Below, in pieces: positions 1 through 64,000 of a DNA stretch of 64,000 bases (the stretch's first letter is position 1; the number at the start of each line of letters is the position of its first letter). The stretch lies in contig JAPPLF010000003.1 in assembly GCA_028874215.1 (NCBI GenBank), positions 25,813-89,812 on the forward strand, given 5' to 3'. The position numbers and the translations under genes were made by a program. Source of the DNA: Acidobacteriota bacterium. GTDB lineage: Bacteria > Acidobacteriota > UBA6911 > RPQK01 > JAJDTT01. Below the pieces are notes generated by a model that was not told the origin of the DNA, searched no databases, and saw only the letters and a program-made list of their open reading frames with translations.

Positions 1-97
1 CCTCACAACTCATCCGGTCGGGGCCCCCAACTCCCCCCACCCGCCCCCCGCTGCGCTTCACCCGCCGAGGCCGGGGCATAGAAAGGGAAAGTGTAAA

Positions 98-153
98 GGG
101 GGGGACTTCCAGTCCCCCCTAACCCCCCCGGGACGGCGACAGGAATGTCGCCG
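98..153. repeat. Two adjacent hairpin repeats
   Basis: Two perfect hairpins lie in the leader of the first gene. Positions 98-119 pair GGGGGGACT with AGTCCCCCC. Positions 134-153 pair CGGCGAC with GTCGCCG around the loop AGGAAT and are followed by CTCC. The second has the same loop and the same CTCC tail as hairpins at 27101 and 40784, but a different stem. There is no T-tract, so a terminator role is not evident. Confidence 0.7.
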
Positions 154-223
154 CTCCGCCCTTGCGGGAAACGCTTTCCCGGCATACTCTTTGACCTCGA
201 ATCTCTCAACTGAGGTCCCCACC

Positions 224-1579
224 ATGAAGAATCACATCATCGGCTCGTTCCGGCTCGCATCCCGCGTCCTCCGCCCTCTTCTGATCTGCTCATGTCTGAT
301 CTGGGCGGTGTTGATCCCGCAAGTCGCTCAAGGCGAGGACTGGCCCCAATGGAGGGGGCCGAATCGGGATGGAGTCTGGCGGGAGAGCGGGATCGTCTCC
401 GAACTCCCTGAGCGGTTGAACTTCAAATGGCGGATGGAGATCGGCCAGGGCTATGCCGGTCCGGCGGTGGTGGGGAACCGGCTCTACGTCACCGACCTGG
501 TGCCGGCCTCGGAGGACCGGTCTTCGGACGGCAACCGGGAGCGGGTGCTCTGCCTGGACGCCGGGACCGGAGCCACTCTCTGGAAGCACGAATACGCCTG
601 CGACTACGAGATCTCCTACCCGCAAGGGCCTCGCACCACTCCCACCGTGGATCAGGGCAAGGTCTACACACTGGGGGCCATGGGTGACCTCATCTGCCTG
701 GACGCCGCCACCGGCGAGGTCCAGTGGTCCCGGAACTACATCCGGGATTTCGGCGCCCAGCCGCCCGTCTGGGGATTTTCCGCCGCCCCTCTGGTGGACG
801 GCCAAAAGCTCATCGTGATCGCCGGAGGGAGCGAGAACCGCTGCGTCATGGCCCTGGACAAGGAGACCGGCCGCGAGATCTGGCGATCACTGGAAGCCGA
901 CGAACCGGGCTACTCGGCCCCGGTCATCTTTGAGTTCGGCGGCGCCCGCCAGCTCATCATCTGGAATCCAAAAGGACTCTACGGCCTCGATCCGGAGACG
1001 GGACAAACCTACTGGAGCCGGGAGTTCCCCGTCCGCAACGGGCTCACCCTGGCCACCCCCATTTTCGATCCCGACCGGAACCTCCTGTTCGTGAGCGCCT
1101 TCTACGACGGGCCTCTCATGATGCGCACCGGCGCCGATCGGCCTTCGGCAGCGCTCCTTTGGAAGGGCAGGAGCACCAGCGAGATCGAGACCGACGGCCT
1201 GCACTCCCTCATGTGCACGCCGGTCCTGGACCGGGGGCATCTCTACGGTGTGGACAGCTACGGTCAGCTTCGCTGCCTGGACGCGCTGACGGGACAGCGG
1301 GTGTGGGAGACACTGAAAGCCACGGGAAAGGGACGCTGGTGGAACGCCTTCCTGGTCCGCCACCAGAACCGGTTCATCATCCTCAACGAGCAGGGTGAGA
1401 TGATCTTCGCCCGGCTCTCGCCCGAAGGGTACCAGGAGACGAGCCGGACCACCCTGATCGAACCGGTGGTTCCCGTCCGGAGGCGCCTCACCGTCTGGTC
1501 GCACCCCGCGTTCGCCAACCGGTCCATCTACGCCCGGAACAACCGGTCGATCGTCTGCGCCGATCTGTCCGCCCGCTGA
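224..1579 (+). CDS. Exported PQQ-like beta-propeller protein
   Basis: A 451-residue protein with an N-terminal signal peptide (basic start, hydrophobic residues about 16-33, Ala-Gln-Gly exit) followed directly by EDWPQWRGPNRDG, the hallmark opening of the WPQWRGP family of PQQ-like propellers. Blade motifs follow in series, for example LDAGTGATLWKHE, LDAATGEVQWSR and LDKETGREIW, enough for a seven- or eight-bladed propeller. The ATG at 224 is chosen because it places the signal peptide at the N-terminus; an upstream TTG at 191 adds only 11 unlikely residues. No quinone-dehydrogenase catalytic signature or haem site was recognised, so it may be a binding or scaffold propeller rather than an enzyme. 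A paralogue of the same family lies at 39504-40715. It is likely periplasmic, and its substrate is unknown. Confidence 0.85.
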   Translation: MKNHIIGSFRLASRVLRPLLICSCLIWAVLIPQVAQGEDWPQWRGPNRDGVWRESGIVSELPERLNFKWRMEIGQGYAGPAVVGNRLYVTDLVPASEDRSSDGNRERVLCLDAGTGATLWKHEYACDYEISYPQGPRTTPTVDQGKVYTLGAMGDLICLDAATGEVQWSRNYIRDFGAQPPVWGFSAAPLVDGQKLIVIAGGSENRCVMALDKETGREIWRSLEADEPGYSAPVIFEFGGARQLIIWNPKGLYGLDPETGQTYWSREFPVRNGLTLATPIFDPDRNLLFVSAFYDGPLMMRTGADRPSAALLWKGRSTSEIETDGLHSLMCTPVLDRGHLYGVDSYGQLRCLDALTGQRVWETLKATGKGRWWNAFLVRHQNRFIILNEQGEMIFARLSPEGYQETSRTTLIEPVVPVRRRLTVWSHPAFANRSIYARNNRSIVCADLSAR

Positions 1580-1597
1580 GACGCTGCGTCCGCCGGG

Positions 1598-2905
1598 CTA
1601 AGTCACCAACCGGGTCGACCAGTGATCGCGGTACTCCCGGGTCAACAGGGCGTTGGCCTCCGGGTCGTCCGTGATGGTCTCGGTGGCGGGATCGAATGAG
1701 AAGCTGCCCCGGGTCCGGGCCGCGATGTTCCCCAGGTGGCAGAGCGATGTGGACAGATGCCCCACCTCCGCGTCGCAATTGGGCGTTTCACGAGTCCGGA
1801 TACAGTCGATGAAGTTGACGTAGTGTTCCCGGCCGCGCCTGACTTCGGCCAGTTCCTGCCGAACCAACCGGTGCTTGGAATCGTAGACGCGGAAGCCGTA
1901 CGTGCGGTGTCCGTCGAAGTAGCCAGCGACCGCCTTGCCTTCGGTGCCGTAGACTTCCACGCCGTTCTGGCCATTGTTCATCTTGTAAGGGTTCCAGAGC
2001 CGCATCTCGTACTGGATGACCGTATCCTCGTAGTCGAAGACGACGGTCTGGGTGTCGGGCGTCTGCTGGTCGTCGTCGAAGTAGAGCTTGCGGCCGGCCC
2101 CGGTGACGTGTTTCGGCAGACCCGCCTTCATGACCCAACGCGCCACGTCGATCCAGTGGACACCGTCGTTTCCCAGGTCTCCACAGCCATAGTGCCAGTG
2201 CCAATTGACCGTCCCGCTGTAATGGTTCCGGTTGAAGGGGAGCACCGGGATGGGACCGTTCCAGAGATCGTAGTTGATGCCGGACGGGACCGGCTCGTCC
2301 TCCTTGTGGCCGATGTTGCGGCGCTTCTGGGTGTTCCAGACCTTGGCCATGAGCACCTTGCCGATCTTGCCCGAATGGACGTAATCGATGAAGCGGTGGG
2401 TGTTGGGCCGGCTCCTGGATTGGGTCCCCACCTGCACGACGCGATCGTATTTGCGCGCCGCCTCCACCATGAGGCGGCCCTCGCGGACGTTGTGGGAGAC
2501 CGGTTTTTCCACGTAGACGTCCTTGCCGGCTTCACAGCAGAGGATGGTTCCGGGAGAGTGCCAATGGATGGGGGTGGCGATGACCACGGCGTCCACCGAC
2601 TTGTCGTCCAGGACCCGCCGGATGTCCTCCTCCATCTTGGGACGTTTCCTCTGGGTCTCCTCCGCGATCTTGAAGGCAGGACCCACCACGTTCTGGTCCA
2701 CGTCGCAGATGTAGGCCAGATCCACGTCGGGCATCTCGCCGAAATACCGGGTCAGGACGGGACCGCGGCCCCGGACACCCATCATGGCCACGGTCACCTT
2801 GTCATTGGCCGAAACCCGCTTGCGGCCGCCCAAACCGGCTGCAGCGGCCGAACCGATCGCGGCTCCGCCGGCCAAACTCGCTCCGAGAAAATTTCGTCTG
2901 TTCAC
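1598..2905 (-). CDS. Tat-exported Gfo/Idh/MocA family oxidoreductase
   Basis: A 435-residue NAD(P)-dependent sugar oxidoreductase-like protein. The start is taken as GTG at 2905 because a near-perfect AGGAGGTG lies 5 nt upstream; upstream in-frame ATG codons have no comparable site. From this start the protein begins V-NRRNFLGASLAGGAA, a twin-arginine leader, then a Rossmann fold with VTVAMMGVRGRGP, ICDVDQNVV, the ATPIHWHSP segment and the family EKPVSHN motif. A C-terminal Gfo/Idh/MocA beta-sheet domain follows, with GDLGNDGVHWIDVARW. Exported members of this family oxidise or epimerise sugars in the periplasm with tightly bound nucleotide; the substrate here is unknown. It is transcribed away from tag (2977) and converges with the PQQ-like gene. 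Confidence 0.88.
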   Translation of the reverse strand: MNRRNFLGASLAGGAAIGSAAAAGLGGRKRVSANDKVTVAMMGVRGRGPVLTRYFGEMPDVDLAYICDVDQNVVGPAFKIAEETQRKRPKMEEDIRRVLDDKSVDAVVIATPIHWHSPGTILCCEAGKDVYVEKPVSHNVREGRLMVEAARKYDRVVQVGTQSRSRPNTHRFIDYVHSGKIGKVLMAKVWNTQKRRNIGHKEDEPVPSGINYDLWNGPIPVLPFNRNHYSGTVNWHWHYGCGDLGNDGVHWIDVARWVMKAGLPKHVTGAGRKLYFDDDQQTPDTQTVVFDYEDTVIQYEMRLWNPYKMNNGQNGVEVYGTEGKAVAGYFDGHRTYGFRVYDSKHRLVRQELAEVRRGREHYVNFIDCIRTRETPNCDAEVGHLSTSLCHLGNIAARTRGSFSFDPATETITDDPEANALLTREYRDHWSTRLVT

Positions 2906-2976
2906 GGTTTCACCTCCTGTTCCGGATGGATGGAATACCATGATTTGGATACCATTCCCGGGCTGGAGAATCAAGG

Positions 2977-3567
2977 ATGAGGATTGAGACAGCGGCCGGT
3001 GACCTAGCGCGGTGCCAGTGGGCGGCGGGGCATCCGCTCCTTGCCGAGTACCACGACCGGGAATGGGGAGTTCCGGTTCACGACGACCGGAAGTTGTTCG
3101 AGTTCCTGGTCCTGGACGCCTTTCAGGCGGGATTGAGCTGGTTGACGATTCTCAAGAAGAGGGAGAACTTTCGGACCGCATTCGATGGATTCGATCCGCG
3201 GCGGATCTGCCGTTACGACGAGAGGAAGATCGCCCGCCTGCTCCAGGACCGGGGGATCATTCGCAACCGGCTCAAGGTGGTCGCCACGGTGGGGAATGCC
3301 CGCAGTTTTCTGGCGGTCCAGGAAGAGTTCGGGACATTCGACCGGTACATCTGGCAGTTCACGGGTGGGCGGACGCGCGTCAATTCGTTTGAGAACCAGG
3401 ACCGGATCCCGGCCAGCACCCGGGAATCCGGCGCCATGAGCCGATCCCTCACAAAGCGGGGGTTTCGCTTCGTCGGACCCACCATCTGCTACGCCTTCAT
3501 GCAGGCCGCCGGCATGGTGAACGATCACGTCACCGGTTGTTTCCGCTACCGGCAGGTCTGGGGCTAA
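2977..3567 (+). CDS. tag: DNA-3-methyladenine glycosylase I
   Basis: A 196-residue protein matching the usual Tag length. It excises 3-methyladenine from alkylated DNA in base-excision repair. The four zinc-snap ligands of the family are present: Cys13 and His26 near the N-terminus (EYHDREWG), His184 and Cys188 near the C-terminus (NDHVTGCFRY). The substrate-pocket helix reads LDAFQAGLSW; the residue aligned with Glu38 of the E. coli enzyme is Asp47, a known variation in this family. The block LKKRENFRTAFDGFDP is highly conserved. The gene is free-standing, divergent from the Tat oxidoreductase and convergent with the exchanger gene ending at 3581. Confidence 0.93.
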   Translation: MRIETAAGDLARCQWAAGHPLLAEYHDREWGVPVHDDRKLFEFLVLDAFQAGLSWLTILKKRENFRTAFDGFDPRRICRYDERKIARLLQDRGIIRNRLKVVATVGNARSFLAVQEEFGTFDRYIWQFTGGRTRVNSFENQDRIPASTRESGAMSRSLTKRGFRFVGPTICYAFMQAAGMVNDHVTGCFRYRQVWG

Positions 3568-3580
3568 GCGGCCTCGACGG

Positions 3581-4639
3581 TTACTCGCCCAGCGTTCCCA
3601 ACGAGATCTGCGTTACCAGGTAGACCCCGTAAATGAGCAGCAGCGGGACGCCGTACCATCTCTGGAACCAGCCCCTGGAGGACGCCCGGAAGATGAAGAC
3701 GCGAAACAGGACCAGGATCCCCAACATGAAGGGCAGGTGGACGTAGAGGAGGATCTGGGGCAATGAGGCGCCTGCCTCCACCACCGGCAACGGGGCCGCT
3801 ACGGCCGAGAACCCCACCACGAACAGGACGTTCAGCACGTCCGCGCCGATGATGTTCCCCACCAGCAACTCGTTGTGCCCCCGGTAGATGCTGGCCATGC
3901 CGATCACCAACTCGGGAAGCGACGTCCCGAAGGCGACCAGGGTGGCGGCGATCACCACCTTGGGGATGAACCAGTGGTTCTCGGCCAACTCGATGACGCT
4001 GCAGATGAGGACCCGGCTCGAGAGCAGAACCAGCACCAGGCCGGCCAGCACGCTCAGCCAAAGCTGGAGCGTGCCATGGGTCACGTCGCCCGCCTCGCTG
4101 CCCATCTGGGCGGCCAGCTCGGGATGGCCCCGGCTCCAGCGGACCGAAAAAACGAGGTAGGCCGCCAGAAGCGCCACGAAAAAGAACCCCATGGAGCGGT
4201 CGATGACGGCCTCGTTTCCGGCGATCTTGTAGACACCCCAGCAGACGAGCACGAGCAACAGACCGGAGCCGAATTGGACCCAACCCTGCCGGTTGAGGAT
4301 GAACCGGTCCGCCGGAAGCCGGGACAGAAGGCATCCCAGGCCGAAGATCAGGCCCGAGTCGACGATGATGGAGCCGACGGCGTTTCCCAGCGCCAGGCCC
4401 GGCTCGCCGGACCAGGCCGCCACCACCGATACGGCACATTCGGGACTGGTCGTCCCCAGAGAGACGATGGTGGCCCCCACCACCACCTTGGGAACGCCCA
4501 AGCCCTGGGCGATGCCCGAGGCGCCCTCCACCACCAGGTCGGCCGCTTTGGCCAACACCGCCACGGACGCCGCCGCGAGCAACAGCAGCATCCACTGGGA
4601 CAGTCCGTCGAACCACTCGCTGGGAATCAGATATTCCAA
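3581..4639 (-). CDS. CaCA family sodium/calcium exchanger
   Basis: A 352-residue integral membrane protein with about ten hydrophobic segments. The two inverted alpha-repeats that form the ion-binding site are clear: VVVGATIVSLGTTSPE in the first half and VVIAATLVAFGTSLPE in the second, each carrying the conserved acidic residue. This matches YrbG-type calcium/sodium or cation/proton antiporters. The reading frame opens with TTG at 4639, so translation from a rare start, or from a short truncated N-terminus, must be assumed. The gene converges with tag and looks monocistronic. Ion specificity cannot be read from the sequence. Confidence 0.88.
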   Translation of the reverse strand: MEYLIPSEWFDGLSQWMLLLLAAASVAVLAKAADLVVEGASGIAQGLGVPKVVVGATIVSLGTTSPECAVSVVAAWSGEPGLALGNAVGSIIVDSGLIFGLGCLLSRLPADRFILNRQGWVQFGSGLLLVLVCWGVYKIAGNEAVIDRSMGFFFVALLAAYLVFSVRWSRGHPELAAQMGSEAGDVTHGTLQLWLSVLAGLVLVLLSSRVLICSVIELAENHWFIPKVVIAATLVAFGTSLPELVIGMASIYRGHNELLVGNIIGADVLNVLFVVGFSAVAAPLPVVEAGASLPQILLYVHLPFMLGILVLFRVFIFRASSRGWFQRWYGVPLLLIYGVYLVTQISLGTLGE

Positions 4640-4782
4640 ATCGCCGCTCCTACGCCACCGCCTCTTTAATGTTCCAGTTCCCGGGCCGGAAACTCAAGCC
4701 TGGGTTTCCAAAAGTGGCTTCGACCCGGGCGTTGTCAAACCTCGTCCCGGCCCGGGCGGAGGAGATTGGCCGGGCATCGTAG

Positions 4783-4788
4783 TAGACT
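4783..4788 (+). promoter_or_regulatory. Candidate -10 element TAGACT
   Basis: TAGACT preceded by GTAG, 44 nt before the ATG at 4833. The same GTAGTAGACT decamer occurs before the genes starting at 16747 and 52776. No convincing -35 was found. Confidence 0.4.
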
Positions 4789-4832
4789 GGACAGGGACAT
4801 CGCCGAACCGTTCGAGGGAGGAAAGACGGGCC

Positions 4833-6152
4833 ATGAAGGAGCAATCGAATCGACGGGCATTCCTGAAGCGCCTGGGGGTGGGAAGCCTGGCCGCGGCGGC
4901 GGGTCCGGCCATCATCCGGGCGAGATCTTCCCATTCCCGGCTCCGCCTGGCCGGCGTCGGCGTGGGCGGAAAGGGTTGGACCGACCTGGGGGAGTGTGCC
5001 CTGGGCCACGACGTGGTGGCCATCTGCGACGTCGACGAGCGGCGGCTGGAACGGGCCGCCCAGCGCTATCCCGGCGCCAGGAAATACACGGATTGGCGCA
5101 AGCTCCTGGAGCAGAAGGACATCGACGCCCTGACCATCTCCACCCCCGACCACATGCACGCACCCATCGCCTACCAGGCCATGTCCCTGGGCAAGCACGT
5201 GTACACGCAAAAGCCCCTGACCCACTCGGTCCACGAGGCGCGCGCCCTCACTCGATTGGCCAAGGAGAAGGGCGTCGTGACCCAGATGGGCATCCAGCAT
5301 CACTCCCTGGCCCCCTTGAGGACGGGGGTCCAAGTGGTCCGCGACGGGGTCATCGGAAAGGTTCGGGAAGCGCACGTCTGGACCAACCGTCCCGGGACCT
5401 ACTGGAAACAGGAAATACAACGTCCGTCGGGGAGCGACCCGGTGCCCGGCCATGTTCACTGGGACCTGTGGCTGGGCGTGGCGCCCGAAAGGCCGTATGT
5501 GGACGGAGACGTCTACCATCCCTTTCACTGGCGGGGCTGGTGGGATTTCGGCACCGGCGCTCTGGGGGACATGGGCTGCCACCTCATCGATCCCGCCATC
5601 AACGCCCTGGAGTTGGGGCCTCCGTCCTCCGTCCGGGCGGAGGGCACCGATCCTCTGCCTGAGAGCGCTCCCCGCTGGTCCATCGTCCACTACGAGTTTC
5701 CGGGAACCCGGTACACGACGCCGACCCTGCCCCTGACCTGGTACGAAGCGGGGATGCGGCCGCCTCGCCAGCTCTACGGCGCACCCGACGACTGGCCCGG
5801 CTGGGCCAACGGGAATCTCCTGATCGGCGAGAAGGGGAACCTGCTGATGGCCGGGGGCCAAACGCCGATCCTGTTTCCCATGGAACGTTTCGCCGACACC
5901 GTCTTCCCCACCCAGCCGGACGAGAGTCACTACACCCAGTGGGTCAACGCCATTCTGGGGAAGGACACGGCTTCCACCGACTTTTCGTACTCGGGACCCC
6001 TGACCGAAACGGTGCTGTTGGGGAACGTGGCCTTCCGAACCGGCAAGACGTTGAAATGGGACAGCGCCAATCTGACGGCAGCCGGAGTCCCCGAGGCGGA
6101 CCAGTACCTGCGCCGTCCCTACCGCAAGGGCTGGGAAACGGAGGGTCTCTGA
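4833..6152 (+). CDS. Tat-exported Gfo/Idh/MocA family oxidoreductase
   Basis: A 439-residue protein. The start is the ATG at 4833, supported by GGGAGGAAA just upstream, and it places a twin-arginine leader (NRRAFLKRLGVGSLAAAAG) at the N-terminus; the open frame reaches much further upstream but not as plausible protein. The Rossmann domain reads LRLAGVGVGGKGWTDLG and AICDVDERRLERA, followed by ISTPDHMHAPIA and a QKPLTHSVHEA variant of the EKP motif in which Glu is replaced by Gln. The C-terminal domain holds GALGDMGCHLIDPAINAL. This exported type is widespread next to sugar catabolic genes. It converges with the DinB gene. Confidence 0.87.
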   Translation: MKEQSNRRAFLKRLGVGSLAAAAGPAIIRARSSHSRLRLAGVGVGGKGWTDLGECALGHDVVAICDVDERRLERAAQRYPGARKYTDWRKLLEQKDIDALTISTPDHMHAPIAYQAMSLGKHVYTQKPLTHSVHEARALTRLAKEKGVVTQMGIQHHSLAPLRTGVQVVRDGVIGKVREAHVWTNRPGTYWKQEIQRPSGSDPVPGHVHWDLWLGVAPERPYVDGDVYHPFHWRGWWDFGTGALGDMGCHLIDPAINALELGPPSSVRAEGTDPLPESAPRWSIVHYEFPGTRYTTPTLPLTWYEAGMRPPRQLYGAPDDWPGWANGNLLIGEKGNLLMAGGQTPILFPMERFADTVFPTQPDESHYTQWVNAILGKDTASTDFSYSGPLTETVLLGNVAFRTGKTLKWDSANLTAAGVPEADQYLRRPYRKGWETEGL

Positions 6153-6165
6153 ACTCGGGTCCGAA

Positions 6166-6708
6166 TTACCGGACCGGAAACCCCTCGGCCTGCTTCAGCC
6201 GTTCGACCTGGTCGTAGTGGCGGTCGGTGTGGAACCGGAGGAATTCCAACCGCTGGTAGGCGTCCAGGGGCCCCGACAGGTAGTGCAGGTCCAGCGCCTG
6301 GGCCGGGTCCAGTCCCGACAGGACCTGGGGGATCTGCTCCAGGGTGGTCTGGCAGGCTTCGTAACGGGCGATCCAATAGGAGAGGGGTCCCTCCCCCACC
6401 GGGTCGGTTTCGACCATGGCCTTCTCCTTGGGCTTCCAGGTCTTGGCGATCACCTCTTCGATGGGGAGACCGCGGTGCACTGCTTCGCCCGCGTGGAGGG
6501 GGACGCCCCGGCGCAAGCCTTCGGCCGCCAGCCAGATTCGCTGGACCCCCCTTTGCTCCGACAGGACCAGGTGCTCGATGTGCGCCTGGACCGACCAGCC
6601 GCCCGGCCCCTTGAAGGCGGCCTGAGCAGCCGACAGTCCCCGGTTGGCATTGATGATCCGCCTCCGAGCGGCATCCGCCGCCGCAATTCGCTCAAGAATC
6701 GAACTCAT
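6166..6708 (-). CDS. DinB/DUF664-type four-helix metal-binding protein
   Basis: A 180-residue protein of the DinB superfamily. The metal-site histidines expected for the fold are visible: His43 and His46 in QAHIEHLVLSEQ, and His160 and His164 in FHTDRHYDQVERL. The GGWSVQAHIEHL block is the usual family signature. Characterised relatives are thiol-S-transferases or hydrolases, but most members are unassigned. The ATG overlaps the stop of the upstream deoxyhypusine-synthase-like gene by ATGA, so the two are translationally coupled and probably work together. Confidence 0.82.
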   Translation of the reverse strand: MSSILERIAAADAARRRIINANRGLSAAQAAFKGPGGWSVQAHIEHLVLSEQRGVQRIWLAAEGLRRGVPLHAGEAVHRGLPIEEVIAKTWKPKEKAMVETDPVGEGPLSYWIARYEACQTTLEQIPQVLSGLDPAQALDLHYLSGPLDAYQRLEFLRFHTDRHYDQVERLKQAEGFPVR

Positions 6709-7817
6709 GATTCACCTCGATTCGCTGGGGCGACGCCGGCGTCACCCAACTCCTCCAGAAGTCCCCTCATCAACAGCGGCCAGACCAGGGTCGCGTCGGC
6801 GTGGACCTCGGCGTAGCGTCCGCCCTCCTCGGGAGAGACGAATTTACCCCAGCTGACCCCCTCCGCATAGCTGCAGCCCGAGAGCCCGCCCCAATGATCC
6901 GGCTCCGGACAGATGCGGACGCCATAGCGGAAGCGGGGCGGCGGACGGCGGATTCCCAGGCGGTTCACGGCCACCTCGAAGTAGGGGCCCACCTGCTGCG
7001 CCCAGTTGCGGGGGACTCCTCCGCCGATGGTGAAGATCCCCAATCGCGGCGCGGCGGCGGCGAACCGGGCATATTCCTGCAGGTCCAGGAACGGATTGAA
7101 GGGAGGAACCGCCCGGAAGATCTCATCCGGTTCAGCCGCTTCCCGGCCCTCCCGTGTGGCCGGCATCTCCCTTTCCATGGCCCAGTTGGCCAGGTCCAGT
7201 CCGATTTCGCTGTCGGTAAAGGCGGGAATGAAGACCGGGACTCCACTGCGGAAGGCGCTGCCGAGAATCCCCGGACCCCGGTCATCCTCGCTCAGCCGCC
7301 GTCCCAGCGCCCGGCAGAGGCCGGCTGACGACCAGGTTCCGCCTTCCGGCTCCTCCCGGGTCAGGACCGAATGGAGGAGTTCCTCCACGTCGTCCAGGTT
7401 CCGCTCCATCTCCAGAGTGTCGTAGATCCGGTTGTAGCCCCGGCGGTAGAGATACTCGTCGGAATGGCGGCTCTCGCAGCGGTAGTGGACGAGTCCCAGC
7501 GACTCGGTGAGCCCGTGGGCGATGAGGGCGCCGGTGGCGACCACGGCATCCACCCAACCCCGGTCCAGCATCCGGCAGATGATCCGTCCCTGCTTGGCCA
7601 CGGTCATGGCCCCGGAAACGGTCAGGACCACGCGGCAACCCCGGTCGCGGATCATCTCCAGGAGGACCTGGAAAGCCTCTCCCAGGTTCCGCCCCCCGAA
7701 GGCGGTCCGGGACATGGCTCGCAACAGTTCGGGAACGGTGCCGATCTCTTCTATGGGAAGGCTCTCGAGGGGGACCAGGCCATCGGATCGCCCGTCGCTG
7801 CGACGCCTGTTTCTCAT
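6705..7817 (-). CDS. Deoxyhypusine synthase-like protein
   Basis: A 370-residue member of the deoxyhypusine synthase family, which transfers the aminobutyl group of spermidine to lysine or to another amine. The signature around the catalytic lysine is retained near residue 325 (YAEGVSWGKF). The NAD-binding region contains LTVSGAMTVAKQGRI and VDAVVATGALIAHGLTESLG. Bacteria lack eIF5A, so bacterial homologues are thought to make homospermidine or act on unknown acceptors. The start at 7817 is chosen because TAGACT lies 10 nt upstream and the long N-terminal extension of the frame is antisense to the neighbouring gene. It shares an ATGA overlap with the DinB gene. Confidence 0.85.
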   Translation of the reverse strand: MRNRRRSDGRSDGLVPLESLPIEEIGTVPELLRAMSRTAFGGRNLGEAFQVLLEMIRDRGCRVVLTVSGAMTVAKQGRIICRMLDRGWVDAVVATGALIAHGLTESLGLVHYRCESRHSDEYLYRRGYNRIYDTLEMERNLDDVEELLHSVLTREEPEGGTWSSAGLCRALGRRLSEDDRGPGILGSAFRSGVPVFIPAFTDSEIGLDLANWAMEREMPATREGREAAEPDEIFRAVPPFNPFLDLQEYARFAAAAPRLGIFTIGGGVPRNWAQQVGPYFEVAVNRLGIRRPPPRFRYGVRICPEPDHWGGLSGCSYAEGVSWGKFVSPEEGGRYAEVHADATLVWPLLMRGLLEELGDAGVAPANRGES

Positions 7818-7827
7818 GGTTTGAACA

Positions 7828-7833
7828 AGTCTA
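7828..7833 (-). promoter_or_regulatory. Candidate extended -10 TGCTAGACT
   Basis: On the minus strand TGC precedes TAGACT, matching an extended -10. Only 10 nt separate it from the ATG at 7817 and there is no Shine-Dalgarno, so a leaderless or nearly leaderless transcript is inferred. Confidence 0.5.
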
Positions 7834-7913
7834 GCAGGACCGAAAAACCGTAGGGGCAGCCCTTGTGGCCGGCATCCATTGCGCAAGAGGTTGCCACCGG
7901 AGGAAGGGAACCA

Positions 7914-7935
7914 GGGGGGACAAGACTGTCCCCCC
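7914..7935. repeat. Intergenic hairpin repeat
   Basis: Perfect 8-bp stem GGGGGGAC/GTCCCCCC around AAGACT, followed by CTCC. It lies between divergent genes. It shares the GAC...GTC closing pairs and CTCC tail of the window's hairpin family but not the usual loop. Confidence 0.55.
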
Positions 7936-8036
7936 TCCTGCTCTCCTGGAGACAACCGGCGGTGGACGCTGTACCATGAGGCCAGCGCGGGAGACGGCTC
8001 CCGCCTTTCCGTGGTTTCCAACCGGAGGTTGCTCTC

Positions 8037-9002
8037 ATGTCCTCTTTGAAGGCTCCGTTCCTGCCCCTGGTTCTGGCAACAGTGATCCTCACGCCCTCCC
8101 TGCCGGCGGCTCCCGGCAAGATCAAGAAGCCGCTGACCCCCCGGCAGGTCATGGAGCACCTGGAGGGACCCATCTTCTCCCTGGTGCTGCCCTTCGACGC
8201 GGAAGGGAACGTGGATCACGGCGCCATCCGCAAGATGATCTCCAACGCCATGAGATACGACGTCCGGATCTTCAACATGACGGGCGGGAACACCAAGTAC
8301 GACTGGATCTCCTACGACGAGGTCAAGGCCGTGACCCGGACCTTCGTGGAGGCGGTGGGCGATCACGGCATCAGCATCGTCTGCACCAACAATTTCTGGA
8401 ATTCCCGGTTGATCGACTACCTGCGGTACGCCGAGGGGTTGGGGGCCGACGCCGTCGAGGTGCTGGCGCCGAGGATGGCGGAGGAGGACATCGTCGAGTA
8501 CTTCCGGACCGCCGCCGCCAACACGCGCATGGCACTCTCGGTCAAGAACGTGGGCCTCAAGGACAAGACCTGGCGCAAGCTCCTGGAGATCGACTCCGTG
8601 GTGGCCATGAAGGAGCACGACATCCGGGAATACATCTTCCTGGAAGCCAAGTTCGCGGACCGGCTCCGCGTCTACAGCGGCGGCAGCATCTACCGCTTCC
8701 TGGCCGCCGCTCCCTATGGCGCCAAGACCTACTTCGACATCTACGCCATCATCGCCCCCTGGATCGCCAAGGAGTTCTGGGAGGCCTACCAGGCCGGGAA
8801 CCTGGAGAAATGCTACGAGATGTCGAAGAATTACGACGTGCCCATCATCGAAAACTTCAGCCTCCCCTTCTTCCACGGGGCGCTGGAGCACTTCGGGCTC
8901 GCGAAGCGGCACCTGCGGGCTCCAATGAAATCGTACACCGACGAGCAGATGAAGGAAGTGAAGGCCTTCTTCGAGTCCCTGGGCTTGCACCCCCGGGAAT
9001 AG
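8037..9002 (+). CDS. DapA/N-acetylneuraminate lyase family protein with export signal
   Basis: A 321-residue class I aldolase-type TIM barrel. The Schiff-base lysine is Lys192 in VVAMKEHD, matching the family K-E/D motif. The opening strand reads GPIFSLVLPFDAEGNVD. The usual tyrosine of the proton relay (Y-N-x-P) is replaced by ALSVKNVG, so ordinary dihydrodipicolinate synthase chemistry is unlikely. The first 25 residues (KAPFLPLVLATVILTPSLPAA) look like a cleavable signal peptide, which is rare in this cytoplasmic family and suggests a periplasmic aldolase or lyase. An internal start would remove the leader, but none with a good ribosome site was seen. It is single, surrounded by sugar genes; the substrate is unknown. 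Confidence 0.8.
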   Translation: MSSLKAPFLPLVLATVILTPSLPAAPGKIKKPLTPRQVMEHLEGPIFSLVLPFDAEGNVDHGAIRKMISNAMRYDVRIFNMTGGNTKYDWISYDEVKAVTRTFVEAVGDHGISIVCTNNFWNSRLIDYLRYAEGLGADAVEVLAPRMAEEDIVEYFRTAAANTRMALSVKNVGLKDKTWRKLLEIDSVVAMKEHDIREYIFLEAKFADRLRVYSGGSIYRFLAAAPYGAKTYFDIYAIIAPWIAKEFWEAYQAGNLEKCYEMSKNYDVPIIENFSLPFFHGALEHFGLAKRHLRAPMKSYTDEQMKEVKAFFESLGLHPRE

Positions 9003-9305
9003 GGAGCATTGTCAACCTGATTCGGCGGGTCCGTTCCCAACAGGAGGCCCAGTCCATCCGGAACGCCTTGGACTCTCGCTCGGGATAGCCGACCGGCACG
9101 CCGGCCCAACCGGCTCCTGTCGACGGTCCGCAGTTGCGACACGTTGACGACACCGGGTCGGGAAAGCCCACCTTCTCCACGGTCAAGGCGCACGTTGCCC
9201 GGCATGGCCCCGAGCCGGAGATTCGTAGTGATCGCCGCGTAGCCAGCGATTCTTCCAGCCGGCTGCTATCATTGCCGTTCTGATCCGCAGACCGGAGCGT
9301 CTCTT
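9003..9305. other. Intergenic region, no gene recognised
   Basis: About 300 bp between the aldolase-like gene and the lipoprotein gene. Open frames here are extensions of antisense frames without family resemblance. TATCAT near 9267 could be a -10 for the lipoprotein gene. Confidence 0.4.
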
Positions 9306-9830
9306 ATGCTTCCCCGTTCTACTTTCCTGAAGGCTTCTTTGGTCTTCCTGGCGGCGGCTCTGCCGGGTTGCGGAGGCGGAAACCCCGCAACCGAGGCGGA
9401 GCGGGAGGCGCGGGAAGAAGCATTCCGGCAATCCATGTCGGGAGTCGTGCTGGAGGGATTCTTCACCGTCGGCGAAGGCTCGGAACTGCGGAAGGAAAGG
9501 TACGAAGTTGCCAAGGTCTCGAAGCTGGGCGGTGATATCTGGGTCTTTCAGGCCCGGATCCAGTATGGGAGCCGCGACGTCACGGTGCCGGTGCCGGTGC
9601 GGATGGAGTGGGCCGGGGACACGCCGGTCCTGAGCCTGACGGAGGTCGCCATCCCGGGCTTGGGCACCTTTACGGCGCGGGTCCTCTTCTACGACGATCA
9701 GTACGTGGGCGTCTGGCGCCACGGAGAGGTCGGCGGGCTGCACTTCGGGCAGATTGTTCCGGAATCGGCGGTTGGGAAACCGCCGTTCCAAGAATCGGCG
9801 GTTGGGACACCGCCGCTCCCGTCGGAATAG
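9306..9830 (+). CDS. Hypothetical lipoprotein, C-terminus made from hairpin repeats
   Basis: A 174-residue predicted lipoprotein: the leader ends in the lipobox LPGC (Cys22), followed by a polar Gly/Glu-rich linker and a beta-rich domain of about 110 residues with no recognised family. The last about 22 residues (ESAVGKPPFQESAVGTPPLP) are encoded by two tandem copies of the window's GGCGGTTTCCC hairpin, so the original stop has probably been displaced by repeat insertion. The next gene (UxuA-like) starts 9 nt downstream, suggesting co-transcription. Function unknown. Confidence 0.6.
   Translation: MLPRSTFLKASLVFLAAALPGCGGGNPATEAEREAREEAFRQSMSGVVLEGFFTVGEGSELRKERYEVAKVSKLGGDIWVFQARIQYGSRDVTVPVPVRMEWAGDTPVLSLTEVAIPGLGTFTARVLFYDDQYVGVWRHGEVGGLHFGQIVPESAVGKPPFQESAVGTPPLPSE
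9761..9818. repeat. Tandem hairpin repeats inside a coding 3' end
   Basis: Two copies, 30 bp apart: 9766-9785 pairs CGGCGGTT with AACCGCCG, and 9796-9815 is the same stem with one internal mismatch. Both are read in the opposite orientation to the 13700 and 24974 elements. Each is preceded by GAAT and the second is followed by CTCC. Confidence 0.7.
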
Positions 9831-9839
9831 GGTCACGCC

Positions 9840-10883
9840 ATGGCGAGACGAATTCGGGTGGCGGCCGGCAGCATCCGGGACCCCAGCGACGACATACTGA
9901 CCTTCGCGGCCCAACTGGGTTGCAGCGGCATCATCCTCAACACGCCCAATCTCACCGGGCGGACTCCTTTCGGTTCCAGTCCCATCGGGTCCACCTACTG
10001 GAGCAAGCCGGGAGACGAAGAGGCCCCCACCCACTGGGACTACCTGGAACTTCTGCAACTGCGGACCCGGATCGAGTCGTACGGCCTGCGGCTGGAGGGC
10101 ATCGAGAACACCCCCCTCCATTTCTACCAGCGGTGCATTCTGGGTCTTCCGGGACGGGACCGGGAGATCGAGAACTACCAGGAGACGATCCGCAACCTGG
10201 GCCGCGCGGGGATCCCCATACTCGGCTACCACTGGATGGCCAACAGCGTCTGGCGCACCTCCAAGAGCGAGCCGGCCCGGGGCGGCGCCCGGACCAGCGT
10301 CTACGACCACGAGCTGGGCCGAAGCGCTCCTTTGAGCTTCGACCGGGAATACTCCGACGCGGAACTCTGGGACAACTACGAGTACTTCATCCGGGCGGTC
10401 CTGCCCACCGCGCAGGAGGCGGGGGTCACCCTGGCGCTCCATCCCGACGACCCGCCCGTGGACTCCCTGGGAGGGGTGGCCCGGATCTTCAGGAACCTCA
10501 AGGGCTTCCGGCGCGCCATGGAGACGATCGCCCCCGAACCCAACCACAAGCTGGACTTCTGCATGGGGACCTGGGCGGAGATGGGTGTGGACGAGATGTT
10601 CGCGGGCCTGCGCTATTTCGGCGCGCGGGGCCGGATCGCATACGTCCACTTTCGAAACGTCCGGGGAGCCGTGCCCTGCATCACCGAGACCTTCATCGAC
10701 GAGGGGGACGTGGACGTGGTGGAGGTCATGAAACTGCTGGTGGAGATGGGGTTCGAAGGATTCATCATCGACGATCACGTCCCCGAGATGCCCGGCGACA
10801 CCCTCTGGTCGCACCGGGGGCGCGCCTACGCCACCGGCTACATCAAGGGGCTGCTCCGGGCCGTCGAATCGTTGACCGCCTGA
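9840..10883 (+). CDS. Mannonate dehydratase (UxuA)-like TIM-barrel protein
   Basis: A 347-residue protein resembling mannonate dehydratase, which converts D-mannonate to 2-keto-3-deoxygluconate in hexuronate catabolism. Family hallmarks are present: ALHPDDPP, DFCMGTWAEMG, YVHFRNVRG followed by ETFIDEGD, and a terminal DHVPEMPGD...HRGRAYATGYIKGLL block with the metal-binding His and Asp residues. The length is slightly short of E. coli UxuA (about 394) and the N-terminus is more like sugar-phosphate isomerases, so it may act on another sugar acid. It lies 9 nt behind the lipoprotein gene and converges with a Gfo/Idh/MocA gene ending 13 nt away. Confidence 0.8.
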   Translation: MARRIRVAAGSIRDPSDDILTFAAQLGCSGIILNTPNLTGRTPFGSSPIGSTYWSKPGDEEAPTHWDYLELLQLRTRIESYGLRLEGIENTPLHFYQRCILGLPGRDREIENYQETIRNLGRAGIPILGYHWMANSVWRTSKSEPARGGARTSVYDHELGRSAPLSFDREYSDAELWDNYEYFIRAVLPTAQEAGVTLALHPDDPPVDSLGGVARIFRNLKGFRRAMETIAPEPNHKLDFCMGTWAEMGVDEMFAGLRYFGARGRIAYVHFRNVRGAVPCITETFIDEGDVDVVEVMKLLVEMGFEGFIIDDHVPEMPGDTLWSHRGRAYATGYIKGLLRAVESLTA

Positions 10884-10896
10884 CCCTTTTTCGCGC

Positions 10897-11988
10897 TCAG
10901 CTCCCTACGGCCGCGACACGGCCGGTCCGGGCCGATTCGTAGATGGCTTCGATGATGGCCACCGCCTTTCGGGACTCGGATCCGTCCAGCATGAAGTCCT
11001 CGTCCCCCTCCAGCCAGTTGACGAAGCCGCGGATGTTCCCGGTGTGGAGGCTGTAGTCGATGGCCATGGGATCGGCGGCTCCCCCGCCGCTGCGGGTTTC
11101 CTGGGAAAAACGCCGGCGCACGCCGTCGTCCCCGGCCTGCTCCCGGCTGAAGGCCCAGGTGACGAGCTCGTCCTCCAGCACTTCCGCGGTCCCGCCCCTC
11201 CCCGCCAACTGAAGCCGCTTCAGCGAACCGGGAAACATGGAGGTGGCCCCCAGCAACTGGCCCAGTGCCCCGCCACGAAGACGCATGACGGCCACCGCCG
11301 TGTCCTCCACCTCGATCAGGTCCGGATCGTGACCCCGCTTGGCGGTGAAGGCGAAGATCTCTCGAACCGGATTGACGCCGGGCGGAAGATCCGGGATGGC
11401 GGCCGAGGCCAGCCACTGGGCCGCGTCGACGCCGTGAATGGACTGGTTCATCATGGCGCCGCCGCCGTCCAGTGCCAGCGTCCCCTGCCAGCGATCGGGC
11501 GCGTAGTAGGCGTCGTCACGCCACCAGGGCACATAGGCGTTGACCACCGCCAGATCGCCGAACCGGCCCTGGGAGGCGGCTCCGTGAACCTCCCGCAGCA
11601 CCGGGTTGAAGCGCTGGGGGAATATGCCTCCCAGACGGATCCCGCTCTCCCGGGCCACCCGGATCATCCGGTCCACGCGCGCGACGGTGATTTCCAGGGG
11701 CTTCTCGCAAAGGACATGGACGCCGCGCCGGGCGCACGCCTCCAGCGGCTCCAGGTGAAACCCGCTGGGTGTGGCGATGGAGACGAAGTCGGGCCGGGCC
11801 TGGTCCAGGAGCTCCTGGTAGTCCCGGTACCAGCGGCAGCCGAACCGTTGTGCGAAGGCCTTGCCCTTGGCCTCGGTCCGGCAGGAACCGGCCACGAGGT
11901 CCACGTGCTCCAGATCGCCCATGGCCATGGCGTGTATGTCGGCGATGGCTCCGACGCCGATGATCGCGGCCCGGTAGGTCTTGCCCAT
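10897..11988 (-). CDS. Cytoplasmic Gfo/Idh/MocA family oxidoreductase
   Basis: A 363-residue NAD(P)-dependent oxidoreductase without a signal peptide. The Rossmann motif RAAIIGVGAIADIHA opens the protein, followed by IATPSGFHLEPL and the canonical CEKPLEI motif whose lysine is catalytic in the family. The C-terminal domain shows GGGAMMNQSIHGVDAAQWL with the usual histidine. Relatives include inositol 2-dehydrogenases and uronate or imino-sugar reductases. It follows the SSS transporter gene (12017-13642) on the same strand 28 bp downstream, so a transporter-dehydrogenase operon is likely. Substrate unknown. Confidence 0.88.
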   Translation of the reverse strand: MGKTYRAAIIGVGAIADIHAMAMGDLEHVDLVAGSCRTEAKGKAFAQRFGCRWYRDYQELLDQARPDFVSIATPSGFHLEPLEACARRGVHVLCEKPLEITVARVDRMIRVARESGIRLGGIFPQRFNPVLREVHGAASQGRFGDLAVVNAYVPWWRDDAYYAPDRWQGTLALDGGGAMMNQSIHGVDAAQWLASAAIPDLPPGVNPVREIFAFTAKRGHDPDLIEVEDTAVAVMRLRGGALGQLLGATSMFPGSLKRLQLAGRGGTAEVLEDELVTWAFSREQAGDDGVRRRFSQETRSGGGAADPMAIDYSLHTGNIRGFVNWLEGDEDFMLDGSESRKAVAIIEAIYESARTGRVAAVGS

Positions 11989-12016
11989 TTCTCGTGTCTC
12001 CCGATGCGGGCCGTGA

Positions 12017-13642
12017 CTATGGAGCCGGGGCGTTGTCGATCCAGGGATATCCCAGTATGAGTCCGGCCAATGCCAGGAGAGGAATCAGACAGACGGCCAT
12101 CTTCAGGAGGATTCGCTGCCGGGAGTCCTCCGGCTTCATGAACCTGCAGGCCACGAGGCCCGCGGTCAGGTTCGCCCCCAGTGCGGCCGGAGAGATCCAC
12201 TGGAAGCTGATGGCGGTGGTGTCCAAGCCGGTCCCCGCGGCGATCACTTCGTAGAAGCTTCCGGAGAATGCGACGAGGACGGCCGTGGTGACCCCGTAGA
12301 TGGTGCCCACGATCACTCCGGCGGCCCGGGCGAAAGGAACGAACATGGCGAAGAAGAAGAGGCCGAAGATGGGAGTCACCAGCAGGTTGGTGGTGCGCTG
12401 GGTCATGGCCGTGAAGTTTCCCGGAACCTGGCCGATGAAGGTGCTCCCGACCACGACGATGGCCCCCACGGTGAGGGCCAGCATCTGGGCCGACCGGACG
12501 TGCCCCTTCTCCGTCTTGGGCTTCAGTCCGAACCGGTCCAGGAAGTCGGTCATGATCACCGCGGTAATGGAGTTCACTCCCGAATCGATGCTGGACATGG
12601 CGGCGGCGAACATGGCCGAAACCACGAGGCCGGTGACTCCCGGCGGCAGGTGAAAGGCGACGAAGCGGGGGAAGATCCGATCTCCGTCCGTGGTCAGACT
12701 CAGACCGGCAAGCTCGTCGGGCCTCTGCTGGAAGTAGCCCAAGAGCGCGAATCCCACCAGGACCAGGGTGAAGGCCACAAGCGTGCCGGCTCCCATCTGC
12801 GTCAGGTAGGCCTTCTTGGCGGCGCGTGCGTCCCGGGTGGCCATGAATCGCTGGACCGACACCTGGTCGCCTCCGGCCGTGCAGATCTGCCAGAGGCTGG
12901 CGCTAAGAATGGTGCCCAGGACCGTCACCCGCATCCTGGGATCGAAACTGAACAGAGGTTGCGTATCCCAGGTGGGTTGCCAACTGGTGGGGAACCAGGT
13001 GAATCCTCCCAGTTCGTAGGTCACCAGCCCGATCACCAGCCAGGCCCCGCCGAACAGCAGGGTGAACTGGAGGAAGTCGGTGATGACCACCGCCCCCAGG
13101 CCTCCCAGAGAGGTGTAGATCACCGAAACGAAACCGGTGACCAGCACCACCAGCGGGATCCATTCGTCCCCCACGCCCAACATGGTCGTCATGGCCTTGG
13201 CCGCGATGTAGACCAGCAGGGACATCCAGACCAGCCGCATGAGGATGAACAGGACCGACCCCAGCAGACGGATCCCCAGGCCGAGCCGTTCCTCCAGCAA
13301 CTCGTAGGCGCTCGTGACCCGCTGCCGCATGTAGAGGTGCAGGAACAGGCCCGAGACGACCAGAAAAGCGATGGGATAGGAGCAGAGGTTGGCCACCGTG
13401 GCCACGGGCCCCTTGGCGATGGTCTCTCCCGGCATGGAGAGATAGGAGATGGTGCTCAGCAGCGTGGCGAAAAGGGAGATGCCCACCAGCAGCGGATTCA
13501 TGGCCCCGCTGCCCACGAAGTATTCGCTGGTGCTTCGCTGCCGGCGCGAGAAGTAGTAGCCCAGGCCGATGGTCGACGAGGCGTAAGTGACGACGATCAG
13601 CCAGTCGATGAGGGTCAGCCCGCTCTGTCCTGTGATGTCCAT
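12017..13642 (-). CDS. Sodium:solute symporter (SSS family)
   Basis: A 541-residue protein with about 13 hydrophobic segments, beginning DITGQSGLTLIDWLIVVTYA, the typical external N-terminus and first helix of SGLT-fold symporters. FVGSGAMNPLLVGISLFATL and YTSLGGLGAVVITDFLQF correspond to helices lining the sodium and substrate site. The ATG at 13642 gives the correct N-terminus; the upstream extension of the frame runs through the repeat elements at 13677-13864 and is not protein. It sits upstream of the cytoplasmic Gfo/Idh/MocA gene, so it probably imports that enzyme's sugar, polyol or sugar acid with Na+. Confidence 0.9.
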   Translation of the reverse strand: MDITGQSGLTLIDWLIVVTYASSTIGLGYYFSRRQRSTSEYFVGSGAMNPLLVGISLFATLLSTISYLSMPGETIAKGPVATVANLCSYPIAFLVVSGLFLHLYMRQRVTSAYELLEERLGLGIRLLGSVLFILMRLVWMSLLVYIAAKAMTTMLGVGDEWIPLVVLVTGFVSVIYTSLGGLGAVVITDFLQFTLLFGGAWLVIGLVTYELGGFTWFPTSWQPTWDTQPLFSFDPRMRVTVLGTILSASLWQICTAGGDQVSVQRFMATRDARAAKKAYLTQMGAGTLVAFTLVLVGFALLGYFQQRPDELAGLSLTTDGDRIFPRFVAFHLPPGVTGLVVSAMFAAAMSSIDSGVNSITAVIMTDFLDRFGLKPKTEKGHVRSAQMLALTVGAIVVVGSTFIGQVPGNFTAMTQRTTNLLVTPIFGLFFFAMFVPFARAAGVIVGTIYGVTTAVLVAFSGSFYEVIAAGTGLDTTAISFQWISPAALGANLTAGLVACRFMKPEDSRQRILLKMAVCLIPLLALAGLILGYPWIDNAPAP

Positions 13643-13676
13643 GGCGTTGCGGCCACGAACTCTACCATTTTGGCTC

Positions 13677-13864
13677 GGCGGCTTTCCAGCCGCCGCACCG
13701 GGGCGGCGGTTTCCCAACCGCCGATTCCCGAGTTGCAGGCGGACGCGTGCAAGACCGGGCGATTGGGAAATCACCCTTCCGCTCGGGGCGGCGGTTTCCT
13801 AACCGCCGATTCCTGAGTTGCCGGGGGACGCGTGCAAGACCGGGCGATTGGAAATCGTCCCTCC
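13677..13864. repeat. Cluster of hairpin elements with two tandem 80-bp units
   Basis: A lone hairpin (13677-13694, GGCGGC/GCCGCC, loop TTTCCA) is followed by two near-identical units at 13700-13780 and 13785-13864. Each unit has a left hairpin GGCGGTT/AACCGCC, a spacer with GGACGCGTGCAAGACC, and a right hairpin starting GGGCGATTGG and ending CCCTCC or CCCTTCC. The right hairpin resembles the left one inverted, so each unit is a head-to-head pair like a BIME. It lies between divergent transporter genes. Confidence 0.8.
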
Positions 13865-13880
13865 TGGTTCCCTGTGCTGT

Positions 13881-13886
13881 TAGACT
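13881..13886 (+). promoter_or_regulatory. Candidate extended -10 TGTTAGACT
   Basis: TG, one base, then TAGACT, 40 nt before the MATE start at 13927 and immediately after the repeat cluster. No clear -35. Confidence 0.4.
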
Positions 13887-13926
13887 ATCGGCTTCGATTC
13901 GGCGCCCGTCCCGTATAGATTTCCTC

Positions 13927-15543
13927 ATGACGAAAACGCCCGACAGTCCTTCTCCGTCAGTCCAGCCCCTGCTTGAGCTCTGGACCATCGCCTGGCCCAC
14001 GGTCATGACCATGACCAGCTACACGGTGATGCAGTTCGCCGACAAGCTCATGGTGGGGCAGGTGGGGCCGGTGGAGGTGGCCGCCCAAGGCAATGGCGGC
14101 GTCTGGGCGTTTACGCCCATCGCCTTCACGCTGGGTCTGTTGACGGTGGTCAACACCTTCGTCAGCCAGTCCTTGGGAGCGAAACGCGCCCTGGACGCCC
14201 CCCGTTACGGCTGGGCCTCGCTCTGGCTCAGCGCCGGGATGTGGGTGGCGCTGATGCTTCCCTACGCCCTGTTGCTCCAGTATCTCTTCCCGCTGATCCA
14301 CTCCGCTCAACGGGACCAGATTCAACGTGGGTTGGAAAACGCTTCGGGAGCCGATCTCGTGGCGGCGCAAGCGGAAATGGAGCAGTTGGACACCTTGATC
14401 GGCCTGGAGACCCAATATGCGCAGATTCTCCTGGCCGGATCGATCCTGCTCCTCATCAGCCGGGCCCTGCACCACTATTTCTTTGGCCTGCAAAGACCCA
14501 AGGTGGCCACGGTGTCGGCCATCTGCGGGAACGTGACCAACGTCGCGGTGAACTACGCGCTCATCTTCGGACATCTGGGCGCGCCCGGCTGGGGCCTGCC
14601 CGGCATCCCGGGCCTGCCCGCCCTGGGACTGACGGGCGCCGCCCTGGGAACCATCGCCGGCACGCTGGTGGAATCGGTGATCCCCGTGATCCTGTTCCTG
14701 GGTCCCTCCATGAACCGGGAGTTGCGGAGCCGGCGGCAATGGAGACCGCAGAAGGGCCCCATCCTGGACCTGCTCCGAATCGGAGTCCCGGCAGGCGTCC
14801 AGGTGGGAAACGAAATGGCCTGCTGGTCCATCTTCATGACCCGGCTGGTGGGGGTCTTCGGGACGTATCACCAGACCGCGGGGTGGATCTCCATCACCTA
14901 CATCCACCTCAGCTTCATGCCGGCCCTGGGCCTGTCGGTGGCGGTGACCACGCTGGTGGGCAACTACCAGGGTGCGGACCGGCCCGACGTGGCGGCCGCC
15001 CGGGCCCGCCTGGGAGTCCTGGTGGGCCTGATCTACATGACCCTGTTCGGAGTCATCTTCTATCTCTTCCGGTATGAGCTGGTGTCCATCTTCGTGGGCG
15101 GACTCCATCTGGACCCTGCCGAGGCCCGGCAGATCGTGGAGATCGGAGCCACCCTCATGATCTGCGCCGCCATATTCCAGGCCTTCGACGCCTTCGGGAT
15201 CATCTACACGGGCGCCCTCCGGGGCGCCGGCGACACGCTCTGGCCCAGCGCCGTCACCATCCTCTACAACTGGGGCTTCATACTCGTCGGCGGGTGGCTC
15301 ATGACCCGGTACTATCCCCAACTCGAATCGGTGGGTCCCTGGGTGGCCGCGACGGTGTACATCATCGTTCTGGGCGTGACCATGGCCTACCGGTTCGAAT
15401 CCGGCCGCTGGCGGACGTTGCGGATTCTGGAGCCGACGAAGCAGGATGCCGCCCGGATCGCACCCCTCAGCCCCACGGCGCCGGTGTCCGAGCCGGGAGC
15501 CGCCGTGGTGGACATCGCCGAGGAAGTGGGACGCGTCGACTGA
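13927..15543 (+). CDS. MATE family multidrug efflux transporter
   Basis: A 538-residue membrane protein with two MatE halves of about six helices each. The N-terminal half starts LLELWTIAWPTVMTMTSYTVMQFADKLMVG, typical of NorM/DinF-like proteins, and the second half holds IGVPAGVQVGNEMACWSIFMTRLVG and AFDAFGIIYTGALRGAGDT. Such proteins expel cationic drugs or metabolites using Na+ or H+ gradients. The ATG at 13927 removes a 60-codon extension that reads through the hairpin repeats. A charged loop at residues about 130-155 (between helices) is longer than usual. It converges with the aminotransferase gene. Confidence 0.9.
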   Translation: MTKTPDSPSPSVQPLLELWTIAWPTVMTMTSYTVMQFADKLMVGQVGPVEVAAQGNGGVWAFTPIAFTLGLLTVVNTFVSQSLGAKRALDAPRYGWASLWLSAGMWVALMLPYALLLQYLFPLIHSAQRDQIQRGLENASGADLVAAQAEMEQLDTLIGLETQYAQILLAGSILLLISRALHHYFFGLQRPKVATVSAICGNVTNVAVNYALIFGHLGAPGWGLPGIPGLPALGLTGAALGTIAGTLVESVIPVILFLGPSMNRELRSRRQWRPQKGPILDLLRIGVPAGVQVGNEMACWSIFMTRLVGVFGTYHQTAGWISITYIHLSFMPALGLSVAVTTLVGNYQGADRPDVAAARARLGVLVGLIYMTLFGVIFYLFRYELVSIFVGGLHLDPAEARQIVEIGATLMICAAIFQAFDAFGIIYTGALRGAGDTLWPSAVTILYNWGFILVGGWLMTRYYPQLESVGPWVAATVYIIVLGVTMAYRFESGRWRTLRILEPTKQDAARIAPLSPTAPVSEPGAAVVDIAEEVGRVD

Positions 15544-15556
15544 GCAAGAGTCCCGG

Positions 15557-16747
15557 TTACCAATCGCCGCTCTCGAGGAAACGGCAGATCCGCTCCATGG
15601 CCGGCTCCAGGACGGAAAAGCCGGGCGCCGTGCAGATGCGGAAGGATCCGCCGCCGCCCCGGCCGAAGGCCACGCCCGGAGCCACCGCCACCTTGCACTT
15701 GCGGAGAAGCGCCATGGCGAAGGCGAAGGAATCCTCCAGTCCCTCGACGGCGGGAAACACGTAGAAGGCCCCTGCCGGTTGCAGCACCGAGACCGAGTCC
15801 AGGGAGGCCAGGGCCTGGAAACAGTACTGGTTGCGCTTCCTGAACTTTTCCACCATCTGCGGGATCCCATCGTCCCGGTGGCGGAGCGCCAGTTCGCCGG
15901 CCCGCTGGATCATGGAAGCGGCGTGGGAAACGATGAACTCGTTGATCTCGGCGCCTTTGAAAATGAGGTCCCGGCGTGAGACCACCCATCCCAGCCGCCA
16001 GCCCGTCATGCAGTAGCTCTTGGAGAAGGATTGGACCACCACCACCGCGTCGGACCGGTCGGCGATCCGCAGGATCGAGGGAGCCGCCCCGCCCTGGTAG
16101 TAGATCCGTTCGTAGACCTCGTCGGCCAGCAGCCACAATCCGTTGCGGCGGCAGAAATCCAGCAATCGCCGCTGGTCTTTCGGCGACGCCACCCAGCCCA
16201 GGGGATTGGAGGGCGAACTGTAGATGAGCAGCCGGGTCCGAGGCGTCAGTGCAGACTCCAGAGCGTCGAAATCGGGGACGAATCGTCCCTCCCGCTCCAG
16301 AAACGGTACTTCCCGGGGGTTGCCGTTGAAGAGGCTGACGATAGCCGCCGCGTTGGGCCAGTTGGGGGTCAGGAGCAGCGCCTCGTCCCCCGGATTCACG
16401 AGGCACCGGATCGACAGGTTGAGGGCCTGGACTCCGGAAGCCGTCACCAGGATCTCGGAGGCCGGGTCGAGACGAACCTCATGGAGCTCGAGATACTTTT
16501 CGGCCAGGGCCTCCCTGAGACTGGGCAGTCCCGCATTCTCGGAATAGAACGTGTAGCCCTCCGCCATGGCCCGGCTTGCCGCCTCCTTGATGAAATCGGG
16601 CGTGGGCATGTCCGACTCGCCGAATTGGAGCCGGAGCACACCCTCCATGGTGAAGGCCACTTCCCCCAGCTCCCGAATCTGGGAGGGCTTCACCTGGAAC
16701 ACGCTGGACGCCAGACCGATGCCGTCGCCGGATCGTTCGTTGTTCAT
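15557..16747 (-). CDS. Class I/II PLP-dependent aminotransferase
   Basis: A 396-residue fold-type I aminotransferase. The PLP lysine is Lys243 in SFSKSYCMTGWRLGW, and the substrate-carboxylate arginine follows in that motif. Other cofactor residues are visible: the NPLG segment at about 181-184, and LLADEVYERIYY where the Asp contacts the pyridine nitrogen. It resembles the I-gamma aspartate/aromatic aminotransferase group. TAGACT on the minus strand ends 11 nt before the ATG, so the mRNA may be nearly leaderless. Substrate not predictable. Confidence 0.9.
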   Translation of the reverse strand: MNNERSGDGIGLASSVFQVKPSQIRELGEVAFTMEGVLRLQFGESDMPTPDFIKEAASRAMAEGYTFYSENAGLPSLREALAEKYLELHEVRLDPASEILVTASGVQALNLSIRCLVNPGDEALLLTPNWPNAAAIVSLFNGNPREVPFLEREGRFVPDFDALESALTPRTRLLIYSSPSNPLGWVASPKDQRRLLDFCRRNGLWLLADEVYERIYYQGGAAPSILRIADRSDAVVVVQSFSKSYCMTGWRLGWVVSRRDLIFKGAEINEFIVSHAASMIQRAGELALRHRDDGIPQMVEKFRKRNQYCFQALASLDSVSVLQPAGAFYVFPAVEGLEDSFAFAMALLRKCKVAVAPGVAFGRGGGGSFRICTAPGFSVLEPAMERICRFLESGDW

Positions 16748-16758
16748 ATTCCCGGGTC

Positions 16759-16764
16759 AGTCTA
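16759..16764 (-). promoter_or_regulatory. Candidate -10 element TAGACT
   Basis: GTAGTAGACT on the minus strand, 11 nt before the ATG at 16747; no Shine-Dalgarno intervenes. Confidence 0.45.
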
Positions 16765-16847
16765 CTACGGCGGCACGGGCCGTGAGTCAAACCGGCCCGC
16801 AGATTGACACGGCGACCCGGCTCGTCCAGGCTTCGGATCCATCCACG

Positions 16848-17522
16848 ATGGATTTCTTCACCGTCTCCCCGTCCTGCCGGAAAATGGGTCTCCACTCTCG
16901 TGCCCTCCTCTTCCGGGGGGTCGCGATCCAGCCCTCACCGCCCGACTTTCCGGAACGGGTTCTCCGGGCCGCGGAGGTTCTCCGCGCCCGATTTTCCACT
17001 CCCCGGTCGGTCCGGGAGACGGGCCAGGTGGTGGAACTGCACTCCATCTTCCGAGCGGTGGGAGTCAACCCCCGAAAACTGCAGCCGTCCTGCGAAAGGC
17101 TGGTGCAATTGGCCCTGAAGCGGGGCTCCATACCCACCATCAACAACCTGGTGGACACCTACAACCTGGTGAGTCTCAAATGGATCTGTTCCCTGGGAGC
17201 TCACGATCTGGACCGGCTCTCCCCTCCGGTCGAGCTCCGGTTGCTGAACGGGGACGAGACCTTCATTCCCTTGGGCAGCCGGGAGCCGGAATCTTTCGGA
17301 AAAGGCGAATTCGGGTACGTGGACGCCCGGAATCGCTTGATCTGCCGGTTGGACGTCCGCCAGGCCGAGTTCAGCAAGATCACCCCCGGGACCACCAACG
17401 TGCTGCTCATCGTGGGCGCCACCCGCGCTCTCGGCTCCTCCGGTGTGGAACGGATTTTGACCGAGACCGTGGACGAGATCACCGGGGCCTGCGGCGGCAG
17501 CGGCCGGATCCTGGACGGATGA
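16848..17522 (+). CDS. B3/B4 tRNA-binding-domain protein
   Basis: A 224-residue free-standing homologue of the B3/B4 region of phenylalanyl-tRNA synthetase beta chain. Recognisable blocks are FRAVGVNPRKLQPSCERLVQLALKRG, IPTINNLVDTYNLVSLKW and GEFGYVDARNRLICRLDVRQ near the middle, followed by TTNVLLIVGAT. Stand-alone B3/B4 proteins are common and probably edit or bind mischarged tRNA or amino acids, but their function is not firmly established. ATG at 16848 is used; an ATG at 16884 is an alternative. It is 15 bp upstream of the methyltransferase gene, suggesting one transcript. Confidence 0.78.
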   Translation: MDFFTVSPSCRKMGLHSRALLFRGVAIQPSPPDFPERVLRAAEVLRARFSTPRSVRETGQVVELHSIFRAVGVNPRKLQPSCERLVQLALKRGSIPTINNLVDTYNLVSLKWICSLGAHDLDRLSPPVELRLLNGDETFIPLGSREPESFGKGEFGYVDARNRLICRLDVRQAEFSKITPGTTNVLLIVGATRALGSSGVERILTETVDEITGACGGSGRILDG

Positions 17523-17537
17523 CGGGAACCATCGAAT

Positions 17538-18371
17538 ATGACGAGCTTTCGCGACTTCGAGCACGGACGATGGCAGGAGGCCGTCGAGACCTACGCCGGC
17601 TACTGGGCCGGCCTGACCCGGCAGACCGTCCCGCCCCTGTTGGAAGCGCTTCGCGTGACTCGGGAAACCCGCCTCCTGGACGTGAGCTGCGGAACCGGAC
17701 ATGTCGCGGCGGCGGCGGTCTCGGCAGGGGCTTCGGTCGTTGGAGTCGACTTCTCCAGTGAAATGCTGTCCAGGGCCCGACGCCTCCACCCCGCCCTCGA
17801 CTTCCGGCTGGGAGACGCCGAGGATCTGGACTTCCGCGACGGGAGCTTCGACGCCGTGGCCATCAATTTCGGGATGCTCCATTTCCAGCATCCGGAGCGG
17901 GCTCTGGCCCAGGCGTACCGCGTGCTCCGCCCGGGCGGCCGGGCCGCCTACACGGTCTGGGCGCCTCCGGACCAGTCCCGGGCCTTCGAAGTGGTCTACG
18001 GCTCCATCCGGGACTACGGCACCCTGGAGGTCCCGCTGCCGCCCGGGCCGCCCTTCTTCCGTTTCAGCGACCCTGAGGAGTCGCGCCGGATCCTCCTCGA
18101 AACCGGGTTCTGGGAGCCGCGAATCGAGTCGATCCGCCTGACCTGGCGACTCCCTTCGGCGACGGTACTCCTGAGGGCGTTCGAGGAGGGGACAGCCCGC
18201 ACGGGTCCCACGCTATTGGCGCAGCGACCGGCTGACCTGGTCCGGATCCGCGAGGCCATCCTGGAGCGGGCGTCGGCCTACGAAATCGACGGCGGCCTGG
18301 AAGTCCCCATGGTGGCCGTCCTCTGCCGGGGACGAAAGGAGAATAGCCCAGGTGAAGTACGGGTGAGTTGA
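17538..18371 (+). CDS. Class I SAM-dependent methyltransferase
   Basis: A 277-residue methyltransferase of the UbiE/Methyltransf_11 type. SAM-binding motif I is LLDVSCGTGHVAAAA at about residues 38-52, followed by the acidic end of beta2 in VVGVDFSSEML, GDAEDLDF, and the post-motif FDAVAINFGMLHF...VLRPGGRAAYTVW. The C-terminal third is less conserved and should set substrate choice. It is the second gene after the B3/B4 protein. Its stop codon overlaps the TTGACA of the downstream mod-operon promoter, so the two units are separately initiated. Substrate unknown. Confidence 0.85.
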   Translation: MTSFRDFEHGRWQEAVETYAGYWAGLTRQTVPPLLEALRVTRETRLLDVSCGTGHVAAAAVSAGASVVGVDFSSEMLSRARRLHPALDFRLGDAEDLDFRDGSFDAVAINFGMLHFQHPERALAQAYRVLRPGGRAAYTVWAPPDQSRAFEVVYGSIRDYGTLEVPLPPGPPFFRFSDPEESRRILLETGFWEPRIESIRLTWRLPSATVLLRAFEEGTARTGPTLLAQRPADLVRIREAILERASAYEIDGGLEVPMVAVLCRGRKENSPGEVRVS

Positions 18372-18405
18372 CAGCTTAGTATCAGAATTGGATACTTCTG
18401 TATCC
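18368..18405 (+). promoter_or_regulatory. Promoter and palindromic operator of the molybdate locus
   Basis: TTGACA at 18368-18373 and GATACT at 18391-18396 are separated by 17 bp, a good sigma70-type pair. Two overlapping inverted repeats cover the -10: GTATC-N7-GATAC (18379-18395) and GGATAC-TTCT-GTATCC (18390-18405). The ATG at 18406 follows directly, so the transcript would be almost leaderless. Position suggests autorepression by the HTH regulator. Confidence 0.65.
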
Positions 18406-19443
18406 ATGCGAAACAGCCTCTCTCACCGGCGACGGCGTCTGAACTGGTCTCAGCAGGAACTGGCCCGCCGCTCCGGCCTCTCCCGGGCCGCCATCAGCGC
18501 CATCGAGACGGGACGGGTCATTCCTTCCACCGCGGCCGCGCTTTCCCTGGCCCGCGCCTTCGACTGCTCGGTGGAGGAACTCTTCAGCCTGGGCGAAATC
18601 GACGGGCAGCAGGTCGATTGGGCCTGGGAGCCCCGGCGGCAACGGGGCCGTTTCTGGCGGGCGAGAGTCGGCGGCAGGACCCTCGCGTTCCCCACCGAGT
18701 GGACGCTGGCGGGCAGTCTGCGGCATGACGGCGTCTATGGAGAATCCAAGCTCGAGCTGACCCGGCCCATGAACCCGGAGAAGACGCTGGTGGTGGCCGG
18801 GTGCGACCCGTCGGTGGGCTTGCTCTCCTCCCACGTGGGGGCCGATTGCGGGCTCCGGGTCCTTCCCCTGATCCGCTCCAGCCGGGAAGCGATCCGGCTT
18901 CTGGGACGGGGCCTGGTGCACGCGGCCGGCCTTCATTTCGACCATGCCGAGAACCTCCGGGCTGCAGGCGAGGTCCTGGGCGGAAACTTCCATCTCGTCC
19001 GGGTGGCTCGATGGGAGGCGGGCGTGGCTCTGGACCCGGCTCAAAAGGCCGCGTCCATCCGGGAAGTGCTGGCCTCGAACCTGCGCTGGGTCGGCCGTGA
19101 GGAAGGCTCGGCCGCCCGGCAGTGCCTGGATCAGATTCTGGGATCGGGCGAGAAGCCCACCGGCTACCACCGCACGGCCCGCGACCATCATGGCGTCAGC
19201 GAGACCATTCGGACCGGCTGGGCCCAGGCCGGGATCTGCGTCCGCCTGCCGGCGCAGGAACGGGGCCTGCGCTTCCTCAAGGTCCGGGAGGAGAGCTACG
19301 ACCTCTGCTACCGGGCCGACCTGGAGTCCACGCTCCCCATCCGGAGTCTCGTGGAAGTCCTCCGCTCCCGGTCCTATCGAAACGACCTGCAACAACTGCC
19401 CGGCTACGAGGCCGCGGGCGCCGGCGACCGGATCCAGGAATGA
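18406..19443 (+). CDS. XRE-type HTH regulator with periplasmic-binding-like domain
   Basis: A 345-residue fusion. Residues about 5-60 form an XRE helix-turn-helix (WSQQELARRSGLSRAAISAIETGR). After about residue 110 comes a substrate-binding-protein-like domain (PBP_like type) with LVVAGCDPSVGLLSSHV, HAAGLHFD and the C-terminal TGYHRTARDHHGVSETIRTGWAQAGICVRLPA. Such fusions are known as molybdate-responsive regulators in bacteria without ModE. ATG 18406 is preferred over an in-frame TTG at 18388 because the latter lies inside the operator. It overlaps modA by ATGA, supporting a role in molybdate control. Confidence 0.82.
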   Translation: MRNSLSHRRRRLNWSQQELARRSGLSRAAISAIETGRVIPSTAAALSLARAFDCSVEELFSLGEIDGQQVDWAWEPRRQRGRFWRARVGGRTLAFPTEWTLAGSLRHDGVYGESKLELTRPMNPEKTLVVAGCDPSVGLLSSHVGADCGLRVLPLIRSSREAIRLLGRGLVHAAGLHFDHAENLRAAGEVLGGNFHLVRVARWEAGVALDPAQKAASIREVLASNLRWVGREEGSAARQCLDQILGSGEKPTGYHRTARDHHGVSETIRTGWAQAGICVRLPAQERGLRFLKVREESYDLCYRADLESTLPIRSLVEVLRSRSYRNDLQQLPGYEAAGAGDRIQE

Positions 19444-20318
19444 CGGCGCGACGTCTCATGCCGAAACGCTCCCTGCCGAAACGCTTGCGCACGGCCGCCG
19501 CGGTCCTGCTCGCGGCCGCGGCGCCGGCCTGCGGCGTCCGCGAAGAAACCCCTTCTTCCATCCTCTTCTTCGCGGCGGCCAGCACCCAGGACGCCGTCCG
19601 GGAGATCTCCACCCGGTTCGAGGCTGCGAGCCAGGTGCCGGTGACCCTGAATTTCGCCGCCTCGTCGACCCTGGCTCAACAGATCCTGGCCGGCGCCGGA
19701 GGCGATCTGTTCCTCTCCGCCAACGTTCATTGGGTGAAGGAGGTCGTCACCGAGGGCCTGGCTTCCAGGCGGCGGGACCTGTTGGGAAACCGGCTCGTGG
19801 TCATCGCCCCGTCGGGGAGCGGCCTCCAGCTCCGGAAGCCGTCCGACCTGTTGGATCCGAAAATCGCCCGGCTGAGCCTGGCCGACCCCGAGGGCGTCCC
19901 CGCGGGGATCTACGCCCGGGATGCGCTGCAAAGACTCGACCTGTGGCGGCCCCTCCAATCCAAGGTGGTGCGCGGTTCCGACGTGCGCCAGGCCCTGTTC
20001 TTCGTGGAGCGGGGAGAGGCGGAGGCGGGTATCGTCTATGCCACCGATCTGCGGATCTCGGAGGAGGTGCAACCACTCCTGGAACTCGACACCGCCTCGA
20101 GCCGGCCCATCGTGTACCCCCTGATCCTCTTGAAATCTCCCGGCGAGGCGGCCAAGCGTTTCTTCGAGTACCTCTCCTCCCCGGAATCCGCTGAGGTCTT
20201 CCGTCGATTCGGGTTCTCGATACTTGCAGACCAGGCTGCCGGAATCGCGTCCGCGCCGCGGGCCGGGCCGCAAATTGCACCATCGGCGGGGAAAACGCCA
20301 ACCGGAGGCCCATGCTGA
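19440..20318 (+). CDS. modA: Molybdate ABC transporter substrate-binding protein
   Basis: A 292-residue periplasmic molybdate-binding protein, probably a lipoprotein: the leader ends AAAPAC. The binding-cleft signature FAAASTQDAVREI and the following LNFAASSTLAQQILAGAGGDLFLSA are typical of ModA, as is LADPEGVPAGIYARDALQRLDLW. Start is the ATG at 19440 overlapping the regulator stop (ATGA); a second ATG at 19458 would give a tidier leader. The 3' end overlaps modB by 7 nt. It delivers molybdate to ModB/ModC. Confidence 0.92.
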   Translation: MTARRLMPKRSLPKRLRTAAAVLLAAAAPACGVREETPSSILFFAAASTQDAVREISTRFEAASQVPVTLNFAASSTLAQQILAGAGGDLFLSANVHWVKEVVTEGLASRRRDLLGNRLVVIAPSGSGLQLRKPSDLLDPKIARLSLADPEGVPAGIYARDALQRLDLWRPLQSKVVRGSDVRQALFFVERGEAEAGIVYATDLRISEEVQPLLELDTASSRPIVYPLILLKSPGEAAKRFFEYLSSPESAEVFRRFGFSILADQAAGIASAPRAGPQIAPSAGKTPTGGPC

Positions 20319-20998
20319 CCGAACCGGAGTGGAACGCCGTCGTCACCAGCCTCAAGGTGGCCACCGCCTCTGTGGCCCTGGGCCTGCCGTTCGCCATCGG
20401 CCTGGGCTACTTCCTGGCCCGGTGGAGGTCGGCCGGCAAATGGATCGTGGAGACGGTGGTGAACCTTCCCCTGGTATTGCCGCCGGTGGTCACCGGCTAT
20501 CTTCTCCTGCTCCTGATGGGGCGAAACGGCCCCCTGGGCCGGCTGCTGGACGAGTTTCTGGGCTGGCGGGTGGTCTTCACCTGGTACGCCGCGGTTGCCG
20601 CGGGAGCCATCGTGAGCTTTCCACTGATGGTCAGGACGATCCGCGTCTCGTTCCGGAGCGTGGACACGCGCCTGGAGGAGGCGGCTCGAAGCCTGGGCCG
20701 GAGCCGGCTCTCCACCTTCTACCGGGTCAGCCTGCCGCTGGCCCTGCGGGGAATCGTGGCCGGCTCGGTGCTGGGCTTCGCCCGCACCCTGGGCGAATTC
20801 GGCGCCACCATCATGGTGGCCGGCAACATCCCGGGACAGACCCAGACCATTCCCACCGCCATCTATTCCCTGGTGCAAAGCCCGGGCGGGTGGGACCGGA
20901 GCAAACGCCTGCTGTTGGTGTCCATCCTGCTGGCCTGCGTCACGCTGGCGGCCAGCGAGATCCTGGAACGGAGACGGGAACGCCATGAGCTATCTTGA
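20312..20998 (+). CDS. modB: Molybdate ABC transporter permease
   Basis: A 228-residue inner-membrane permease of the CysTW/ModB type with five to six helices. The cytoplasmic EAA loop that contacts ModC is clear: EEAARSLGRSRLSTFYRVSL. NLPLVLPPVVTGYLLLLLMGRNGPLG is diagnostic of ModB. ATG at 20312 overlaps modA and the end overlaps modC by 14 nt. Confidence 0.93.
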   Translation: MLTEPEWNAVVTSLKVATASVALGLPFAIGLGYFLARWRSAGKWIVETVVNLPLVLPPVVTGYLLLLLMGRNGPLGRLLDEFLGWRVVFTWYAAVAAGAIVSFPLMVRTIRVSFRSVDTRLEEAARSLGRSRLSTFYRVSLPLALRGIVAGSVLGFARTLGEFGATIMVAGNIPGQTQTIPTAIYSLVQSPGGWDRSKRLLLVSILLACVTLAASEILERRRERHELS

Positions 20999-21653
20999 CT
21001 TCCGGGCCAGCCACCGGTTCTCCACCGGGTTCCTTCTTGAGGCCGAGTTCGAGACGGACCAGTTGGTGACGGCTCTCTGCGGCCCCTCCGGGAGCGGAAA
21101 AACCACAATTCTGGAGATGATCGCGGGTCTGAAGCAACCTCAGCAGGGACGCATCGAAGTCGGCCGCAAAGTGGTCCTGGACCGGCAGCGGCGAATCATG
21201 GTGCCTCCCGAGCGGCGCCGCATCGGGTTCGTCTTCCAGGACCGGCGCCTGTTCCCGCACCTCACCGTGGAGAGCAACCTCCGCTTCGGCCGCAGGCAAA
21301 ATGGAAGGCCGGGGGACGGGATCCGCTTCGACCGGCTGGTGGAGGTCCTGGATCTGGAGCGCCTGCTGAAACGCTACCCCCGTAACCTCTCGGGCGGTGA
21401 GCAGCAACGGGTGGCGTTGGGCCGGGCCCTGCTGATCCACCCGGAATTCCTGCTCCTGGACGAACCCACGGCGGCGCTGGACGAACCCCTGCGGGACCGC
21501 ATCCTGGACTACATTGCGCGGGTCATCGACGAGTGGCGAATCCCCACGCTGATCGTGAGTCACGTCCGCGAGGCGGTCCTCCGCCTAGCCAGCCGAACGA
21601 TCCTGCTCAACCAAGGCCGGATCGTCACTTCCGGGTCGGCGTCGTTACTGTAA
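20985..21653 (+). CDS. modC: Molybdate ABC transporter ATP-binding protein, short form
   Basis: A 222-residue ABC ATPase that powers ModB. Walker A GPSGSGKT is at 33-40, the Q-loop in FVFQDRRLF near 85, the signature LSGGEQ at 135-140, Walker B FLLLDEP at about 155-161, and the switch His in VSHVREAV. E. coli ModC is about 352 residues; this protein stops right after the ATPase core, so the C-terminal TOBE/Mop molybdate-sensing domain is absent. Sensing may instead be done by the fused HTH regulator at the head of the operon. Last gene of the mod unit. Confidence 0.9.
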   Translation: MSYLDFRASHRFSTGFLLEAEFETDQLVTALCGPSGSGKTTILEMIAGLKQPQQGRIEVGRKVVLDRQRRIMVPPERRRIGFVFQDRRLFPHLTVESNLRFGRRQNGRPGDGIRFDRLVEVLDLERLLKRYPRNLSGGEQQRVALGRALLIHPEFLLLDEPTAALDEPLRDRILDYIARVIDEWRIPTLIVSHVREAVLRLASRTILLNQGRIVTSGSASLL

Positions 21654-21805
21654 GAGGGGACGAAAACAGCCGGGTTTGCGGAGGAGGCTCGACAATTCCA
21701 CACGCCCTCCCCGCGACCGCCGATTCGCAAGATCGACCCGTTGGGACGATGGTATACACTAGCCAAAATCAACAGCGCTCGAATCTGCATCCCAAGGAGA
21801 TCGGC

Positions 21806-22675
21806 ATGAAATCTCTTCCCGAGAGCTACTTCGCCGCACGAGGTTTCCGGGAAACTTCATATGAATCGCTGAACCAGGCTCTGATGCTCGTTCTCGAACA
21901 GATGGAGCCGACGGTCTATGGCGACGTCACTCGGGAAATGCGGGCCGTGGAGCAAGACGTCCCTCGTCAAGGCTGTCTGGTCCTGGAACCGCAGCCGGAG
22001 CCTGATCCACTGGCTCAGACCACCGTCCAATCTGCCGCGAAACATGCCCTGATGCTCGTTCTCGAACAAATGGAACCGACGGTCTACGGCAACGCCACTC
22101 GAGAGCTGACGGTCGAGGAGCAGGACGTCCTTCGTCAAGGGGGTCTGGTCCTGGAGCCGCAGCCGGGGCCTGATCCACTGGCTCAGACCACCGTCAAATA
22201 TGCCGCCATCGTCACGCGGAGCCTTTCGAGCAAGGCTGCGAGCCGTCGGCTCGGACTGAGCCCGGGCCGGATTCGCCAGATGATCGGAGATCGATCGCTG
22301 TACAGCTTTCTGATCGGCCATCGCCGTTACGTTCCGGACTTCCAGTTTCAGGGTAACCGGTTGGTGTCCAACATCGCGGGAGTCAACAAGGCGCTCCCGA
22401 GTGATCTGCATCCTGTTGAGGTGTACAACTGGTACCACTTGCCGAATCTGGATCTGTACCTGGATGAGGACATCGATCACACCATCCGACCACTGGAATG
22501 GCTGAAGGGAGGATACGACGCCGAGCGAGTGGTGTTTCTCGCCAACCGCATGAGGGGGCGCCATGGCCAAACTTCCGAACAGACCAGATCCGGTCAGACT
22601 CCAGCGCCTTCCTCCGAGCTTGGTCTCACTTCGCAGCGGGACTCCGCTACACCGAATCTATCGGCGCGGCGGTGA
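21806..22675 (+). CDS. RES-associated antitoxin with internal duplication
   Basis: A 289-residue protein preceding a RES-domain toxin. The ATG at 21806 has AAGGAGAT upstream. The body (about residues 130-250) has an HTH-like segment SKAASRRLGLSPGRIRQMI, then YSFLIGHRRYVPDFQF and a C-terminal RPLEWLKGGYDAERVVFLA resembling the Xre/DUF2384 antitoxin tail. Two 56-residue repeats precede it, each beginning ALMLVLEQMEPTVYG and ending with PDPLAQTTV, encoded by a 168-bp tandem duplication. The final about 38 residues overlap the toxin start by 113 nt and look like run-on sequence, hinting at a frameshift or lost stop. It should neutralise the toxin and repress the operon. Confidence 0.75.
   Translation: MKSLPESYFAARGFRETSYESLNQALMLVLEQMEPTVYGDVTREMRAVEQDVPRQGCLVLEPQPEPDPLAQTTVQSAAKHALMLVLEQMEPTVYGNATRELTVEEQDVLRQGGLVLEPQPGPDPLAQTTVKYAAIVTRSLSSKAASRRLGLSPGRIRQMIGDRSLYSFLIGHRRYVPDFQFQGNRLVSNIAGVNKALPSDLHPVEVYNWYHLPNLDLYLDEDIDHTIRPLEWLKGGYDAERVVFLANRMRGRHGQTSEQTRSGQTPAPSSELGLTSQRDSATPNLSARR
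21878..22213. repeat. 168-bp in-frame tandem duplication
   Basis: Copies at 21878-22045 and 22046-22213 within the antitoxin gene. They are nearly identical over long stretches (for example CTGATGCTCGTTCTCGAACA) with scattered mainly conservative changes, so the duplication is recent on the scale of the locus yet old enough to have diverged. Confidence 0.9.
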
Positions 22676-23201
22676 CCATCCGACCCAGTGGCGCCGGTTC
22701 CGACACTACGGGCCGACCTCGGCTCGTTTCGATCACCACCACCCCGACGACGCGGAGAGATCTCAAGAACAGACGCGCGGCATCCTCTATCTTGCCGTCG
22801 ATGTTTCGACTGCGCTGGCGGAAGTCTTCCAAGAACGGCGGACCGTCGACAGATTTCTTCAGCGGCCCTGGCTGGTGTCATTCAAGCTGGCTAACGACCT
22901 GTCATTGCTCGATCTGACCGGCACTTTCTGCGTCCGAGCCGGCGGTTCCATGAAACTGGTCAGCGGACCGGCCATCTACTCCCAGAACTGGTCGCGTGCG
23001 TTGTACGAACGCTACGGCAGCATACATGGGCTCTACTACCCCTCCTCGCTCACCAATCGGCCTGTGATCGCACTCTATGAACGCGCCCTCGCCGTCAATC
23101 CGTTCCCGGAGACACCCGGCTTCCACGGCGAGTTGAGCAGCCCGATGTTGATCGAGCCGATCCGACATGCATGTCGGAAGATTGGTTACGAATTCCTCTG
23201 A
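22563..23201 (+). CDS. RES-domain toxin
   Basis: A 212-residue RES-domain protein, the toxin of RES/Xre modules, which in studied cases deplete cellular NAD+. Family residues are visible: Arg31 in LHRIYRRG, Tyr49 with Arg55 in RHYGPTSARFD, Glu87 in STALAEVFQE, and the serine in GLYYPSSL. The ATG at 22563 has GAGGGGGCGCC upstream. It overlaps the antitoxin frame by 113 nt, which is unusually long, implying coupled translation or a disrupted antitoxin end. Confidence 0.85.
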   Translation: MAKLPNRPDPVRLQRLPPSLVSLRSGTPLHRIYRRGGDHPTQWRRFRHYGPTSARFDHHHPDDAERSQEQTRGILYLAVDVSTALAEVFQERRTVDRFLQRPWLVSFKLANDLSLLDLTGTFCVRAGGSMKLVSGPAIYSQNWSRALYERYGSIHGLYYPSSLTNRPVIALYERALAVNPFPETPGFHGELSSPMLIEPIRHACRKIGYEFL

Positions 23202-23258
23202 ACGACTCCCGCGGGGGAGGTTTTCTCCTCGGGAGATGCCATGACGGCAAGCTCGATC

Positions 23259-24926
23259 CTACTGAAACCGGAAGGAATAGAACTTGCCGTTGCGCAGGTG
23301 GAAACGCAATTGAACCGGCTGGCCGGCCAGGGCCGACAGATCGGACGATCCGGCCCAGGAGACCGGTTGGGCGGCGACGGTGCGGGTGACCGGATCCATC
23401 TCCTCCAGACCGAAACCCTCCAGCGGTTCTCCTTGAGAGTTCAGCACCTCCACCCTCAGGGAAGAGTGGTGGTCCACGCCGGCCGACCCTTTTTGCGAGT
23501 CCTCGAAGCTCACCAGCAGGCGGCTTCCTTCGAATATCAGCGGGCGGGTGGTCACCGTCCCCGGATTGGGACCGGCGTCCAGCGAGACGAAGCCGTCCAG
23601 GGGAAGGGTGGCCAGTCCCACAGCCGCCTCGGCGTTCTCTCCCTCCGCCAACAAATCCTCCACGCCGTGGCGCCAGTTGACGCCCAGGTAGAAGAACCAG
23701 ATCGTGCCGTCGTGCACGATGGGCTGCCGGACATAGACGCAGCCGTCGTCCCACGTGCCGTTGGCTCCAAGCGGAATGAAGGGGCCCCGGTCCGGGAGGC
23801 GCAGAAATTCGCGGCCGGCGCGGCTGTAGGCGAAATGGCTCTCCATGGTCAGGCTGTTGGTTCGGAACACCCAGGGAAACCCCAGGTAGATTCCTTCGTA
23901 GAGCAGAGCCGGCATGCCGTAGAACTGGAGGTCCGCCGGATCCATCGAATCGGGAATCAACGCCGGTTCGATGGGCGACCAGTGAACGAAGTCGTCGCTG
24001 GACGAGAAACCGATGGTCCGGATCCGGCGGTTTCCCGCGGCAGGCGCCAACTGGTCGAGCGTGTGGGAGGGCAGGCTGGCGGCTCGAACCTCGGTTGGAA
24101 TGGATTCGTAGGCTGCGACGGCCTCCTGGTAGTCCTTCCATCCGGGCCGCAGATAGGCCACGTACTTCGTCCGGGAAGGGTCCCAACCCAGGACGGTGTG
24201 AGTGTCGCCCGTCCCCATCATGACCGGGTTTCCCGGATACTCGTTCCAGGCGAGCCCGTCAGGCGAAAAGTAGAGGCAGATGCCGATCTTTCCGTTTGCC
24301 GCCCGGGCGTAACCCAGGGCCTTGTAGCGCCGGTCCGGATCCTGTTCCCTGTGGTCCCGGAACGCGTTGGGTGCGCGGCCCGAGTTGTAGAGCCCGCCTT
24401 CGGAGCGGACCGACCGGTCCGAAATGATGTTGTTGCGGGTCGAGCCCTCGAACTCCACCAGACCCAGCTCGGGTCTCTCCCAGCGAACCCCGTCCCGGGA
24501 GACGGCGTAACAGGACAGGTCCAGTTGCTCCTGGTAATTGCTGGCGCGAAGCAGGCTCTCGTATTCCTCCAGTGGTCCGGGAGGCCGCTCGGCCGTGATC
24601 AGACTGGGGACGTACCACATCTTGAAGAGGGCGTCCTGGGGATCGTAGATCACGGAGCTCACGGCGGCGAAGTTTCCTTCCCACTTGCGCTCCGGCCTCA
24701 ACACCGGTCCTCCGGGATGCTTGACCGGCCGGTTCAGGACCCGGGAGACGGACGACATGGTCTCCACGATGTGGTCGTCGATGAAGAGCTGCTTGACGGA
24801 GCCGATCCGGACCGGCTCCCGGTCCCGGGACGGATGCGAAGAGCATCCGGCCAATCCGGCCACGATGAGGACGGCAGCAGCCGCCAGACACCCATTCTCC
24901 AGCGAGCTTCTCCCGTTGCAGGTCAT
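23259..24926 (-). CDS. Lipoprotein, predicted five-bladed-propeller glycosidase-like
   Basis: A 555-residue lipoprotein (lipobox LAGC at about residue 28). After the leader comes IGSVKQLFIDDHIVETM, nearly the same opening as the protein at 48492-49985 (IGSQKQFFIDDYLIESM), so the two are paralogues. The repeated D-G-W/L-x-W and KMWYVPSLI patterns resemble GH32/43/62-type five-bladed propellers, where acidic residues of successive blades act on glycosides, but the catalytic residues were not assigned. A C-terminal beta domain of about 120 residues may bind carbohydrate (LRFHLRNGKFYSFRFQ). TAGACT ends 7 nt before the ATG, suggesting a leaderless mRNA. Confidence 0.7.
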   Translation of the reverse strand: MTCNGRSSLENGCLAAAAVLIVAGLAGCSSHPSRDREPVRIGSVKQLFIDDHIVETMSSVSRVLNRPVKHPGGPVLRPERKWEGNFAAVSSVIYDPQDALFKMWYVPSLITAERPPGPLEEYESLLRASNYQEQLDLSCYAVSRDGVRWERPELGLVEFEGSTRNNIISDRSVRSEGGLYNSGRAPNAFRDHREQDPDRRYKALGYARAANGKIGICLYFSPDGLAWNEYPGNPVMMGTGDTHTVLGWDPSRTKYVAYLRPGWKDYQEAVAAYESIPTEVRAASLPSHTLDQLAPAAGNRRIRTIGFSSSDDFVHWSPIEPALIPDSMDPADLQFYGMPALLYEGIYLGFPWVFRTNSLTMESHFAYSRAGREFLRLPDRGPFIPLGANGTWDDGCVYVRQPIVHDGTIWFFYLGVNWRHGVEDLLAEGENAEAAVGLATLPLDGFVSLDAGPNPGTVTTRPLIFEGSRLLVSFEDSQKGSAGVDHHSSLRVEVLNSQGEPLEGFGLEEMDPVTRTVAAQPVSWAGSSDLSALAGQPVQLRFHLRNGKFYSFRFQ

Positions 24927-24933
24927 GCGGCGC

Positions 24934-24939
24934 AGTCTA
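24934..24939 (-). promoter_or_regulatory. Candidate -10 element TAGACT
   Basis: Minus-strand TAGACT only 7 nt before the ATG at 24926, the spacing expected if transcription begins at the start codon. Confidence 0.5.
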
Positions 24940-24973
24940 CCGCACCCACGTGTCCGGAAGTAGATGCCAGGAT

Positions 24974-25052
24974 GGGGCCGGCGGTTTCCCAGCCGCCGAT
25001 TCTTATTACCAAAGCAAACGAGGGAAACCGGGCGATTGGAAATCATCCCTCC
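24974..25052. repeat. 80-bp paired-hairpin element
   Basis: Same plan as the units at 13700-13864: a left hairpin GGCGG/CCGCC around TTTCCCAG, a diverged spacer, then ACCGGGCGATTGGAAATC and a CCCTCC tail. Ends are conserved while the centre is not. It lies between divergent genes. Confidence 0.75.
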
Positions 25053-25140
25053 CACGCCGTGCCGTTCCCATCGGTGGAAACGGACACGGCGCACTTGCCA
25101 CGGACCGGCCGGCATGTTGCCATGGAACCGAGGTGATTCC

Positions 25141-27099
25141 ATGAGCATCAACAACACATTCCGCCGGTTTCCGATTCTCTTCCTTTTCCTCCTCCCCTCC
25201 TGCGGTGGGGATCCGGTCCGGGAGGCGCGGCACTGGCTCGAGTTGGAAAGCGGCGAACTGACGCTCGGCATCGACCGGGACCTGTCGCTCTCGGTCTACT
25301 ACGGCTCGGAACCCACTCCCACGTGGAGATCGGAGACGCCCGGCGTCGAGGTCCGGGCTTCCGGTTCCCCGGAGCAGAACAGTCCGCGCACTCTGAGCTG
25401 CAAGGATGCAGCCCGGCAACGAGCGGAAGAGTACCGGGAGGGCGAACTGGAAGGCTACCGGGTCCGGTTGAGCGGATGGGAAGACACCGACGCCGTCCTG
25501 GGGTGCGACGTGGCTCTGGACCGGCAAGGCCAGCTCCACGTCCAGGTGTCGCAGGCCGGGGGCAACGACGTGATCCGGGAGGTCTTGGACCTGTACACGT
25601 TGGCCCTGGAGCCGGACCCGTCGTCCTACCTGGTGGTCCCCTGGGGTTCCGGATACATGATCCGGTCCGACTCTCCCGGCCCGGTGTCTCTCGCCGGCCT
25701 TCTTGGAGCCGAGTACAGCCTGCCCCTAGTCGGACTGGTGGCAGGCGGGCGGGCGGCCTACACGATCGTCGACACCTGGTGGAACGCGGCCGTCCGCGTG
25801 GATCACGATCCGGGCCGGCACTCCCGGATCGCCCTGGACTGGAAGGCCTCGTTGGACAGTCTGAGCTACCCCCGGCGGGCTTTTTGGGTCTTCGACCGGG
25901 AACAGGACCACGTGGACATGGCCAAAGCCTACCGGCGGCACGTGGAGGCCACCCGTTCCCTGCCCACCCTGAGTGATCGCATGGCCTCCGAACCGGGCTT
26001 GAAGCGGTTCCTCTCGGGGATTGAATACCGGCTCATCACCTGGAACCCGGAGCACCACCCGCAGGTGCTGGAGAACATCCGCCGCTTCCAGGCCGCGGGT
26101 CTCCCGGTCACCTTCTTTCACCCCAAGTGGCCGGCGGGGGAGAGGACGCCGGCCGGCTGGCAGGAGTACCTGAGAGAAGAGCCGACGGTGGCCGGGGGAT
26201 GGCCGGCGGCCCGACGGCTGGAGGAGCAGGCCCACGCCCTGGGGTGTTCCGTCAAATTCTTCGTCATGCCCCACGTCTTCCACGAGGACGCACCCTACTA
26301 CGACCCGTCCAAGCTCAGCGGCGTCGATTTCCCCCGGTTCAGCGACGCTTACGCGTTGGAAGCCCTCAAGGCCCTGCTGGATCACGTCCAGGCCAAGGGA
26401 TTGAGAATGGATGCCCTCTACTTCGACGGCCACGCCGCCCATCGGGGGCACTCGGAACACCAATCGGCGGAGGGCCCCATTACTCGCCGGATGACCTATG
26501 AGACGCAGGTGGAGACGTTCCGGGAGGCCCGGCGGCGGGGAATCGTCCCCGGCGCCGAGTTGGCCCGTTTCTGGTGCATGGGGGAGAGCGACTACTTCTT
26601 CTTTACCGACTGGTCCCGGGACCGGCTCCGGGAAGGCGAACCGATCCCTCTGTTCCAGTTGGCATTCAACGACTGCTACGCGGCGCACTTCTCGGGCGGC
26701 GGCTACTATTTCGCCCCCAAGTATGACTGGTACGCCGACCGCCACCCCCGGCTCTACGAACTCATGTACGGGGCCATGCCCTCCCACAACTGGCTTCCGG
26801 GAGGAGAAGCGCTGATTGAAAAGCACCATTGGGAGACCGGCGCCATGAAGCGGCGCCTGGAATGGCTCCGCCTCTGGCATGCCTACTTTCAGTCGGTGGG
26901 ATACGCCGAGATGACCAGCCACCAGTTCCTGAACGGCGACCGCACCCGGCAGCGGGTCGAGTACGCCAACGGTGTCTCGGCCGAGTTCGATCTGGCTCAG
27001 GGCCGGTTTCGAGTTCAGGGAGTCGAGGTGATCGAGGAAGACTGGCAGGAGCCTCCGGCGGTCGTTCCGATAGCGGGAGAAGAAAAGAGAGAAGAGTGA
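25141..27099 (+). CDS. Lipoprotein, predicted TIM-barrel glycoside hydrolase-like
   Basis: A 652-residue lipoprotein (lipobox LLPSC, Cys21). Residues about 30-250 form a beta-sandwich-like N-terminal part; the rest looks like a (beta/alpha)8 barrel with FLSGIEYRLITWNPEHH, PVTFFHPKWP, SVKFFVMPHVFHED, MDALYFDGHAAHRGH and GIVPGAELARFWCMGESDYFF. The pattern recalls DUF5696/GH101-like enzymes, in which aspartates at strand ends act on glycans, but the assignment is tentative. ATG at 25141 gives the lipoprotein leader. It is flanked by hairpin repeats on both sides and converges with the large cytochrome gene. Confidence 0.6.
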   Translation: MSINNTFRRFPILFLFLLPSCGGDPVREARHWLELESGELTLGIDRDLSLSVYYGSEPTPTWRSETPGVEVRASGSPEQNSPRTLSCKDAARQRAEEYREGELEGYRVRLSGWEDTDAVLGCDVALDRQGQLHVQVSQAGGNDVIREVLDLYTLALEPDPSSYLVVPWGSGYMIRSDSPGPVSLAGLLGAEYSLPLVGLVAGGRAAYTIVDTWWNAAVRVDHDPGRHSRIALDWKASLDSLSYPRRAFWVFDREQDHVDMAKAYRRHVEATRSLPTLSDRMASEPGLKRFLSGIEYRLITWNPEHHPQVLENIRRFQAAGLPVTFFHPKWPAGERTPAGWQEYLREEPTVAGGWPAARRLEEQAHALGCSVKFFVMPHVFHEDAPYYDPSKLSGVDFPRFSDAYALEALKALLDHVQAKGLRMDALYFDGHAAHRGHSEHQSAEGPITRRMTYETQVETFREARRRGIVPGAELARFWCMGESDYFFFTDWSRDRLREGEPIPLFQLAFNDCYAAHFSGGGYYFAPKYDWYADRHPRLYELMYGAMPSHNWLPGGEALIEKHHWETGAMKRRLEWLRLWHAYFQSVGYAEMTSHQFLNGDRTRQRVEYANGVSAEFDLAQGRFRVQGVEVIEEDWQEPPAVVPIAGEEKREE

Positions 27100-27100
27100 A

Positions 27101-27126
27101 GAGTGGGGACAGGAATGTCCCCACTC
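27101..27126. repeat. Perfect hairpin between convergent genes
   Basis: Perfect 10-bp stem GAGTGGGGAC/GTCCCCACTC around the loop AGGAAT, the same loop as the hairpin at 134-153 with an entirely different outer stem. It fills the 33-bp gap between two convergent genes and could act as a factor-independent barrier, though no T-run follows. Confidence 0.75.
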
Positions 27127-27132
27127 CTGCCC

Positions 27133-30100
27133 CTACCGATCCCTGATCTCTCGTCTCTCCTCCTCGGGGGGTCTCCAGCGGCGGGTGGCCAGCGGCTCGT
27201 AGATCTCATATCCCGGCCCGTAGCCGGCGCTCTCGGTTCCGATCACGTACTGGTAATCCAGTATGAACCGCATGAGATCGGCCATCTCCTGGGGGGTGAC
27301 GTTCTCTTCGAGACCCTCCGGCATGAGCGACTTGCCGGTGGCCCGCATCTCCAGGATGTCCTTGCGCAACACGGTGTTCCGGACGTCTTCCCCCTCCATC
27401 AAGGTGATGCTCTCCGAGTTCTGGTCGGTGATGATGCCCGTGAAGAGGCGCCGCTGCCGGTCGGTCACCACGTACTGGAGATACTGGGGCTCCACGAACC
27501 GGTTGGGATCGAGAATATTGGTTAGAAGCGGCTCAGGGTCCTTGTAGGAGCCCATGATCAGGTTGGGCCCCACCAGGTGCTCCGTGGAAGAGAGACGGTG
27601 GCACTGGACGCACTCGCGCCGGTAGACCGCTTCTCCGTGAGTCCGGTCCCCCTCGAGGGTCAACGCGACCTGGTAGTCGGCCAGGGCCTGCTGCCGCGTG
27701 CCGTCCGTCCGAGAGGCGAAAAGGGTCTTGGCCTGATCCCGGATCGCCTCGTCGTCATGGTTCATGAGGAGTTCCCGGCGGCTGGAGTTGAGCTGGCCGG
27801 CAGCAACCCGTTCCTCCTGAACGGCCTGAAGCAGTGCACGCGTCCAGGGCCTCCGGGAGAGGAGGCCGGTCAGGACCCGGTTCCGAACGTCGGGCGTCTG
27901 AGCCGTCCAATCCTGGAGCAGGATGCCGGCGATTTCGGGGGCGTCGTGACGCTCCAGGGCCTCGATCCCGGCGAGCTGCACCGCCTGGGTCTGGCTGGAC
28001 TCCACAAGTTTGGCGAGAGAGTCCCGCACCTGCGGGAAGGCGCCGTGGGCCAGGAGTCGAATGGCCTCCAGACGCTCCTCCTCGGGGACCGACTCGTCTC
28101 CAGCCATTTCCGCAACCCTGCTCATGAGGTCCCGTATCATCCGGGCGGCCGGGCGCGAAAGACTTCGGACCCGGGCGAGAGACTGGTTGGAGATGGCCAG
28201 GCCCTCCGCCAGGCCGGTGACCACCACCTGCTGCATCCGCACGGTATCGGACATGGCGGCGTGGGTGGCCGCCGCCCCGGCGAGCCGCCGGATCTCCGAG
28301 GCGTTGTTGCGGGCCCCCACGGTGCGGGCCAGCGGCTCCAACCAGGCTCCGGCCTCCGGCTTGGCAGTAAAACCCTCCGTCTCCAACAGCCGGACGAAGA
28401 GGCGGTCGGCGATTTCACTGCTGGAACTCAAAACGGCATTTCGAGTCCAGCGGTCGCCCGAGTCCCGCTCGGCGATCCGAACCAGTCCGGAAATGGGCCG
28501 GCGGTTCCCGACCTCACCCAAGGCCAAGGCAACCCGAAAACGCACCTTGGGATGGTCGTCCTTGGCCAGCGCCAGCACCTTTCGGAACAGAGACCGGGAG
28601 CGACCGAAACGGGACTCGGACAGTTGCACGGCGTGTACGCGGACTCCCGGTGACGGGTCGGCCAGGGCCTGGACCAGATGCGCGTCCTTCAACGCTCCCA
28701 GTCCGTTCAGGGACCAGAGGGCGTGCATTCGGGCCAGCGGCTTCTCGCTTTCGTTCAGAAGCCGGACCAGATGGGGAACCGCCGACCGGTCCTGGCGTTC
28801 GTAGATGAGCCGGTGGGCCGTTTCCCGCCACCAGCCTCCCGGGTGCTCCAGGTGGCCGACCAGTTCCCGCGTGGCGGCCTCCCCCAGACGCGGCCGCGGC
28901 GGGACCTGGAACCCGTCGGGCTCCAGCCGGTAGATGCGGCCATGTTCCTGACCCCGGGTGAAATCCAGATGCTTGACCACGCGGGCCGGGACGTGGGCCG
29001 CCTCGATCAACTCCCGGTACATGTCCAGAATGTAGAGCGTTCCGTCGGGCGCATTGACCGAGTTCACGGGGCGAAACCAGTTGTCGGTGGAACGGACCAT
29101 CTCCACGTTCTCCGGCTCGCCCCTCACCGATCTGAAGCTCACCCCGTCCTCCTCCAGGACTCTCCGGTGCAGCAGGTTGGCGGTGTTGGCGCCGATGAAG
29201 AGGCTTCCCCGGTAATCTTCGGGATAGGCGTGACCCCGGTAGATCTGCACCCCGGCGCCGGCGGTCTGGTAGTCGTGTCCCACGCCGGCGCTGCGATTGC
29301 TCCGCCCCGCGAAGACACGGCGGGCTTCCCGGATGGTCCGCCAGAGCTCGACGGGACTGATCTTGTAGACCCGGGTCGATCCGCGCACCAGTGGATTCAC
29401 CTCCAGGGAGCCGTGTCCCTCCCAGTGGAAGCCGTGCAGGTCGAAGAAGAGATAGGGGTTGCGCTGCAGGTAGCCGCCGGGCATGACCACGTGCCGGCCC
29501 GACGAACCCGCGGTGCAGACGTAGCGGTTGTACCAGTCGTCGAAGCTGTGTCCGAACTGGAATGTCTGGGTGGTCAGCTCCAGTTCACGGGTCACGGGGT
29601 GGAACCGGAAATCCCGGTCGTAGACGGAGATGGGCTCGGCCTCCGGCTGGTCCCCCGGCCGGATGTAGCCGCCGTCGCCGCCCGTCGAGGCGTAGATCTT
29701 GTGGTCCACGCCCCAGATCAGGTTGTTCACCATCTGTTGTTCGTTGGTGACGCCGAATCCGGTGAAGACGACCTCCCGGACGTCGGCCTTCCCGTCTCCG
29801 TCGGTGTCCTTCATGTAGTAGACGTGGGGAGGAGCGGAGACGTAGACCCCCTGTTTCCAGACGGCGACGCCGGTGGGCCAGATCAACCCGTCGGCAAAGA
29901 CGTGGCTGACCTCGAAGCGTCCGTCCCCGTCCTGGTCCTCCAGCAGCCGGACCTGTCCCCGGGGCGCCTCGCCATCACCCGGCTGGTAGGGATAGTGTCT
30001 CAACTCGGCGACGTACATGCGCCCGTTCTCGTCGAACGTGGCCGCCACCGGCTCGTTCACCATGGGCTCGTGCGCCACCAGCTCCAACCGGAACCCGTCT

Positions 30101-30312
30101 GCCGTCTCGAAGGTCTCGAGGGCTTCGGCCGGCGTCTTGGGAGGAACCTTCTTCAGGTACTCGCTGAGGGCGGCATCGTCCCGGGAGATGTCCACGATCC
30201 GCTTGAAACGTTCCTCGGGCGTCTCATCCGGTTCGGGACCGCAGGACACCGGCAACGCCAGGCACAAGACAGGCAAGACCCGGCGGAACAGGGACCCATT
30301 CTTTCTCTTCAT
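27133..30312 (-). CDS. Membrane-bound dehydrogenase-like protein with HEAT repeats and cytochrome c domain
   Basis: A roughly 1059-residue exported protein, probably a lipoprotein (ALPVSC). Order: an N-terminal NHL/PQQ-like propeller domain from about 50 to 470 (ALETFETADGFRLELVAHEP, FDENGRMYVAELRHYP, LLEDQDGDGRF), HEAT-type helical repeats from about 520 to 860, and a C-terminal class I cytochrome c with the haem motif CVQCH near residue 900. This is the architecture annotated as putative membrane-bound dehydrogenase with PVC-type haem domain, common in Planctomycetota, Verrucomicrobiota and Acidobacteriota. It probably oxidises a sugar and passes electrons to the haem. ATGs at 30312, 30321 and 30324 are all possible; 30312 is preferred for spacing to AAGGA. 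Confidence 0.85.
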   Translation of the reverse strand: MKRKNGSLFRRVLPVLCLALPVSCGPEPDETPEERFKRIVDISRDDAALSEYLKKVPPKTPAEALETFETADGFRLELVAHEPMVNEPVAATFDENGRMYVAELRHYPYQPGDGEAPRGQVRLLEDQDGDGRFEVSHVFADGLIWPTGVAVWKQGVYVSAPPHVYYMKDTDGDGKADVREVVFTGFGVTNEQQMVNNLIWGVDHKIYASTGGDGGYIRPGDQPEAEPISVYDRDFRFHPVTRELELTTQTFQFGHSFDDWYNRYVCTAGSSGRHVVMPGGYLQRNPYLFFDLHGFHWEGHGSLEVNPLVRGSTRVYKISPVELWRTIREARRVFAGRSNRSAGVGHDYQTAGAGVQIYRGHAYPEDYRGSLFIGANTANLLHRRVLEEDGVSFRSVRGEPENVEMVRSTDNWFRPVNSVNAPDGTLYILDMYRELIEAAHVPARVVKHLDFTRGQEHGRIYRLEPDGFQVPPRPRLGEAATRELVGHLEHPGGWWRETAHRLIYERQDRSAVPHLVRLLNESEKPLARMHALWSLNGLGALKDAHLVQALADPSPGVRVHAVQLSESRFGRSRSLFRKVLALAKDDHPKVRFRVALALGEVGNRRPISGLVRIAERDSGDRWTRNAVLSSSSEIADRLFVRLLETEGFTAKPEAGAWLEPLARTVGARNNASEIRRLAGAAATHAAMSDTVRMQQVVVTGLAEGLAISNQSLARVRSLSRPAARMIRDLMSRVAEMAGDESVPEEERLEAIRLLAHGAFPQVRDSLAKLVESSQTQAVQLAGIEALERHDAPEIAGILLQDWTAQTPDVRNRVLTGLLSRRPWTRALLQAVQEERVAAGQLNSSRRELLMNHDDEAIRDQAKTLFASRTDGTRQQALADYQVALTLEGDRTHGEAVYRRECVQCHRLSSTEHLVGPNLIMGSYKDPEPLLTNILDPNRFVEPQYLQYVVTDRQRRLFTGIITDQNSESITLMEGEDVRNTVLRKDILEMRATGKSLMPEGLEENVTPQEMADLMRFILDYQYVIGTESAGYGPGYEIYEPLATRRWRPPEEERREIRDR

Positions 30313-30363
30313 GTGCGCCATCATCCTTGATGGGGGTCCGAATTGAAACCCCGGCAGGGCGGT

Positions 30364-31416
30364 TCAATCAGGCTGCCCGCAGGAGGCCACCGCGCTGGCG
30401 ACTCTCCAGGTCCCGTTCCTGTCGCAGGCGGCGTAGTACATCCGGTAACGGTTCCCGCCGAGCCGGATCACCGACATGTCCTCGGCATGGACCGCATCCG
30501 GTCCCGGACCGCCGTAGCCGGCTCCCTCGACGATGCAGGTCCGCCGCTCCCAGAGGAGGCCGTCCTCGGAGGTGGCGGTGTAGATGCGCGACCGGTAACC
30601 GGCCATGTCGGCTGCGATGGAGGCCGCGGCGAAGTCGCGGCTGCTGCCGCTCGACACGGCGTCCACGTCCTCGCTGGGATGCGGAGGAGCGACGGCGCGG
30701 GGCGGGAGGTCCTGCCACGCCGAGTAGACCATGACCCTTTCCCCTCCGGCCCGCCGCGGCGGGATCTCGTCGGCCGCCGTGATCCCTATTTCGTCCGTCT
30801 CCCCGCGCAGATCCCGCAGCCGAACTCCGGATTCCCACTCGAAGTCGAGGCCGTCGCGACTCACTGCGCTCACCACGTGGTGAGCCACCCGTTCGCTGCG
30901 GCCCGGTCCGCCGGGACCGTATTCCGAGGCGCAGCAGTAGAGACGCGCTCCTCCCTGGGGAAGGGGAACATAACGGGGCGCCCCGACGCCTCCTTGGGAA
31001 TGGAGCCGGACGCCCTCGTACTCCCACTCCAACTGATCCCGGGAGACGGCGCTGCAAATCACGGTCGGTTCATGAGCAGGTCCCCTGGCTTCGAAATACA
31101 TCCGCCAATGGCCCTCGTCCGTCCGGGTCACCGAAGGGGCCAGCACCCGCAGCGACAGGTGGGGAATGCCGGGCCGGGGCGCCACCCGAATTCCCGGCTC
31201 AGGGCGGAATCGGAGACCGTCGCGGGAGAATGCGCTGAGGATGTAGCCCTGGCACTCCGGGAAGGGCTTGGCCGGTCCCACGGCGGTGTAAAAGAGGCGG
31301 AACCCGCCCGACGGAACCACCACCACGCCGGGCGCCTGCACCTTGGACCGGTCCAGATCCCTTGACCCTTCGACCCGCGCCCCCGGTTCCCTGTGCCAAC
31401 GAGTCAACAGACGCAT
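30364..31416 (-). CDS. Predicted five-bladed beta-propeller, glycosidase-like
   Basis: A 350-residue protein with no signal peptide. Blade motifs repeat as SAFSRDGLRFRPEPG, SAVSRDQLEWEYEG, SAVSRDGLDFEWESG and TATSEDGLLWERR, each followed by a strand such as RMYYAACDRNG. This matches the GH43/GH32-like propeller superfamily, but no catalytic triad was assigned. It may act on cytoplasmic or leaked oligosaccharides, or be a non-catalytic relative. It is divergent from the gene pair beginning at 31450. Confidence 0.65.
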   Translation of the reverse strand: MRLLTRWHREPGARVEGSRDLDRSKVQAPGVVVVPSGGFRLFYTAVGPAKPFPECQGYILSAFSRDGLRFRPEPGIRVAPRPGIPHLSLRVLAPSVTRTDEGHWRMYFEARGPAHEPTVICSAVSRDQLEWEYEGVRLHSQGGVGAPRYVPLPQGGARLYCCASEYGPGGPGRSERVAHHVVSAVSRDGLDFEWESGVRLRDLRGETDEIGITAADEIPPRRAGGERVMVYSAWQDLPPRAVAPPHPSEDVDAVSSGSSRDFAAASIAADMAGYRSRIYTATSEDGLLWERRTCIVEGAGYGGPGPDAVHAEDMSVIRLGGNRYRMYYAACDRNGTWRVASAVASCGQPD

Positions 31417-31437
31417 GTTCAGATAGACGATTGTAGG

Positions 31438-31443
31438 TAGAAT
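31438..31443 (+). promoter_or_regulatory. Candidate -10 element TAGAAT
   Basis: GTAGGTAGAAT ends 6 nt before the ATG at 31450, marking that codon, rather than the ATG at 31533, as a probable leaderless start. Confidence 0.5.
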
Positions 31444-31449
31444 TCGCCG

Positions 31450-31536
31450 ATGAATCGACGCGAATTCATGGCAACAGGAGTTTCGGCTACGGGAGGTCCG
31501 GCAATCTCGCCCCCTGCGGCGGAGAGGAGACGATGA
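31450..31536 (+). pseudogene. Tat-like leader separated by frameshift from the hydrolase
   Basis: A 28-codon frame begins MNRREFMATGVSATGGP, a classic start of Tat-exported proteins, and stops with TGA overlapping the ATG at 31533. The leader and the following 596-residue protein are in different frames. A TAGAAT promoter hexamer ends just 6 nt before this ATG. The simplest reading is that the two were once one exported protein, split by an indel; a genuine overlapping leader peptide is the alternative, since GGAGAGGAG precedes 31533. Confidence 0.5.
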
Positions 31537-33323
31537 CGAGTCAACCGGAAGCAACGGAGATCATGGGGCCTGTCCGGCGGAATCCCCCTCGGTACCTGTC
31601 CGATCTGGATCGCTGCCTTCCGGCCTCGGCGCTGAGCCGGGAGGGCCGGCTCTTCGGCTGGCGGATGATCGACTACGAGACGGAGCACTTCAAAGGCATC
31701 ATGCTGCGGGCCGGACCCGAGACGGCGGCCGCCGCCGTGGAATATCCCCTGGAGCCGGAAGGGTGGCACGATGTCTACCTGGGATTGTTCAATACCGCTT
31801 GGAGGCCGTACCTGGATCAGCGCCTCTGGGTGAAATTGACGGAAGACCCCGCCTTCAGTTGCCTCTTTCTCCAGGCTCCCGACGTCGAAAAGGGTCAGGT
31901 GATCCAGGACCTGTTCTGGAGGACCGCCGACCTGACGGGACAGCGCCTGAGCTTCAAGCAGGTGGCCACCGAGCTGATCCCCGACGGCCATCCCTGCCGC
32001 AGCACCTGCGACACGGTCTGGGTTGCCTACATCAAATTGGTCCCCCTCGATGCCGATGAGGTCACGGCGCTTCAATCAGACCGGAAACAGACCGGCACCC
32101 GAAGGCTCTTCGCCACCCAGGACTGGGGTTCGGGTTTCGCCTGGGATGCCGGCGAGGGGGCGATCCGGGACCAGTTGGAGGCCTACCGGCACACCGACTT
32201 CAAGCGGATCTACTGGGAGGGGGCCGCCGGCGACCTCTGCTCCTACTTCAGCCGGGTCGCCAGGACCTGGACTCCGGAATACGCGCGGATGGAGGACTAT
32301 CCGGTTCCCGCCTACCGGCGGATCGTGGAGAACTTCGCCGAATACGAGAAGCGGGGGATCGATCCCTTCCGCGTCGCCATCGACTACAGCCACGAGCTGG
32401 GACTCGAGTTCCACGCCAGCTACCGGTTCTGCGAGGGCATGGGGCCGTTTCACTTCTCCCCGCCCTTCGACCAGATCAACCGGGGAGGATTCTACGACCG
32501 GCATCCCGAACTGAGAGCGGTGCGCCGGGATGGCAGCCGGGCCCCCAGGATCTCGTTGAGCTACCCGGAGACCCGGGAGTTTTTGATCTCGCTCTTCCTG
32601 GAGATGGCCGGGTATCCCGTCGACGGGATCTCGATTCTCTACAATCGCCGGCCTCCGTATGTCGAGTACGAGCCGCCGGTGGTGGATGGATTCCGGGAGA
32701 AGCACGGCCAGGACCCCCGGGAGATCGACGAGAGAGATCCGCGTTGGCTTCGTTTCAGGGCGAGCGTTCTCACCGGTTTCATGCGGGAGCTCCGGGAGAG
32801 GATGCACCGGCAGGCCCGCCGCCAGGGACGTGCCCGGCCGCCGGCCCTGTCGGCGTGGGTCTTCGGCGGCGAAGAGGAGAACCTCTTCTATGCCATGGAC
32901 GTGCCCGGCTGGATCCGCGAGGGCCTCATCGACGGCGTCGTCCCCTATACCTCGGCCGAGGGTCTCTTCAGTTGGGAGTTGGCCTGGGAGAGGGCCGGGG
33001 ACGTCGAGTATTGGCTGTCGCTGACTCGGGGAACGGAATGCGAGCTGGCACTCAACGTCATGCCCAGGGTCTTGATGCCCGAACAGTACCGGAGGAAAGC
33101 CCACCAGCTCCTGAAGGCCGGCGTTCCCTACCTGGCGTTCTGGGACAGCTCCAAGACCTGGGCCGTCGACAAGATCGACGCGGGGTCCTACCAGCACCTC
33201 CGTCGGCTCGGCCACACCGAGGAGTTGGACGACTGGATTCAGGCCGGCGAACCGGACCTGGTCCATGCCTCGACGCCTCTGACCAAGGTGGGGGAGTGGG
33301 AGATGACGTTTATCGCCGAATAG
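31533..33323 (+). CDS. Predicted glycoside hydrolase-like TIM-barrel protein
   Basis: A 596-residue protein. The N-terminal 190 residues are beta-rich (EGWHDVYLGLFN); then a barrel-like region carries FKRIYWEGAAGDLCSYFS, GIDPFRVAIDYSHELGLEFHASYRF, MAGYPVDGISILYNRRPPYVEYEPP and LPALSAWVFGGEE-like strands. This recalls GHL10/DUF187-type hydrolases, but family and catalytic residues were not firmly assigned. A ribosome site GGAGAGGAG precedes ATG 31533. As annotated it lacks an export signal, yet a Tat-like leader sits immediately upstream in another frame. Confidence 0.6.
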   Translation: MTSQPEATEIMGPVRRNPPRYLSDLDRCLPASALSREGRLFGWRMIDYETEHFKGIMLRAGPETAAAAVEYPLEPEGWHDVYLGLFNTAWRPYLDQRLWVKLTEDPAFSCLFLQAPDVEKGQVIQDLFWRTADLTGQRLSFKQVATELIPDGHPCRSTCDTVWVAYIKLVPLDADEVTALQSDRKQTGTRRLFATQDWGSGFAWDAGEGAIRDQLEAYRHTDFKRIYWEGAAGDLCSYFSRVARTWTPEYARMEDYPVPAYRRIVENFAEYEKRGIDPFRVAIDYSHELGLEFHASYRFCEGMGPFHFSPPFDQINRGGFYDRHPELRAVRRDGSRAPRISLSYPETREFLISLFLEMAGYPVDGISILYNRRPPYVEYEPPVVDGFREKHGQDPREIDERDPRWLRFRASVLTGFMRELRERMHRQARRQGRARPPALSAWVFGGEEENLFYAMDVPGWIREGLIDGVVPYTSAEGLFSWELAWERAGDVEYWLSLTRGTECELALNVMPRVLMPEQYRRKAHQLLKAGVPYLAFWDSSKTWAVDKIDAGSYQHLRRLGHTEELDDWIQAGEPDLVHASTPLTKVGEWEMTFIAE

Positions 33324-33325
33324 GA

Positions 33326-33438
33326 GGGGGGACTGTTCGTCCCCCCCTGTTTCCTGCTGCCACGCAACTTGCTGGATGGATAGTGGAGAGAGGGACTCTG
33401 TTCCGCTACCCCCCGCTCCCGGCGACTAAAAGTCGCCG
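33326..33438. repeat. Two hairpins between convergent genes
   Basis: 33326-33346 pairs GGGGGGAC with GTCCCCCC around TGTTC; 33421-33437 pairs GGCGACT with AGTCGCC around AAA and is followed by CGCTCC. The second overlaps the TAG stop of the minus-strand gene at 33426. They share stem style and CTCC tail with the other hairpins, with divergent loops. Confidence 0.55.
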
Positions 33439-34631
33439 CTCCTTTCCGGCCGGATCAGGCCTTGCTGTTCCCAGGCGGCCAGCCTCTGTTGGAGTTCCCG
33501 GGAAGCCTTGTCGCCTGATTTGAGGGCGATGAAGTTCCGGAACTCCCGGGCGGCGCCGGCGAAGTCCCTTTTCTGGGCCAGGATGGCTCCGTGGACGTAG
33601 TGGCTTCCGGCGAGGTATCTCTTGGAACCGTTCTCCCGGACCGCCTTGATCGACTTCAAGGCCCGGTCCAGCCGGCCCAGTTGCAGGTTGGCGACGGCGC
33701 TGAAGTACTGGGCCCGCATGATATGCGGATTCAGGCCGACGACGTGGTCGCAGTTGCGCGCCGCTTCCTCCCAGGACTCATCCCGGACCGCCATCATGGC
33801 CAGAAACATGTAGGGCCGCAGGTACTTGGGATCGGCGTCCGCCGCCCTTCGGAAATGCTTCCGGGCCGTCTCCCGGTCCCGGAGAGCATGGTGGCATCGG
33901 CCCAGGAGGTACCAGGCGGCGGCGAACTCGGGGTAGAGTTCGATGGCCTCTTTCAGGTGCCGGATGGCCTTCCGGACGTCCCCCTGCTGCTTCTTCAGCT
34001 CCAGGTCGGCCTCCCGGTAGTGCCTCTGCGCCTTCTTGGGAGCAGCGAGGGTGTTGAAGCTGACCGTCGAACCGCCCACGTGTTCCAGGCGCCTCAGTAC
34101 GATCACTCCCACGTCCGAGCTGTCCATGTAGCTGCGGACACCCAGGGAGATGGTGTTGGACCGGAAACCTTCCAGCGCCGTCCGGATCACGCAACCGCTG
34201 AGATCGAATCTCTGGGCATCCTGGCGTTCCCCGGGAACGCGGGAAAAGGGATCGAAGGTGTCGGAGCCCGTTCCGGCGCGGTTGTTGGACCCCCCGCTGC
34301 CGCCCAACTCGAAGCTGAACCGGCCTTCGTCTCCGTAGGTGTGAGTCTCCTGCCGGACCGAGCCGCGGCAGACCAGCTCGACTTTGAGGGACTCGGGGAG
34401 GGGATTTCCGTCCTCCAGGATCACCTGTCCGGCCAGCAGCAGCCGCTTCGGGACCTCGATACGGTTGTCATCGAAGCTTCTACCGGTGAGGTCGGCGTCC
34501 TGCGGCCGGTCGTCAGTCGTCCCGAACAGAGGACCCGGCCTGACGTTCTGGGCCGGAGACACGGGCACGAGGAGCAGCGGCCCGGCCAGCAACGCCGCCA
34601 GCCGGAACCGGGTCAGCTTGTATCTACACAT
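33426..34631 (-). CDS. Exported carboxypeptidase-like/TPR protein, copy B
   Basis: A 401-residue protein with a signal peptide ending at PVSPAQN. Residues about 60-170 form a carboxypeptidase-regulatory-like beta domain (LLLAGQVILEDGNPLPESLKVELVC ... FDLSGCVIRTALEGF) with conserved cysteines. After GSTVSFNTLAAPKKAQRHYREA comes a set of about five tetratricopeptide repeats (AIELYPEFAAAWYLLGRCHHALRDRETARKHF). It is a clear paralogue of the next gene upstream, 23 bp away. Start ATG 34631. It is probably periplasmic or envelope-anchored; function unknown. Confidence 0.8.
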   Translation of the reverse strand: MCRYKLTRFRLAALLAGPLLLVPVSPAQNVRPGPLFGTTDDRPQDADLTGRSFDDNRIEVPKRLLLAGQVILEDGNPLPESLKVELVCRGSVRQETHTYGDEGRFSFELGGSGGSNNRAGTGSDTFDPFSRVPGERQDAQRFDLSGCVIRTALEGFRSNTISLGVRSYMDSSDVGVIVLRRLEHVGGSTVSFNTLAAPKKAQRHYREADLELKKQQGDVRKAIRHLKEAIELYPEFAAAWYLLGRCHHALRDRETARKHFRRAADADPKYLRPYMFLAMMAVRDESWEEAARNCDHVVGLNPHIMRAQYFSAVANLQLGRLDRALKSIKAVRENGSKRYLAGSHYVHGAILAQKRDFAGAAREFRNFIALKSGDKASRELQQRLAAWEQQGLIRPERSGDF

Positions 34632-34654
34632 GAAAGGGCCGCCTGCCTGCGTGT

Positions 34655-35908
34655 CTATTGAACCGTTTGTCCGGCTTGGGTCGGAGACGGTTGATCGGCC
34701 TGGATCAGGCCCTGCCGCTCCCAGGCCACGAGATTCTCCTTGATCCGGGCCGCACCCCGGCCTTCCGGAGCGATCTTCAGAAAATGCCGGAACTGTTTCG
34801 CGGCCGACTCGAAGTCCCCCCTGCGGGCCAGGACGGCTCCCCGGATGTAGTGGCTTCCGGACAGGAACCGGGAATCCTGGCTCTCCTGCACCTTGATGGC
34901 CGACGCTTCCGCCGCCTCCATCCGGCCCAGGTTCAGACTGGCCACGGCGTGGTAGTACCGGCACCGCACCATGAAGGGGTTCAACTCCACCACCTTCCCG
35001 CACAGTTCGGAGATCCGCGGCCAGTCGCCGGCGCGGATTTCCATGTCCACCAGCGAGAGATAGGGACGAACGTAATTCTCATCCGCCTCGATGGAGGCTT
35101 CGAAGGCTTGCCGCGCCCCCTCCTGGTCCTGGTGGTCCATCCGGACCAGACCCAGGAGGTGCCAGGCGGTGGCGTACTTGGGGTAGGCTTGGACCGCCTT
35201 CTCCAACTCCTTCCGAACCTTGTCCAGATTCGTCTTTTCTTTTCTCAGTTCCTTTTCGGCCTTGGCGTACGCCTTCCTGGCCTTTCTGGGCGCCGCCAGG
35301 GCGGTGAAGCTCACAGTGGAGCCGACCACGCCCTCCCGCCGTTTGATGGCGATGGCGCCGATGTCGGGACGGTCCAGAGCTCTTCGCAGCCCAAGCTGGA
35401 TCCGGTCCGAGACGAAGCCGGGAAGATTGGCCCTCACCTCGCATCCGGACAGGTCCATCTGATCTCCACCGGCGGTGTACTCGCCTCCCGGGACCCGGGC
35501 AAAGGGGTTCACGTTGTCGGCGTCGTTGCGGGCGACGCTGGCATCGAGGAACGCGGAGCTTGGATTCGGACTCAGGTCGAAGCTGAACTGCCCTCCCTTG
35601 AAGGTATGGACCTGCTGCCGCACCGATGCGTGGCAGACCAGTTCCACCACGATGGTCTCGGGGACCGGGCCCCCATCCTCGGTCACCACCTTGCCGGCGA
35701 GGAACATGGGCCTGGGCATTCTCCGGTCTCGCATCTCTCCGGCCCGCTCGCTCCAGACCTGCTCGGCCGGCCCGTCGACGTTTCTTCCCCCAGGTTGCCG
35801 GCTTGGCCCTTCACGGTCTCCCCGGCCTATGGAATTCTGCTGTCCGGGAAGAAATGAAGTGGCCAGGGCCAGCAGCAAGGAACTTGCAAGGAAAGCTTTT
35901 CGACCCAT
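34655..35908 (-). CDS. Exported carboxypeptidase-like/TPR protein, copy A
   Basis: A 417-residue paralogue of the protein at 33426-34631, same order: signal peptide, regulatory-like beta domain (FLAGKVVTEDGGPVPETIVVELVC, MDLSGCEVRANLPGF), the shared GSTVSFTALAAPRKARKAYAKA linker, a lysine-rich coiled segment, then TPRs (AVQAYPKYATAWHLLGLVRMDHQDQEGARQAF). The two lie head to tail in one probable operon, downstream of a promoter at 35958-35986. Length difference is mostly in the N-terminal linker. Function unknown. Confidence 0.8.
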   Translation of the reverse strand: MGRKAFLASSLLLALATSFLPGQQNSIGRGDREGPSRQPGGRNVDGPAEQVWSERAGEMRDRRMPRPMFLAGKVVTEDGGPVPETIVVELVCHASVRQQVHTFKGGQFSFDLSPNPSSAFLDASVARNDADNVNPFARVPGGEYTAGGDQMDLSGCEVRANLPGFVSDRIQLGLRRALDRPDIGAIAIKRREGVVGSTVSFTALAAPRKARKAYAKAEKELRKEKTNLDKVRKELEKAVQAYPKYATAWHLLGLVRMDHQDQEGARQAFEASIEADENYVRPYLSLVDMEIRAGDWPRISELCGKVVELNPFMVRCRYYHAVASLNLGRMEAAEASAIKVQESQDSRFLSGSHYIRGAVLARRGDFESAAKQFRHFLKIAPEGRGAARIKENLVAWERQGLIQADQPSPTQAGQTVQ

Positions 35909-35957
35909 GAGGCCTCCTGGCGCGGGTGAATGCCTGACTCGGTCTGGGCTTCAAAGA

Positions 35958-35986
35958 GTTATATCACTTGGCACAAAACCGGTCCA
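35958..35986 (-). promoter_or_regulatory. Candidate sigma70 promoter
   Basis: On the minus strand TGGACC (35986-35981) and TATAAC (35963-35958) are 17 bp apart, 50 nt before the ATG at 35908. Confidence 0.45.
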
Positions 35987-36047
35987 TGAAGGCCGGTGGA
36001 GGGGTGAGCAGAGAGCCTGATTTTGGTAATGTGGCGGTCTGACTGTC

Positions 36048-36614
36048 ATGAAAACGTTGGAGTTGAAGAGCGGAGAGATCCAGTCGGCAGGGGCGATCCT
36101 GCGGGCGGTGGAATCCATTTTGGGAAATGAGCAGAAGACTCCCGTCGTGGTCGTTCCGGCCATGGGTCTGACCCGGAAGCAGTTCCTGGAGGCCGGGAGG
36201 AAAGCGGCGGACCAGGACATGGTGGTGGCGACGACGCTGGCCGAGGGACTTCGGACCTACCACATGCAGGTGGCCCGCCAATTGACGTCGGGGACCAACT
36301 GGAGCGAGGCGCTGCGGCGTTTGGGACTCATATTCCAGGACGTGACGGACCTGCTCAAGGGACTCCACCTGTTGGGGGAAGTCAGCCCGCGGGCGGAACT
36401 CGTCGCGACTTTCTACGGCCAGTCCCTGGCGGCGACGATCCTGGCTCATAGCTTGAAGGAGCGGGATCGCGAGGCCCGGGCGCTGGTGGAGAGAAGTTTG
36501 GCCATCCACCCGAACAAGTCCTCGCTGGAGGAACAGGTCGGCGGCCTGTTGGCGGAAGGAACGATACCGGTGTTGCCCCGCGGCTTGGCAAAACGGATTT
36601 CGGAAGGGTCCTAG
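36048..36614 (+). CDS. Truncated aspartokinase-like amino-acid-kinase domain protein
   Basis: A 188-residue protein resembling only the N-terminal part of aspartate kinase. The layout MKTLELKSGEIQSAGAILRAVESI, then VVVVPAMGLTRKQFLEAG, LKGLHLLGEVSPRAELVATFYGQSLAA, and ALVERSLAIHPN... IPVLPRG parallels the aspartokinase N-lobe (K-F-G-G-T/S, S-A-x-G, L-L-x-E-x-S/G-E, PGF). The ATP-binding KFGG lysine-glycine motif is degraded to LKSGEI, and everything after the PGF-like point, including the catalytic second half and ACT domains, is missing. It is therefore probably not a kinase; it could be a decayed gene or a repurposed binding domain. It sits 49 bp before the MauE-like gene. Confidence 0.5.
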   Translation: MKTLELKSGEIQSAGAILRAVESILGNEQKTPVVVVPAMGLTRKQFLEAGRKAADQDMVVATTLAEGLRTYHMQVARQLTSGTNWSEALRRLGLIFQDVTDLLKGLHLLGEVSPRAELVATFYGQSLAATILAHSLKERDREARALVERSLAIHPNKSSLEEQVGGLLAEGTIPVLPRGLAKRISEGS

Positions 36615-36649
36615 CCGGAACCTCTTCGTCGCCAGGTTTGCCGCAAGGG

Positions 36650-36655
36650 TAGAAT
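36650..36655 (+). promoter_or_regulatory. Candidate -10 element TAGAAT
   Basis: GGGTAGAAT ends 8 nt before the ATG at 36664; no Shine-Dalgarno, so a leaderless transcript is inferred. Confidence 0.5.
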
Positions 36656-36663
36656 AACCGCAC

Positions 36664-37557
36664 ATGGACCATAGCCGTTGGAAAAAACATGCCGGAACGG
36701 CCGGGGCGATACTCCTCGGTGTGTGGTTCCTGGTTGCCACCTATGGCAAGGGCTGGAACCCTGACGACTTCGGCGCCTTCATCGATCGGATCCGGCAGGA
36801 AGAACTGGACTTCCTTTTCACCGCCGTTCAGGTGGCGCTGATCGCCCTGGCCCTTCAGGCGGGATTGGGGACGGCGTTGCTGTTGGGAGTTCGCCACCTC
36901 GTCGTCCTGCTGCCGACCGCGGCCTTGGTGATCTTCCTTATCTTCCTCAACGGACGCGACTATTGGCTCGTCTCCCAGGGACTGAGGGAACCGGGAAGTT
37001 GCGGCTGCTTCGGGTCCCTGATCGAGCGCACTCCCGCGGAGGCGTTCTGGCAGGATCTACTGTTCATGGTTCCTATGACCCTGCTTTGTTTCTGGAGGCG
37101 GCGCAAATCAGCAGGAATTCCGAAAAGGCGACTCGGCTTGGCGCTGCTGGCGGCTCTCGGGGCCTCCATCTGGGCCTACAGGAGCGCGGACATCGAGTTT
37201 ATCGAGGCGGCCCATCGGCTGGGCTCACTGGGAGAAACCTCCCGGTTCGTGCCCAGTTCGAGCTACTCTCTGACCATCGACGGCCAACCCGAAGAACGAG
37301 CCCGGATCTATGAATCGGAAGGGGCCAGCGGATTTCTGATTCAGGCGCCCGGCCTGGACGGACCGCTCCTGATGGACCTTCGCAACAGCACCGTCCGCAG
37401 AATCGATCCGGCTTTGGTCCGGACCGTTTCCGGCGAAGCATTGGAATTGACGGAGTCTCCCCGAAAAGGCGAAGAGACACCATTCTCGCCGGGAACTGGT
37501 GGTGTCCGCTTCGAGTTGGGGGGAAAGACGTTCACGCTGGGACCACCTGCCCGGTAG
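36664..37557 (+). CDS. MauE/DoxX-like redox-associated membrane protein
   Basis: A 297-residue protein with about four to five membrane helices in the first 165 residues (AGAILLGVWFLVATYG, FTAVQVALIALALQAGLG, HLVVLLPTAALVIFLIF) and the extracytoplasmic or loop motif GSCGCFG (Cys113, Cys115) shared with MauE-type proteins linked to disulfide formation. The C-terminal 110 residues are soluble and unrecognised. MauE-like proteins typically act with thioredoxin-like or PQQ/TTQ maturation partners; the nearest redoxin gene in the window is at 43655. It converges with the desaturase gene. Confidence 0.72.
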   Translation: MDHSRWKKHAGTAGAILLGVWFLVATYGKGWNPDDFGAFIDRIRQEELDFLFTAVQVALIALALQAGLGTALLLGVRHLVVLLPTAALVIFLIFLNGRDYWLVSQGLREPGSCGCFGSLIERTPAEAFWQDLLFMVPMTLLCFWRRRKSAGIPKRRLGLALLAALGASIWAYRSADIEFIEAAHRLGSLGETSRFVPSSSYSLTIDGQPEERARIYESEGASGFLIQAPGLDGPLLMDLRNSTVRRIDPALVRTVSGEALELTESPRKGEETPFSPGTGGVRFELGGKTFTLGPPAR

Positions 37558-37572
37558 CCCCAACGCCGGAGT

Positions 37573-38301
37573 TCACGACGAGGGCTGGCGCTTGAGGTGC
37601 GGCCTGACCTTGCACAGCTTCAACCACTCGAGCAGGCGGATGACGGGCCATGCCGGGTCGATCTCGCTCAAACGAAGACTCAGCTTGGGTGACGACGGGG
37701 CGTGGTGGTGGTTGTTGTGCAGCCCCTCGCCGGCGGTCAGCCACGCCACCCAACGGAGGTTGGTGGCGGTGTTGCGGAAGTTCTTGTAGCCCACGGCGTG
37801 GCAGGCGCCGTTGATCATGCCGTTGAGGAAGACGTAGACGACCGCCTGCAACAGAAACGTCACGATCCCGGCGATGGGTCCCAACAACACGCCCGCCGCC
37901 ACGACGCCCAGAAACAGCCCCAGGTAGCCCTGCCGGTGCATGAAGTCCTCGAACCGGTTGGTGCGGATGTCCCGGGTGTACCGCGCCACGGTCTCCGGGT
38001 TGGCCGCTTCCTTGCGGTAGAGGTAGGCGTTGGTCAGCAAGACCTTCCAGAGGCCCTCCAGCTTGGGGCTGTGGGGGTCGCCATGTTCGTCGGGAAACTG
38101 GTGGTGCTTGCGGTGAACCGCGACCCACTCCCGCGGGTCGATGGCGGTATGCAACCAGAGCCAGAACTGCATGCCCATGGCCACGGCAGGATGCAACTTG
38201 AGGGCATGGTGGGACATGTACCGGTGAAGGTAGATGGTGGTGCAGAGATTGGAAATCTGAACCACCACGGCCAAATAGATGGCCGCATAGAGGAATATCA
38301 T
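37573..38301 (-). CDS. Fatty-acid (acyl-CoA type) desaturase
   Basis: A 242-residue membrane desaturase. The three iron-binding histidine boxes are present: HRYMSH at 26-31, HRKHH at 63-67, and HNNHHH at 195-200. The context [14 protein letters not shown] and [17 protein letters not shown] is typical of delta-9-type acyl-CoA desaturases. It is shorter than the usual 290-350 residues, mostly by lacking N-terminal residues. The ATG at 38301 is preceded by AAAGGACC. It would introduce a cis double bond into membrane lipids using O2. Divergent from the isomerase gene. Confidence 0.88.
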
Positions 38302-38449
38302 TTTCAGGTCCTTTCTTCGGACACGGTACTCCCGTGCCGGCGGAGGAAAGTATAGCCAGCCATGGCACGACTCGCAACACGACGAGTGGAGTGCCTCCGC
38401 CATGAAAGGCCGGTTTGGGTGTGCTATTCTCGCGGTTCGGGAGGCGTTT

Positions 38450-39454
38450 ATGGGACGACCGGTCACGTTGTTTACAGGGCAATGGGCGGACCTGGATTTC
38501 GACACCATGTGCCGCAAAGCCAAGGAGTTCGGCTACGACGGCCTGGAGCTGGCCTGCTGGGGAGATCACTTCGAGGTCCATCGGGCGCTGGAAGAGGATT
38601 CCTACTGCCGGAATCACCGGGACACGCTGAACCGGCACGGACTCCAGTGCTACGCCGTGAGCAACCACCTGGTGGGCCAGGCGGTCTGCGACAACATCGA
38701 CGACCGGCACCAGGCCATCCTGCCCCCGTCGGTCTGGGGAGACGGCGACCCGGAGGGAGTTCGCGAAAGAGCCGCCCGGGAGATGGAGAACACGGCCCGT
38801 GCCGCGGCCGAGTTCGGGCTCAAGATCGTCAACGGGTTTACGGGAAGCAGCATCTGGCACCTCCTCTACTCGTTTCCCCCCGTGGACCCTGAAACCATCG
38901 AGCAGGGTTTCCGGGACGTGGGCCGCCGCTGGCTGCCCATCCTCCAGGTATTCCGGGAATGCGGCGTGCGGTTCGGACTGGAGGTCCACCCCACCGAGAT
39001 CGCCTTCGACATCGCCACCACCGAGAAGACCATCGAAGCCGTCGGCGGGCACGAATGCTTCGGCTTCAACTACGACCCCAGCCACCTGGGCTACCAGGGA
39101 GTCGACTATGTGGACTTCATCCGGACCTTCGGGGACCGGATCGTCCACGTCCACATGAAGGACGCGTACTGGTCGCCGTCGCTCACCCGCGTCGGCGTGT
39201 TCGGCGGGCATCTCCCCTTCGGGCACCCGGACCGTTTCTGGAACTTCCGTTCCCTGGGCCGGGGCAGCGTCCGATTCGAAGAAGTGATCCGGGCGCTGAA
39301 CGACATCGGCTACGACGGCCCGCTCTCGGTGGAGTGGGAAGACGCGGGCATGGACCGGGAGCATGGCGCCACCGAGTCCGCCGCTTTCGTCCGATCCATC
39401 GACTTCAAGCCCTCCAGCGTGGCTTTCGATGCCGCCTTTTCCGAGGAGGACTGA
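38450..39454 (+). CDS. Sugar phosphate isomerase/epimerase (AP-endonuclease 2 fold)
   Basis: A 334-residue TIM barrel of the xylose-isomerase-like superfamily. Metal ligands can be traced in [35 protein letters not shown] and [12 protein letters not shown], the usual Glu-Asp-His-Glu set. N-terminal [20 protein letters not shown] is typical of inosose dehydratase/IolE-like members. ATG at 38450 follows GGGAGG by 6 nt. It precedes the PQQ-like propeller gene, ending 49 bp before it, so the two could be co-transcribed. Likely cytoplasmic; substrate unknown. Confidence 0.86.
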
Positions 39455-39503
39455 CCGCCCGGATCCCGGGGCCGAGACCGTCGCCGGCCGAACCCGCCAT
39501 ACC

Positions 39504-40715
39504 ATGAACCGCCTCCTCCCCTTCCTGGTCCTCAACGTCAGTCTCCTGCAGGCGGAGGAATGGCCCCAGTTCCGGGGTCCGGCCGGACAGGGCCACTCGC
39601 ACGCAGAAAAACTGCCCCTGAACTGGTCCGAGGAGAAGAACATCCTCTGGAAGGTCCCGGTCCCCGGCTCCGGATGGTCTTCCCCGGTGGTCCGGAGCGG
39701 CCGGATCTGGATGACTTCGGCGCAGGACAAAGGCCGCTCGCTTCGACTAGCCTGTCTGGATCTGGAGACCGGAAAACTGCTTCACGACCTGGAGGTCTTC
39801 CGGCGGGAAGACCCGGGAAGCATCCACTCCAAGAACAGCTATGCGTCTCCCACGGCGTTGCTGGAGGGGGATCGGGTCTACGTCCATTACGGGGCGAACG
39901 GCACGGCCGCAGTGTCCACCGATGGACGAGTGCTCTGGCGCAACCGGTTCGAGTACGAGCACGGCCACGGTCCGGGCGGCTCTCCGGTGCTCTTCGAGGA
40001 CCTGCTCATCGTCGCTTGCGACGGGACCGACGTGCAGTACGTGGCCGCGCTGGACAAGGAGAGCGGACAGGTTCGCTGGAAGACCCAACGGCAAGGATAC
40101 ATGGCCTATGCCACTCCCTTGGTCATCCAGGTGGGGGAGCAGACCCAGGTGGTCAGTCCCGGTGGAAACCAGGTTGGAGCCTACGATCCCCGCAATGGGA
40201 AGGTGATCTGGTGGATCACCCACAACGGATTCTCGGGCGTGCCCCGCCCCGTCTTCGGCCACGATCTGGTTTACGTCATCTCCGGATACATTCGTCCTGT
40301 CCTCTACGCCGTCCGGCCCGGCGGCAGCGGAGACGTCACCGAGAGCCACATCGCCTGGAAGCTCACCCGGGGAGCGCCTCTGAACCCCTCACCGATCCTG
40401 GTGGGGGACGAGTTCTACCTGGTCAGCGACGTGGGCGTGGCGAGCTGCCTGGACGCCAAGACCGGGGAGGTCCATTGGAAACAGCGTCTGCCAGGCCAAT
40501 TCTCCGCCTCGCCCCTCTACGGCGCCGATCGGATCTATTTTCTCAACGAGACCGGGGAGACCTTCGTAGTCAATCCCAGGAAAGCTTTTCGGGAACTGGC
40601 GAGGAACCAGGTCGAGGGCCGGACCCTGGCTTCCCTGGCGGTCGCGGGTGAAACCCTGCTGTTGAGAACCGACACCCACCTGTACCGGATCGAACAGACG
40701 TCGGAAGAGTATTAG
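39504..40715 (+). CDS. Exported PQQ-like beta-propeller protein
   Basis: A 403-residue protein with a short signal peptide (LLPFLVLNVSLLQA) followed by EEWPQFRGPAGQG, the opening of the WPQWRGP family. Blade sequences such as LDLETGKLLHD, LDKESGQVRWKTQ and LDAKTGEVHWKQ recur. It is a distant paralogue of the first gene of the window, slightly shorter. No haem or quinone-dehydrogenase catalytic motif was seen. Its 3' end runs into a hairpin element. Confidence 0.85.
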   Translation: MNRLLPFLVLNVSLLQAEEWPQFRGPAGQGHSHAEKLPLNWSEEKNILWKVPVPGSGWSSPVVRSGRIWMTSAQDKGRSLRLACLDLETGKLLHDLEVFRREDPGSIHSKNSYASPTALLEGDRVYVHYGANGTAAVSTDGRVLWRNRFEYEHGHGPGGSPVLFEDLLIVACDGTDVQYVAALDKESGQVRWKTQRQGYMAYATPLVIQVGEQTQVVSPGGNQVGAYDPRNGKVIWWITHNGFSGVPRPVFGHDLVYVISGYIRPVLYAVRPGGSGDVTESHIAWKLTRGAPLNPSPILVGDEFYLVSDVGVASCLDAKTGEVHWKQRLPGQFSASPLYGADRIYFLNETGETFVVNPRKAFRELARNQVEGRTLASLAVAGETLLLRTDTHLYRIEQTSEEY

Positions 40716-40730
40716 TCGGAGCGGAGCGGA

Positions 40731-40807
40731 GCGGCGGTTTTCCTACCGCCGGTTCTTTGGCCATGCGCGAACGAAGCGGAACCGGGCGACAGGAAAGTCG
40801 CCCCTCC
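40731..40807. repeat. Paired-hairpin element between convergent genes
   Basis: Left hairpin 40733-40750 (GGCGGT/ACCGCC, loop TTTCCT) and right hairpin 40784-40803 (GGGCGAC/GTCGCCC, loop AGGAAA), with GGTTC after the left stem and CCTCC at the right end, as in the elements at 13700, 13785 and 24974. The right stem differs from theirs by compensated pairs. Confidence 0.75.
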
Positions 40808-43635
40808 TAGCGCAATTCCACGGCCGACAGGATGGGCCAGACACCGCCGGCCGGAGAGGTGAAGACGGCCCGGTACTGGGCCCAGCGGCGGGTTCCATCC
40901 AGGCCGGCGATCCCGGTTCCGGACTCCTGGTAGAAGGAGCTGGCGCCGGAGGGCCCGGTCCACTCGGCGGATTCCAGGCCGTCGCGGCTGGACGCGGTGC
41001 GGACCTGGAACTGCAGTCGGGCTCCGTGGGGCTCCTCCCCCTCCCAGATCAGCCGGACGCCGCCGCGTCCGGGTAGTTCCAGCGGCGGCGAGAGGTATTC
41101 CTCCTCCAAGCGCCGGGTGTAGATGTCCCCCGGATCGGTCATCTGGCTGTAGTGGGGACCGAAGCTGGGGATTTCGGTCTTCCGGTCCCGGTGGAACCCT
41201 TCAGGGCCGTTCCAATAGATGTAAGTGTTGATGGAGTGGTCACCGTCTTTCATGTGATTGTGGACCACGATCTCGGGCCAGCCATCCCGGTTCAGGTCCA
41301 CCGTCTGGATGGCGGAGGAGGAATAGGCGGGAAGATCGGTCCGGTTGGTCCGGCTGTAGGCGCCTCCTTCCCCGCCCCAGTAGATGAACACCGGCAGGGT
41401 GCGGGTGCGGCCCGACATGTAGTTGGACAATACCAGGTCCAGGTGTCCGTCCCGGTTCAGGTCGGCGATGCCGCACTCGATGGGCGAGTGACCCTCCAGC
41501 TCCACCTTGTTCTCGAGCGTGGGAACCCCTTCGGCGGTCCCCCAGAGCAGGTAGCTGTTGCCGGTGTAGGTCCGGGTCTCGGGGTCGAAGCTCCCCACCA
41601 GCATGAAATCCAGGTTTCCGTCCGAATTCAGGTCGGCCAGTTCCACGTTGCCGGCCGGCAGCACCCGGCTCCAGCTCCGCTCCGGCGAGTAGCCGTCTTC
41701 GGCGCCCCAGAAGATCTCGTAGATGCCGTACCAGCTCCCGGGGAAGAGCAGGTCCAGATGGCCGTCCCGGTTCAGGTCCGCCACCCGGTTGTTGGTGCAC
41801 CTCTGGTTCTTCAGGGGGAGCGAGGTCCGGCGGGCGTCGGAGTAGCCCTCTTCTCCGCCCCAGTAGACGGTCCCCAGCTTCCGGCCCCGGCCGTGGGTGA
41901 AGACCAGCTCCAGGTAGCCGTCCCGGTTCAGATCAGCGGCGCTGACCCCATGGGCGTTGGCGGCGGCCAGCTCCTGGCGGTTCCCGGGGGAGTAGCCGTC
42001 CCGGCTGCCCCAATAGATCCAACTGTACCCGACGTAGGAGTTGGTGAGGACCAGATCGTTGAAGCCGTCGTCGTTGAGGTCGGCGACGGCGACGGCGTAG
42101 GCGCCGTGGCCCGGCAGGGCCGTGCGGGACGCCGTGGAATAGTAGTGGTGGGGGTTGCCCCAGTAGATGTTGTTCAGGACCTGGCCGGCGTGCTTGCCGC
42201 TCCACCGGTTCACCAGCACCACATCCAGGTTTCCGTCGAGGTTGAGGTCAGCCAGGTTGACGCTGTTGCCGCCGAACCCCTGCAGTTCGGTCCGCATATA
42301 CGGCGCGAAGCCGGTGGAACTTCCCCAGTAGACGTACGAGGGCACGTCGGCGGACTGACCGTCATGGGCGTTGGCGAAGACCAGGTCGAGGTGACCGTCC
42401 CGGTTCAGGTCGCCCGAAGCCACGTCGGCCGGGGCCAGGGTCGGGAGCTGGGACCGCAGTTGCGCCGAGAAGCCCTCTGCCCCGCCCCAGTAGACGTAGG
42501 ACTCGGGCAGCGGCTCCCCGTTCGAGGAGTTGGACACGGCCAGATCCAGGTATCCGTCCCCGTTCAGATCGGCGATGTCCGAGCCGGTGGGAGCGATGGC
42601 GGGAAGGGTCTGGCTGGGAGATGGGACCGGCCCGTCCTTCCCTCCCAAGAACAGGAGGACGTTGCCGTCCCGGGCGCCCTCACCCGACACCGTGACCACC
42701 ACGTCGTCGAAACCGTCCCGATCCAGGTCGCCGGTCCCGATGCTCCCGGGAGGAGCCGTCTCCGCCTCCCACGAGCGGTCAGCGGCGTAGACGCCCTGGC
42801 GGCCAAAAAAGATCTGGACCCCTTTCGATTGAGGGCTGTTGTTGATGAAGATCAGGTCGGGGTCCCCGTCCCCGTTCACGTCGCCGCCGGCCACGTCCCG
42901 GGCGCCGCGGGTGGGAACCAGTCCCGGGCGGTCGGGATCGAAACCGTTGGCGCTGCCCCAGTAGATGTAGGAGGAGAGATCCACCTTGGGCGAAATCTTC
43001 TCAGCTCCCGCTTCCACCCCCTGATTGGCGAAGACCAGGTCCACGTATCCGTCGGAGTTGAGGTCCCGGGCCACGACGCCCGCCGCCCACCGGGTGGGCA
43101 GTTCGGTGCGTCCGACGCGGGAATACCCGTCCCGGCTCCCCCAGTAGACGTACGCCGTCCGGACGCCCGGATAGTTGTGGATGTAGTTGCAGAAGACCAG
43201 ATCGGGGAATCCGTCCCGGTTCAGATCCGCCACCGCCGACCGGCCGCCGCCGAAGGAGGGGAGCCGGGTCACGTGATCGGTCCGGTCCATCAGGCCGTAG
43301 ACCACCTGCGCCAGAGGCCGTTCCCTCCAGAGTTCGGGGAGAAGGGAGCGGGGGCCGTCGGCGCTGCCCCAGTAGACGAGAGCGTCAACCACGCTCATGT
43401 TGTCGTGGGTGTTGCTCAGGACCAGGTCCACGTGTCCGTCCCGGTTCAGATCCCACTGGTTGATGACCTGGACGGTCCCCTTCCTGGAAACGTAGACGTT
43501 CGCCCCTGCGTTCCCCAGGGTCCCCTGGCTGAAGTCCTCGAAGCCGGAATGGCGGATGGCGCCGTCCCTGGCCGGCGAAATTCCCATGAACCCGGACCAA
43601 AGGACACAAAAGACCGCAAGCCCCCGAACTGGCAT
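40807..43635 (-). CDS. Exported FG-GAP/VCBS repeat protein, 14 repeats
   Basis: A 942-residue protein with a signal peptide (AVFCVLWSGFMGISPA). About fourteen repeats carry the calcium-binding D-x-N-x-D-G core: DLNRDGHVDLVLSN, DLNRDGFPDLVFCN, DLNSDGYVDLVFAN and so on, each followed after about 30 residues by YWGS. Fourteen FG-GAP units suggest two seven-bladed integrin-alpha-like propellers. The C-terminal about 110 residues form a separate beta domain. It is probably a large surface or periplasmic protein for adhesion or ligand binding. The redoxin gene lies just upstream (19 bp) on the same strand, suggesting one operon. Confidence 0.85.
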   Translation of the reverse strand: MPVRGLAVFCVLWSGFMGISPARDGAIRHSGFEDFSQGTLGNAGANVYVSRKGTVQVINQWDLNRDGHVDLVLSNTHDNMSVVDALVYWGSADGPRSLLPELWRERPLAQVVYGLMDRTDHVTRLPSFGGGRSAVADLNRDGFPDLVFCNYIHNYPGVRTAYVYWGSRDGYSRVGRTELPTRWAAGVVARDLNSDGYVDLVFANQGVEAGAEKISPKVDLSSYIYWGSANGFDPDRPGLVPTRGARDVAGGDVNGDGDPDLIFINNSPQSKGVQIFFGRQGVYAADRSWEAETAPPGSIGTGDLDRDGFDDVVVTVSGEGARDGNVLLFLGGKDGPVPSPSQTLPAIAPTGSDIADLNGDGYLDLAVSNSSNGEPLPESYVYWGGAEGFSAQLRSQLPTLAPADVASGDLNRDGHLDLVFANAHDGQSADVPSYVYWGSSTGFAPYMRTELQGFGGNSVNLADLNLDGNLDVVLVNRWSGKHAGQVLNNIYWGNPHHYYSTASRTALPGHGAYAVAVADLNDDGFNDLVLTNSYVGYSWIYWGSRDGYSPGNRQELAAANAHGVSAADLNRDGYLELVFTHGRGRKLGTVYWGGEEGYSDARRTSLPLKNQRCTNNRVADLNRDGHLDLLFPGSWYGIYEIFWGAEDGYSPERSWSRVLPAGNVELADLNSDGNLDFMLVGSFDPETRTYTGNSYLLWGTAEGVPTLENKVELEGHSPIECGIADLNRDGHLDLVLSNYMSGRTRTLPVFIYWGGEGGAYSRTNRTDLPAYSSSAIQTVDLNRDGWPEIVVHNHMKDGDHSINTYIYWNGPEGFHRDRKTEIPSFGPHYSQMTDPGDIYTRRLEEEYLSPPLELPGRGGVRLIWEGEEPHGARLQFQVRTASSRDGLESAEWTGPSGASSFYQESGTGIAGLDGTRRWAQYRAVFTSPAGGVWPILSAVELR

Positions 43636-43654
43636 CTCAAAGTTCTCCTATCTG

Positions 43655-44245
43655 TTATCTGCCGGCCAGGTCCGCGATGAAGCACCCCACGGCCTGCGTC
43701 TCCGGTTTTTCGACCGATTCCCCGTTGAGCACAGCCTCCAGCGCCAGCTTCAAATCGCGGCGATTGGGTTTGGCCCGTGCCTTGCCGAAATCGGTGTACC
43801 GGTCGTCGATTCGCCCACGGTAGACGAGCCGTCCGCCGGCGTCGAAGACGGCCGCCTCCGGAGTGACCCGGGCGCCCGTGCGGCGCACCAGGTCGTGGTG
43901 GGGATCACGAAGGATCTCTCCCGGAATTTGATATTCCTCCGCGTGCCGCCGGATGGACTCGGGCTCTTCCCGGGGGTCCACGTAGACGAACCAGAACCGC
44001 ACTCCCCGGGGCGAGAATGCCTCATGCAGCCGCCGAAGTTCGGGCGCATACCGGTTGGAGATGGGACAGTCGCTGCGCATGAACAGGAAGACGCCAGTCG
44101 AGTCTACGGCGGCGAACGGGTCCACCCGCTCCCCTGACAGGGTCGTCAGGTTCAACTCCGAAGGACCCGAACCGTAGCCCCAGAAGATAAAGAGGCTCAG
44201 GGTCCAAGCCGCCACGCCGGATTGGCGCCGTCGCGAAGTCTTCAC
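43655..44245 (-). CDS. Redoxin-domain (AhpC/TSA-like) protein
   Basis: A 196-residue thioredoxin-fold protein with a membrane-anchor or signal segment (WTLSLFIFWGYGSG). The peroxidatic-type cysteine is Cys60 in FLFMRSDCPISNRYAPEL, and a second conserved cysteine is Cys188 in AVGCFIADL near the C-terminus, as in the exported redoxin family often found with cytochrome or propeller proteins. Probably reduces or senses thiols in the periplasm. It starts the operon with the FG-GAP gene and is divergent from the CRTAC1 gene. Confidence 0.82.
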   Translation of the reverse strand: MKTSRRRQSGVAAWTLSLFIFWGYGSGPSELNLTTLSGERVDPFAAVDSTGVFLFMRSDCPISNRYAPELRRLHEAFSPRGVRFWFVYVDPREEPESIRRHAEEYQIPGEILRDPHHDLVRRTGARVTPEAAVFDAGGRLVYRGRIDDRYTDFGKARAKPNRRDLKLALEAVLNGESVEKPETQAVGCFIADLAGR

Positions 44246-44298
44246 GCTTCAATTTTTACACGATGCGCCAGCGTACGCGAGCGGCCTCCTCATCTTGC

Positions 44299-44304
44299 TA
44301 GACT
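44299..44304 (+). promoter_or_regulatory. Candidate extended -10 TGCTAGACT
   Basis: TGC followed by TAGACT, ending 7 nt before the ATG at 44312, consistent with a leaderless transcript. Confidence 0.5.
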
Positions 44305-44311
44305 GGCGGAG

Positions 44312-45943
44312 ATGATCATGGCGATCCTGCTACTGCTTTCCGGCGGAGTTCACTTCACGGAGGTGAGCCGTGAAGCGGGGCTGAACTTCCGGCACCGGGG
44401 CGGCGGCAGCGCCAAGGACCACATCCTAGAGACGGTGGGCAGCGGAGTCGGTTGGATCGACTACGACCGGGACGGCTGGCTCGATCTGTATGCCGTCAAC
44501 GGGGGCCTCTGGGAGGAGCTGGGAACCGGGAAACGCAGCGTCTCCAATGCCCTCTACCGCAACCAGGGGGACGGCACCTTCCGGCCGGTGACCTCCGAGG
44601 CGGGCGTGGGAGGGCGCCATTGGGGCATGGGAGTGACCATCGCCGACTACGACAACGACGGCTGGTCCGACCTCTACGTCTGCAACTACGGTCCCAACCT
44701 CCTGTACCGGAACAACGGCGACGGCACCTTCCGGGACGTGACCCGGGAAGCGGGGGTGGGGGACTCCTCCTGGAGTTCCAGCGCCGCCTTCGCCGACGCC
44801 AACGGGGACGGGTGGCTGGACCTCTATGTGGCCAACTACGTGGAGTTCGACCACGAGAATCCGCCCGAAGCATCGCCCGATTGCCAGTACCGCGGAGTCC
44901 AGGTCCACTGTGGGCCGGGGGGGCTTCCGGCGGCCCGGGACACCTTCTACCTCAGCAACGGCGACGGCACCTTCCGGGAAGCCACCAAGGCGGCGGGGAT
45001 GGAGGCTCCGGCTTCCTACGGGATGGGCGCCGTCTGGTGCGACTACGACGGCGACGGCGCCAGCGACCTCTATGTGGCCAACGACTCCATGGCCAACTTT
45101 CTCTTCCGCAATCGGGGAGACGGAACCTTCGAGGAACGGGGAGTCGTGGCGGCCGTGGCCTTCAACGAGGACGGGCAGGCTCAGGCCGGCATGGGGATCG
45201 CCTTTGGCGACTACGATCGGGACGGACGATTCGACGTCTACGTCACCAACTTCTCCGCCGACTACAACACCCTGTACCGGAATCTGGGAGGCGGCCGTTT
45301 CCGGGACGTGACCCGCCCCACCGGTTTGAGCCTGCCCAGTCTGCGCTTCCTGGGGTGGAGCGCCCACTTCTTCGACTACGACCACGACGGCTGGGAGGAC
45401 CTTTTCGTGGCCAACGGGCACGTCTTTCCGCAAGTGGATACCCGGCCCACGGGGACCCGGTTCCGGCAGAGGAGCCTCCTGTTTCGAAACCTGGGCAACG
45501 GCCGTTTCCGGGAGCTGGCTTCAGATGAGGCATTGGGGCTTTCCCAGGCTGATTCCAGCCGCGGCGCCGCAATTGCCGACTTCGACAATGACGGGGACGT
45601 GGACGTGGCCGTCTCCAACATGGACGGGGGGCTGTCCCTTTACCGCAACGAGGGGAGCAAGGGCCACTGGCTGCGCCTGAGATTGGAGGGGACGGAATCC
45701 AATCGGGACGCCGTGGGAACCCGGGTCACGCTCATCTCGGGGGATTCGACTCAGATCCGGGAGGTGCGGGCCGGGTCGGGGTACCAGTCGTCCGACGACC
45801 CGCGGCTTCACTTCGGGTTGGGGACGGCCGGCGAGGTCCAGCGGATCGAGGTGCGTTGGAGCCGGGGACAACGGCAGGTTCTGGAGAAACTGGAGGCGGA
45901 TCGGGAGTACGTGGTGGTGGAAGGAGGAAAGAGGAAAGAGTGA
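44312..45943 (+). CDS. CRTAC1 family protein with FG-GAP repeats and ASPIC/UnbV domain
   Basis: A 543-residue protein. A short hydrophobic leader (MAILLLLSGG) precedes VHFTEVSREAGLNFRHR, the standard CRTAC1 opening. At least seven FG-GAP units follow (GWIDYDRDGWLDLYAVN, IADYDNDGWSDLYVCN, FADANGDGWLDLYVANY), and the C-terminus is the ASPIC/UnbV domain (GHWLRLRLEGTESNRDAVGTRVTL). Such proteins are abundant in Acidobacteriota, often beside TPR proteins, as here. First gene of an operon with the molybdopterin enzyme and a TPR protein. Role in surface binding is assumed, not shown. Confidence 0.87.
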   Translation: MIMAILLLLSGGVHFTEVSREAGLNFRHRGGGSAKDHILETVGSGVGWIDYDRDGWLDLYAVNGGLWEELGTGKRSVSNALYRNQGDGTFRPVTSEAGVGGRHWGMGVTIADYDNDGWSDLYVCNYGPNLLYRNNGDGTFRDVTREAGVGDSSWSSSAAFADANGDGWLDLYVANYVEFDHENPPEASPDCQYRGVQVHCGPGGLPAARDTFYLSNGDGTFREATKAAGMEAPASYGMGAVWCDYDGDGASDLYVANDSMANFLFRNRGDGTFEERGVVAAVAFNEDGQAQAGMGIAFGDYDRDGRFDVYVTNFSADYNTLYRNLGGGRFRDVTRPTGLSLPSLRFLGWSAHFFDYDHDGWEDLFVANGHVFPQVDTRPTGTRFRQRSLLFRNLGNGRFRELASDEALGLSQADSSRGAAIADFDNDGDVDVAVSNMDGGLSLYRNEGSKGHWLRLRLEGTESNRDAVGTRVTLISGDSTQIREVRAGSGYQSSDDPRLHFGLGTAGEVQRIEVRWSRGQRQVLEKLEADREYVVVEGGKRKE

Positions 45944-46008
45944 ACAGACGGTGCTGGAGAGGATTGAACGGCTTGGCGAGTTTCGCCATTGGCTGCTAAC
46001 CTTTGGCC

Positions 46009-47121
46009 ATGAGAGCTGACGAGAATTCCGGCCGGATCAGCCGGCGCAGGTGGTTCGGGGTCGCGTCCGCGTTGTTGCTGACGCGATCGGTCCGGGCCCA
46101 GTCGCAATCGACTCAGGGGACCCCGCTGGAGGACGACCGGGTCTCCCTGAGCTCCATGGCGGACGTGGAGGGAACGCTGACTCCCGTCGACCGGTTCTTC
46201 GTCCGGAGCCATCATCCGCAACCCCGGCTGTCGCTCAAGACCTGGCGGCTGCGGGTGGAAGGGGCCGTGGACAATCCACTGGAGTTGTCCTTCTCCGACA
46301 TGGTGGAGACCTCCACCAGGACTTTGGAGGGACTCCTGGAGTGCGCGGGAAACCGGACGGGGCTGGTGAGCAACGGACTCTGGGAGGGCATCCCCCTTTC
46401 CGACCTGATCCGGCGGGCCCAGCCCAAGGAGGGAGCCAAGAGGGTGCTGCTCCAGGGGGCGGACAAGGGGTCCCTGATGCCCGAAATGCCCGAGTCCCCC
46501 TACTCGCGGATCCTGCCGCTGGAGAAATGCCTGGCTCCCGAAACCCTGGTGGCCTTCAAGCTCAACGGGCAATTCCTGCCCCGGCGCAACGGTTTTCCGG
46601 CCCGGGCCTTCATTCCGGGCTGGTACGGCATGGACTCGGTCAAGTGGTTGACGCGGGTCCGCGTCCTGGACGCCTTCGACTGGCCCTCCGCCTACTATTC
46701 CAGCGGCATGGACCTGCTTTACCAGAGGTATGTCAAGTTCGGATCGCGGGAAGAGATCACCGGCCGGGTCTCGGAGGTCCAGGTCAATTCAGGGTTCTCC
46801 TTTCCGCCGCCGGGAGCCAATCTGGCGCCGGGCCGATATCCGGTTCGGGGTTTTGCCTGGGCCGGTCCCCACCGCGTGGGCGCCGTCCAGGTCAGTCCGG
46901 ACCGGGGCGCAACCTGGAGCCCGGCCCGGTTGGAAGGCGAATCCCGCCCCTTTACCTGGGTCCGGTGGAGTTATGACTGGACGGCGCCCAAGGGGGAGCA
47001 CCTGCTGATGGCCCGGGCCCAGGATCATCGGGGGCGCTGGCAGCCGATTCGGCGGGACACCAACAGAACCGACGGATACGAACTCAACTGGTACCCTTCC
47101 GTCCAATGCAACGTGCTCTGA
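46009..47121 (+). CDS. Tat-exported sulfite-oxidase-family molybdopterin oxidoreductase
   Basis: A 370-residue protein with a Tat leader (ISRRRWFGVASALLL). The molybdenum-ligand cysteine is Cys112 in LLECAGNRTG, followed by the pterin-binding motif PGWYGMDSVKWLTRV, and a C-terminal Ig-like dimerisation domain (GFAWAGPHRVGAVQVSPDRGATW). It lacks haem or b5 domains, as in YedY/SorA-type soluble enzymes. TAACCT ends 6 nt before the ATG. Its molybdenum would be supplied by the modABC locus at 19-21 kb. The 3' end overlaps the TPR gene by 16 nt. Substrate could be sulfite, methionine sulfoxide or other S/N-oxides. Confidence 0.87.
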   Translation: MRADENSGRISRRRWFGVASALLLTRSVRAQSQSTQGTPLEDDRVSLSSMADVEGTLTPVDRFFVRSHHPQPRLSLKTWRLRVEGAVDNPLELSFSDMVETSTRTLEGLLECAGNRTGLVSNGLWEGIPLSDLIRRAQPKEGAKRVLLQGADKGSLMPEMPESPYSRILPLEKCLAPETLVAFKLNGQFLPRRNGFPARAFIPGWYGMDSVKWLTRVRVLDAFDWPSAYYSSGMDLLYQRYVKFGSREEITGRVSEVQVNSGFSFPPPGANLAPGRYPVRGFAWAGPHRVGAVQVSPDRGATWSPARLEGESRPFTWVRWSYDWTAPKGEHLLMARAQDHRGRWQPIRRDTNRTDGYELNWYPSVQCNVL

Positions 47122-48491
47122 TCCTGATCCCGGCGGCTTCGATTGCCGCTTTCCTGTCGCTGGTTACGGTGGCGGTGTTCGCCTCCGCGGCACCGCCTCT
47201 CCAGGAGCCGCCGCAGCTCTCCGAACTGGAGGGCCCCCAGAGCCAGCAGGCTCTGGCACGGTTGCAACAGTTCTTCCGGACCGTGCCGGACGCGAGGGCG
47301 CCCGCCGTCCTGCACCAGGTCCTGGAGGGAACGACAGCCGCCGCGGCGCACACCATTGTCCTGGAGGAATACGAACGGCGGAAGCTGCATGGCCAGGGCC
47401 GGGCGACCCTGGAGGCGCTCGGCAAGGAGCACCCGGCCCGGGCCATCTATGCCATCGACCTGGTGCAGTTGGCGGTCCTGGAAGGGGACCTGGATCGAGC
47501 CAAGGCGGACCTGCGGTCGGCCGCGGCCCGGTTCCCCCATGACACCGAGCTGCACGCCAACCTGGGACGTTGGTTGTACGGCCGCCAGCAGACCGATCTC
47601 GCTCTGGCCGAGTTGCTCCGTGCCCAACAGACCGGTCTGCGGGACCCCCAGACGAACCTGGTCCTGGCCAGCCTCCTGGCCCGAGCCGGTGCGCTGGAGG
47701 ACGCCATCGACACCGCCGCCTCCATCACCGTCACTCCCGGTCTGGATTCCCGGCTCCGGGGAGAGGCGGCGGCTCTGGCCGGAAAGAGTTACGCCATCCT
47801 GCGCAACGAGGCCAAGGCGGTGGAGTTCCTGGAGCAGGCCATCCGGCACTCTCCGCAGGTCGAGGACTACCACCTCTCCCTGGCCAGCGCCCATCAGCAG
47901 GCCGAAAACGCAGGGTCGGCCGTCCAGGCCTTGAGGCGGGGGTGGGAACGGCTTCCCGGTGCGCCCGGGATCGGACAATCGCTGAGCCGGCAACTGCTGG
48001 CCGCCGGCGAACCCGAGGAAGCGGTCCGGGTTCTGGTGCTTCTGACCTCCCGGCATCCCAACCACGGAGACGCCCTCCGGCTCCTGGCCCAAGCCTACCG
48101 GTCCGCCGGGGATGCGGCGAAGGCGTCCCAGACCTGGCGGAGACTGCTACGGCAACAGCCGCGCTACCCCATGGCCAATATCTTCCTGGCCCAATCCCTG
48201 GCCGAGGAGGGGGCGCCGCCCGGGCAGATCCTGGCGGCCCTGGACAGGGCGGAGCGGATCTCCCCGCAGGACGCGGATCTCTACTACCTGAGGGGCAGGA
48301 TCTTCAACTCCCTGGGACGCCACCAGGACGCCGTGGCCCAACTCCAGCGGGCCATCCGGCTCCAACCCAACTTTTCGGGGGCCTACTACCAGTTGGGCCT
48401 GGCCTACCAACAGTTGGGGCGGCCGGAACTGGCCCAGGAGCAGTTCCGGCGCCGGACCCACCTGGAGGAGGGGACGGGCCGGACCCGGTGA
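47106..48491 (+). CDS. Exported TPR-repeat protein
   Basis: A 461-residue protein with a signal or anchor segment (ALILIPAASIAAFLSLVTVAVFASA) followed by at least nine tetratricopeptide repeats; the last two are clearest (ADLYYLRGRIFNSLGRHQDAVAQLQRAI and PNFSGAYYQLGLAYQQLGRPELAQEQFRRR). It is the third gene of the CRTAC1 operon with overlapping start. TPR partners of CRTAC1 proteins are frequent in these bacteria, suggesting a complex. It ends next to the stop of the convergent propeller gene. Confidence 0.83.
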   Translation: MQRALILIPAASIAAFLSLVTVAVFASAAPPLQEPPQLSELEGPQSQQALARLQQFFRTVPDARAPAVLHQVLEGTTAAAAHTIVLEEYERRKLHGQGRATLEALGKEHPARAIYAIDLVQLAVLEGDLDRAKADLRSAAARFPHDTELHANLGRWLYGRQQTDLALAELLRAQQTGLRDPQTNLVLASLLARAGALEDAIDTAASITVTPGLDSRLRGEAAALAGKSYAILRNEAKAVEFLEQAIRHSPQVEDYHLSLASAHQQAENAGSAVQALRRGWERLPGAPGIGQSLSRQLLAAGEPEEAVRVLVLLTSRHPNHGDALRLLAQAYRSAGDAAKASQTWRRLLRQQPRYPMANIFLAQSLAEEGAPPGQILAALDRAERISPQDADLYYLRGRIFNSLGRHQDAVAQLQRAIRLQPNFSGAYYQLGLAYQQLGRPELAQEQFRRRTHLEEGTGRTR

Positions 48492-49985
48492 CTACTTGAA
48501 CTGGAACGAGTAGAGCTTGGCGTTCTTGAAGTAGATCCGCAGCTTGATGGGCCTGTCCCGCAATCCACTGAGGTCGCTCTTCCCATTCCAGGACGCGACG
48601 TGGGCCACGCCGGTGGTGGTGATGGGATCCGCATCGTCGAAGCCGTAGCCCTCGATGGCGTGGTGGTCGCCTCCCACAATCTCCGCCCGCACCTCGCAGG
48701 GACCGGCTCCCCATTGCCGCAGAGCCGACCGCACGTTGAGATGGAGGCGGTCTCCCTCAAAGGTGAAGGAACGCGTCACCACTTCGCTGAAGGGATAGCG
48801 CTGGCGCTCGTGTCCGTGAACGCCGTCCAGGGAGACGAACCCGTCCGGCGGAGTCACGGCCAGGCCGATGGCTCCCAGGGCCTTGTCCCCCAAGTTGAAC
48901 AGGCTCTCGGGGGAACGCCAATTCACCCCGGTGTAGTAGCTGAGGAAACTTCCCTCGTGGACCTGAGGGTCCTGCGAATAGACCACGGCCGAGTCGAAAC
49001 TGTTGCCGGGTCCGGGCGGTATGAAGGGCTCCCGGTAATCCCGGTTGTAGTGGATGCCGTCGCGGCTGAAGACCGCCTGGGGCAGGATGCTGGTGTTGGT
49101 GGTCCGGAAGTTCCAGAGCATTCCCACGTACATCCCCTCATAGACGACCACCGGCATGTGGTAGAACTGGAGGTCCGGGTAGTCCTCTTCGTCCGGGAGG
49201 ATAATCGTTTCGGGCTGGCTCCAATGGATCATGTCGGGGCTTTCCGCCCGGCCGATGAGCCGCTTTCCCAGGGGACAACGAAGATGGGCGCAGTTCTCCA
49301 TGTGCACGGCGTAGGTCTCGCGGATGGGATCCCAGCCCATGAAGCCGGTGGGTCCCCAGCGTCCCACCCGGGGTGAGGTGTCGATGATGGGGTTGTTCTC
49401 GTATTCCGTCCACGCGAAGCCGTCGGGCGAATAGTAGAGGTGAAACTGCATCCCCGGCGTCCGGGTGGACCCCGTCCGCTCCAGCCCCTTGTAGCGCTTG
49501 GCCGGATCCTTCTCGTGCCGGTCCTTGAAGAAGTAGGGCCGGAACTGCTCCCGGGGGAGGATGTTGTTCTCACGGGAGCCCTGGTATTCCACCTTGCCCA
49601 GGTTGGGCTTCTCCCAGTGGAAACCGTCCTTGGAAACGGCGATGCAGATATTGCCGCCGCCTGTTTCGACGACGAACTCCCCCTGGTCCTGACTGGCCTT
49701 GTAGGAATTCACGCTGTACCACATCCGGAAGAGGCCCTCTTCCTCCTCGTAGATCACCTTGCTGACCCGGACGTCGTTGCCCTCCCAGGGCTTCTCGGGA
49801 CGGATGATGGGGTTGTGGTCGACCTTCCGGGCGGGATTCAGGACCTGGCGCGTGGCCAGCATGCTCTCGATCAGGTAGTCGTCGATGAAGAACTGCTTCT
49901 GCGACCCGATGTGGATCAGGCCGGACTGGGCCTGGCCAGCCAGGAGCCAGATGCAGACTGCCGTAGTGCCGATTCTCGTGTGCAT
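48492..49985 (-). CDS. Exported five-bladed-propeller, glycosidase-like
   Basis: A 497-residue secreted protein with signal peptide (TAVCIWLLAGQAQS) and the same opening and domain plan as the lipoprotein at 23259-24926: IGSQKQFFIDDYLIESM, KVIYEEEEGLFRMWYSVNSY, QFHLYYSPDGFAWTEYENNP. The C-terminal about 100 residues are also related (KLRIYFKNAKLYSFQFK versus LRFHLRNGKFYSFRFQ). Resembles GH32/43-type propellers. It follows the ThDP-enzyme gene with a 6-nt gap, so the two are co-transcribed. Confidence 0.72.
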   Translation of the reverse strand: MHTRIGTTAVCIWLLAGQAQSGLIHIGSQKQFFIDDYLIESMLATRQVLNPARKVDHNPIIRPEKPWEGNDVRVSKVIYEEEEGLFRMWYSVNSYKASQDQGEFVVETGGGNICIAVSKDGFHWEKPNLGKVEYQGSRENNILPREQFRPYFFKDRHEKDPAKRYKGLERTGSTRTPGMQFHLYYSPDGFAWTEYENNPIIDTSPRVGRWGPTGFMGWDPIRETYAVHMENCAHLRCPLGKRLIGRAESPDMIHWSQPETIILPDEEDYPDLQFYHMPVVVYEGMYVGMLWNFRTTNTSILPQAVFSRDGIHYNRDYREPFIPPGPGNSFDSAVVYSQDPQVHEGSFLSYYTGVNWRSPESLFNLGDKALGAIGLAVTPPDGFVSLDGVHGHERQRYPFSEVVTRSFTFEGDRLHLNVRSALRQWGAGPCEVRAEIVGGDHHAIEGYGFDDADPITTTGVAHVASWNGKSDLSGLRDRPIKLRIYFKNAKLYSFQFK

Positions 49986-49991
49986 GTGATC

Positions 49992-51671
49992 TCACTCCCC
50001 TCCCATGGGGTAGTCCCAGGTGCCGGGAGCCCAGAACCTGGGGATGTGTTCCTCTTCCTTGGTGATGGTCTCGATGAAGGCCGGATCTCCGCCGCGGGTC
50101 ACCTCCAGAGCCTTGCGGATGGCGGGGGCCAAGCCGTCGGGCGTGTCCACGCGTTCGGCATGGACCCCCAATCCGCGCACAACCTGCGCGTACTCGCCGC
50201 TGAAGGCGTTGCTGCCCCAGTGCTTGGTGGCATAGGGCATGTGGCTGGAATAGTGGGTCATGACGCCGTTGTTCAGGACGATGTGAAGCGTCGCGATCTT
50301 GTTGCGGGCGGCCGTCTCCAGGTCCAGTCCGGCCATTCCGAAGGCGGCGTCCCCCATGATGTGGATCACGTCCTTCTCGGGGGCCGCCATCTTGGCTCCC
50401 AGGGCCAGGCCCAGGCCGTAGCCCAACTGGGTGGACTTGCCCCATCCGATGTAGCCCCGGGGAGCGAGGGCCGGCCAGAAGGGGACCAACTGGTCCCGGG
50501 GAAAGCCCGAATCATGGGTGGCGATGGCGTTGGCCGGGTCCACGGCGCGGATCACCTCCCGGAAGACGCGGTAGGGACTGATGGGGACCTCGTCCGACTC
50601 GAAGTGGGGGCGCCATTCGGCCTCGAAATCCGCCCGGACCCGGGCGATTTCCGCCGCGACGCCCTGCTCGTCCGTCCGGCCCCCGGCGCCGATCTGGCGC
50701 TCGACCTCCTGAATGATCTGCCGCAGAACGACCTTGGCATCGCCGATGGCGCCGAAATCGACGGCGTGATCCTTGTTCAGGTCCTCGGGACAGTTGGTGA
50801 GCTGGGCCAGGGGGACGCCTACCGGGACGGGGCCGTTGAAGACCGAGTGGGTGAAGCTGGTTCCGGCGCCCAGGATGAAGTCGGTCTTGCGGAGAAAGTG
50901 GTCGACCATGAGGGTGCTGCTGTGGCCCGCCGTTCCCAGGGCCAGGGGATGGTTCTCGGGGAAGGCGCTCTTCCCCGCCAGGGAGGTGAGCACCGGGATG
51001 TGGATCAGCTCCGCCAGCTCCACCAGCTCGGGCGTGGCTTCGGCGTACAGCGCCCCCTGACCGGCGTTGATGACAGGACAATCGGCGGCCAGCATGGCCC
51101 GGACCAGGTCCCGGACTTCATCCGGGTCCGCCGCGGAGCGGTGCCTGCGAACCGGCGTGTAGTCGAACTCGCCCGGGTACTCCTCGGTCCCCACGTCGTC
51201 GGGGATCTCCAGCAGGACCGGCCCGGGGCGTCCGTGCTTGAGCAGAGTGAAGGCGTAGCGCAACATCTCGGGAAGCCGCTCCACCAGGTTGCAGTTTCGG
51301 GTGTACTTGGTGACCCCGTGGTACTGATCGCAGGACGCGAAGTCGGGATGGACCTGCATCCGCCTCCTGGGAGCCCCTCCCGGAAAGAGGAGGATGGGAA
51401 CCGAGTCGGCGAAGGCCTGGGCCACGCCGCCATAGGCGTTCTCGGCGCCGGGGCCCCGCTGCATGGTGAAGATGCCGACCTGGTTCCCGTTGCGGATGCG
51501 GCTGAATCCGTCGGCCATGTTGACTCCGGCGCGCTCCTGCCGGGTGATGATGGGACGGATGCCCTCCTTGGCCACGGCGTCGATGAGCTTCTGTTCGGGG
51601 AAGGCGGCGATCCATTCCACCCCTTCCAGCTTCAGGATCTTGGCGATCACGGAGTTACCGTTCATTGACAT
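49992..51671 (-). CDS. Thiamine-diphosphate-dependent enzyme (acetolactate synthase-like)
   Basis: A 559-residue ThDP enzyme with the three-domain acetolactate synthase plan. The catalytic Glu is Glu46 in RQERAGVNMADGFSR; the C-terminal ThDP/Mg motif is GDAAFGMAGLDLETAARNK...LNN. Start ATG 51671 is supported by AAGGAG 4 nt upstream. Candidates include decarboxylases, carboligases and oxalyl-CoA-like enzymes; substrate not predictable. It has no signal peptide, yet is co-transcribed with a secreted propeller protein. Confidence 0.85.
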   Translation of the reverse strand: MSMNGNSVIAKILKLEGVEWIAAFPEQKLIDAVAKEGIRPIITRQERAGVNMADGFSRIRNGNQVGIFTMQRGPGAENAYGGVAQAFADSVPILLFPGGAPRRRMQVHPDFASCDQYHGVTKYTRNCNLVERLPEMLRYAFTLLKHGRPGPVLLEIPDDVGTEEYPGEFDYTPVRRHRSAADPDEVRDLVRAMLAADCPVINAGQGALYAEATPELVELAELIHIPVLTSLAGKSAFPENHPLALGTAGHSSTLMVDHFLRKTDFILGAGTSFTHSVFNGPVPVGVPLAQLTNCPEDLNKDHAVDFGAIGDAKVVLRQIIQEVERQIGAGGRTDEQGVAAEIARVRADFEAEWRPHFESDEVPISPYRVFREVIRAVDPANAIATHDSGFPRDQLVPFWPALAPRGYIGWGKSTQLGYGLGLALGAKMAAPEKDVIHIMGDAAFGMAGLDLETAARNKIATLHIVLNNGVMTHYSSHMPYATKHWGSNAFSGEYAQVVRGLGVHAERVDTPDGLAPAIRKALEVTRGGDPAFIETITKEEEHIPRFWAPGTWDYPMGGE

Positions 51672-51925
51672 TCTTCTCCTTTTCGTGACGGTCCGCGGCA
51701 AGAACCAAGCGCGCCGGGGAAGGACCATGGGAGCGGAGCATGGGAGTCGCGAAGGAAATCGAGTTGATCAGGAGTGCGGCCCCAACCCGCATGAAGTGTC
51801 CCCGGTGGCCAAGGATGGACGCACCATCGCGGCGCCGCACCCATCGGGGACATTATCGGGAGGTCCGGCGGGGCGGTCAACCGTCGGCGCAGGGGGATTA
51901 ACCGGTCGATACGATCGGAATCCCG
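51672..51925. other. Intergenic region, no gene recognised
   Basis: About 250 bp upstream of the ThDP gene. Short frames here are compositional. GTCCCCGGTGG and ATCGGGGAC at 51797-51861 could pair but are far apart. Confidence 0.35.
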
Positions 51926-52186
51926 TCACACAGCAAAAAGCTTCACAAAGACCGCGGCTATCGTGGCCGCGATTCCCATGCCTCCGGCGAGCCCGCCGAG
52001 GACCCACGCCTTCGTGGCCACATGCTTCATCTCGGTCTTGAACTCGGTTTCAAGGCGGATGAGTCCGGATTCAAGTCCGTCCATTCGAGTTTCAAGCTTG
52101 TCGAACCTCGTTTCCAGGTGCTTGAATCGCCCGTCGATTACATTCATCTGAGCATCGAAGTCCTTTTTCTCAAGGGTTTCGCTCAT
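51926..52186 (-). CDS. Small heptad coiled-coil protein with C-terminal membrane helix
   Basis: An 86-residue protein. Residues about 20-55 carry seven-residue repeats (HLETRFD-KLETRMD-GLESGLI-RLETEF), a left-handed coiled coil. The C-terminus (AWVLGGLAGGMGIAATIAAVFVKL) is a membrane helix. AGGAG precedes either the ATG at 52186 or a GTG at 52192. Similar small proteins occur near phages and integrated elements; no function is assigned. It resembles, in opposite domain order, the proteins at 56603 and 59603. Confidence 0.62.
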   Translation of the reverse strand: MSETLEKKDFDAQMNVIDGRFKHLETRFDKLETRMDGLESGLIRLETEFKTEMKHVATKAWVLGGLAGGMGIAATIAAVFVKLFAV

Positions 52187-52330
52187 GCCCACGTCACTCC
52201 TATGCGATGAGAACTTGATGCAACTCGCAGTCTATCATGGGAATTCACCCAACCGAGACCGTCCCGTTCGGGAGAAGACCGGATACGGACGGCTTGCCGG
52301 CATGCTCGATGACCACCGGAACAGGCCGGG

Positions 52331-52624
52331 TCAATCGACCTTGACGCCCATGTTGTTAAACGTGCAATGGATCATGGAGCCGACATTCCCCGTGGGATCG
52401 TCGATGAGAACCACCTTGTAGGAACGCTCGTCCCAAGCGCAATACATGGATGCCGGGAGGCCGTCCAATCGGTTCCAGGACCGAAAGAATCCAATGGTCA
52501 CCTTCCAGACGCTCTTCTCGCCGTCGAAGACCACCTCTTCGACACCCACGTGACTGATATCTTCCCCGGCAAAAAACTCGGCGACGCAGTGCCTCGCCTT
52601 TTCCACGGCTTCCCTGACGTCCAT
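52331..52624 (-). CDS. Hypothetical protein
   Basis: A 97-residue soluble protein. The ATG at 52624 is preceded by AGGAGG with 5-nt spacing. Sequence begins MDVREAVEKARHCVAEFFAG and has an alpha-beta pattern (VEEVVFDGEKSVWKVTIGFFRSW, YKVVLIDDPTGNVGSMIHC) with two buried-looking cysteines. No family recognised. Free-standing, between the coiled-coil gene and the divergent glycolate oxidase operon. Confidence 0.6.
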   Translation of the reverse strand: MDVREAVEKARHCVAEFFAGEDISHVGVEEVVFDGEKSVWKVTIGFFRSWNRLDGLPASMYCAWDERSYKVVLIDDPTGNVGSMIHCTFNNMGVKVD

Positions 52625-52757
52625 TCGGACCTCCTGTTCCATGATCCCCACTTGCTTCATTCCTGCTCTGTTGAGACCTGCCTCTACTTCAACGCCGCCG
52701 GATCGAAAACTACGAGCGTGCAATCGCCGCCTGTGGCCCATCCCGGAGACGGCGTAG

Positions 52758-52763
52758 TAGACT
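52758..52763 (+). promoter_or_regulatory. Candidate -10 element TAGACT
   Basis: GTAGTAGACT ends 12 nt before the ATG at 52776; the mRNA leader would be only a few bases. Confidence 0.5.
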
Positions 52764-52775
52764 GGTCGCCGGGAA

Positions 52776-55274
52776 ATGCGGTCCTTGGGCGCCCTGAAAA
52801 CCATCTATCCCCCGGAGCGGGTCCTTTCGGGTCCGGCCCAGGTGGCCCCCTATGAATCGGATGCGCTGACGGCGTTTCGGGAGCGGCCGTTGGCCGTGGT
52901 CCTGGCCGAGTCGCAGGAGGAGGTGATCGAGACGGTCCGCCTCTGCCACCGGGAGAACCTGCCCTTCGTGGCGCGAGGCAGCGGCACCAGCCTCTCGGGG
53001 GGATCGCTGCCGATCCGGGAGGGCATCATCATCGGACTCAACCGCCTGAACCGGGTCCTGGAGCTGGACCCGGCGGAGCGGTGCGCCGTGGTGGAGCCGG
53101 GAGTCATCAACCTGGACCTGAGCACGCTGGGCGCTCCCCACGGGCTCTACTACGCTCCCGACCCCTCGAGCCAATCCATCTGCACCATCGGCGGGAACGT
53201 GGCCTTCAACTCGGGCGGCGCCCATTGCCTCCGCCACGGCATGACCAGCAACCATGTCCTGGGGCTGAAGGCGGTGCTGCCTGACGGCGCCGTGGTGGAG
53301 CTGGGGAGCAAGAGCCTGGAAGGGGTGGGACCGGACCTCACCGGGTTCTTCGTGGGTTCGGAGGGGCTCTTCGGCATCGCTCTGGAGATCACGGTCCGGC
53401 TCATCCCCAAGCCCGAGTCGTACAAGACGATCCTCGCCGCCTACAACAGCCTGGAAGCTGCCGGTGACGCCGTGGCCCGGGTGGTGGCCACGGGACTCCT
53501 TCCGGGCGCCATGGAGATCATGGACCATCTGGCCATCGAAGCGGCGGAGGCCGCCGTCCACGCCGGTTACCCGCAGGAGGCCACCGCCCTTCTCATCGTG
53601 GAACTGGAAGGAGAAGCCGCCGAGGTGGAGGCCGAGTTCCAGCTCCTGGAGCCGGTGATTCGCGCTTCCGGCGCCTTCGAGATCCGCGTCGCCCGGGACG
53701 AGGGAGAACGATTGCGGATCTGGAAGGGACGCAAGAGCGCGTTCTCGGCGGTGGGACGGCTCAGCCCCGACTACATCGTCCAGGACGGTGTGGTCCCCCG
53801 GAAGCAACTGGGCTCGGCCCTGGCTGAAATCGAGATGCTGGGACGGAAGCATGGGATCCGGGTGGCCAACGTCTTTCACGCCGGAGACGGCAATCTCCAT
53901 CCCCTGATCCTGTTCGACGGCACCGAGGCGGGCGCATTGGAAAAGGCGGAGGAACTGGCCGGTGACATCCTGCAGATGTGCATTCGCAGGGGCGGCTCCA
54001 TCACCGGAGAGCACGGAGTGGGCATGGAGAAGCGCGAATACCTGGCCCACATGTTCGCACCGACCGATATGGAGGTCATGAAGCGGATGCGGCGGTCCAT
54101 CGATCCGCTGGAAATCGCCAACCGGCGCAAGATGTTCCCCGACGAGAACGGGCATGGGCGGGTGTCCGCGTCCGAGATCACGCGTTCGGGCAATGGTGCT
54201 GGGACGACGTTGCGGCCCGGGTCGTTCCGTGAGGTGCAGCAGGCCGTCGCGGATCACGCGCGCATCCGGCCGCGCGGCGGTGGCACCAAGCCGGCTCTCT
54301 CCCGGCCGTCCGCGGGAATTGCCTCTCTGGAGCTGAGCGGCTTGTCCGGCATCGTGGAGTACGAACCGGAGGAGTACACCTTTACGGCTCTGGCGGGGAC
54401 CCCGGTGGCCCAGGTCCGGGAGAGATTGGCTCGAGAAGGACAGTACCTGCCCTTCGATCCGGTGTTGGTGCGGGCCGGAGCCACACTCGGCGGGACGGTG
54501 GCGGCGGGGACCGGCGGCTCGGGGCGTTACCGCTACGGCGGCATCCGGGATTTTCTCCTGGGAGTCCGTTTCGTCAGCGGCCGCGCCGAGCTGGTGCGAG
54601 GCGGCAGCCGCGTGGTCAAGAACGCCGCCGGCTTCGATCTTCCCAAGCTCATGGTCGGCAGTCTGGGACGACTGGGAATTCTGGTGGAAATGACGTTCAA
54701 GGTCTTTCCTCTTGCGCGGCGCTGGTTGACCTTGGAGGCGGCGCTGCCGAGCCTCCGGGAGGCGCTGGAGGCCATACGGCGCCTGCGGGCCGCTCCCCTG
54801 GATCTGGCGGCCGTTGACCTGGAGCCTCCCGGGCGGCTGTTGGTGCGGGTGGGAGGCCGGAGGGAGTCGGTCGGCGCCCGGTTGGAACGGGTTCGAGAGT
54901 TGGTGGGTCACGGCGCCCAACTGCAGGGGCAGGAGGAGCGTGACCACTGGGATGCGGACCGGGAATTTGACTGGGCGCCTCCCGATTGGAACCTGATGAA
55001 GGTGCCCATGACCACGGGCCGGATCGCCGAGTTGGAAGAGAACCTGAGGTCCATTCCCTGCCGGACGCGCTACTGTGCCGGCGGGAGCTTGGCTTGGCTG
55101 GCCTGGCCGGGTCCAATGGACCCCGTGGACCGGGCGTTGGGCCATTTGGATCTCACCGGACTCGTGATCCGGGGAAACGGAGACACGGCCCGCCCGGGCC
55201 GTACCCAGGACCGGGTCTTCTCCAAGAGGATTCAGGACGCGCTCGATCCGGACGGGCGTTTTTCGGAGGCATAG
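52776..55274 (+). CDS. glcD: Glycolate oxidase, fused GlcD-GlcE subunits
   Basis: An 832-residue fusion of two FAD-type subunits that are separate in E. coli. Residues 1 to about 455 are GlcD: a PCMH FAD domain with [10 protein letters not shown] at 68-76 and a FAD-oxidase C domain with [12 protein letters not shown] near 370 and GEHGVGMEK near 411. After a short linker, residues about 465-832 are Glc[16 protein letters not shown] near 495, [18 protein letters not shown], and [18 protein letters not shown] near the end. The single frame is continuous through the junction. Converts glycolate to glyoxylate with GlcF. Stop abuts the GTG start of glcF. Confidence 0.9.
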
Positions 55275-56537
55275 GTGCAACACAGCATTGAGCCGGAACG
55301 GTTCGGACCCCAGGGCGATGCCATGGCCCACCAGGTGAAGACGTGCGTGCACTGCGGCTTCTGCCTGCCCGTCTGTCCCACCTACAAGGACCTGGGACAG
55401 GAGATGGACTCTCCCCGCGGCCGTATCCTGCTCATGAAGGAAATGCTGGAGGGGAGCCTCGAAATCGAGGCAGGCCTCCCCTACGTGGACAAGTGCCTGG
55501 GTTGCATGGCGTGCGTCACCGCCTGCCCCTCGGGCGTCGAGTACGGTGAACTGCTGACCCCCTTTCGGGCGCTGGCCCGAAACCAGGTCAAGGGAACGCT
55601 GCTGGATCGTCTCACCCGCCTCGGCTTTCGGCTCCTGCTGCCCTATCCACGGCGGTTCCGGGCCGCCGCGGCTCTGGGCCGACTGGCACGGCCGTTCACC
55701 GGGATGCTGCCGGAGCGGATGGCGGCCATGTTGGAGTTGCTGCCCCGGAAACTGCCGTCGTCTGCTTCCCTGCCGTCCGTCTATCCCGCCATCGGAAGCC
55801 GCAGGGCTCGTGTTGCTCTGTTGTCGGGGTGCGTGCAGCAGGTGCTGTCGCCGGACATCAACTGGGCAACGCTGCGGGTTCTGGCTCGAAACGGCGTCGA
55901 GGTGATCGTCCCGGCTGAACAGGGGTGCTGCGGCGCACTGGCGCTGCACACCGGGGACGCCGACCACGCCCGGCGCCTGGCGGTCCGCAACTTCGACGCC
56001 ATTCCCAACGACGTGGACGCCGTCATCACCAACGCCGCCGGCTGCGGTTCCGGCATCAAGGAGTATCCGCTCCTTTTCCGGGGGGATGGACGGGAGGAGA
56101 AGGCCCGCCGCTTTTCAACTCGCGTCCAGGACGTCAGCGAGTTCCTGGACAATCTCGGCTTGAAACGGGAACCTCCGCCGCTGCCGTCGGCCATGAAGGT
56201 CGCCTATCACGACGCCTGCCACCTGGCCCACGCGCAGGGTATCCGGTCGGCACCGCGAAAGCTCCTGGGACGGATTCCGAATCTTACCCTGATGGAGCTG
56301 ATGGACGGCGAAACCTGCTGCGGCTCCGCGGGGACCTACAATCTGGAACAGCCGGAGATCGCAAACCGCTTGGGCGCAAACAAGGCGGCCGTCATAGAGC
56401 GAGTCCAGCCGGATGCCGTGGCCGCCGGGAACGTCGGCTGCCTGATGCAGATCGAAAGCCACCTGCGGCGCCTGAACAGTACGCTACCTGTGCTCCACAC
56501 GGTCGAGCTGCTGGATCGAGCTTACGAATCGGTATGA
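55275..56537 (+). CDS. glcF: Glycolate oxidase iron-sulfur subunit
   Basis: A 420-residue subunit with two 4Fe-4S ferredoxin motifs: Cys24, 27, 30, 34 (CVHCGFCLPVC) and Cys74, 77, 80, 84 (CLGCMACVTAC). Two CCG domains follow (PAEQGCCGALALHTGD and MDGETCCGSAGTYNLEQ). It passes electrons from GlcDE to the respiratory chain. Start is GTG at 55275, directly behind the GlcDE stop. Confidence 0.92.
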   Translation: MQHSIEPERFGPQGDAMAHQVKTCVHCGFCLPVCPTYKDLGQEMDSPRGRILLMKEMLEGSLEIEAGLPYVDKCLGCMACVTACPSGVEYGELLTPFRALARNQVKGTLLDRLTRLGFRLLLPYPRRFRAAAALGRLARPFTGMLPERMAAMLELLPRKLPSSASLPSVYPAIGSRRARVALLSGCVQQVLSPDINWATLRVLARNGVEVIVPAEQGCCGALALHTGDADHARRLAVRNFDAIPNDVDAVITNAAGCGSGIKEYPLLFRGDGREEKARRFSTRVQDVSEFLDNLGLKREPPPLPSAMKVAYHDACHLAHAQGIRSAPRKLLGRIPNLTLMELMDGETCCGSAGTYNLEQPEIANRLGANKAAVIERVQPDAVAAGNVGCLMQIESHLRRLNSTLPVLHTVELLDRAYESV

Positions 56538-56602
56538 CTCAGCGGCTGCGTCGGATCCGACACCTGTCAGAGTGGCTGATTGCCGGGGAAAAGGAAGAAG
56601 GG

Positions 56603-57004
56603 TCACGCTGCGGTGCCGGGTCCGCTCCCGGCGAAAGACTTCCGCAGCAGGTCGAGAGTTCCGTCGATCCGTCCCATGCGGTCCCGCAGGTCGCTGTACC
56701 GGGACTCCAAGCCGTCGATCCTCACGGTCAAGCGAGTCTCCACGCCATCCATTCTCTCAGTCAAGCGGGTCTCGACTTGGTCGATTCTCCCAGTCAAGCG
56801 AGTCTCGACTTCGTCGATTCTCCCGGTCAAGCGAGTCTCCAACCGGTCCATCCGGGACTCCATATCCACGCGCTGGTTGCGAATCGTTCGGGCCGTGAAA
56901 AGGAACCCCAATATCACGATGGCGGGGGTGAACCACTGGGCAAGAGCCGGGGTGAACCACTGGGCAAGAGCCGGGGTGAACCACTGGGCAAGTTCGGTCA
57001 ACAT
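56603..57004 (-). CDS. Repeat-rich coiled-coil membrane protein (hendecad type)
   Basis: A 133-residue protein. Residues 4-27 are three exact-type copies of an octapeptide A-L-A-Q-W-F-T-P (first copy begins with Glu). Residues about 28-41 (AIVILGFLFTARTI) form a short membrane segment. Residues 51-105 are five 11-residue repeats of the form R-I/M-D-x-V/L-E-T-R-L-T-x, hendecads expected to form a right-handed coiled coil. Start ATG 57004 with AGGAACCG upstream. No family recognised; function unknown. A degenerate copy of its N-terminus lies at 58631-58687. Confidence 0.65.
   Translation of the reverse strand: MLTELAQWFTPALAQWFTPALAQWFTPAIVILGFLFTARTIRNQRVDMESRMDRLETRLTGRIDEVETRLTGRIDQVETRLTERMDGVETRLTVRIDGLESRYSDLRDRMGRIDGTLDLLRKSFAGSGPGTAA
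56690..56854. repeat. Five 33-bp tandem repeats encoding hendecads
   Basis: Tandem 33-bp units in the coding strand of the gene at 56603-57004, each encoding an 11-residue coiled-coil unit; units share CGAGTCTCGACT-type stretches. Confidence 0.85.
56924..56995. repeat. Three 24-bp tandem repeats
   Basis: Three near-perfect 24-bp units (core GGTGAACCACTGGGCAAG) encoding the octapeptide repeat. The sharp identity suggests recent slippage or expansion. Confidence 0.9.
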
Positions 57005-57127
57005 CGGTTCCTCATGTTATCACGTCCCCATTTGACCGGAATCGTCGGCCACCACGATTCTCCGGGCCAGCCCCTACGGAACCGGTTATGTTCTGGTCCG
57101 AGGCTGGTCGCCCTCTCCTGAGCTTTT

Positions 57128-57205
57128 TTCGGTCCCTCTATAACCGTAACGCTTCAATCGCAGAATCTGCGACGATTCCGGCCAAAAAGGGCTACCCGAA
57201 AGGCT
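57128..57205. repeat. 80-bp direct repeat, left copy
   Basis: Shares about 80% identity with 59864-59943: TTCGGTCCCTC, GTAACGCTTCA and GAATCT in the same order, then a decayed AAAAA-GGGC...CCCG...AGGCT corresponding to the right copy's terminator. It lies 75 bp upstream of the subtilase start. Confidence 0.7.
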
Positions 57206-57280
57206 CGAGTCGGGGACAGTCGCTTTATTGCCCTCGGTGCCCTCCAAAGGCACAGACCCAACACACAGAGGAGTTCAGAC

Positions 57281-58504
57281 ATGACAAGCTACGTCATTTT
57301 GAAAGATGCCAATGCGGGACGGCGGCGGAGTTGGTTCGAGAGTCGGCAGCACGTAAGCGGAGTGCCGTCCCCCGGCGGGATGTCGACGATGTCCGGGGAC
57401 ATGCCGCCCGAACCGGAAGTGAGCGTGGAGGACCTGGAACCGCAAGACCTGCGGGAAGCGGCTCGTGACCCGGGCATTCTGGATTTGGCGCGGACCATGC
57501 CGACACGCTTGATTGAACCGATGGCATCGGCTGCCGCCGTAACGGCCGGACCGACTTGGGGGATTCAAGCCGTAGGGGCTGACAACAGCTCCGCCGACGG
57601 CCGCGACGTTCTGGTCTGTGTTCTGGACACCGGCATTGACGCCGGCCACCAGGCCTTTGCGGGGGTCGATCTGGTCCAACGGGACTTTACAGGAAAGGGC
57701 AATGGAGACGTCCAGGGCCACGGCACCCATTGTGCGGGAACGGTGTTCGGACGCGACGTGGACGGAACGCGTATCGGCGTGGCGCCGGGCGTGAGCCGGG
57801 CTTTGATCGGCAAGGTGTTGGACGATAAAGGTGGGGGCGAATCGGACATGCTGTTCAACGTGATCCTTTGGGCGTCCTCCCTGAATGCAAAAGTGCTCTC
57901 CATGTCACTCGGCCTCGATTTTCCCGGCCTGAGCAAAAAGCTGGCCGCTCGGGGATATCCGGTGGACCTGGCGACCTCCATCGCACTGGAGGGATTCCGG
58001 GCCAATCTGCGGGTCTTTGACAACCTGATGGATTTGATTGCAGCCAGGGCGGCATTCAATGGCGGCATCGTCATCGTTGCGGCCTCGGGCAACGAGAGCA
58101 AGCGCCAGAAGAATCCGAAGTACGAGGTCAGCGCATCTGTGCCGGCGGCAGCCAAGGGCATTGTGTCGGTGGGGGCACTCGGGGAAACCAGCGGCGGGTT
58201 GAACGTGGCCGATTTTTCCAACACCAACCCGATGCTGAGCGCCCCCGGTGTCAATGTGGTGTCAGCGAAGGCCGGAGGCGGACTCGCGGCACTCAATGGC
58301 ACTTCCATGGCCTGTCCGCATGCCGCCGGTGTCGCGGCGCAGTGGTGGCAGAGCCTGAAGGAGGATGCCGCCATCCCGGTGACCGCGAGCGCAGTGGTGA
58401 CCCGCATGCGCGCAAGCTGCCGGACCGATGTATTCCGAACCGGTGTTGACGTGCTGGACCGCGGTGACGGCTTGGTTCAGTCGCCTGTTGCATCTGGTGC
58501 CTGA
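57281..58504 (+). CDS. Subtilisin-like serine protease (S8), no export signal
   Basis: A 407-residue subtilase. Catalytic triad is visible: Asp116 in VLDTGIDAG, His147 in GHGTHCAG, Ser342 in NGTSMACPHAAG; oxyanion Asn271 lies in AASGNES. The first about 100 residues are a possible pro-region (MTSYVILKDANAGRRRSW) without a signal peptide, so the protein may be cytoplasmic, or exported by another route. GAGGAG near 57270 serves as ribosome site. It sits inside the accessory patch between direct repeats, beside toxin-like small genes, a setting seen for proteases in defence or contact systems, though no partner is recognisable here. Confidence 0.88.
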   Translation: MTSYVILKDANAGRRRSWFESRQHVSGVPSPGGMSTMSGDMPPEPEVSVEDLEPQDLREAARDPGILDLARTMPTRLIEPMASAAAVTAGPTWGIQAVGADNSSADGRDVLVCVLDTGIDAGHQAFAGVDLVQRDFTGKGNGDVQGHGTHCAGTVFGRDVDGTRIGVAPGVSRALIGKVLDDKGGGESDMLFNVILWASSLNAKVLSMSLGLDFPGLSKKLAARGYPVDLATSIALEGFRANLRVFDNLMDLIAARAAFNGGIVIVAASGNESKRQKNPKYEVSASVPAAAKGIVSVGALGETSGGLNVADFSNTNPMLSAPGVNVVSAKAGGGLAALNGTSMACPHAAGVAAQWWQSLKEDAAIPVTASAVVTRMRASCRTDVFRTGVDVLDRGDGLVQSPVASGA

Positions 58505-58630
58505 GTGGACACCCGTGTAAGGTCGGCTCCGGAGACGTGTGTCCATTCAAATGATGAGTGTAAGGCCAGCCGCTCCATTGGGGCTGGTTTTTGCCGAGTC
58601 CCGCCGTCCCAACGTGCGTCCGGCACCGCC

Positions 58631-58687
58631 GGGTGTCAAGAGGAACCTCAAGATCACGATGGTGGGCGTGATCCACCGGGCATGTTC
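58631..58687 (-). pseudogene. Decayed copy of coiled-coil membrane protein N-terminus
   Basis: Minus-strand translation gives EHARWITPTIVILRFLLTP, matching ELAQWFTPAIVILGFLFTA of the protein at 56603-57004 in 12 of 19 positions. The frame has no start upstream and the match ends after the membrane segment; the coiled-coil part is not found. A remnant of a second gene copy. Confidence 0.65.
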
Positions 58688-58787
58688 ACTCGGTGTCGGC
58701 TTCCGGCAATGATTTCGAGCGCCGAACCGATCCCTTTCGCGCGAAACAAGCCCATTATGTCGAGATACAAGGAATTGTACTGACTGG

Positions 58788-58994
58788 TTACACGCCTACT
58801 TTAGGCTGATGCACGAAGGCGAAATCCCGGATGTTGGCATACTCTACCGCGTGCTCAATCGTCATGGAGACCAGGTTTTCATTCTCGTCCAGGTCCAAGT
58901 AGATGTTTTCAGACACCTCTCGAGTCTCGGCGATCTGTTCCGAGGTGAATTCAATAAGAGCGGTGTCGGTGTCTTCAAAGTAATTGATCTTCAT
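58788..58994 (-). CDS. DUF2283 protein, probable antitoxin partner
   Basis: A 68-residue protein of the DUF2283 type (MKINYFEDTDTALIEFTSEQ, YLDLDENENLVSMTIEHA). Its ATG overlaps the stop of the upstream DUF4258 gene (ATGA), and AAGGA precedes it. Pairs of these two families are widely annotated as putative toxin-antitoxin modules. The local sequence is noticeably richer in A+T than the surrounding chromosome. Confidence 0.75.
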   Translation of the reverse strand: MKINYFEDTDTALIEFTSEQIAETREVSENIYLDLDENENLVSMTIEHAVEYANIRDFAFVHQPKVGV

Positions 58995-59236
58995 TGCCTT
59001 TTCCTTCTTGCATATCCTCGGTCGAAGAAAGCATTGTGAACCGTAACCCCGTCTTCAAGCAGGATGACTCGTAGAAAGGCTCTCTTTTCTTGCACCCAGA
59101 CCCACTTTCTGATTCTTCCGTCAGTTTGAAAGGCCTCCTCCACTGGATCGCGCATGGCGGCGAGAATCCATTTTTTTCGAATCTCCCGTCGATCCGGCCG
59201 CCTTCGACTGTGGTCGAAGTAAAGGGTGGTTTTCAT
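58991..59236 (-). CDS. DUF4258 protein, probable toxin partner
   Basis: An 81-residue basic protein with the DUF4258 pattern: TTLYFDHSRRRPDRREIRKKWI, IRKWVWVQEKRAFLRVILLEDGVTVHNAFFD. DUF4258 proteins are small toxin-like partners of DUF2283. The ATG at 59236 is preferred over an upstream frame that lacks similarity. It is translationally coupled to the DUF2283 gene. Confidence 0.72.
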   Translation of the reverse strand: MKTTLYFDHSRRRPDRREIRKKWILAAMRDPVEEAFQTDGRIRKWVWVQEKRAFLRVILLEDGVTVHNAFFDRGYARRKRQ

Positions 59237-59602
59237 CGCGATCTGAATACGCAACCAACAAGTCGCGCCCATCGAGTTGATCGTAGAGCACTTTCACAAG
59301 CATCGAATTCGAGACCGGTGTCACCTCGTCGCACACCCGATCCTAGAGAAACTCCCTCGGCCAAACTTTCCGCTCCGCCCACCCGGTACGGTTTCGCTCG
59401 ACCGATGCGTTTTCGCATTGTATCCCACCGAGAAAACGTTCGTCCTGGCCACCGACCGCGGGCGGGAGGCTACCTCGGTACGCTGGCAGCCCTCGGCACC
59501 TCCTTGGAGAAAGCGGTGAGAACCGAGATGGGGACGGTCACTTTCTTCCCCACGTGAGAAGGAGACAGTCGTCTTCTTTCTGTTCCTGGGTAAAGGGCAG
59601 GG
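59237..59602. other. Gene-poor region upstream of the DUF4258 gene
   Basis: About 365 bp. No protein family recognised in any frame; the frames present have no ribosome site and no similarity among themselves. It probably holds the promoter of the DUF4258/DUF2283 pair, and perhaps debris of older genes. Confidence 0.4.
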
Positions 59603-59767
59603 CTAGCGACGATCGGCGAGTAGAGCGGCCTCGATTCGCTGGTTCACAGTTCCGATTTCGGAGTCAATCTTGGCGCTGAGCTCACGACGGGTTCCATCTA
59701 CCATTTTCCAGACTCCAATCAGAATTCCTATGGCGGAAAGGATTGTGGCAATGACTTCCGGGCTCAT
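59603..59767 (-). CDS. Small membrane protein, 54 residues
   Basis: A 54-residue protein. The ATG at 59767 has GGAGGGG 3 nt upstream. Translation: MSPEVIATILSAIGILIGVW followed by KMVDGTRRELSAKIDSEIGT and VNQRIEAALLADRR. The first about 20 residues are a membrane helix; the rest is a short amphipathic coil. Same anchor-plus-coil plan as 56603-57004 but much shorter. No family known. Confidence 0.55.
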   Translation of the reverse strand: MSPEVIATILSAIGILIGVWKMVDGTRRELSAKIDSEIGTVNQRIEAALLADRR

Positions 59768-59863
59768 GAACCCCTCCTCTTACGGTTTCTCATAAGCAAG
59801 TCTGCAACTCTAGAGACAATCACTTCCATGTTGGCAGAAAAGGGTCGTTGCTCCTTCATTTAA

Positions 59864-59943
59864 TTCGGTCCCTCGATGACTGTAACGCTTCAGCGACGGA
59901 ATCTACGCTGCTTGCGGCAAAAAAAAGGGCCAGCCCGGAGGCT
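59864..59943. repeat. 80-bp direct repeat, right copy
   Basis: Right partner of 57128-57205. It includes the intact terminator of the receptor gene, whereas the left copy holds a decayed version. The 2.7 kb between them carry the subtilase and small accessory genes. Confidence 0.7.
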
Positions 59944-59953
59944 GGCCCTTTTT
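59919..59953 (-). terminator. Intrinsic terminator of the Oar-type receptor gene
   Basis: Perfect 9-bp stem GGGCCAGCC/GGCTGGCCC with a four-base loop, followed on the minus strand by eight T residues, 31 bp past the receptor stop codon. T5 on the other strand makes it potentially bidirectional. Confidence 0.9.
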
Positions 59954-59978
59954 CGATCGCTAGATCTTGCTTGGATCG

Positions 59979-62900
59979 CTAGAACGAGAAGCGGAACCCA
60001 ATCTGAATCTGACGCGCCGTCGCCGCCGAGGTCACCCGGCCAACGCCGCCACTGGCATGGTTGCCGTTGGGGGCGTTGAAGATGGCGTGGTTGAAGGCGT
60101 TGAAGAAGTCCGCCCGGACGTCGAAGGTCTTGTCTTCTCCGAGGGCGAAATTCTTGTGCAGCGAGAGATCCACGACGGGTACTCCGTCATACCGTAGCGG
60201 ATAGGGGGCGCCGTTACCCAGTGCTCGCCGGGCTGCCTCGTGGCAGGTGGCGGCCCCGCCGCAAAGCGACCGGTCCATGATCCGCTGCCCCGGCACGTCC
60301 GGGTTCTCGACACCAGGGGCCGTGAAGGCGCTGGTGTCGTACCACCGCTCCACCGTGGCTCCGCCGCCGAGATTCCCGTCCTTGATGCGGTCGGTGTACC
60401 GGCGCGAACGACCGCCCTGGTTCCACAGGTCGGTGCCGTAGAAGACCCGGAATGGGGCTCCCGTGGTGAGTGTGGTGATACCGGTGAGTTCCCAACCGCC
60501 CAGCAGGGACTTGGTGAGCCCACCAGCGTTCCTAAAGAAGGGCAACTCCCAGATGGCAGACATGTAGTAGGTGCTGGAGCGGTCGTGCTGCATGGGCGCA
60601 CGCAGGGCGTGGCGCTCATAGTCGCGCGATCCGGACCAGTCTCCCCAGTTCCCGTTGTAGTTCATGGCCATGGCCTTGGACCAGGTGTAGCCCATGGAAA
60701 GGGCCAAACCGTCGCTGAAGCGCCGCTCCAACTTGGTCTGCAGGGAGTTGTAGTTCATGCTCCCGTGCGGCCGCAGCATGGTGTTGGGAATGACCTGAGG
60801 ATAAGGCCGCCGGGCCAACTGCCCATTCCACTCACGACCAACCTCGCCACGAGTTTCGGCAGGAATCCACTCGCGAGGTCCAGCCGTGATGGGGTCGCTG
60901 GTCAGTGAGGCGGAGCCGCCACCGATCAGTGGCACAACATAGCCTTCCGGCATGGCGACGTTGAAGGGGCTGATCTCGCGGATGTGGCGCCCCTGGTTGC
61001 CGACGTAGCCGATCTCCCACTTGGTCCCCTGGAACAGCTCGTGCTGAATCATGAGGTTGTAGGAATAGACTTGGCCTTCCTGCCAATCCAACTCTGAGAA
61101 GTAGCAGGTGCGGTAGTTGCTGTTGACCCGAATACCGTCCGCGTTGATGGCGCCGGTATCGCGGGGCAGGTTGAGCCGGATGCCGCTGATGAGGGAAGGA
61201 ACAGCCTCTCCTCGCACGGCCGGCAGGTTGATGACACCGACGTTGGGCCGCATGACCCGGGCGCGGAGAATACCGAACTCCTGGTCATAGGTCAGGCCGG
61301 CGCCGGCGCGGAGCACCGTCCGGTTGGTCCCGAACATCCGCCATGCCAGTCCGAACCGGGGCGCGAAATAGCGCCACTTGGCCTTGTAACAACCCCTGTG
61401 AGGCAGGTTTTCGAATGGGATGGCGATGCCGACGTCACCCTGCCACTGGGCGATGTCGAAACCCGCAGGCATCATCTCCACCGGATCGATCCGGTTCTTG
61501 GCCTTGGTGTAGTCATACGCGCAGTAGTAGTAGTCCCTGGTGTACGACCCATTGGGGTGGCCCTCGTAATAGGGCGGCCGCGGCTGCTCCCAGCGAAGAC
61601 CCATGTTTATGGTCAGGTTCGGACCCACCTTCCAGTCGTCGTTGATGAACCAGTTGTAGTGGCTCTGGTTAAAGTGGCCGGTGTTCTCGCCGATTCCCAG
61701 CACGTTGCCGAAGACCGAAGAGGGCGTTCCCAGCATGAAGTCCGCCCAGCCCTCGCCATAGGTGACGCCGGCAAAGCTTCCGTCCTCGTTGTACTGGAGC
61801 TGGCCCGTACCGAACCCGTTGAAGGTGTCTCCACCGGCCGCATAGGGAGGAATCCAGTAGTAGTGCACATCCAGGTTCCGGACGTGCTCGACGCCGAACT
61901 TCAGGTAATGGTCTCCCTTTCTCCAGGAGGCCGTGTACTTGAAGCCCAAACCCCAGTCGGCCAGTGGCGATTCGGTGGCGCCGCCCCAGCTCGTGTAACC
62001 GTCAGGCCTCATGCGGGGCATGTTCGCGCCGCCGCGGTTGCCGTTGGGCAGATACACTTCCCAGTTCTGGCCGTCGTCGAATCCCAGAACCCGAGGCCAG
62101 TTGGTGTCCTCGATGGGCCGTGAGATGAGCCAGGTGAACTTCCAGATGGACTGGGTGTACTCGGTGACCAGGTTGGATCCGATGGGGTTCACCCAACTGA
62201 TGCCGATCTGGTAGCCGCGGGACCGGTCCTGGAACTGGCGGTAGATGCCGTCCTGTTCGGCGCCGGGGACACCCCAAGAGCCGGTATGGGTAAAGGCAGG
62301 CGACCGCTGCCAACTGTAACGACCGAAGATGTTGTCGTCGTTGCCGAACTGGTGGTCGACGCGGAACGAGTACTTGTCGATCTTGGTATTGGTCGCACGA
62401 GGATAGGCGTAGTTGCTGGTGAGGTCCGGCTGGTTGGGGGCCGGAGGAGGCATCAGCTCCATCATCTTCTTGTAGACCGCCCCCTGCATGCTGGCCGGGA
62501 TCTGGTTGTTGGCGAAAGCTGCCCGCATTCCAGTTGCATCGTCGCGGCTTCCGGTGAAGTCGAACGGATTGTAGAGCTGGTTGATGGGCCCCTTGGCGCC
62601 CGACCCCGAAAAGTCGCCCTGGACAATGGCCGTGGAAGGCGCGGTAGCGAATCCAGCCACATTCAGGTTGTCGATGAACTTCTCATAGTGGCCGTGGAAG
62701 AAGGTCTTATCCTTGAGGATGGGACCGCCAATGGAACCGCCGCCGATGTGGTAGTCGACCGGCAGCTTCTCCCGCAGAGCTCGGTTGGCGAAAAAGTTGT
62801 TCGCATCCAGAGCCTCGTCCCGGAAGTAGTACCAGGCATGGCCGTGGAACTCGTTGCTCCCGCTCTTGGACAACATCGTGATGACCGCCCCGCCCACGCG

Positions 62901-63623
62901 GCCGTACTCGGCCGAGTAGTTGTTCGTGATCACCTTGAACTCCTGCACCGTCTCAGGGGTCGGCTGCACCGTGGGCCGCTGCGTGATGTAGCCCATGTTG
63001 TTGGAGCCGTCCAACTGGATCTGGTTGGAGTGCGAATAAAGGCCGTTGAAGGTGGGATACCCGCCGCCGTATGCGTACAGCGTAGAGTAGCCGATCTCCT
63101 GCCGTTCCTGCGTGCCGCCCGTGGTCAGGTAGGCCAGTTTCACCATGTCGCGGCCTGCCAGAGGAAGATCCAGGATCTTCTTCTCTTCGATGACCGCCGC
63201 CACCTCGGCATTGTCGGTGTCGATGATGGTGGACTGTCCCGTGACCGTCACCTGCTCGGAGATGTCACCGGGCTCCATGGTGAGGTCGACGCGGGATACG
63301 GTCTGGACCTCCAGACGGACACCCAGCGAGCGCGCCACCTTGAAGCCGGGCAGCTCTGCCGAGATGTCATAGAAACCGGGGATCAACTTGTCGATGACGT
63401 AGTCACCGCGGTCGTTGGTCACCGCCATGTGCGGGATGTTGGTGGCCGTGGCCGTAGCCGTGACCTCCACCCCAGGCACCACCGCTCCGGTCTGGTCCCT
63501 GACGGTTCCCAGCAACCGGGAGAAGGTGGCAGCCTGTCCATAGGCCAGCGGCGCTGCCAGCACATGCACGACGAGCACCAAAGCCGCCGTCGCCAGCCAT
63601 AGAGACTTGTTCTTGTAGCTCAT
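59979..63623 (-). CDS. Oar-type TonB-dependent receptor
   Basis: A 1214-residue outer-membrane protein. Signal peptide ends AAPLAYGQA; a carboxypeptidase-regulatory-like domain follows at about 32-115 (SRLLGTVRDQTGAVVPGVEVTATATATN); a plug-like segment starts with the TonB-accessible region VTVTGQSTIIDTDNAEV; the rest is a beta-barrel ending in QIQIGFRFSF, the expected terminal outer-membrane signal with aromatic last residue. Such receptors are very numerous in Acidobacteriota and are thought to import oligosaccharides. AGGAGGAAAG precedes the ATG. Confidence 0.9.
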   Translation of the reverse strand: MSYKNKSLWLATAALVLVVHVLAAPLAYGQAATFSRLLGTVRDQTGAVVPGVEVTATATATNIPHMAVTNDRGDYVIDKLIPGFYDISAELPGFKVARSLGVRLEVQTVSRVDLTMEPGDISEQVTVTGQSTIIDTDNAEVAAVIEEKKILDLPLAGRDMVKLAYLTTGGTQERQEIGYSTLYAYGGGYPTFNGLYSHSNQIQLDGSNNMGYITQRPTVQPTPETVQEFKVITNNYSAEYGRVGGAVITMLSKSGSNEFHGHAWYYFRDEALDANNFFANRALREKLPVDYHIGGGSIGGPILKDKTFFHGHYEKFIDNLNVAGFATAPSTAIVQGDFSGSGAKGPINQLYNPFDFTGSRDDATGMRAAFANNQIPASMQGAVYKKMMELMPPPAPNQPDLTSNYAYPRATNTKIDKYSFRVDHQFGNDDNIFGRYSWQRSPAFTHTGSWGVPGAEQDGIYRQFQDRSRGYQIGISWVNPIGSNLVTEYTQSIWKFTWLISRPIEDTNWPRVLGFDDGQNWEVYLPNGNRGGANMPRMRPDGYTSWGGATESPLADWGLGFKYTASWRKGDHYLKFGVEHVRNLDVHYYWIPPYAAGGDTFNGFGTGQLQYNEDGSFAGVTYGEGWADFMLGTPSSVFGNVLGIGENTGHFNQSHYNWFINDDWKVGPNLTINMGLRWEQPRPPYYEGHPNGSYTRDYYYCAYDYTKAKNRIDPVEMMPAGFDIAQWQGDVGIAIPFENLPHRGCYKAKWRYFAPRFGLAWRMFGTNRTVLRAGAGLTYDQEFGILRARVMRPNVGVINLPAVRGEAVPSLISGIRLNLPRDTGAINADGIRVNSNYRTCYFSELDWQEGQVYSYNLMIQHELFQGTKWEIGYVGNQGRHIREISPFNVAMPEGYVVPLIGGGSASLTSDPITAGPREWIPAETRGEVGREWNGQLARRPYPQVIPNTMLRPHGSMNYNSLQTKLERRFSDGLALSMGYTWSKAMAMNYNGNWGDWSGSRDYERHALRAPMQHDRSSTYYMSAIWELPFFRNAGGLTKSLLGGWELTGITTLTTGAPFRVFYGTDLWNQGGRSRRYTDRIKDGNLGGGATVERWYDTSAFTAPGVENPDVPGQRIMDRSLCGGAATCHEAARRALGNGAPYPLRYDGVPVVDLSLHKNFALGEDKTFDVRADFFNAFNHAIFNAPNGNHASGGVGRVTSAATARQIQIGFRFSF

Positions 63624-63718
63624 TACCCTCTTTCCTCCTCGAAGCTACTCATGTTACGCGGTACCAAACCTTGCGGTCGTCCGCACCAAAAATGGGTTTA
63701 CGCCTACACGTCCGGGCT

Positions 63719-63747
63719 CTTTTAGCCGATTCGTTTCGGCGCGTCAA
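63719..63747 (-). promoter_or_regulatory. Probable sigma70 promoter of the receptor gene
   Basis: TTGACG (63747-63742) and TAAAAG (63724-63719) are 17 bp apart on the minus strand; the mRNA leader would be about 90 nt with a strong Shine-Dalgarno. Confidence 0.6.
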
Positions 63748-64000
63748 CAAAAAAATTCGCCTGCTCCAGCAGCCCGCGCTTCCTGGCGGCAGGCTGAATC
63801 CGCTTTGCGGACTCGCCATCCAATTAAGCAACTTGGGTGCCAAGATTTGACCGGGACCAAATAAAGTCTTTCTAATACTGTACTTAGGCATTTCCGACAA
63901 GCTTTCACGCTTGGCCGATACTCCATCGATTTGAACTGTGGCCACGAATTCGGGCCAAAAAACTGAATCGTGGTTTTTTTGGCGCGGGAGGGGGGAAATT
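63748..64000. other. Upstream region of the receptor, AT-richer
   Basis: About 250 bp to the window end with homopolymer runs (A or T tracts near 63748 and 63970). A 98-codon minus-strand frame here has no recognisable protein character. Likely regulatory DNA. Confidence 0.4.

Follow-up and report, generated by a model that had tools for sequence, protein, structure and literature searches.

Locus, family and predicted fold

The window, a stretch of 64,000 nucleotides of DNA from an uncultured Acidobacteriota genome, carries a gene for an exported-looking protein of the DHDPS/NAL superfamily (dehydratases and aldolases of sugar acids), which lies among the following genes.

1601-2905, minus strand: Gfo/Idh/MocA oxidoreductase with a Tat-type leader, NRRNFLGASLAGG; GTG start after AGGAGG
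4833-6152, plus strand: Gfo/Idh/MocA oxidoreductase with a Tat-type leader, MKEQSNRRAFLKRLGVGSLAAAAG
6708-7853, minus strand: deoxyhypusine synthase family protein (PF01916, 1.3e-69), bacterial, adjoining the exported-looking gene
8037..9002, plus strand: exported-looking DHDPS/NAL-superfamily gene, an ORF of 321 aa
9306..9830, plus strand: predicted lipoprotein with an LPGC lipobox (by eye) and no Pfam match, syntenic in four genus genomes
9840..10883, plus strand: UxuA-like mannonate dehydratase (PF03786, 7.7e-56; NCBIfam below cut-off) with a cytoplasmic-looking N-terminus
10897..11988, minus strand: Gfo/Idh/MocA oxidoreductase, leaderless, assigned by Pfam, syntenic
12017..13774 (ORF as listed), minus strand: sodium:solute symporter family transporter (PF00474, 2.3e-36), syntenic

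The gene order from the deoxyhypusine synthase-like gene to the symporter is kept in the three other genomes of the genus, in each of which (3/3) the UxuA-like gene, two genes downstream of the exported-looking gene, is syntenic and 95–98% identical. The gap between the exported-looking gene and the lipoprotein gene varies from about 300 to 850 nt across the genus genomes, so the two need not form an operon. As the UxuA-like protein and the adjacent Gfo/Idh/MocA protein (10897..11988) are leaderless, a pathway linking them to the exported-looking protein would span two compartments. The leaders of the two upstream Gfo/Idh/MocA proteins include NRRNFLG and SNRRAFLKR, and both proteins are predicted to be exported. 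A long ORF at 4650-5930, opposite the gene at 4833-6152, is probably spurious. The peptide RRFPNRRFL or one like it occurs near gene ends at ~9770-9830, 13700-13800 and 24900-25050, suggesting a dispersed DNA repeat, and the minus strand at 27133-30324 encodes an exported-looking protein of 1063 aa that matches DUF7133, HEAT repeats and, weakly, cytochrome c.

The 321-aa protein scores 63.2 bits with the DHDPS profile PF00701, above the cut-off of 22.1. Its top PDB match by sequence is 3hij (E 2e-12), and the best solved relatives are DapA (4-hydroxy-tetrahydrodipicolinate synthase) proteins. It falls under every listed NCBIfam cut-off. The highest of these scores, though far under the cut-offs, belong to models of the KdgD (5-keto-4-deoxyglucarate dehydratase) type, the top one being PRK03620 with 61 of 278 bits. 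The KdgD equivalog TIGR03249 gives 50.5 bits against 373.95, the DapA equivalog TIGR00674 gives 40.8 against 206.15, and the N-acetylneuraminate lyase models NF003164 and TIGR00683 give 27.4 against 281 and 14.4 against 382, respectively. An ordinary DapA, KdgD or NanA is ruled out by these missed cut-offs. The AlphaFold2 model is a predicted (beta/alpha)8 barrel with a pLDDT of 88.8, falling below 50 for residues 1-23. When this model was compared with known structures by Foldseek, the top match was a DHDPS (E 2.7e-16) and the second was the KdgD structure 4ur7 (22% identity); the matches comprise DHDPS, KdgD and NAL structures, with TM values to the query of ~0.75-0.79 among the 50 matches listed. 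The protein appears, from its sequence, to be a new exported-looking variant within a known enzyme superfamily.

The leader and the exported-looking branch

Two features define the 5' end of the gene.

8024..8028, plus strand: Shine-Dalgarno sequence GGAGG, 8 nt 5' of the ATG, identical in 4/4 genus orthologues
8037..8108, plus strand: leader MSSLKAPFLPLVLATVILTPSLPAA, residues 1-24, recognized by hydropathy, pN/pS and pLDDT

The gene is found in all four genus genomes, the other three proteins being 93-97% identical to that of the window from residue 1 onward. The first ATG is the same in each, the orthologous proteins align gap-free from M1, and in the stretch of the alignment shown frame-breaking indels occur 5' of the ATG and none 3' of it. 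This comparison of the four sequences shows the first ATG to be the true start codon. The six pairwise comparisons give a pN/pS of 0.41 in residues 2-26 and of 0.10 both in residues 27-40 and in the barrel, and variable leader sites within the hydrophobic run mostly exchange A/V, A/T, I/L and alike. Since the leader value of 0.41 contrasts with 0.10 in the barrel and the changes are conservative, the leader is translated and its hydrophobicity is kept loosely, which would be expected for a signal peptide.

The stretch ahead of the barrel is some 38-43 residues long (43 aa if counted up to the 'GP' of strand 1), and the maximum 15-residue mean hydropathy of the leader is 1.98-2.24 across the four genus orthologues. 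An n-region and a hydrophobic core, as in Sec signals, are present and conserved. The candidate signal-peptidase site is presumably A24|A25, placed by eye from the -3/-1 rule; this site, LPA|A, is imperfect and is followed by positive charge. P26 lies close to it and three lysines lie downstream, and the net charge in the four orthologues is +2 to +4 for residues 25-36, compared with +2 to +3 for residues 1-5 with the N-terminus. Positive charge past the cleavage site is poor for Sec and could favour a membrane anchor.

Relatives were sought by a contig scan of Acidobacteriota genomes with exact peptide patterns from one protein, a method that can miss distant members, and five loci were found: the three genus orthologues and two copies in Chloracidobacterium sp. 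UBA6041. The latter, the only more distant members found, are 41-45% identical to the window-genus proteins. Both start with a Tat-type leader, NRRVFLKYAAATAAAG, in which the twin-arginine motif NRRVFLK precedes a hydrophobic run, and TatC is encoded in this genome, as it is in 5/5 genomes carrying the exported-looking protein. In a midpoint-rooted tree the proteins of the window genus group with those of UBA6041 as a single clade (support 100/98), to which leaderless paralogues are sister (100/99). Two homologues with the motifs GGTGE and IYSRDW, which we take to be KdgD-like, lie next outside this nine-row clade (L079 and L080; 97/91). At E 1e-30 the clade with its leaderless paralogues is found in 4/396 genomes and 1/210 genera of the phylum, and at 1e-20 the class of UBA6041 (162 genomes) gives three matches, of which UBA6041 alone is strong. 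With Sec-like and Tat leaders in one clade, it is the place of work that would be kept, not the leader itself.

The leader distinguishes this branch from the homologues around it. The alignment holds 57 rows and covers 51 of 60 listed homologue stretches, near-identical ones and L027 having been omitted by hand. Among the 51 rows from other branches none has a clear hydrophobic leader, L079 being ambiguous, and nearly all have 2-15 aa before the barrel. Start codons of homologues were picked mechanically; for one UBA6041 copy (L045) the TTG at 18 chosen in this way was wrong, and the ATG at 9917 was read by eye. Mechanical choice also gives long extensions in L053, L016, L057, L073 and L027, with low hydropathy (maximum 0.85). 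Counted per genome, 1/12 DHDPS-family genes in G000 and 2/8 in UBA6041 (G396) have a leader, the starts of L103-L106, L035, L057 and L073 being judged by eye. The KdgD-like L079 (genome G518) has an in-frame hydrophobic run 5' of its ATG that may be another leader or chance; it is preceded by GTG, TTG or CTG starts only, none with an evident Shine-Dalgarno sequence. A tblastn search of plasmids gave 114 records, all below 60% identity and the best among the matches listed at ~25%, and showed no leader-bearing relative. Searches of an open-access library gave no listing that describes an exported DHDPS-superfamily member; in a Streptomyces secretome study, a dihydrodipicolinate synthase is listed among other housekeeping-type enzymes (PMC4098958).

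An unlikely alternative to export is that the leader serves as an uncleaved anchor and holds the enzyme on the cytoplasmic side of the inner membrane. In three of the four orthologues the positive charge is indeed greater after than before the hydrophobic run, and the leaderless UxuA-like and Gfo/Idh/MocA neighbours suggest cytoplasmic chemistry. Against this, the run is short and interrupted by prolines, with LPAA at its end, and the Tat motif of the UBA6041 copies implies export of a folded protein, so that the clade would need two fates.

The rewritten active site

Three active-site elements were located by alignment, the first two also in the AlphaFold2 model.

8610..8612, plus strand: K192, the Schiff-base lysine, last residue of strand 188-192 (strand 6)
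8544..8546, plus strand: K170, in the column of E. coli DapA Tyr133, last residue of strand 166-170 (strand 5)
8280..8297, plus strand: T82-K87 (TGGNTK), in place of the GTTGE pyruvate/carboxylate motif

The K192 column holds Lys in 56/57 aligned rows, and K192 is invariant in all six members of the clade. The K170 column is far more variable (Tyr 42, Gln 6, Lys 4, Thr 3, His 2), so the loss of the tyrosine is real yet not unique to the clade, in which the four genus proteins have Lys and the two UBA6041 copies His; the three leaderless paralogues have Thr. The GTTGE equivalent is GGNTK in the window protein and AGNSQ in the UBA6041 copies, with T82, G84 and N85 invariant across the six clade members. 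The pocket is thus changed, as judged from the alignment, beyond the tyrosine, and because the pyruvate-binding motif is rewritten too, ordinary pyruvate aldolase activity is not assured. We know of no catalytic solution that uses Lys or His at the tyrosine position, or N85.

Compared with DapA, the protein shares the lysine and the fold (6xgs, TM 0.76/0.83) and lacks equivalents of Tyr133, Tyr107 and GTTGE; the genome has separate DapA-like genes. The leaderless paralogues of the same genus (for example G000:C87 and L040; 27-28% identity) have likewise lost both elements (Tyr to Thr, GTTGE to AGDSH), but have ~15 aa before the barrel and no hydrophobic leader. KdgD shares the fold, the Schiff-base lysine, the best-scoring NCBIfam type and the motifs of the nearest outside branch, and the Gly at the first T of GTTGE recurs in what we take to be the KdgD motif, GGTGE; the window clade differs from it in the change of Tyr to Lys/His, of the second T to Asn and of Glu to Lys/Gln, and in the leader. 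A missing tyrosine is not remarkable by itself, being seen in 15/57 homologues and in KdaD. The latter, a dehydratase of the superfamily, has, as its description gives it, a catalytic Glu where Tyr is usual (PMC13398020), so a protein that lacks the Tyr need be neither inactive nor foreign to the superfamily. The clade (Lys x4, His x2) does not have this Glu, a comparison made with the description of KdaD.

With both the tyrosine and GTTGE gone, and exported binding functions being common, the barrel could instead be a pseudoenzyme that captures or senses keto-acids or sugar acids outside the cytoplasm. We consider this distinctly unlikely, as the Schiff-base lysine is retained throughout the clade and in nearly all homologues, the barrel is under strong constraint and the active KdaD shows the tyrosine to be replaceable.

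The earlier note on this DNA had described a DapA-family protein with a signal-like N-terminus, the Schiff-base lysine kept and the usual tyrosine missing, beside exported sugar oxidoreductases. The family, the lysine and the tyrosine loss are borne out; the leader is real, to judge from the conserved GGAGG and start and from the Tat leader of UBA6041; and the oxidoreductases are present, as predictions, in the two genes with twin-arginine leaders. The note had also named a downstream start in orthologues as the finding that would count against it; this was looked at, and 4/4 keep the first ATG with GGAGG. The rewriting of GTTGE escaped it.

Proposed role and the kelch genes

The best explanation, which we hold with middling confidence, is that the protein is an extracytoplasmic Schiff-base lyase or dehydratase that belongs to a lineage related to KdgD and has as its substrate a 2-keto-3-deoxy sugar acid or a related keto-acid. 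The protein would be exported by Sec in the window genus and by Tat in the UBA6041 relatives, the leader would then be removed, and the mature protein would adopt the DHDPS-type (beta/alpha)8 fold once in the periplasm. There the substrate would be bound through its 2-keto group as an imine of K192, proton transfer would fall to the residue that replaces Tyr where strand 5 ends (K170 in the window protein, His in the UBA6041 copies), and dehydration or C-C cleavage would follow before uptake of the product. Export, the imine, the part given to K170 and the substrate class are inferred, and we judge dehydration, as by KdgD or KdaD, somewhat likelier than aldol cleavage. The class of 2-keto-3-deoxy sugar acids is our guess from the lineage and the neighbours, namely the KdgD-type motifs in the nearest branch and the UxuA-like gene. 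The earlier note had pointed to 3-keto sugars; nothing here links the family to 3-keto glycosides, and this substrate was dropped as unsupported, the context pointing to 2-keto-3-deoxy sugar acids. To our knowledge the DHDPS superfamily is regarded as cytoplasmic, as KdaD is. An exported and conserved branch whose active site has been rewritten would, if true, mean imine-based keto-acid chemistry in the periplasm, and the protein, small and expressible, would offer a test system for replacements of the tyrosine and the GTTGE motif.

Downstream of each UBA6041 copy comes an exported-looking kelch gene, which passes the Pfam model for NanM, PF24996. In the copy at L045 there follow a BNR-repeat gene, symporters, an SDR gene, a leaderless DapA relative, an AstE/AspA-type gene and an amidohydrolase. 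A kelch gene 42-45% identical to those of UBA6041 is present in 4/4 genomes of the window genus, and hence in 5/5 genomes with the exported-looking protein; in the window genus it is unlinked to the exported-looking gene, lying in G000 on a different contig. In three further genomes from the class of UBA6041, which do not have the exported-looking protein, a kelch gene (~47% identical) lies in clusters that include a leaderless DapA relative. Because two lineages have both genes and kelch also occurs alone, the link is suggestive only. If true, it would place an anomerase and an aldolase-family enzyme in one compartment, unlike the E. coli system, in which NanM is periplasmic and NanA cytoplasmic. 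A wider proposal, rather speculative and on the unlikely side, is that in some Acidobacteriota the Schiff-base cleavage or dehydration of keto-acids has been relocated outside the cytoplasm, with Sec or Tat export, a Lys or His base, an open-chain substrate from the exported kelch anomerase and processing of the sugar acid before uptake.

The same genes could suggest a periplasmic N-acetylneuraminate-type lyase that acts with the kelch anomerase on sialic acid-like sugars. The kelch genes after both UBA6041 copies, the BNR protein and symporter at L045 and the co-occurrence in all five genomes favour it, as does the finding that, in vitro, NanM provides the open-chain form of the substrate to the aldolase (PMC8141875). 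It is nevertheless improbable: the NanA models score 14-27 bits against cut-offs of 281-382, Tyr and GTTGE are gone, the kelch gene is unlinked in the window genus, and in three genomes its partner within a comparable cluster is a DapA relative that has no leader. Very improbable is an ordinary cytoplasmic DHDPS-family enzyme whose leader is an annotation artefact and whose true start is M39, an in-frame ATG kept in the four genus orthologues: M39 has no good Shine-Dalgarno sequence as against the invariant GGAGG of the first ATG, the frame is intact and selected from M1, and M39 is not conserved in the UBA6041 copies.

The two UBA6041 clusters, L045 and L046, lie on two contigs and are similar, each having the exported-looking DapA-family gene, the kelch gene and a leaderless DapA relative; in L046 the gene ahead of the exported-looking copy encodes an outer membrane protein of the TonB type. 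Within the class of UBA6041, L100, L101 and L102 share with L045 a recurring catabolic cluster of kelch, symporter, AstE/AspA-type, leaderless DapA-related and SDR genes, to which L100 and L102 add, by eye, glycerate kinase-like and Gfo/Idh-type genes.

Follow-up and report, generated by a model that had tools for sequence, protein, structure and literature searches.

REP sequences, REPINs and RAYT genes are well described as a kind (PMC2817692, PMC3116915, PMC3733652, PMC6006769, PMC8266576). In Pseudomonas, E. coli and Stenotrophomonas, the REP/REPIN/BIME systems consist of hairpins of 20-24 nt with an unpaired tetranucleotide on the 5' side, which occur in hundreds of copies and as inverted doublets with a fixed spacer, lie between genes and often behind them, and are accompanied by a REP-flanked RAYT (PMC2817692, PMC3116915, PMC3733652). 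The elements described here, from a 64-kb window (the whole stretch of DNA that was analysed, 64,000 nt) of an Acidobacteriota genome, G000, are alike in each of these respects. However, their foot is GGAG (or GGGG or GGAA) where that of the known systems is GTAG or GTGG, their stem has the form GGCG-NN with a TTCC-type loop, and they belong to one genus only. Likewise, the GTAG and CGTC super-families (Di Nocera 2013, PMC3733652) share the architecture, the dimers with termini outside and the location of our elements, but the tags described in the main text of that work are GYAG, GYRG, GTRG, GTMG, GTGG or CGTC, rather than GGAG.

On the side of the enzyme, E. coli TnpAREP/RAYT (4er8) and the TnpAY1 classes (Quentin 2018, PMC6006769) have in common with the RAYT of this genome (C53, P0001) an HUH motif, a single catalytic tyrosine in YIxxNP and the WQxx(Y/F)WxxxIR guide-contact region. 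The feet reported for the TnpAY1 classes are GT[AG]G, or CnGA in class 3 (PMC6006769), as opposed to GGAG here, and our RAYT differs from E. coli TnpAREP in having an arginine at the position aligned to H101. In the main text of the compared REP/RAYT papers on tags GGAG does not appear, an earlier mention in their figures and supplements being possible, and a literature search for GGAG together with REP returned, among the matches listed, only unrelated typing and primer papers. A previous inspection of the window from its letters alone, the sequence-only reading, had suggested that the family may be new. This stands in part: the family is restricted to its genus and its tag was not found in that literature, but the kind to which it belongs is well described.

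Architecture of the units

Four units in the window share one plan, as the sequence-only reading had proposed (Table 1). When aligned, they have in common a left end, GGRG-CGGCGGTTTYCYAACCGCCG-ATTC, and a right end, CCGGGCGAtt-rGGAAA-tCgCCC-yTCC, on either side of a variable centre of 30-34 nt. The kept ends and varying centre of the original proposal are both borne out, but the CCTCC outer end is not constant, as unit 1 has CTTCC. The minus strand of the right end reads GGAG-GGGCGATTTCC(T)AATCGCCC, an element of the same type as that at the left. Each unit consists of a REP hairpin and, about 33 bp further on, another REP facing the opposite way. This inversion accounts for the complementary loops, since a single hairpin type is read on opposite strands. 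REPIN 4 folds in its entirety as one long hairpin (DNA fold -21 kcal/mol). The window also contains REPs that had been overlooked, a pair at 9766-9819 and singles at 130-157 and 33420-33442, and has no match to an Rfam family at the gathering threshold.

Table 1. REP-type features of the window and the RAYT gene of the genome. R1, covariance model trained on 17 units including REPINs 1-4, whose R1 scores indicate consistency only; R2, single-REP model.
Feature	Position	Strand	Score and remarks
REPIN 1	13700..13783	+	R1 95 bits; R2 44.3 and 41.5 bits
REPIN 1, left REP	foot 13700-13703, hairpin 13704-13723		foot GGGG; 33-nt spacer follows
REPIN 1, right REP	hairpin 13757-13776, foot 13777-13780	-	foot GGAA
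REPIN 2 (tandem copy)	13785..13865	+	R1 86.9 bits; R2 44.1 and 39.7 bits
REPIN 2, left REP	foot 13785-13788, hairpin 13789-13808		foot GGGG; spacer follows
REPIN 2, right REP	about 13842-13864	-	foot GGAG
REPIN 3	24975..25053	+	R1 66.7 bits
REPIN 4	40728..40808	+	R1 76.4 bits; GGAG foot on both sides
Older hairpin CGGCGGCTTTCCAGCCGCCG beside REPINs 1 and 2	13676..13695	+	present at the site in all sister genomes
REP, GGAA + CGGCGGTTTCCCAACCGCCG	9766..9789	-	R2 34.9 bits; in frame, 3' end of ORF 9306-9830
REP, GGAG + CGGCGGTGTCCCAACCGCCG	9796..9819	-	R2 34.5 bits; tandem with REP 9766..9789
REP subtype, ATTCC loop, GGAGCGGCGACATTCCTGTCGCCG	134..157	-	R2 23.1 bits
REP subtype, GGAGCGGCGACTTTTAGTCGCCG	33420..33442	-	R2 24.6 bits
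RAYT gene (P0001)	G000 contig C53 22214-22981; L023 4212-4982	-	

We surveyed the feet of perfect hairpins with a stem of at least 8, without presetting the foot, in about 0.35-0.48 Mb of each of four genomes (G000 and its sister species G001, G002 and G003). GGAG preceded hairpins 13-17 fold more often than expected from composition in all four, and GGGG and GGAA feet were enriched as well in G000. In this unbiased count GTAG did not rank with the leading feet of G000. The family is a REP/REPIN family with a RAYT, and by its tag it lies outside the GTAG super-family. In a set of 169 distinct G000 hairpins, collected by a GG-R-foot pattern and hence with the foot class preset, 104 had GGAG, 35 GGGG and 28 GGAA. 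When hairpins were selected on the foot and outer stem only, three variable stem pairs were fully paired in 92/107, 44/99, 30/59 and 61/76 cases in the four genomes, against shuffled means of 41, 5, 5 and 14. The dominant loop differs between species (TTCCTA in G000, TTTCCT in G003, TTTCTT in G002, mixed in G001), as does the arrangement: inverted doublets with their feet outward have a spacer of 30-34 bp in 21/22 cases in G000, and head-to-tail arrays are commoner in G001 and G003.

A predicted pairing between the foot and the cleavage dinucleotide behind the hairpin was considered and rejected. In an initial set of 106 G000 copies, a GGAG foot was associated with ATTCT and a GGGG foot with ATTCC (Fisher p 0.02-0.04), but the prediction failed on 63 held-out copies, where the trend was reversed (p 0.18), and for all copies together p = 0.39.

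Three further kinds of repeat were observed in the window. Hairpins of the form GGGGACA-ATTCC-TGTCCCC with GAGG/CCTCC ends lie at 7916-7938, 27099-27128 and 33322-33354; this subtype has 41 copies in the genome (control 0) and probably belongs to the same REP superfamily with a different stem. A degenerate, GTAG-footed hairpin at about 7850-7874 (gtagGGGCAGCCCTTGTGG...) resembles another REP family, of the canonical GTAG type, which abounds in G001 (gtagGGGCACCCCTTGTGGGTGCCC, gtagGGGCGACCCTTGTGGTCGCCC). Finally, positions 21871-22206 hold a tandem pair of 168-nt copies that are 86% identical.

Copies, positions and turnover

The sequence-only reading had suggested a search for the conserved ends in this genome and its relatives, and had named few further copies, or confinement to one type of operon, as grounds against it; what was found is many copies, behind unrelated genes. 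The left-hairpin seed GCGGTTTCCCAACCGCCGATTC, with at most 3 mismatches, occurs at 100 places in the 5.7 Mb genome (reversed control, 0), which supports the units independently of their R1 scores. With covariance models, G000 has at least 159 single REPs (E<=0.1) and at least 80 REPINs, and the three sister species of the genus have at least 45, 52 and 74 REPINs. Of 56 further genomes from the order, class and phylum, 55 had no match to the REPIN model and one, G019, had 2. When only the GGAG foot and the outer stem were fixed, a pattern search gave 298-672 matches per genome in the four genomes (control 2-5). Several copies sit at contig ends.

REPs usually lie between genes, shortly after a stop codon. 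In 417 kb of G000 (83% coding), part of which was picked for containing REPs and in which genes were called by a simple codon-usage script, 87 of 102 REPs are intergenic by these gene calls, against about 18 expected. The median distance from a G000 REP to the nearest gene 3' end is 8 bp, and spacers between divergent genes are few among REP sites (6 of 51, compared with 38 of 153 spacers).

The sites themselves change between closely related species, in flanks that are about 85-97% identical at the sites compared. At the position of REPINs 1 and 2 (13700-13865), both G003 (flanks about 94-97%) and G002 (flanks 89%) carry different GGAG-type hairpins within the same common edges; the G001 contig is interrupted at this point. 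The site of REPIN 3 (24975-25055) measures 17 nt in G001, from which the REPIN is absent, against 93 in G000, and in G003 it is occupied by a different REPIN-like element. The site at 9762-9819 holds two REPs in G000 and a single one in G003, and is free of REPs in G001 and G002. The joins at empty sites are not base-clean: the junctions differ by a few bases and have no duplication of the target. The REPs at 9766-9819 were also seen to lengthen the C-terminus of ORF 9306-9830 in frame, by 17 codons in G000 and 7 in G003, and the four species together form a natural series for the insertion of REPs at the end of a coding sequence.

The RAYT gene and its tag

The window has no RAYT gene, in agreement with the sequence-only reading; the two Y1_Tnp genes of the genome lie on contigs C53 and C11. 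The gene on C53 encodes the motifs PNHVHVLF (HUH, HVH) and EYIRENP, with the catalytic tyrosine, as well as a W-x3-YWDRLIR block. It matches the model of REP-associated tyrosine transposases (NF047646) with E=5.7e-21, at 74.9 bits under the curated cut-off of 80, compared with E=4.9e-5 for the IS200 model NF033573, and matches PF01797 (Y1_Tnp) at 28.8 bits, over the cut-off of 23. Its best match in the PDB is E. coli TnpAREP, 4er8. No upstream ATG is present, and a GTG start was assumed. Two REPINs lie directly upstream of this start (L023 5012-5180), and immediately beyond the 3' end of the matched region is a single hairpin (L023 4260-4277) that overlaps the last part of the open frame. Thus, a Y1 gene flanked by the same hairpin, for which the sequence-only reading had advised a search, does exist.

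Relatives of this RAYT are present in all three sister species (63-68% protein identity), and the hairpins that flank several of them are of the type of the respective species. In G000, G001 and G002 the gene is at the same position, where it is about 79% identical in DNA in G001, next to a left flank of 88-92%, and about 79% in G002, between flanks of 83-88%; a RAYT on G003:C477 is 77% identical beside a 92% flank. The RAYT gene is thus less alike than its flanks, which fits the fast evolution reported for rayt genes (PMC2817692). A second copy in G002 (G002:C15 79521-80179; L100, L216) is split over three frames, adjoins GGAG REPs and is apparently decaying.

The gene on C11 (G000:C11 16328-16603) was rejected as the mobiliser, as no GGAG hairpins surround it. 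It is TIRYT-like: as in the TIRYT elements of Acidobacteria (PMC3733652; GGGGWSAS), GGGGACAG-type repeats lie nearby, and it is not flanked by GGAG REPs. Several GGGGACAGTCTGTTTC-type repeats were observed beside it (L024 1373-2160).

REP tags are thought to be guide sequences that set the position at which the transposase cuts. A scan of named genomes yielded 80 RAYT relatives, all more distant than those of the sister species, and we scored the tag as the foot of repeated hairpins adjoining them. Clear GGAG feet were found in Kiritimatiellae, Hydrogenedentota, Verrucomicrobia/Akkermansiaceae, Fibrobacter intestinalis, Ereboglobus and rumen Bacteroidales, and GTAG feet beside other relatives. 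Exact copies of the GGAG repeat number 40 in a Kiritimatiellae genome and 12 in F. intestinalis (controls 0). On a tree of 43 RAYT proteins with many unresolved deep forks, the GG/GT label changes 4 times, compared with about 12 times when shuffled (0/500 as low). The small number of changes indicates that the tag type follows the descent of the RAYT, and the GGAG tag marks an apparently undescribed REP/RAYT lineage in several bacterial phyla.

In E. coli, H101 is reported to touch the guide tag (PMC6006769). The aligned residue is arginine in 28/29 GG-tag and 4/14 GT-tag RAYTs (Fisher 5e-6), and arginine at this place is also reported for some GTAG subclasses. We rejected the association between Arg/His and tag as established, since descent confounds it and about 2 independent pairs support it, none significantly, and treat it as a lead only. 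We would give even odds to the joint proposal that, in addition to GTAG and CGTC, there is a third tag class made up of GGAG-REPs with their RAYTs, which occurs in this genus and in at least five phyla (Kiritimatiellota, Hydrogenedentota, Verrucomicrobiota, Fibrobacterota, Bacteroidota), and that a T-to-G switch at tag position 2 accompanies a His-to-Arg change in the guide-contact loop, forming a readable protein-to-guide code.

Origin of the units

The copy number, the pairing of a REP with an inverted REP, the intergenic sites and the REP-flanked Y1 gene all support the sequence-only reading of REP/BIME-like elements mobilised by a RAYT. We infer, with a probability of roughly 0.9, that the units are REPINs, miniature non-autonomous elements spread through the genome by the Y1/HUH RAYT encoded on C53. 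The steps of single-strand binding, cleavage and transfer follow the literature on TnpAREP of E. coli and Stenotrophomonas. By this analogy, the RAYT would bind the REP hairpin in single-stranded form, taking the four-base foot GG(A/G)(G/A) as its guide, its catalytic tyrosine would cut, and the single-stranded REPIN would be transferred to new sites, probably during replication. Insertions would survive mainly just behind genes.

The same position behind genes could be read in another way, with the hairpins as conserved regulatory or terminator RNA structures, immobile and selected at gene 3' ends. The median distance of 8 bp from a gene end, the good folds and the covarying stems are what such structures would show, but the copies are interchangeable across unrelated genes, and sister sites with about 85-97% identical flanks hold none, one or different hairpins. 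Rather than being better conserved at orthologous positions than their flanks, the repeats show the opposite at the compared sites; in addition, hairpins surround a transposase gene and no Rfam family matches the window. We regard immobile RNA structures as very improbable, although inserted copies may have a secondary RNA role. It is slightly less probable still that the REPs are degenerate, immobile remnants on which a domesticated RAYT now performs another role. The common position of the RAYT in G000, G001 and G002 fits the view of RAYTs as domesticated transposases (PMC8266576), but the near-identical copies, the species-specific dominant REP types and the turnover of sites between close species speak against it.

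Short paired inverted ends, many copies and intergenic location would also be expected of MITEs of an ordinary DDE insertion sequence with terminal inverted repeats. However, each end of a unit is a hairpin in its own right, with an unpaired foot that is constant, and the gene that the units flank is of the Y1/HUH type. Moreover, the target-site duplications for which the sequence-only reading had proposed to look did not appear with any consistency in the doublets of the four genomes: a flanking direct repeat of at least 3 nt accompanies 0/29 doublets of the three sister species and 3/22 in G000 (shuffled 0.9). The lack of target-site duplication is as expected for a Y1 transposase, and we give the DDE origin almost no credence. 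Returning to REPINs mobilised by the RAYT, we argue from the sequence comparisons that this REP system has probably been active in recent evolutionary time.

This reading explains a recurrent repeat of a poorly known genus and gives presence/absence data at defined sites. In addition, the GGAG lineage offers a natural example of another guide base; comparison of its enzymes and tags, both between phyla and among four close species, would provide material for testing how guide specificity evolves.
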